From Tridacna crocea (taxonomy: Eukaryota; Mollusca; Bivalvia; Cardiida; Cardiidae): a stretch of 64,000 nucleotides of DNA. Position 1 is the first letter of the stretch. Every line of letters starts with the position of its first letter. The translations under genes and the position numbers were made by a program. The notes beneath the pieces are model-generated. The model was not told the DNA's origin. It worked only from the letters and a program-made list of their open reading frames with translations, and did not search any database. The stretch lies in the NCBI GenBank assembly GCA_943736015.1, contig OX031058.1, positions 1,999,001 through 2,063,000 on the forward strand, given 5' to 3'. Positions 1 to 64,000 of this stretch are shown piece by piece.

Positions 1-40
1 TTTCTCAGAGTTGTTAAAAGTCGAGTTGATAAAGGGTTAA
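1..40 (-). mobile_element. piggyBac-like MITE, family 1, right end only
   Basis: The end of an inverted copy cut by the window edge; it finishes with aaagggttaa. Throughout, plus orientation means the CACACAATCCC end comes first. Confidence 0.6.
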
Positions 41-55
41 CTTGCTGGCTATCAT

Positions 56-272
56 TTAACCCTTTAACACACAATCCCGACTTTTAACAACCCTGAGATA
101 GAAGCCTTTTGAAAACATTGTGGGAAAAGGAGAAAATGCTGGTAACCTTTTCCCACAATGTTTTCTACCCTGCTGGAAACAAATTTCAATTTTTGAGTTA
201 CATATAATTTGTCGTCTGCAAGTGCTTTCAATTTGGACCAGTCTAAAATTTTGTCGTTCGGTAAAGGGTTAA
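56..272 (+). mobile_element. piggyBac-like MITE, family 1
   Basis: TTAACCCTTTAACACACAA to GGTAAAGGGTTAA. The central palindrome is truncated: after gctggtaacc the second arm begins directly at ttttccc, so half the hairpin is lost. Confidence 0.85.
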
Positions 273-387
273 GAAGTAAGAAATATGTAAGCAAAAAATT
301 TTCTGGTAAAGACATAAAAACCTGAAAATTGAATTATTTGGTTATGTTAAACAAATTTTAGATAGTCCATTCTACTTATTCTGTATT

Positions 388-615
388 TTAACCCTTTACC
401 ACACAATCCCAATTTTAAATGCCACTGCAGAAGAAGGCCTTTGAAGACATTCTGATAAAAGAGAAAATGCTGATACTCAGCATTTTCTTCTTTTCCCACA
501 ATGATTACTACCCTATCTAAAATAGAAATCATCATTTGAACAACATTTGCTCTGTTGTCCACCAACACTTCCTCTTTGGTTGAGTTCAATATTTTGTGAT
601 TTGGTAGAGAGTTAA
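388..615 (+). mobile_element. piggyBac-like MITE, family 1
   Basis: Full length with TTAA at both ends, but diverged in the palindrome and right half. Confidence 0.8.
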
Positions 616-616
616 A

Positions 617-849
617 ATAACCCTTTACGCCATAAGGCATTTCAATTGTATCTGTAATTGACCCTAAATAACAGCAAGGATGAAGCCGTTTTTTACGGGT
701 ATAATTATGACACCTTTTGATAGCATAGAAAACATTGTAACAAAAGGTGAAATTGCTCGTCACGTGCAATTTCACCTTTTGCCACAATGTTTTCCAGAGG
801 CTCCTACAAGCAATGCCTAGAAACAAGTATCTATGGAGTAAAGGGTTAA
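617..849 (+). mobile_element. piggyBac-like MITE, family 2
   Basis: Same type of ends (ATAACCCTTTACG... and AGTAAAGGGTTAA) but a different body. The central palindrome is built on ggtgaaattgctcgtcacg and its complement rather than ggagaaaatgctgg. It lies next to the family 1 copy ending at 615. Confidence 0.75.
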
Positions 850-998
850 GATTCCTTCTCATCTCACTGTACAGGGGACTGGAAGGATTTTCAAGACATA
901 ACGGGAAATTAAGACAAATATCCCAACCTCCCTCCCACCATCTCCATTTGCTGTTGATCTAATATTTTGGGACTTTTTTGAAAATCTAGATTATTTCT

Positions 999-1229
999 TT
1001 AACCCTTTACCTGATATGCTAATTTGGGGCTCTTCCATTTCACCAGCAAATAAAGATATGATGTCAAAAATATGAACAAATGAGGATACAAATATCTGAT
1101 TGAATGGAAAAACATTGTAGGAAAAGGAGAAATTGCTCGTTACGAGCAATTTCTCCTTTTCCCACAACATTTTCAAAAGTTGTCTGTTGTTGATACGTCA
1201 AAATGAGTATCTATGGAGTAAAGGGTTAA
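999..1229 (+). mobile_element. piggyBac-like MITE, family 2
   Basis: TTAACCCTTTACC to GTAAAGGGTTAA with palindrome core ggagaaattgctcgttacg; it shares the right end (gagtatctatggagtaaag) with the copy at 617-849. Confidence 0.75.
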
Positions 1230-1259
1230 ACTGTATATTCTGCTTTTTCCAAAAACTGT

Positions 1260-1478
1260 TTAACTCTTTACCAAACTACAAAGTTTTGGACTTGTCCAAA
1301 CTGAAAGCATTTGCAGACAACAAGCTAAACCTGACTCATAAATTGAAATTTGTCTTGGGAAGGCTAGAAAACATTGTGGGAAAAGGAGAAAATGCTGGTT
1401 ACCAGCATTTTCTCCTTTTCCTACAATGTTTTCAAAAGGCTTCTTTCTCAGGATCGCTAAAAGTCAGGATTGTGTTAA
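1260..1478 (-). mobile_element. piggyBac-like MITE, family 1
   Basis: Complete left end and palindrome; the right end is shortened (gattgtgttaa instead of gattgtgtggtaaagggttaa). Confidence 0.8.
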
Positions 1479-2321
1479 ACAGAAACACTATAAAAATCAC
1501 TTTCATGAGGCAGCCATTCTCAAGAGGTATCTCTTTAATGGGCTTTCCATATATTGACAGTTTAAAATATACAACCTCAAATTATGGTAGATAATTGCTT
1601 CTTTAGTGCAACTTTTGTTTACTCAAGTCTTAAGTTATAAATCAAAAAGCTAATTCTCTAATCTGTACTGTACCGTTTCAGTTACTTTAATTCTACTCAA
1701 ATAACAATTATATTTATCTAGGCTATTTTCACTCATTTAACCCTAGAAAAAAATTGCATCAGAAAAGTATAAACCCATCCTTAAAGCCCCAGTGTCACAC
1801 CAACTAGATCTTAGAACGTCTTAATCCGTCCTGATATGATTGAAAAACTGGTTCTGGTCAGGACAGAATATGTAATTTTGGTCTGATAATACCTGAAGGC
1901 CGTCTCACCAAACCTGTTCTTAGGATACGACATGATATTTCAGTCAATGATGTGCAAACACAGTGTAAATTGATGCCTGACTGCATCATGTCTTTAATAG
2001 GATCGAAGCACGGCAGTTCCGTTTGCAGTATGTCCACCTTGTTTTAAAATCGTTGTGACTCAGTCTAATTACAGGACAGGATGGACAGTAAGAAATTTCG
2101 AGCAGGCTCAAAGTTCTGCAGCAGCTTCCCATCCTAACCTGTCCATTAAGTTCGTAAACAGATTGTAAAAGGTTGCTAATATGTCCTCTCCATCTCAACA
2201 CAGTTCAAGTCTGTTCAGCAAAAGTTTTTGAAACGGAGTGAGAACGAGCTTGGTGTGGTGGGGGTATAGATATGGATGATCTCAGACTAAGTACATGTGC
2301 CTTTTTTTTTTTATTCTTAAC

Positions 2322-2520
2322 CAAACAACATTACTCTGACTTAACCAAACTAAGGGCATTTGAAGACAACATGATAAATGTAGTTAAAAAAGTCATATGT
2401 GTCACTGAAAGGTTAGAAAACATTTTAGGAAAAAGTTAATGCTGGTTATAGGCATTTTGTTCTTTTACAATAACGATTCCAAAGGTTCTTTTCTATAGTG
2501 TCATTAAAACTCAGAGGTAA
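2322..2520 (-). mobile_element. Degenerate family 1 MITE
   Basis: Recognisable from aaccaaacaac, aagggcatttgaagacaac and the gttagaaaacattttagg arm; ends not preserved. Confidence 0.5.
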
Positions 2521-2642
2521 CCTTTCTGTGCACTTTGTACGCACAAAATTTGCATAACCATGTAATTTAGCTCATGCTTCAGCCCATAACTTCAGATAAG
2601 GCAGCCATTACCAAGAAATATGTGTAAATCTATGCAAATCAG

Positions 2643-2870
2643 TTAACTCAGTACCAAATAACAAAATTTTTGGCTTGCTCAAATCGAAAGCATTTGCAGA
2701 TGACAAAATAAAAGTGACTGAAAATTTGAAATGGTTTTGTGAAGGGTAGAAAGCATTGTCGGAAAAGGAGAAAATGCTGGTAACCAGCATTTTCTCCTTT
2801 TCACACAATGTTTTCTATAGGCTTCTATCTCAGGGTCATCAAAAGTAGGGATTGTGTGGCAATGGGTTAA
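2643..2870 (-). mobile_element. piggyBac-like MITE, family 1
   Basis: TTAA-bounded, 228 bp, with a good central palindrome. Confidence 0.85.
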
Positions 2871-48882
<46,012 letters not shown>

Positions 48883-48919
48883 CTGAAAGAGAAAAGCAAT
48901 CAAGTTTGTTCCAACAAGA

Positions 48920-49085
48920 TTAATCCTGTTCCACACAAACCCAAGTTTTGATGATTGTGTGGAAGAAAGCTTTAGAAAGGACTGTGGGAAAAGGAAAAAA
49001 TGCTGGTAAGCAGCTTTTTCTCCTTTTCTCACAATGTTGTCCACCTTTTCAACTACAACTAACTTTAATTCAGCCACATACACAA
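48920..49085 (+). mobile_element. Degenerate family 1 MITE
   Basis: Left end cacacaaacccaagttttg and imperfect palindrome. Confidence 0.5.
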
Positions 49086-49156
49086 TCTTTCTAAAACTCT
49101 GTTGTTTATTTGTCCTGGAATCTCTTAATTTCTAAACCACAACCTGGTCCCCTAAC

Positions 49157-49336
49157 TTAACTCTTTACCAAACAATCCCTGCGTCCATGAATCTGTGAAA
49201 GAAGCCTTTTGGAAACATTGTGGGAATAGGAGAAAATGCTGGTAACCAGCATTTTAACGCCTGCATCACGTCACTTGAGTCACAAATGTTTTTTTATTTA
49301 GAGAAGTGTAAAATTTATTGCCTGGTAATGGGTTAA
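49157..49336 (+). mobile_element. piggyBac-like MITE, family 1, right half replaced
   Basis: TTAA-bounded; after gctggtaaccagcatttt the sequence departs from the family. This is the last copy before the retrotransposon block. Confidence 0.7.
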
Positions 49337-49465
49337 GTTTTCCATTTTTTTTTTTTTTCATTTTGAACTTTTCAGACAAAGTGTTTGAAGCACCTGAATC
49401 AAAAGAGTACGTTTGTGAATCGCATAGATCTACTACATTCATAAGCTGCAAAAAATTTTATTAGA

Positions 49466-49720
49466 AAAGAGGGCCAAGATGGCCCTGAATCGCTCACCTT
49501 GATTTTTGAGAGGACCACAGCCATTTTTTTTTTATATTTAAAGTTTTGAAATAAAATTGTTATTTTGCCAAGCAATTTTGAAAAGGTCACTTGTAAAAAT
49601 CATTTCAAAATCTGTCAACACCTCTACAACCATCACCACAGCCATGTTTTAGAGAAATCCAAATTCTGCTCATAAACTTTGGGATAGGTCACACAAGGAC
49701 CATTTTTTAACAAGAGCATA
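49466..49720 (+). mobile_element. aacaagaggg-type element, 5' fragment
   Basis: agagggccaagatggccctg and following bases match the start of the 24,951 element; broken off before any core unit. Confidence 0.6.
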
Positions 49721-49781
49721 TGCCCATTGGTGGCTGAAAATATCAGGTTGAACACTTGTTTGGTCCCAGTTTTCTTGTGTT

Positions 49782-49806
49782 ACCTAAACTGGCTTCTAGC
49801 CGAGGT
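49782..49806 (+). repeat. TTCTA hairpin left of element 1
   Basis: TGGC-TTCTA-GCCG with outer arms ACCT and AGGT, the same design as the retrotransposon hairpins, about 125 bp outside the 5' LTR. Confidence 0.45.
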
Positions 49807-49931
49807 GGTTTCACATGTTAGTTACAAATTAGGTCTACACAGAAAGGAAAGAAAGGCGACTTTAAATCAGGTTAGGGTATGACAGTGTAATCTTTACAGG
49901 CAGGAAGCGCCCAATTGACTGTAAAGCCAGT

Positions 49932-50194
49932 AGTGTTGTGACGTATGCAAAAATATCTACTCGAAACATTTTAGCGGGAAAAACCGACATCAGGGACCCA
50001 TCTACGAAGTACATGTATGAATTCACTCTCTTGAGAGCAGGCGAACCGTGCGGACGTTGCAAGACGACTTCTCCATAGAACCATAGAAGACAACGCCTAG
50101 ACAGAATTTCATACACGGTTACAGAACAGAAACCACAATAAGGACAGGTAATACTCTCCATTCCCTTTTTTGTTGCATTTTTGGCCACTCACTT
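49932..50194 (+). repeat. 5' LTR of element 1
   Basis: Starts agtgttgtgacgtatgc and ends ggccactcactt. It matches 58,597-58,842 over its length, apart from a 12-13 bp extra stretch near 50,014 and a small duplication near 50,085. The exact first and last bases are uncertain by one or two. Confidence 0.88.
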
Positions 50195-50198
50195 TATT

Positions 50199-50216
50199 TG
50201 GCGACGAGGATAAACT
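50199..50216 (+). other. Primer binding site
   Basis: tggcgacgaggataaac follows the LTR after a few bases, the position and TGGCGAC start usual for Ty3/gypsy tRNA primer sites. The tRNA was not identified. Confidence 0.6.
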
Positions 50217-50660
50217 TTCATTAGTTTTCGTTCAGTTTAACATAAATTTGTTTTTGTCTTCAATTTTCACGACTTGCACTAATTTTTCTTTTGTTTCAAT
50301 TTACTAAAAAAATTTTTGTAATTAAAGGGGAGAATTGTGGTTTACGTTCTTGAAATTAATTTTGATATTCATTTCAAGCCAGTATTTAGGTATTTTGGTA
50401 TTTCTTTTTTTTTTTACCAAAAAGCCTTCACATATTACAAGGTACAGTTGATTTTCAGCTTTCACTTTATAACTTTCAATTATCTGTAAGGTACTGGTTG
50501 TAGGTATCCAGGTTTAAGTGGGTTAGACTTTTTAGTATTTTCAATACCCCACCCACACATTTACAGCTTAGCCAGAGATTGGAAGATTTTGGTTTGGACC
50601 TTGTAAGCAGGATTTGTGAAAAAAGTAAGTGCATTATTTTTTCCTTTTGCAAATTTTCGG
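50217..50660 (+). other. 5' leader of element 1
   Basis: T-rich untranslated leader without an open frame. It contains taccccacccac (about 50,548), also present at 58,850 ahead of the gag of element 2, and caagccagta (about 50,385), resembling the flank left of the 5' LTR. Confidence 0.5.
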
Positions 50661-50885
50661 ATGAATATGTTCAAAGTAAACATCAATACAGCCCCAGCTG
50701 AGTCTTTACGTTTGGTCAGCGGCATTGGTGAGAAAAAAGCAAATGCTATCATGAAGCACAGACAAATTTATGGCAAAGTGACTAAAGAAGCTTTTGCTTT
50801 AATGTTTTTGGGAGAAATTCCTGATGGTGCTTGGGAATTGTTGGACTTTACTGAACCTTCTAGGTCAGATGTTCAATCTTTTTAG
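50661..50885 (+). CDS. Gag N-terminal helix-hairpin-helix domain, element 1
   Basis: The ATG at 50,661 (MNMFKVNIN) was chosen over the upstream GTG because element 2 starts alike (MNRMNIS). Residues 5-40 read VNINTAPAESLRLVSGIGEK then KANAIMKHR, the ComEA-type double HhH pattern in which GIG binds nucleic acid backbone. Residues after it, YGKVTKEAFALMFLG and WELLDFTEPSR, are also kept in element 2. A TAG at 50,883 stops the frame, but the same frame continues for 115 codons beyond it with coiled-coil sequence, so the stop looks like decay. Retrotransposon Gag proteins usually lack HhH, so the fusion is notable. Confidence 0.8.
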   Translation: MNMFKVNINTAPAESLRLVSGIGEKKANAIMKHRQIYGKVTKEAFALMFLGEIPDGAWELLDFTEPSRSDVQSF

Positions 50886-52430
50886 GGTGGGCAGAGGTCA
50901 AGGTCATCCTTCTTTGACTCCCCTGAAGTAGAAGCAGCCCAACTTAAAGCTGAAATTGAGGAGACTCAAGAGTCTTTGCGGCGTTTGTTAGCCTCCTCAG
51001 TTCCCCGCCCAAAAGTACCCCGTTTCCCAAATCTGGAACAATTAATTGAACAATTGCCTACACTTCCAAAGGAAAAGGTTGAGTCTGAAGATGCTGATAT
51101 ATATTTGTCATCTACGCCACCTAAACCCAAAACAAATAGGGATTCTTTGCAAATGTTTAATTTGGACACTTCCCATAAATATAATTCAGATCTTTCCTCT
51201 CTCCAAGAACTTCAGGAAAAAAACAGATAAACAAATTAGCGAATTGCAAAATTTAATTCTAAAACAACAGAACATACAAAAGTCATTGCAAGAATCAATA
51301 ATGCACTCAGAAAGAAAGGTAAGGTCTTCTAGACCAATAGAACAGAAAACGCATCTGTCTTCTAGACAGAGCGGGGAATATAGAGCTAGGTCTTCTAGAC
51401 CTACAGGACAGAATGACTCAATGGATGAGTCGGCGATGGCTTTAGGGATAAAAACTTCCGTACCACAGCCGTCAAAAATGAGCATAGATGGACTACAGTC
51501 TTCTAGACTGGACGCCCATCAAGATCACAGAAAGGGAATACAGTCTTTTAGACTGGACTCCCATCAGACAGGAGTAGATGGCATACAGTCTTCTAGACTG
51601 AATGCTATTCAGAGTAGGTCTGATTTTCGGTCTGATAGACTGGAAACCCAGCCAAGTATTAAAAAAGATAGCCAACTGTTTACTAGAGGTCAGGCCTTTA
51701 GATTGGACGATGATTATGGGTTGGAGACAAGACACTGGTGCCTATATTCAAGTAAATAATACCAGACCAAAGGTAATTCAAAACAATGCCAATGACTTCA
51801 CTGAAAAGAAAATGATACCCATATCCTTGGACCAGGTATTTGAATTTCATCCTGATAGTCCAAATATTTGCTGTAAATTCAGGTCACGTCTCCCTAAGTC
51901 CGTATCAGTAAACAAGAGAGGGGATCCACTTAGAACTCCCAGGAATTTAAAATTCGATGGAAAGACTAGTTGGTTTTCCTTCAAAAAATTATTTGATAGT
52001 TACAGGTCTGTTTACAATTGGTGTGACTAGGAATGTAGGGACTACCTGACTTGGAGTCTTGAGGGCAAAGCACTTGATTACTTCACCATTGCTACTAGAA
52101 TGGGGGAAGATTACAGTTTCGATGAAATTCTAAGAAAGTTAGAAAGTAGGTTTGGATCTTGCGATCTGACCCGAAACAACTAGGGTACATTTTCAAAATG
52201 CTTCTCAAAAGAATGAGGAATCTTTAGAAGATTGGGCAGATCGAGTTATGTCACTGGCAACATCAGCTTTCAATGATCTGCCTGAAGTTTATAGAGTACA
52301 GGAAGCAATTTCTAAATTTTGCCAAGGATGTCTTGATAAGGAAGCAGCCAAACATGCATGCTTCGAACATCCCAAAAGTATCCAAGAAGCCTTGAATGCC
52401 GTAAAACACCATCAATACATCTAATAGGAA
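50886..52430 (+). pseudogene. Gag middle and capsid region, element 1
   Basis: Continues the HhH frame with EAAQLKAEIEETQESL, a coiled coil, to a stop at 51,228. The coding sense then shifts at a run of seven A (about 51,218) into another frame to 51,757, and again near 51,720. The middle part is rich in SSRL/SSRP repeats that coincide with DNA hairpins. The capsid part has NLKFDGKTSWFSFKKLF, SYRSVYNW and DYLTWSLEGKALDYF, shared with element 2. Two further stops (52,029; about 52,180) interrupt it. Confidence 0.75.
51323..51600 (+). repeat. Six C-TTYTA-G hairpins in gag, element 1
   Basis: Sense-strand hairpins: GGTC/GACC at 51,323-51,335; TCTGTC/GACAGA at 51,354-51,370; TAGGTC/GACCTA at 51,387-51,403; CAGTC/GACTG at 51,496-51,510, 51,541-51,555 (loop TTTTA) and 51,586-51,600. 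They code for SSRP, SSRQ, SSRL or SFRL. Confidence 0.85.
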
Positions 52431-52697
52431 GTTGATGGACAGAAAACAAAAAATCGCAGACGCGATGATTTTTCTGTCAATGAAATCACAATAGAAGATG
52501 TGAAAAAGATAGTTAACGAGGCTTTAACAGCAAACAAGTCAGAAAATAAAAATAATACAGACCAAAATAAAGCAAAATCTGACGAAGAATGCTTCTTTTG
52601 CAAAAATAAAGGTCATTTTAAAAGAAAATACAAAGCATGGCTAAAGAGAAAGGAGAAGAAACAAAAAGATTCAAAAGAAAATAAAGATTTAAATTAA
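52431..52697 (+). pseudogene. Gag nucleocapsid zinc knuckle, element 1
   Basis: The frame holds ECFFCKNKGHFKRKYKAW, a CCHC knuckle in which the last cysteine has become tyrosine. In element 2 the same place reads CFFCKKAGHYKKDC with all four ligands. Basic tail with many lysines. Confidence 0.75.
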
Positions 52698-52801
52698 TAA
52701 GGACTGAGGCCGGGGACCACGTCCCTCAGTCCTGTGTCAAAGAAATACCAAGTGGTCAAAATAAAGTTGCCTTAAAAGAAAAAACGGTACATTCAGAGGA
52801 A

Positions 52802-53608
52802 AAGGCTTCTAGTCTTGAGAATGTACAGTACAAAGTTGAGGCTTCTAGTCTCAATAAAGTAAATCCAGAATTTAGCTTAACAGATATGCACAAAAAAGAA
52901 AACATCTTGAAAGTGCATAGGGTTTGTGCCGGTTCCTCCTTCATTCATTTGAAAGTCGGGGGGAAAGTTGTTAAAGCCAGAATCGATTCAGGCGCAGAAA
53001 TTTCAATTCTTTCAACTGCCATCTACAATGAATTAAAAGAAAAACCACAAAAAGTTTAAGATGTGGTCATGCAAATGGCTGATAAGAAAAATGTTTTGAA
53101 TGGCTTCATCACAAAGCCTATACAATTGGGAATTGGTAATCAAAATTTCAAGGAAAGACTTTATGTGGCACCCATAGCCGATGAGATGTTGCTGGGGCAC
53201 GACATCATGCATCATCTTGGTGTACTCCATGATATGTGCTCAGAAACGCTCATAGCCAATGGGGAAAAAATACCAATTACCACTTATCTAAAGGATGGCA
53301 AACCCTTAGTTGCTAGAATTTCTTTGACCAGGAAAGTTGTGGTGCCTCCAAATTCTGTTGTAAAAGTTCTAGGAAAATTGACAGATCCAGTTCGGGATTA
53401 TTGTTTGGAACCAGAAAACATCGTTTATGAGAAAGGAATTCTAATGCCTAGAACTATTAGACTATCAGGGGGTAAACCAGTCTTATGTTTTGTAAACCCC
53501 ACTGACAATTTTAAATCATTCAGAAAAAAATGACATAATAGCCAGTGCTTATGAAGTTGAAACTGTTTTTGAAGATATTGGCAACAAAGATTTGGCTTTT
53601 AGTCAAAT
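52802..53608 (+). repeat. Three TTYTA hairpins, gag-pol linkers of element 1
   Basis: AAGGC/GTCTT at 52,802-52,816, TTGAGGC/GTCTCAA at 52,836-52,854 and ATTTGGC/GTCAAAT with loop TTTTA at 53,590-53,608, using G-T pairs next to the loop. Confidence 0.8.
52913..53533 (+). pseudogene. Aspartic protease region, element 1
   Basis: VCAGSSFIHLKVGGK and ARIDSGAEISIL carry the retropepsin D-S-G active site (the usual DTG/DSG). A TAA at 53,057 cuts the frame. The following part (VMQMADKKNVLNGF, EMLLGHDIMHHLGVLHD) is the second half of the retropepsin fold with the ILG-like LLG. It processes Gag-Pol in active relatives. Confidence 0.8.
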
Positions 53609-53649
53609 GAGTTGTGAGGGGTCTATTTCAGTGATGGCTTCTAGCTGCA

Positions 53650-55260
53650 ATGATTCAGATCAGACACCAAATTTGCCAAAACATTTGCAAAGTGTATTTG
53701 AAGCATCAAAATCACTTAAATTCCTGTCAGGCGGGACATTTTTTACGGATCCTAAGGGATTACTCTGATGTCTTTGCTGAAAATGATTTTGATTTAGGCA
53801 ACTTTACGGCAATAGAACATGCTATAAACACTGGAGATGCGAAGCCAATTAAGCGAAAATTGCGCAGAACACCAGCATGCTTCGTCAATGAAGAGGAAGC
53901 TCACCTCAAAAAGATGATAGATGCTGGTGTAATTCAAGAATCATGTTCAGAATGGGCTTCGTCTCCCGTTCTCATAAGAAAAAGAGACGGATCAGTTCGC
54001 TGGTGTATTGATTATAGAGCCTTGAATGAGGTTACTGTAAAAGATACATTTCCATTACCTTTGGTCGAAGATTGTTTAGATACGTTGGCTGGGAATGTCT
54101 GGTTTTCTAAACTAGATGCTAATTCCGCATACTGGCAAGTTCGTGTCAAGCCAGAAGACAGTAAAAAGACAGCATTTTTAACAAAATTTGGGTTGTTTGA
54201 GCATATTAGAATGAGTTTTGGTCTAACAAATGCTCCAGCAACATTTTCAAGGGTAGTGAATTTCATTCTAAAAGGTCTGAAATGGAATGTTGTTCTAGCA
54301 TTTTTGGATGATATCTTGGTCATGGGGAAAACATTTGAAGATCACATAAGAAATTTGTGTGATGTCTTGCAAAGGTTCAGAGTACATGGCATGAAATTAA
54401 AGCCAAGGAAATGTGTTTTCTTTCAACCAGAAGTGGAATTTCTGGGTAGAAATGTCAATGGCGATTCTCTCTCAATGACACAGAAAGACACAGAAACGGT
54501 CAGAAATTGGCCTGAGCCAATTTCTGCAAAAGATGTAAAAAGGTTCCTTGGGCTGGCAAATTATCACAGATTATTTGTCAAGAATTTTGCAGAGTTAGCC
54601 CAACCCTTGTACAAACTGACAGGGGGTTGTCCCTTTGTTTGGGGAGAAAGGGAGAAAAAGTCCTTTGAATCTTTAAAAGCAGCATTAACAAGCCCACCAG
54701 TGTTAGCAATGCCTAACACAACAGACCAATTTATCTTGTATGTAGATGCATCCAATGTGGCCATAGGTGCTTAACTTATTCAAGTTCAAAATGGTGCAGA
54801 GAGAGTCATTGCTTATAGCAGTTTCTCTCTTACACCAGAGCAAAAGAAATACTAAACTACCAGAAAGGAGCTTCTCGCTATAGTTAGATTTACAAGACAG
54901 TGTCAATACTACCTTTTAGGTAATATCTTTACTGTACGTACACACCACTCCAGTCTTACTTCGTTATTGCGGTTCAAAGAACCGCAAGGCCAGCTAGCTA
55001 GATGGATTGTGGAACTATCTCAATACCATATGGTAGTAAAACATTGTGCGGGAATCAGACATGGAAATGCGGATGCACTTTCAAGGATCCCTGATCCTTT
55101 AAGTCCATGTTCTGATTATGTAGCTGGCATTAAGCCTGAAGATCTGCCATGTGGAGGTTGCAACTACTGCTCAAGGGCACATCGACAATGGGCAAGATTT
55201 TGCGAAGACATCAATGAGGCAGTAGGTTTAGCAAAGCGCGCAAGGGAGGCAACTCCCTAG
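53650..55260 (+). pseudogene. Reverse transcriptase and RNase H, element 1
   Basis: RT motifs in order: DAGVIQESCSEWASSPV, RWCIDYRALNEVTVKD, PLVEDCLDTL, FSKLDANSAYWQV, FGLTNAPATFSRVVNF, the catalytic FLDDILVMGKTFEDH, and FLGLANYHRLFVKNFA. RNase H follows at FILYVDASNVAIGA but is broken by TAA at 54,772 and 54,853; HGNADALSRIP marks its end. Opening frames upstream of about 53,745 are shifted. The FLDD form of YxDD is seen in Ty3/gypsy elements. Confidence 0.92.
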
Positions 55261-55380
55261 GGGGTGCACCATAAAGAAGCAGATGTCCAAAATGTTTAAC
55301 AAAGTTCAGTAGGAATTAATAAAATCACTTAAGAGGCCCCAAGGGTAGAGCAAGGGGGTCAGGGAGATCTTTTAGATCTG

Positions 55381-57058
55381 ATGGTCCCGGGTAATATCCA
55401 AGGATTGGGGGGGGGGGGGTCACAGGCCCATTTTAACATTGTGACATCTCGGGAAGACTTTGGTCATCACATTTCATGTTGCAATGTACAAACAAGCACT
55501 TCTAGTGCTCGTAACGGGGTTGACGAACCACATACCTGGGGTTACTCGAATAACGATATAAGGGAAGCACAACAAAGCGACAAGAAACTAGGCATGCTTT
55601 TAGCGTGGCTAGAACACAACAAGCAACCAAGTGAGAAGGATCTCTTTTTAGCTAGCGTCGAAGAGAAGAACCACTGGTTAAGTAAGGAGATGTATCATCT
55701 CAGAAATGGAGTATTGTTTAAATATGATGAAAAGGAGAAGGCAGGTGGGGATTCGCTTTTAGTGATTCCTGAAAGCCTCAAAGAATCTGCTATGTCCCTG
55801 CATCATGATATTCCATCATCCGGTCATCAGGGAGTAGCAAGAACTAAACAAAAACTTAAAGAAAAGTTCTACTGGTTTCATATGACTCGGGACATTGAAA
55901 ATTATGTTCTCACATGTAATGTGTGTAACAAAAACAAGAAAAACAAACAATATGGCAAAGTTCCCCTTACAGAATTTCAGGCCGGTGCACCTATGGAAAG
56001 GGTTCATATTGATTTTATAGGCCCATTACCAAAAACAAAAAATGGCAATGAACATTGTCTAATGATGGTGGACCAATTTACAAAGTTGGTGGAATGTATC
56101 CCACTACCATCTCAGCGGGATGAAGAAACTGCAAAAGCTGCAGTAGATAACTTCTTTTCGCGAATGGGGTTCCCTTTCCAGATTCTATCTGATCAGGGAA
56201 GAAATTTTGATGGTAAGTTGTTTGAGTCCCTTTGTAAGAGCTTACAGATCCACAAGGCAAGGACTACTCCGTATCGGCCTTCGGCCAACGGTCAGGTTGA
56301 GAGATTCAACCGAACCTTGTTGGATGCTGTCAGGTGTTTCTTGGGGAGAAAACAAGGTAAGTGGGATCAATACATCCAACAAATAGCAATGGCTATGAGG
56401 GCATCAGTAAATTCACTCCTAACAAATTAATGTTGGGAGAGAAGTTAATACTCCTGCACAATTGATGTTTGCAAACCAAAAAATCCATTCAAAAGACTAT
56501 TGTGAGTATGTAGCAGATCTTGAAAGAAATTTACAAATCGCTCACGATACAGCAAGAGCGAACTTGAAATGTTCCTCAAAGCGAATGAAAAGAAATTATG
56601 ATCTCAAGATCTTATTAAGACCTTATGCCGAGGGTGACATTATGTATCTTTTAGATACCGCTGTCATTAAGGGTAAGTGCAGAAAATTATGTTCACCATG
56701 GAAGGGCCCGGCAATTATCATAAAGAAACTGTCACCTTACATTTATAGAGTGAAATTAAATAAGTCTATATTTGTCGTAAACCATGATAAAATGATGCCT
56801 TGCAGGGATCGTAACTTACCTTCTTGGATCAAAAAATACAAGGAGTCGGCAGACGACCAAATAATGCCCCCTGATGATGATGATACTCTTTATTGTATTT
56901 GTCGTGAGCCTTGGAAAGGCAGGTTCATGATACAGCGTGACTTTTGCAATGAATGGTATCATGGGTCATGTGTAAATATAAGCATTTCAGACTCCTTGCA
57001 AATTGACAAATATAAGTGTGAAAACTGTAAGATAAATGATACCAGGGTAGAGTATTAA
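55381..57058 (+). pseudogene. Integrase with C-terminal PHD finger, element 1
   Basis: Zinc-binding HHCC: LHHDIPSSGHQGVAR and VLTCNVCNKNK. The core has VHIDFIGPLP (first Asp), ILSDQGRNFDG (second Asp) and ANGQVERFNRTL (Glu). The frame breaks near 56,400 and resumes before 56,462. The C-terminal part has the GPF/Y-like LCSPWKGPAIIIKKLSPYIY motif, then a PHD finger from about 56,885. Chromodomains are the usual C-terminal reader in this superfamily; here the reader is a PHD finger. Confidence 0.88.
56885..57030 (+). other. PHD finger module of the integrase
   Basis: LYCICREPWKGRFMIQRDFC then NEWYHGSCVNI and YKCENC follow the C4HC3 spacing of H3K4me3-type PHD fingers (CxC...FMIxCDxC..WYHxxC...YxCxxC). 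The third ligand Cys (MIQCD) is Arg here, so this copy has probably lost zinc binding at one site. Confidence 0.8.
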
Positions 57059-57088
57059 GAATGTTTATACTCCATTTCAGATTTCAAG

Positions 57089-58040
57089 ATGTCAGACTTA
57101 TCAGAGGTAAATAAACTCTTGAGCGGTGACTTCACCGTCGAAGGCCTGCACAGACGGGAGGGGGATCAGACTTCTAGTTTGGTATCCTTCTTCGTGGATG
57201 ACATCACGGATGTGCAGGCAGAACAGCTGCTCTACTCCCCGGAACCGCAAGACAGAAACGAGGCGTATGAGCCTACAGAGAGTGCGCATGGTCAACCCAG
57301 CACACCATGTCCGGATGTTAGAGTAGAGGCAGAAGGGACTTCTAGTCCCAGAAGATCCCAAAGGCTGGCGGCGGCTTCTAGTCCTGCTAGTGCTGAGGGT
57401 AAAAACACCAAAGATACCCCGACGGAAATTACCGAAGAAAAGATGCTTCTTTCCCAGTTCGCAAGATGGATGAAGCCATCAGGTGTTTTACATCTTTAAT
57501 ACAGCATCCACGTGTTTGTGCTCTGGGGGATGTAGGATTGGACAGAACAGAACCGGTGAGGGATTGGTCTAGCCAGCTGATACTACTGGAAAAAGTTCTG
57601 CCATTGCTACAGGATAGACACGTTCTTGTATTGCACTGTGAGGGATGGATGGAGATTGTGGAACAGAAGCCTTCCTGCAATTACTACTTTTTGTGCGTAA
57701 ACATGTCAAGCCTGCTCATCGTATCCACTTACATTGTTTTACGGGAAACTGTTATGTTGTTGAGAGATGGTTACAAGCTTTTCCTAACACCTTTTTCGGC
57801 TTCACAAACAAGATTAAGTCTTTTACACCAGATCAAATTGATGCGCTTAAAATGCTGGGAGAAGACCATTTACTGTTAGAGTCTGACGCACCATATTTCA
57901 CTGTTGGAAGACATCGTGTATCTTCACCGGGACAACTGTACACTGTGGCAAGACATATGGCTCGTCACCGAAGCCTTTCTGTAACCAAGGTGCTTCAAAT
58001 TACAACAACAAATGCTCGCAACCTGTATTGGAACGAGTAA
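57089..58040 (+). pseudogene. ORF3: TatD-type metal-dependent nuclease, element 1
   Basis: An extra ORF after integrase. The first 136 codons are acidic and low-complexity (SPRRSQRLAAASSP). Two frameshifts later the TatD/TATDN2-like TIM-barrel hydrolase appears: ALGDVGLDRTEPVRDWSSQL, VLVLHCEGW, RIHLHCFTGN, FPNTFFGFTNKI and LLLESDAPYF. These are the metal-site motifs (GE.GLD, HC, HCFTG, ESDAPY), with Asp in place of Glu in GDVGLD. The N-terminal HxH motif is not seen, so the domain start is missing or frame-lost. TatD enzymes are 3'-5' DNases; the role in the element is unknown. Confidence 0.8.
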
Positions 58041-58589
58041 TGGCAGAACCGCGGAGAACTGGCCTCAAGCCATGCTCCACTCCAGTAAAATAAGCTCTAG
58101 TACTGGTTAGTTACCCAGGGAAATTGGTTAAATGGCTGTGTGAAAATGATATACTGTCGGGTTACCTAAAAATTTTTTACAAAGCTTTTAGTTTTGCTAA
58201 CTTATTTTTAAAGACTACCAAAAGCCACTGAGACTAACTTTTGTTTATGAACAGACAATCATAATTTAGTGTAACGCAAGGCTTTTAGCTTTGCATGGAC
58301 TTCTATTACTCAGTGAACACGCAGAATTAATCAAGTTAGTGGACACTTTTAGAAGCAGAGCTTTTAGTTCTGCATAAGGACTTTTGACAAGGCTTATAGT
58401 TTTGTCACAGCAACTTAAATCTGGGCTAAGAGATCAAACACAAGCCTTTTAGTCTTGTAAGAATTATGTAATAATGGGCTTCTAGTCCATATAACCAATG
58501 ACATTGAGTGAATATTCCGATGACAGTTCCATGGAAATCCCGTATGTATACAGTTAGTGAGGATACCACTATAACCATTTTAAGAAAGT
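58041..58589 (+). other. 3' untranslated region with six TTNTA hairpins
   Basis: No open frame. Hairpins at 58,180-58,196, 58,276-58,294, 58,356-58,374, 58,385-58,407, 58,440-58,458 and 58,474-58,490 have C-TTNTA-G loops with 6, 7, 7, 9, 6 (one mismatch) and 6 base-pair stems of different sequence. Confidence 0.8.
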
Positions 58590-58596
58590 CGGGGGG
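58590..58596 (+). other. Polypurine tract
   Basis: The run cgggggg directly before the 3' LTR, within aagaaagtcggggggag; expected primer for plus-strand synthesis. Confidence 0.65.
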
Positions 58597-58842
58597 AGTG
58601 TTGTGACGTGTGCAAAAATATCTACTCGCAACATTTTTGGCGGGAAAAACCGACATCCGGGACCCATCTGCGAAGTATTCTCTCTCTTGAGAACAGGCGA
58701 ATCGTGCGGACGTTGCAAGACGACTTCTCCATAGAAGACAACGCCTAGACAGAATTTCATACACGATTACAAAACAGAAACCACAATAAGGACAGGTAAT
58801 ACTCCCCATTCCCTTTTTTGTTGCATATTTGGCCACTCACTT
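58597..58842 (+). repeat. 3' LTR of element 1
   Basis: agtgttgtgacgtgtgc to ggccactcactt, matching 49,932-50,194. It is followed by aagtacttaccccaccc, not by a second PBS. Confidence 0.88.
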
Positions 58843-59045
58843 AAGTACTTACCCCACCCACCTGTTTACAATTAGAAAGTTTTCTGTTATTTTCAGGTGT
58901 GCTTTCTAAGCACTTGAATGTAACTGTCAGTCATTGCTTTCTTTGTTTTGTTTAAATTGCATGCTTTTTCCTTACAGGTTTTGCATTTTGTTTATTTTTT
59001 TATTAAACACAAAAAATTGCCTGTATTCATTTCTCTTTGGAAAAA

Positions 59046-59344
59046 ATGAACAGAATGAACATCAGCACTGCAACTGTTTACCAACTCTGCAGCGTTAAAG
59101 GCATTGGCCAAAAAAGAGCAGAGGCCATTGTCTACCATAGAGATATGTATGGTCCGGTGACTAAAATGGCGTTCTCTATGATGATGATGGGGGCAGTTCA
59201 GGAAGAAACCTGGAATCAATTAGATTTCACTGTTCCTTCTAGAAAGCAACTTAAGAGAGAAAGGGCAGATAAGAGTTTATCACTTCTTTCTTTAACCTCA
59301 CTAGAGGCAGAAAGGGCTGAGCTTGAGTCTCAGATAAGTGAGAC
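59046..59344 (+). CDS. Gag N-terminal HhH domain and coiled coil, element 2
   Basis: Start ATG at 59,046 (MNRMNIS) rather than the TTG upstream. MNISTATVYQLCSVKGIGQK then RAEAIVYHRDMYG is the same HhH pattern as element 1, with GIG kept, followed by VTKMAFSMMMMG and WNQLDFTVPSRK. A coiled coil (LEAERAELESQISET) leads to the insertion point of the 822-bp element. The domain is conserved between two copies that differ at about half their residues, which argues for function. Confidence 0.8.
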
Positions 59345-60166
59345 CACAGGAATTTTGCATTCTATAACCAAAATAAATGATAAAATATGAAAAAAAATCT
59401 CCCCTATATAATGTAAACACAAGGAATGCAACGTCTCGATTGCCGGCACCAGCACAAGACGGCCTTTCCAACCCAAAATCACCCACGAAGCAAACATTGA
59501 TCATAATTTCCTTTAGCCTAGCGATAGACAACACAACAATCATTCAATGTACCAGCGACATTCGGCGATTCCTCAGTAGGCACCTTTTAACCGGAGATGT
59601 CCGTCATGTTTTAAGATTTTCTTGACAATTTCTATTTGTCTGGGTAGCCATTCGCTGACCTCACTCGATTCCCGTGAACGGTCCAATAGGGCTTAAGTTT
59701 ATAGAGTTACCTCGCTTGATGGGGGATTTCCCTATTCACAAAAGTCAAATATCTTTTCTTTAAATAAGGAATGCGCTCAAATACATTTGTTAGTTACTTC
59801 TAGAAAAATCTTTAGTATCATGTGATGTCCATAGATATATCTTAAAAACGAAAAAAAAAAAAAGCAATAATACGAAAATACGCTTCCTGGCTCTTCCTGT
59901 GACGTCAGCGAATGGCCACCCAGACAAATAGAAATTGTCAAAAACAACTTAAAACATGACGGATATCTCCGGATAAAAGGTGTATACTGAGGAATCGCCG
60001 GATTTCGCTGGTATATTGTTGTGTTGTGTATCGCTAGGCTAAAGGAAATTATGATCAATGTTTGTTTTGTGGGTGATTTTGGGTTGGAAAGGCTGTCTTG
60101 TGCTAGGGGAGATTTTTTTTTCATATTTTATCATTTATTTTGGTTATATAATGTCAAATTCCTGTG
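59345..60166. mobile_element. 822-bp DNA element with long terminal inverted repeats
   Basis: Left end CACAGGAATTTTGCATTC and right end, inverted, CACAGGAATTTGACATTA. The arms continue for about 270-315 bp (59,345-59,663 and 59,899-60,166) at high identity, the left one with about 45 extra bases. GTGAGAC flanks both sides (59,338-59,344; 60,167-60,173). No transposase frame, so non-autonomous. Target length and ends do not settle the superfamily. Confidence 0.88.
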
Positions 60167-61480
60167 GTGAGACTGAGGATCGGCTACGTAGGCTTCTGTC
60201 ACAAAGTGATGTAAGGCCTACTAAAAAAAAGCCAGGGATTTGAGCAATTGTTTTCGGAATTGACAACAGTTTCAAAGACTCCTGCTACTTTCCAAACCCC
60301 ACCCATCAAACTAGACCTTCTATGCAAAAAAAAATAGAAATACTTGTTACATGTTTTGCATAAACTGAGCAATTTGACAAGTTGGTTTCTCCACCTAAAC
60401 CAACTCTCCATCTGCAGCCACCCAAATCACCTTTGCCTGCACCCAGGCAAAGCCCATTGGAAACACAGATGAATATGGTAACTTTGCAAGTCCTCCAAGA
60501 ACAGACAGCCAAACAAATTCAAGCCTTGCAGAGATTGATTAGGACCCAGTTGGAGTTGCAGCAGTCGCTGGCGCAGCAGCCGGCAATTTTTGATTTGTCT
60601 TCTAGACAAGCGGCTGCTGTGGATATGTCTTCTAGACAATCATCCGTGCACACTGCCACTCCATGTGTCCCTCCAGGATTCAAGCCTCTCACACAGGAGT
60701 TTGAGAATCTGGAGAAACAGGTTCCAAAGAAAAGTACTTCCATTAAAGAACAATTAGCTCAGCCGCCTATTCAAAGACTCACTAGCACAAGCAAAAAATC
60801 CAGGAAGTTGAGGGTCAACAGAAGACCGACTGGATTCTATCCGGACGAGTCTTCCTCAAGTTCCAGTTCTAGTTCTCCTAAACCTGAAATGGCTTTGGTC
60901 AGGCAGGCGTCTTCTAGACCCGCCATTCTGAAAAGAGGGAAACCGGCTCTGCTGCCAAAAAATCTACATTTTAATGGCAAGACGAGCTGGTTCTCTTTCA
61001 GAAAAATGTTTGAGAGCTATAGGTCGGTTTTTAACTGGGGAGAGCAGGAATGCAAGGATTATTTGACTTGGAGTCTAGAAGGAAAGCCTTTAGATTTCTT
61101 CACCATTACAGTGAGGATGGATGAAGAATTTACTTTCAAGGAAATACTCAAAAAACTTGAAAGTAGGTTTGGCTCCGTTGACTTGATTGAAACTGCCCGA
61201 GTCAACTTCAGCAAGCCTCTCAACGACCAGAGGAAACTTTGGAGGACTGGGCAGATAGGGTTATGACCCTTGCTACATCAGCCTACAAGGACTTGCCTGA
61301 AAGTCACGGAATTCAGGAGGCTGTTAGTCATGTTTGTTTGTTGAAAGAGGCAGCCAAACATGCTTGCCTTGAAAATAATAAAAAAAAAAACATTCAACAG
61401 GCTTAAAATCTGGTGAAACACCACCAATATATTGGCTGTTGATGGACAGAAAAATAAAAGTATGAAATCTACAGACCAAG
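60167..61480 (+). pseudogene. Gag middle and capsid region, element 2
   Basis: Resumes as EDRLRRLLSQSDVRPTKKK after the inserted element, in the frame expected if that element and one target copy are ignored. A one-base slip near 60,241 leads into QVLQEQTAKQIQALQRLI (coiled coil), SSRQ repeats, a serine run and the capsid HFNGKTSWFSFRKMFESY, DYLTWSLEGKPLDFF and ILKKLESRFGSVDL. A further frameshift lies near 61,230. Homologous to 50,950-52,430. Confidence 0.8.
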
Positions 61481-61686
61481 TGTACATAAATCAGATAACC
61501 CTGGATGAAGTAAAAAAAAAAGGTCGTTGCTGAAGCAATTAAGTCAGAAAATGACAAAAGAAAGGCCAAATCAGGAGATCTTTGTTTCTTTTGTAAAAAG
61601 GCTGGCCATTACAAAAAAGATTGTAAAAGGTACAAGGCCTGGTTACAGAAGAAAAACAAAGAAACCCAGCAGAATTTAAACGGGTA
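61481..61686 (+). pseudogene. Gag zinc knuckle, element 2
   Basis: DLCFFCKKAGHYKKDCKRYK has all four CCHC ligands, followed by AWLQKKNKETQQNLNG and a stop. A run of nine A near 61,513 probably breaks the upstream frame. Confidence 0.8.
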
Positions 61687-61869
61687 AGCACTGAGGTCAA
61701 GGACCACGCCCCTCAGTCCTCTGTCAAAGAAACAATTAAAAGTGGTAAAACTCAGTTGAAGGTCGCGGTTTCTAACCTGACTTCTGAGTCCGTCTCGGTC
61801 TCTAACCAGACTAAAGGAAGTACTTAGTAATACTGCGACCATTGTTGATCCTAATCCTCCTACCTTTAA

Positions 61870-62454
61870 GTATGAAACAGTTAAGGTACACATGGTTTGT
61901 GCAGGTTCTTCTTTCATTAATTTGAAAGTCGGGGGGAGAGATATTCAGGCTAGGATTGACTCGGAAGTAGAAATTTCTATTCTCCTATTCTCTCCAAGCA
62001 GGTTTACGATACCTTGAAGCAAAAACCTAAAAGGATCAAGGATATCGTGATGCAGATGGCGGATAGGGACAACGTTTTACCAGGTTTCATAGTTAAACCT
62101 GTGCAGATATGTCTTGGCTCCCAGATAATTAGGGAAAGACTTTATGTCGCCCCTATTTCAGACGAAATGTTGTTGGGAAAAGGCATCATGCACCATTTGG
62201 GTGTCTTACATGATATGAAGTCTGACACGCTTGTGGTGAATGGAGAAAGCGTCCCTGTCACGACACATTTGCAAGATAAAAAACCTGTTGTGGCTAGGGC
62301 GTCTTTGACAAAAAGGGTGGTGGTCCCTCACAATTCTGTCGTTCGTGTTGCGTGTAAATTGGACGACCAGCTGGGTGATTATTATCTAGAACCTGGTGAT
62401 CTGATACACCAAAGAAAGGTACTTAATGTCTTGCATTGTCAGATCTGCCGGTGA
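61870..62454 (+). pseudogene. Protease region, element 2
   Basis: VCAGSSFINLKVGG and ARIDSEVEISIL align with element 1, but the active-site Gly after D-S is Glu, which should inactivate it. The frame shifts near 61,985 and resumes as VMQMADRDNVLPGF and EMLLGKGIMHHLGVLHD. Confidence 0.75.
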
Positions 62455-63591
62455 TAGACCGATCATCTGTCTGGTCAACCCCACCCATAATTTCAAAACA
62501 TTGAAAAAGAATGAAATTATTACGAATGCACACGAAATTGACACTGTTTTGGGGGACATGCACAGTGAAGATGACAGAATGGCTTCTAGCCAATCTTCCA
62601 TATCAGGGTCTAGTAGTGTTGCGGCTTCTAGCCCAACAAAGCACAATCATGGAATAAGGTTTGTTCCGGCTTCTAGTCCAACTAATTTACGCCAGAAGTC
62701 AAGGTCAGTTGTTGCGGCTTCTAGCTCAACGGAAAAACCCAATGGTCACGAATCAGTAAATCTTGTGGCTTCTAGCCACAAAGGTGAGAGTAATATAGCT
62801 GTGGAATTACCATTGCATTTGCAGGGTGTGTTTGAGGCATCCAGAACGCACCTTAATGCAGAGCAAGAATCGAAATTAGCTGGCGTTCTACGAAGCTATG
62901 CCGATGTCTTTGCTCAACGTGATTTGACCTTGGTCAATTCACAGCTATAGAGCATCCAATTGATACAGGTTACGCTAAGCCTATCAAACAAAGAATGCGC
63001 AGAAGACCTGCGTGTTTTGTTGATGAGGAAGAAGCTCACCTGAAGAAAATGTTGGATGCAGGCGTCATTCAGGAATCTGTGTCTGAATTGGCTTCTTCTC
63101 CTGTTTTAATCAGGAAAAGAGCTGGCTCAGTTCGGTGGTGCATAGACTACCGAGCTTTGAATGACGTCACAGTTAAAGACACATTCCCATTACCACCAGT
63201 TGAAAATTGTCTTGACACGCTGGTAGGAAACATCTGGTTTTCTAAACTAGATGCAAATTCTGCTTATTGGCAAGTTGAGGTCAAAGAGGAAGACTGTGAG
63301 AAAATAGCTTTTCTTACCAAGTTCGGACTTTTTGAACACATTAAGATGGGTTTTGGTCTGACCAATGCACCCGCCACATTCTCCCGGATTGTCAACTTCG
63401 TACTGAAGGGACTGACCTGGAAGATTGTGCTTGCCTTTTTAGATGACATTCCTGTAGAGGGAAAAACTTTTGAAGAGCACTTGCAAAATCTATGTCAAGT
63501 CCTGAATAGATTTAGAACACATGGTATGAAACTGAAGTATAAGAAATGCCTCTTCTTTCAAAATGAAGTGGAGTTCCCGGGCAGATCTTAA
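62455..63591 (+). pseudogene. Pol linker and reverse transcriptase, element 2
   Basis: A linker with five ASS tripeptides (each over a TTCTA hairpin) leads to LPLHLQGVFEASRTHL, then after a frameshift near 62,940 to RT: DAGVIQESVSELASSPV, RWCIDYRALNDVTVKD, FSKLDANSAYWQV, FGLTNAPATFSRIVNF and FLDDIPVEGKTFEEH. The frame breaks again near 63,590. Confidence 0.9.
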
Positions 63592-64000
63592 GTGGAAACT
63601 CTTTATCCATGACAGAGAAGGATACAGAAACTGTTAGAAATTGGCCAACAGCCAAAAATTCTAAAGATGTCGAACGATTTCTTGGGTTAGCTAATTACCA
63701 TAGAATGTTCGTAAAAGATTTTGCAGAGATCGCTCGTCCTCTGTACAAACTGACAGGGGGAAAAACCCTTTACATGGGGTGAAGAGCATCAGGGTGCTTT
63801 TGAAAAGTTAAAAGCAGTACTTACAAGTCCACCTGTTCTAGCCTCACCGAACGTCAATGATTCCTTCATTTTGGATGTGGATGCATCTCAGTTTTCCATA
63901 GGCGCTGAGTTGATTCAGTTGCAGAATGGGGTTCAGAAGGTGATTGCTTTTAGCAGTTTTTCTCTGACCCCTGAGCAACAGAATTATTGCACCACCCGGA
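63592..64000 (+). pseudogene. RT connection and RNase H start, element 2, cut by window
   Basis: In shifted frames: DVERFLGLANYHRMFVKDFA, LYKLTGG and then the RNase H start FILDVDASQFSIGAELIQLQ and VIAFSSFSLTPEQQN. A frame change lies at the ggggg/aaaa runs near 63,757. Confidence 0.8.

Follow-up and report, generated by a model that had tools for sequence, protein, structure and literature searches.

Two nested retrotransposons in a 64,000-nt window of the Tridacna crocea genome (GCA_943736015.1, contig OX031058.1, positions 1,999,001 to 2,063,000 of the forward strand) carry dispersed hairpins that share one apical motif, are specific to the sense strand and remain paired without conservation of stem sequence. 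We put at about even odds the reading that these are recognition hairpins read by the element's own Gag, much as packaging signals are. Element A is inserted inside element B, and the LTR pair, gag and the order protease–RT–RNase H–integrase mark Ty3/gypsy LTR retrotransposons (Metaviridae). Among the pol domains, RVT_1 (6.4e-32), RT_RNaseH_2, Integrase_H2C2 and rve score above cut-off and the protease below it. The hairpin sites (first loop positions in brackets) and the element landmarks are as follows.

49794..49798, + strand: loop TTCTA in B, left of the A insertion (45-nt fold)
49933..50197, ends approximate, + strand: 5' LTR of A (query 49934-50194 matches 58599-58842)
50199..50211, + strand: primer-binding-site-like TGGCGACGAGGAT, from its sequence; the primer is presumably tRNA-Ser
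50607..50885, + strand: HhH open frame, start of the gag region of A (PF12836, 6.6e-10)
50858..50862, + strand: loop with bulged stem in the HhH frame of A (45-nt fold)
51323..51600, + strand: six hairpins (51327, 51360, 51393, 51501, 51546, 51591), gag N-terminal linker of A
52428..52697, + strand: NC region of A (zf-CCHC only at E 0.078)
52800..52857, + strand: two hairpins (52807, 52843), NC-protease interval of A
53590..53650, + strand: two hairpins (53597, 53639), protease-RT linker of A (45-nt fold)
54806..54925, + strand: two hairpins (54813, 54914), RNase H region (45-nt fold)
55363..55770, + strand: four hairpins (55370, 55500, 55598, 55757), RNase H to integrase core (45-nt fold)
56642..56660, + strand: one hairpin (56649), integrase C-terminal part (45-nt fold)
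57165..57390, + strand: three sites (57172, 57340, 57376), ORF3
58180..58492, + strand: seven CTTNTAG (58186, 58283, 58347, 58362, 58394, 58447, 58480), TatD-like frame to 3' LTR
58599..58843, + strand: 3' LTR of A (LTR self-match)
60593..60920, + strand: three hairpins (60600, 60630, 60912), gag of B (45-nt fold)
62577..62785, + strand: five sites (62584, 62626, 62671, 62719, 62770), protease-RT linker of B
63941..63960, + strand: one hairpin (63948), RNase H region of B, homologous to 54813 (45-nt fold)

An initial sequence-only reading had described more than 30 hairpins with a common loop, TTCTA or TTTTA and twice TTATA, and the counts agree: the sense strand between 49700 and 64000 has 40 copies of CTTNTAG (N is C in 25, T in 13 and A in 2), and in 33 of the 40 sites the motif forms the apical loop of the 45-nt MFE fold. 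Most sites fall within the range 51323..63957 given there, but those at 49794 and 50858 lie to its left. The seven sites that do not fold are 52807 and 57340, each with a 5-pair stem yet absent from the 45-nt MFE structure, 62626 (bulged stem), 62671, and 58347, 59237 and 59798, which have one pair only. Closure by C-G, described as almost always present, holds for 23 of the 29 TTNTA hairpins of five or more pairs from 51360 on, so that wording is slightly strong.

The excess of hairpins is genuine and lies far beyond chance. In 49931-64000 the motif is found 39 times on the sense and 4 times on the antisense strand (shuffle mean 3.8, maximum 9, 100 shuffles), and uninterrupted stems of at least five pairs, counting the closing C-G and excluding the U-A, number 23 on the sense strand and 0 on the antisense strand (shuffle mean 0.087, maximum 1, 300 shuffles). 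The antisense count, proposed in the sequence-only reading as a check, thus goes in its favour. When every pentamer was tried as a loop, TTCTA (16 of 47 occurrences) and TTTTA (11 of 39) stood out, the next sense pentamer reaching 3. Of 12 variants that differ from TTCTA by one letter at a position other than N, eleven gave no hairpin and one gave a single hairpin; TTGTA gave none in 13. Coding pieces hold 17 hairpins against 0.75 after codon-preserving shuffles (maximum 5 of 500), so the second proposed check also agrees with that reading; the set consisted of 22 overlapping pieces, two of which include 53639, so that this site is counted twice among the 31 motifs, and the 17 hairpins are distinct.

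The stretch 51323..51600 contains local 45-nt units and one 66-nt pair, and the linker of B places its sites 42-51 nt apart, three of five in the 45-nt MFE fold and those at 62626 and 62719 with a 5' bulge. In 58180..58492, taken as 3' UTR, seven sites lie within 295 nt and all except 58347 fold. No site occurs from 53640 to 54812 or from 55758 to 56648, intervals that take in the greater part of the RT and integrase cores. The leader is the usual place of retroviral signals, and that of A (50212-50606) has none.

To examine pairing we pooled 117 sites from the window, L062, L061 and L044, which were thinned to 45 non-redundant sites (7 of 16 flank letters apart) for the pairing test and to 91 distinct sites for the G-U count. 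Pairing exceeds arm-permuted controls with z values of 5.0-7.4 at pairs 3-6, where the controls show no rise, bearing out the statement that the stems differ yet stay complementary. On the sense strand of the window G-U outnumbers A-C by 20:3 at pairs 3-5 and by 21:7 at pairs 3-6; the 91 distinct sites give 39:8 at pairs 3-5, and the 45 non-redundant sites 28:14 at pairs 3-7. As the earlier reading had argued from its G-T pairs, this asymmetry means that the sense RNA is what is selected, and the strand, codon-shuffle, pairing and G-U tests together uphold selection on a sense RNA stem-loop rather than on protein; the earlier interpretation as a whole is partly supported. The letters of the proposed five-base loop stand, but they are better read as a UNU triloop, C-U-[UNU]-A-G, closed by U-A and then by C-G.

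For a bulge test the same 117 sites were reduced to 62 (7 of 20) and to 98 distinct sites, and the pairing excess is also present in the 62 sites chosen under this other rule. Operators of the MS2/PP7 type have one unpaired 5' base at a set distance from the loop. Here a single unpaired 5' base after pair 4 is found in 5 of 40 window sites and in 23 of the 98 distinct sites, where permutation gave a mean of 3.1 and at most 8; an unpaired base at the same depth on the 3' side is found in none. By our own scoring, 66 of 117 distinct sites from six sources are best read as uninterrupted stems.

Element A of the window has 28 sites, L044 has 31 (30 of them folding) and the L061 stretch 34 (30 folding). 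Twenty copies, hand-chosen from 42 matches, were fetched, and every one carries CTTNTAG hairpins on the sense strand only; set A1 comprised the window and 42 homologues out of 120 listed, from a total of 429. The hairpins are present in two related subfamilies and absent from all five sister elements fetched from the same host. The third check of the sequence-only reading, whether homologous sites covary between close copies, gave a weak signal: pairing survived change in 24 of 50 cells at A sites vs 143 of 397 for the control hairpins. Double changes numbered 0 at A targets and 7 pairing-kept plus 8 pairing-lost in controls. The two testable B sites kept pairing in 9 of 10 changed cells vs 92 of 198 in controls. 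Divergence among A copies is probably mostly decay after insertion. Two short LTR-bounded derivatives retain hairpins: L070, with most of pol gone, and L069, which has ORF3, the 3' UTR and a piece of integrase in inverted orientation; since each is a single copy, they do not demonstrate mobilisation.

As to the reader, the sense RNA of each element carries some thirty copies of what is probably a single recognition hairpin, consisting of the UNU triloop, the U-A/C-G closure and a variable upper stem, often with a 5' unpaired base four pairs below the triloop. One protein may bind the apical C-U-UNU-A-G at many points on the RNA, and the likeliest candidate is the element's own Gag, through a CCHC knuckle with a Y..WL extension. 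Gag could thereby pick out and condense the element's genomic RNA as particles assemble, like coat proteins with dispersed packaging signals. The Y..WL extension is present in the hairpin-bearing A and B and lacking in four hairpin-free sisters; the comparison used 24 rows, thinned from 81 pieces that passed, with no Gag row for L065. This association amounts to one phylogenetic contrast, the other clade members being known from proteins alone. The CFFC knuckle of A seems incomplete in the window copy and is intact in other copies.

A less probable, though serious, candidate reader is an RNA-binding protein of the host that acts in export, localisation, stabilisation or shielding of the unspliced RNA, the hairpins then forming a distributed export or localisation element. 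Such a protein would be expected to leave an identical pattern, the RNA-level evidence of strand bias, codon shuffles, pairing and G-U fits it equally, and coding and non-coding parts both hold sites; moreover, PMC10309623 describes the LTR element Cer1 as relying on a factor dedicated to exporting its genomic RNA from the nucleus. However, the five hairpin-free sisters indicate that the host does not require hairpins of all such elements, and positions 1-49700 of the window contain no C-TTNTA-G hairpin of five or more pairs on either strand. Rather improbable is another element-encoded reader, the HhH part of Gag or the ORF3/TatD-like product, which might for example repress translation to favour packaging. 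Domain searches find both HhH and TatD encoded. Coat-binding hairpins are known to serve in translational repression, the MS2 TR hairpin (PMC6281560) among them. No hairpin, however, marks a single controlling start site, and a weaker HhH, below the Pfam cut-off, also occurs in hairpin-free L064, which makes HhH the poorer candidate.

We consider it very unlikely that the hairpins are by-products, without RNA function, of tandem duplication of peptide units. Local repeats at 30, 36, 45 and 66 nt exist and some stretches encode repeats such as QSSRL and ASS, but the UTR sites are non-coding, and duplicated peptide repeats alone are set aside on the codon shuffles, which destroy the hairpins, and on the pairing excess under both selection rules. 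Least probable of all is a DNA-level feature (a cruciform, or an integrase or HhH target): the stems are inverted repeats in DNA too, but the G-T over A-C asymmetry disfavours it.

Returning to Gag as reader, the likeness to dispersed packaging signals noted earlier holds as architecture. The window hairpins are multiple stem-loops with one recognition motif. The ssRNA viruses MS2 and STNV likewise scatter over their genomes stem-loops that vary in the stem but have a loop motif in common, and MS2 makes use of a 5' bulged base as well (PMC6281560). Unlike in those viruses, the carrier here is a retrotransposon, the loop is a nearly invariant UNU triloop and the binding protein is putative. The hairpins would resemble retroviral psi and Ty3 packaging sequences in serving selection of genomic RNA by Gag. 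The way in which LTR retrotransposons recognise their own RNA is poorly defined, as PMC11381356 states for Ty3. Rfam 15 gave no match in the window at gathering score, and a known RNA family was therefore set aside. The iron-responsive element has a 5' bulged base under its upper stem and a triloop-like apex, as here, but its loop sequence and upper-stem length differ, and it was set aside. The Roquin CDE is also capped by a triloop and has a U-A pair close to it, but that triloop is pyrimidine-purine-pyrimidine; our sites have a pyrimidine centre in 38 of 40 and a purine in 2 of 40, and the CDE was set aside too. By sequence alone, U-N-U-A-G fits UNUAR, the Pus7 pseudouridylation site.

Our literature searches found no earlier description of such a hairpin system, and no relative turned up in three scans of viral contigs. 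A first scan of genome contigs likewise gave none and a second only 34 distant RT-bearing contigs, filed under prokaryote assemblies and taken as eukaryotic contamination. With both strands counted, these contigs (203 kb) hold 91 motifs and 2 hairpins, with no pentaloop exceeding 4 hairpins; on this and on the five empty sisters, a general Ty3/gypsy feature was set aside. More tentatively, and somewhat short of even odds, an animal Ty3/gypsy clade may have a coat-protein-operator system in which each element has roughly thirty triloop operators, nearly identical and distributed partly through codon choice, that are read by a modified Gag zinc knuckle as an RNA-borne assembly code, as in RNA phages. 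The elements offer a candidate RNA-selection signal in about thirty copies, with hairpin-free sisters in the same genome as natural controls, and the dispersed packaging-signal idea becomes directly testable outside RNA viruses.

Also in favour of recognition hairpins, in Gags of other species (P0129 and relatives), available as protein sequences with codons unseen, a 13/18-residue repeat is compatible with GGTAC-TTYTA-GTRCC in 124 of the 150 units that our pattern matched; the 26 that do not fit include TSCT, TFCT, TYCT and ISST. For the Gag repeats of the P0127-P0198 relatives, likewise proteins only, a candidate DNA spelling is GGTACTTYTAGTRCC.

The window spans C3:1999001-2063000 in a 1.05-Gb genome of 31 contigs. 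Two related Ty3/gypsy-like LTR elements, A and B, occupy its right end. The LTRs of element A lie at:

~49933-50197, LTR of element A
~58599-58843, LTR of element A

The fetched B-type copy L061 matches both flanks of A (L061 636-814 to window 49754-49932 on the left, L061 811-1313 to window 58844-59344 on the right), so that element B is interrupted by A, which is nested in it. The two matches overlap by 4 bases, AGTA, which is compatible with a target-site duplication. Element A encodes an HhH frame, Gag, a weak protease match, RT, RNase H, integrase, a PHD finger, ORF3 and a TatD-like domain. A PNMA-type capsid match lies below cut-off on B and above it on L061, and the Gags of L061 and the A-type copy L044 are 65% identical. 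Both window copies are broken in places; many B-type copies elsewhere carry long open pol frames. Since several other A-type copies have ~0.9 kb more near window ~57443, the window copy of A looks internally deleted. The PHD finger lies behind the integrase at 56423-57058, and many of the homologues listed combine PF00628 with integrase domains; the TatD-like nuclease domain lies in the 3′ part of A (57403-58040). Homologues carry the names of bivalves, a gastropod and a crinoid, which suggests an animal host.

Between 49700 and 64000 the sense strand holds 40 copies of the heptamer CTTNTAG, 28 of them in A and 12 in B. Within 49931-64000 the counts are 39 sense and 4 antisense, with 3.8 expected from shuffles. 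The sequence-only reading had placed all hairpins on the sense strand and attributed them to selection on RNA rather than protein, and both points are supported: stems of at least five uninterrupted pairs number 23 sense versus 0 antisense in 49931-64000 (expected 0.087; 300 shuffles, maximum 1), and 22 open pieces hold 17 hairpins, where 500 rounds of shuffling synonymous codons leave 0.75 on average and never more than 5. In 45-nt minimum free energy folds the apical loop is present at 33 of the 40 sites; it is absent at 52807, 57340, 58347, 59237, 59798, 62626 and 62671, of which 52807 and 57340 nonetheless have 5-pair stems.

Counting outward from the loop (U-A = 1, C-G = 2) and anchoring on it, pairs 3/4/5/6 are formed in 90/97/82/68% of all 40 sites versus 46/59/36/36% with permuted 3′ arms (z 6.0, 7.4, 6.7, 5.0). 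Among 45 non-redundant sites the values are 84/93/76/51% (z 6.2, 6.8, 6.0, 2.6). Past pair 6 the pairing excess is small (z −0.8 to 1.6). No rise at pairs 3-6 was found in 41 control CTTNTAG occurrences elsewhere (z −2.1, 1.6, −0.2, 1.2) or in 17 one-letter loop variants within the elements (z −0.4, 1.3, −0.5, 1.0). G-U outnumbers A-C by 20:3 in the window and by 39:8 among 91 distinct sites when pairs 3-5 are counted, and by 21:7 and 41:15 when pair 6 is included; over pairs 3-7 of the 45 non-redundant sites the ratio is 28:14. Selection therefore acts on the sense RNA. A single-base 5′ bulge after pair 4, followed by at least three pairs, is found in 5/40 window sites, 11/62 and 23/98 (permuted means 1.0, 1.6 and 3.1; maxima 4, 7 and 8), and the mirror bulge on the 3′ side in 0/40, 0/62 and 0/98.

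Summed over 10-kb stretches including flanks, nine A-type copies hold 166 motifs and 94 hairpins sense versus 20 and 0 antisense, and ten B-type copies, near-identical and not independent, hold 310 and 77 versus 40 and 0. The window's B, extended, has 32 motifs and 6 hairpins sense and 3 and 0 antisense; the weakest copy, the truncated L049, has 6 motifs sense, 4 antisense and 2 hairpins. The sites fold in 30/31 cases in L044 and 30/34 in L061. For the covarying stems claimed from the sequence, the evidence among A copies is weak and counts against the RNA-hairpin reading: pairing is kept in 24/50 changed cells versus 143/397 in control hairpins, with no double change at the targets. Changed cells are rarer in target stems (50/638 versus 397/3155), and protein constraint could also account for this. 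Between A and B, one aligned homologous coding site, window 55757 / L061 6184, is informative. Judged by eye, it differs at four outer pairs, of which three are still paired, two of them altered on both sides, and the next pair outward is unpaired in L061. At the remaining homologous sites the loop and its position are preserved and informative changes are few; one pair is broken at L061 6028. What is shown is a strand-specific, loop-conserved, repeated RNA motif in two related subfamilies, its stems paired though their sequence varies. In a literature search that covered a minority of subscription papers, no account of hairpins of this kind in a retrotransposon was found. Two LTR-bounded derivatives of ~4.2 kb retain hairpins: L070 lacks most of pol, and L069 carries part of the integrase region in inverted orientation.

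Five retrieved sister elements, L063, L064, L066, L065 and L067 (RT identity 68, 61, 59, 50 and 45%), have no hairpins of five or more pairs and 0 to 4 motifs per strand in 9.9-kb stretches that may miss element ends. The partial element L068 (RT 74%) has 10 motifs sense and 1 antisense. In the Gag tree a 20-row clade unites A and B with Gags from other species; its support, 92/99, is short of the level that the tool marks with a star. L063, L064, L066 and L067 are placed outside it. The rows of L067 and the protein relative P0197 are very long and hence of unsure position.

A protein may bind the hairpin at many places along the element RNA. Our best guess for this reader is Gag, because it is element-made, its zinc knuckle is distinct in the hairpin-bearing clade, the sites are spread over the whole length of the transcript, 3′ UTR included, and their shape is operator-like: coat-protein operators likewise have a 5′ bulge, a short upper stem and a small loop. 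Host RNA-binding proteins are also possible readers. Y..W[LV] follows the knuckle in 15 of the 16 clade rows with the knuckle visible (the exception is P0130) and is missing in the outsiders L063, L064, L066 and L067; the nearest PDB sequences to the knuckle region are TUT4/TUT7 and Gag knuckles, which, the domain being so short, implies little beyond its class. Eight foreign Gags carry 14 to 23 repeat units each by a pattern devised for this analysis, with the core [TA][SF]S[TA] in 124/150 units. GGTACTTYTAGTRCC would encode this core, a lead at the protein level that makes the repeats candidates for hairpin coding. In the relatives' Gags P0131, P0136, P0184, P0187 and P0193 an HhH domain is followed by a long RS-rich stretch and then the capsid part.

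Elsewhere in the window, both strands of 1-50500 carry recurrent hairpins whose loops read GTTAC/GTAAC and GGTAACC/GGTTACC; they probably belong to a separate palindromic repeat. Four copies of an AGGTTT-stemmed hairpin at 41273-42005 are apparently a local repeat unrelated to A and B.
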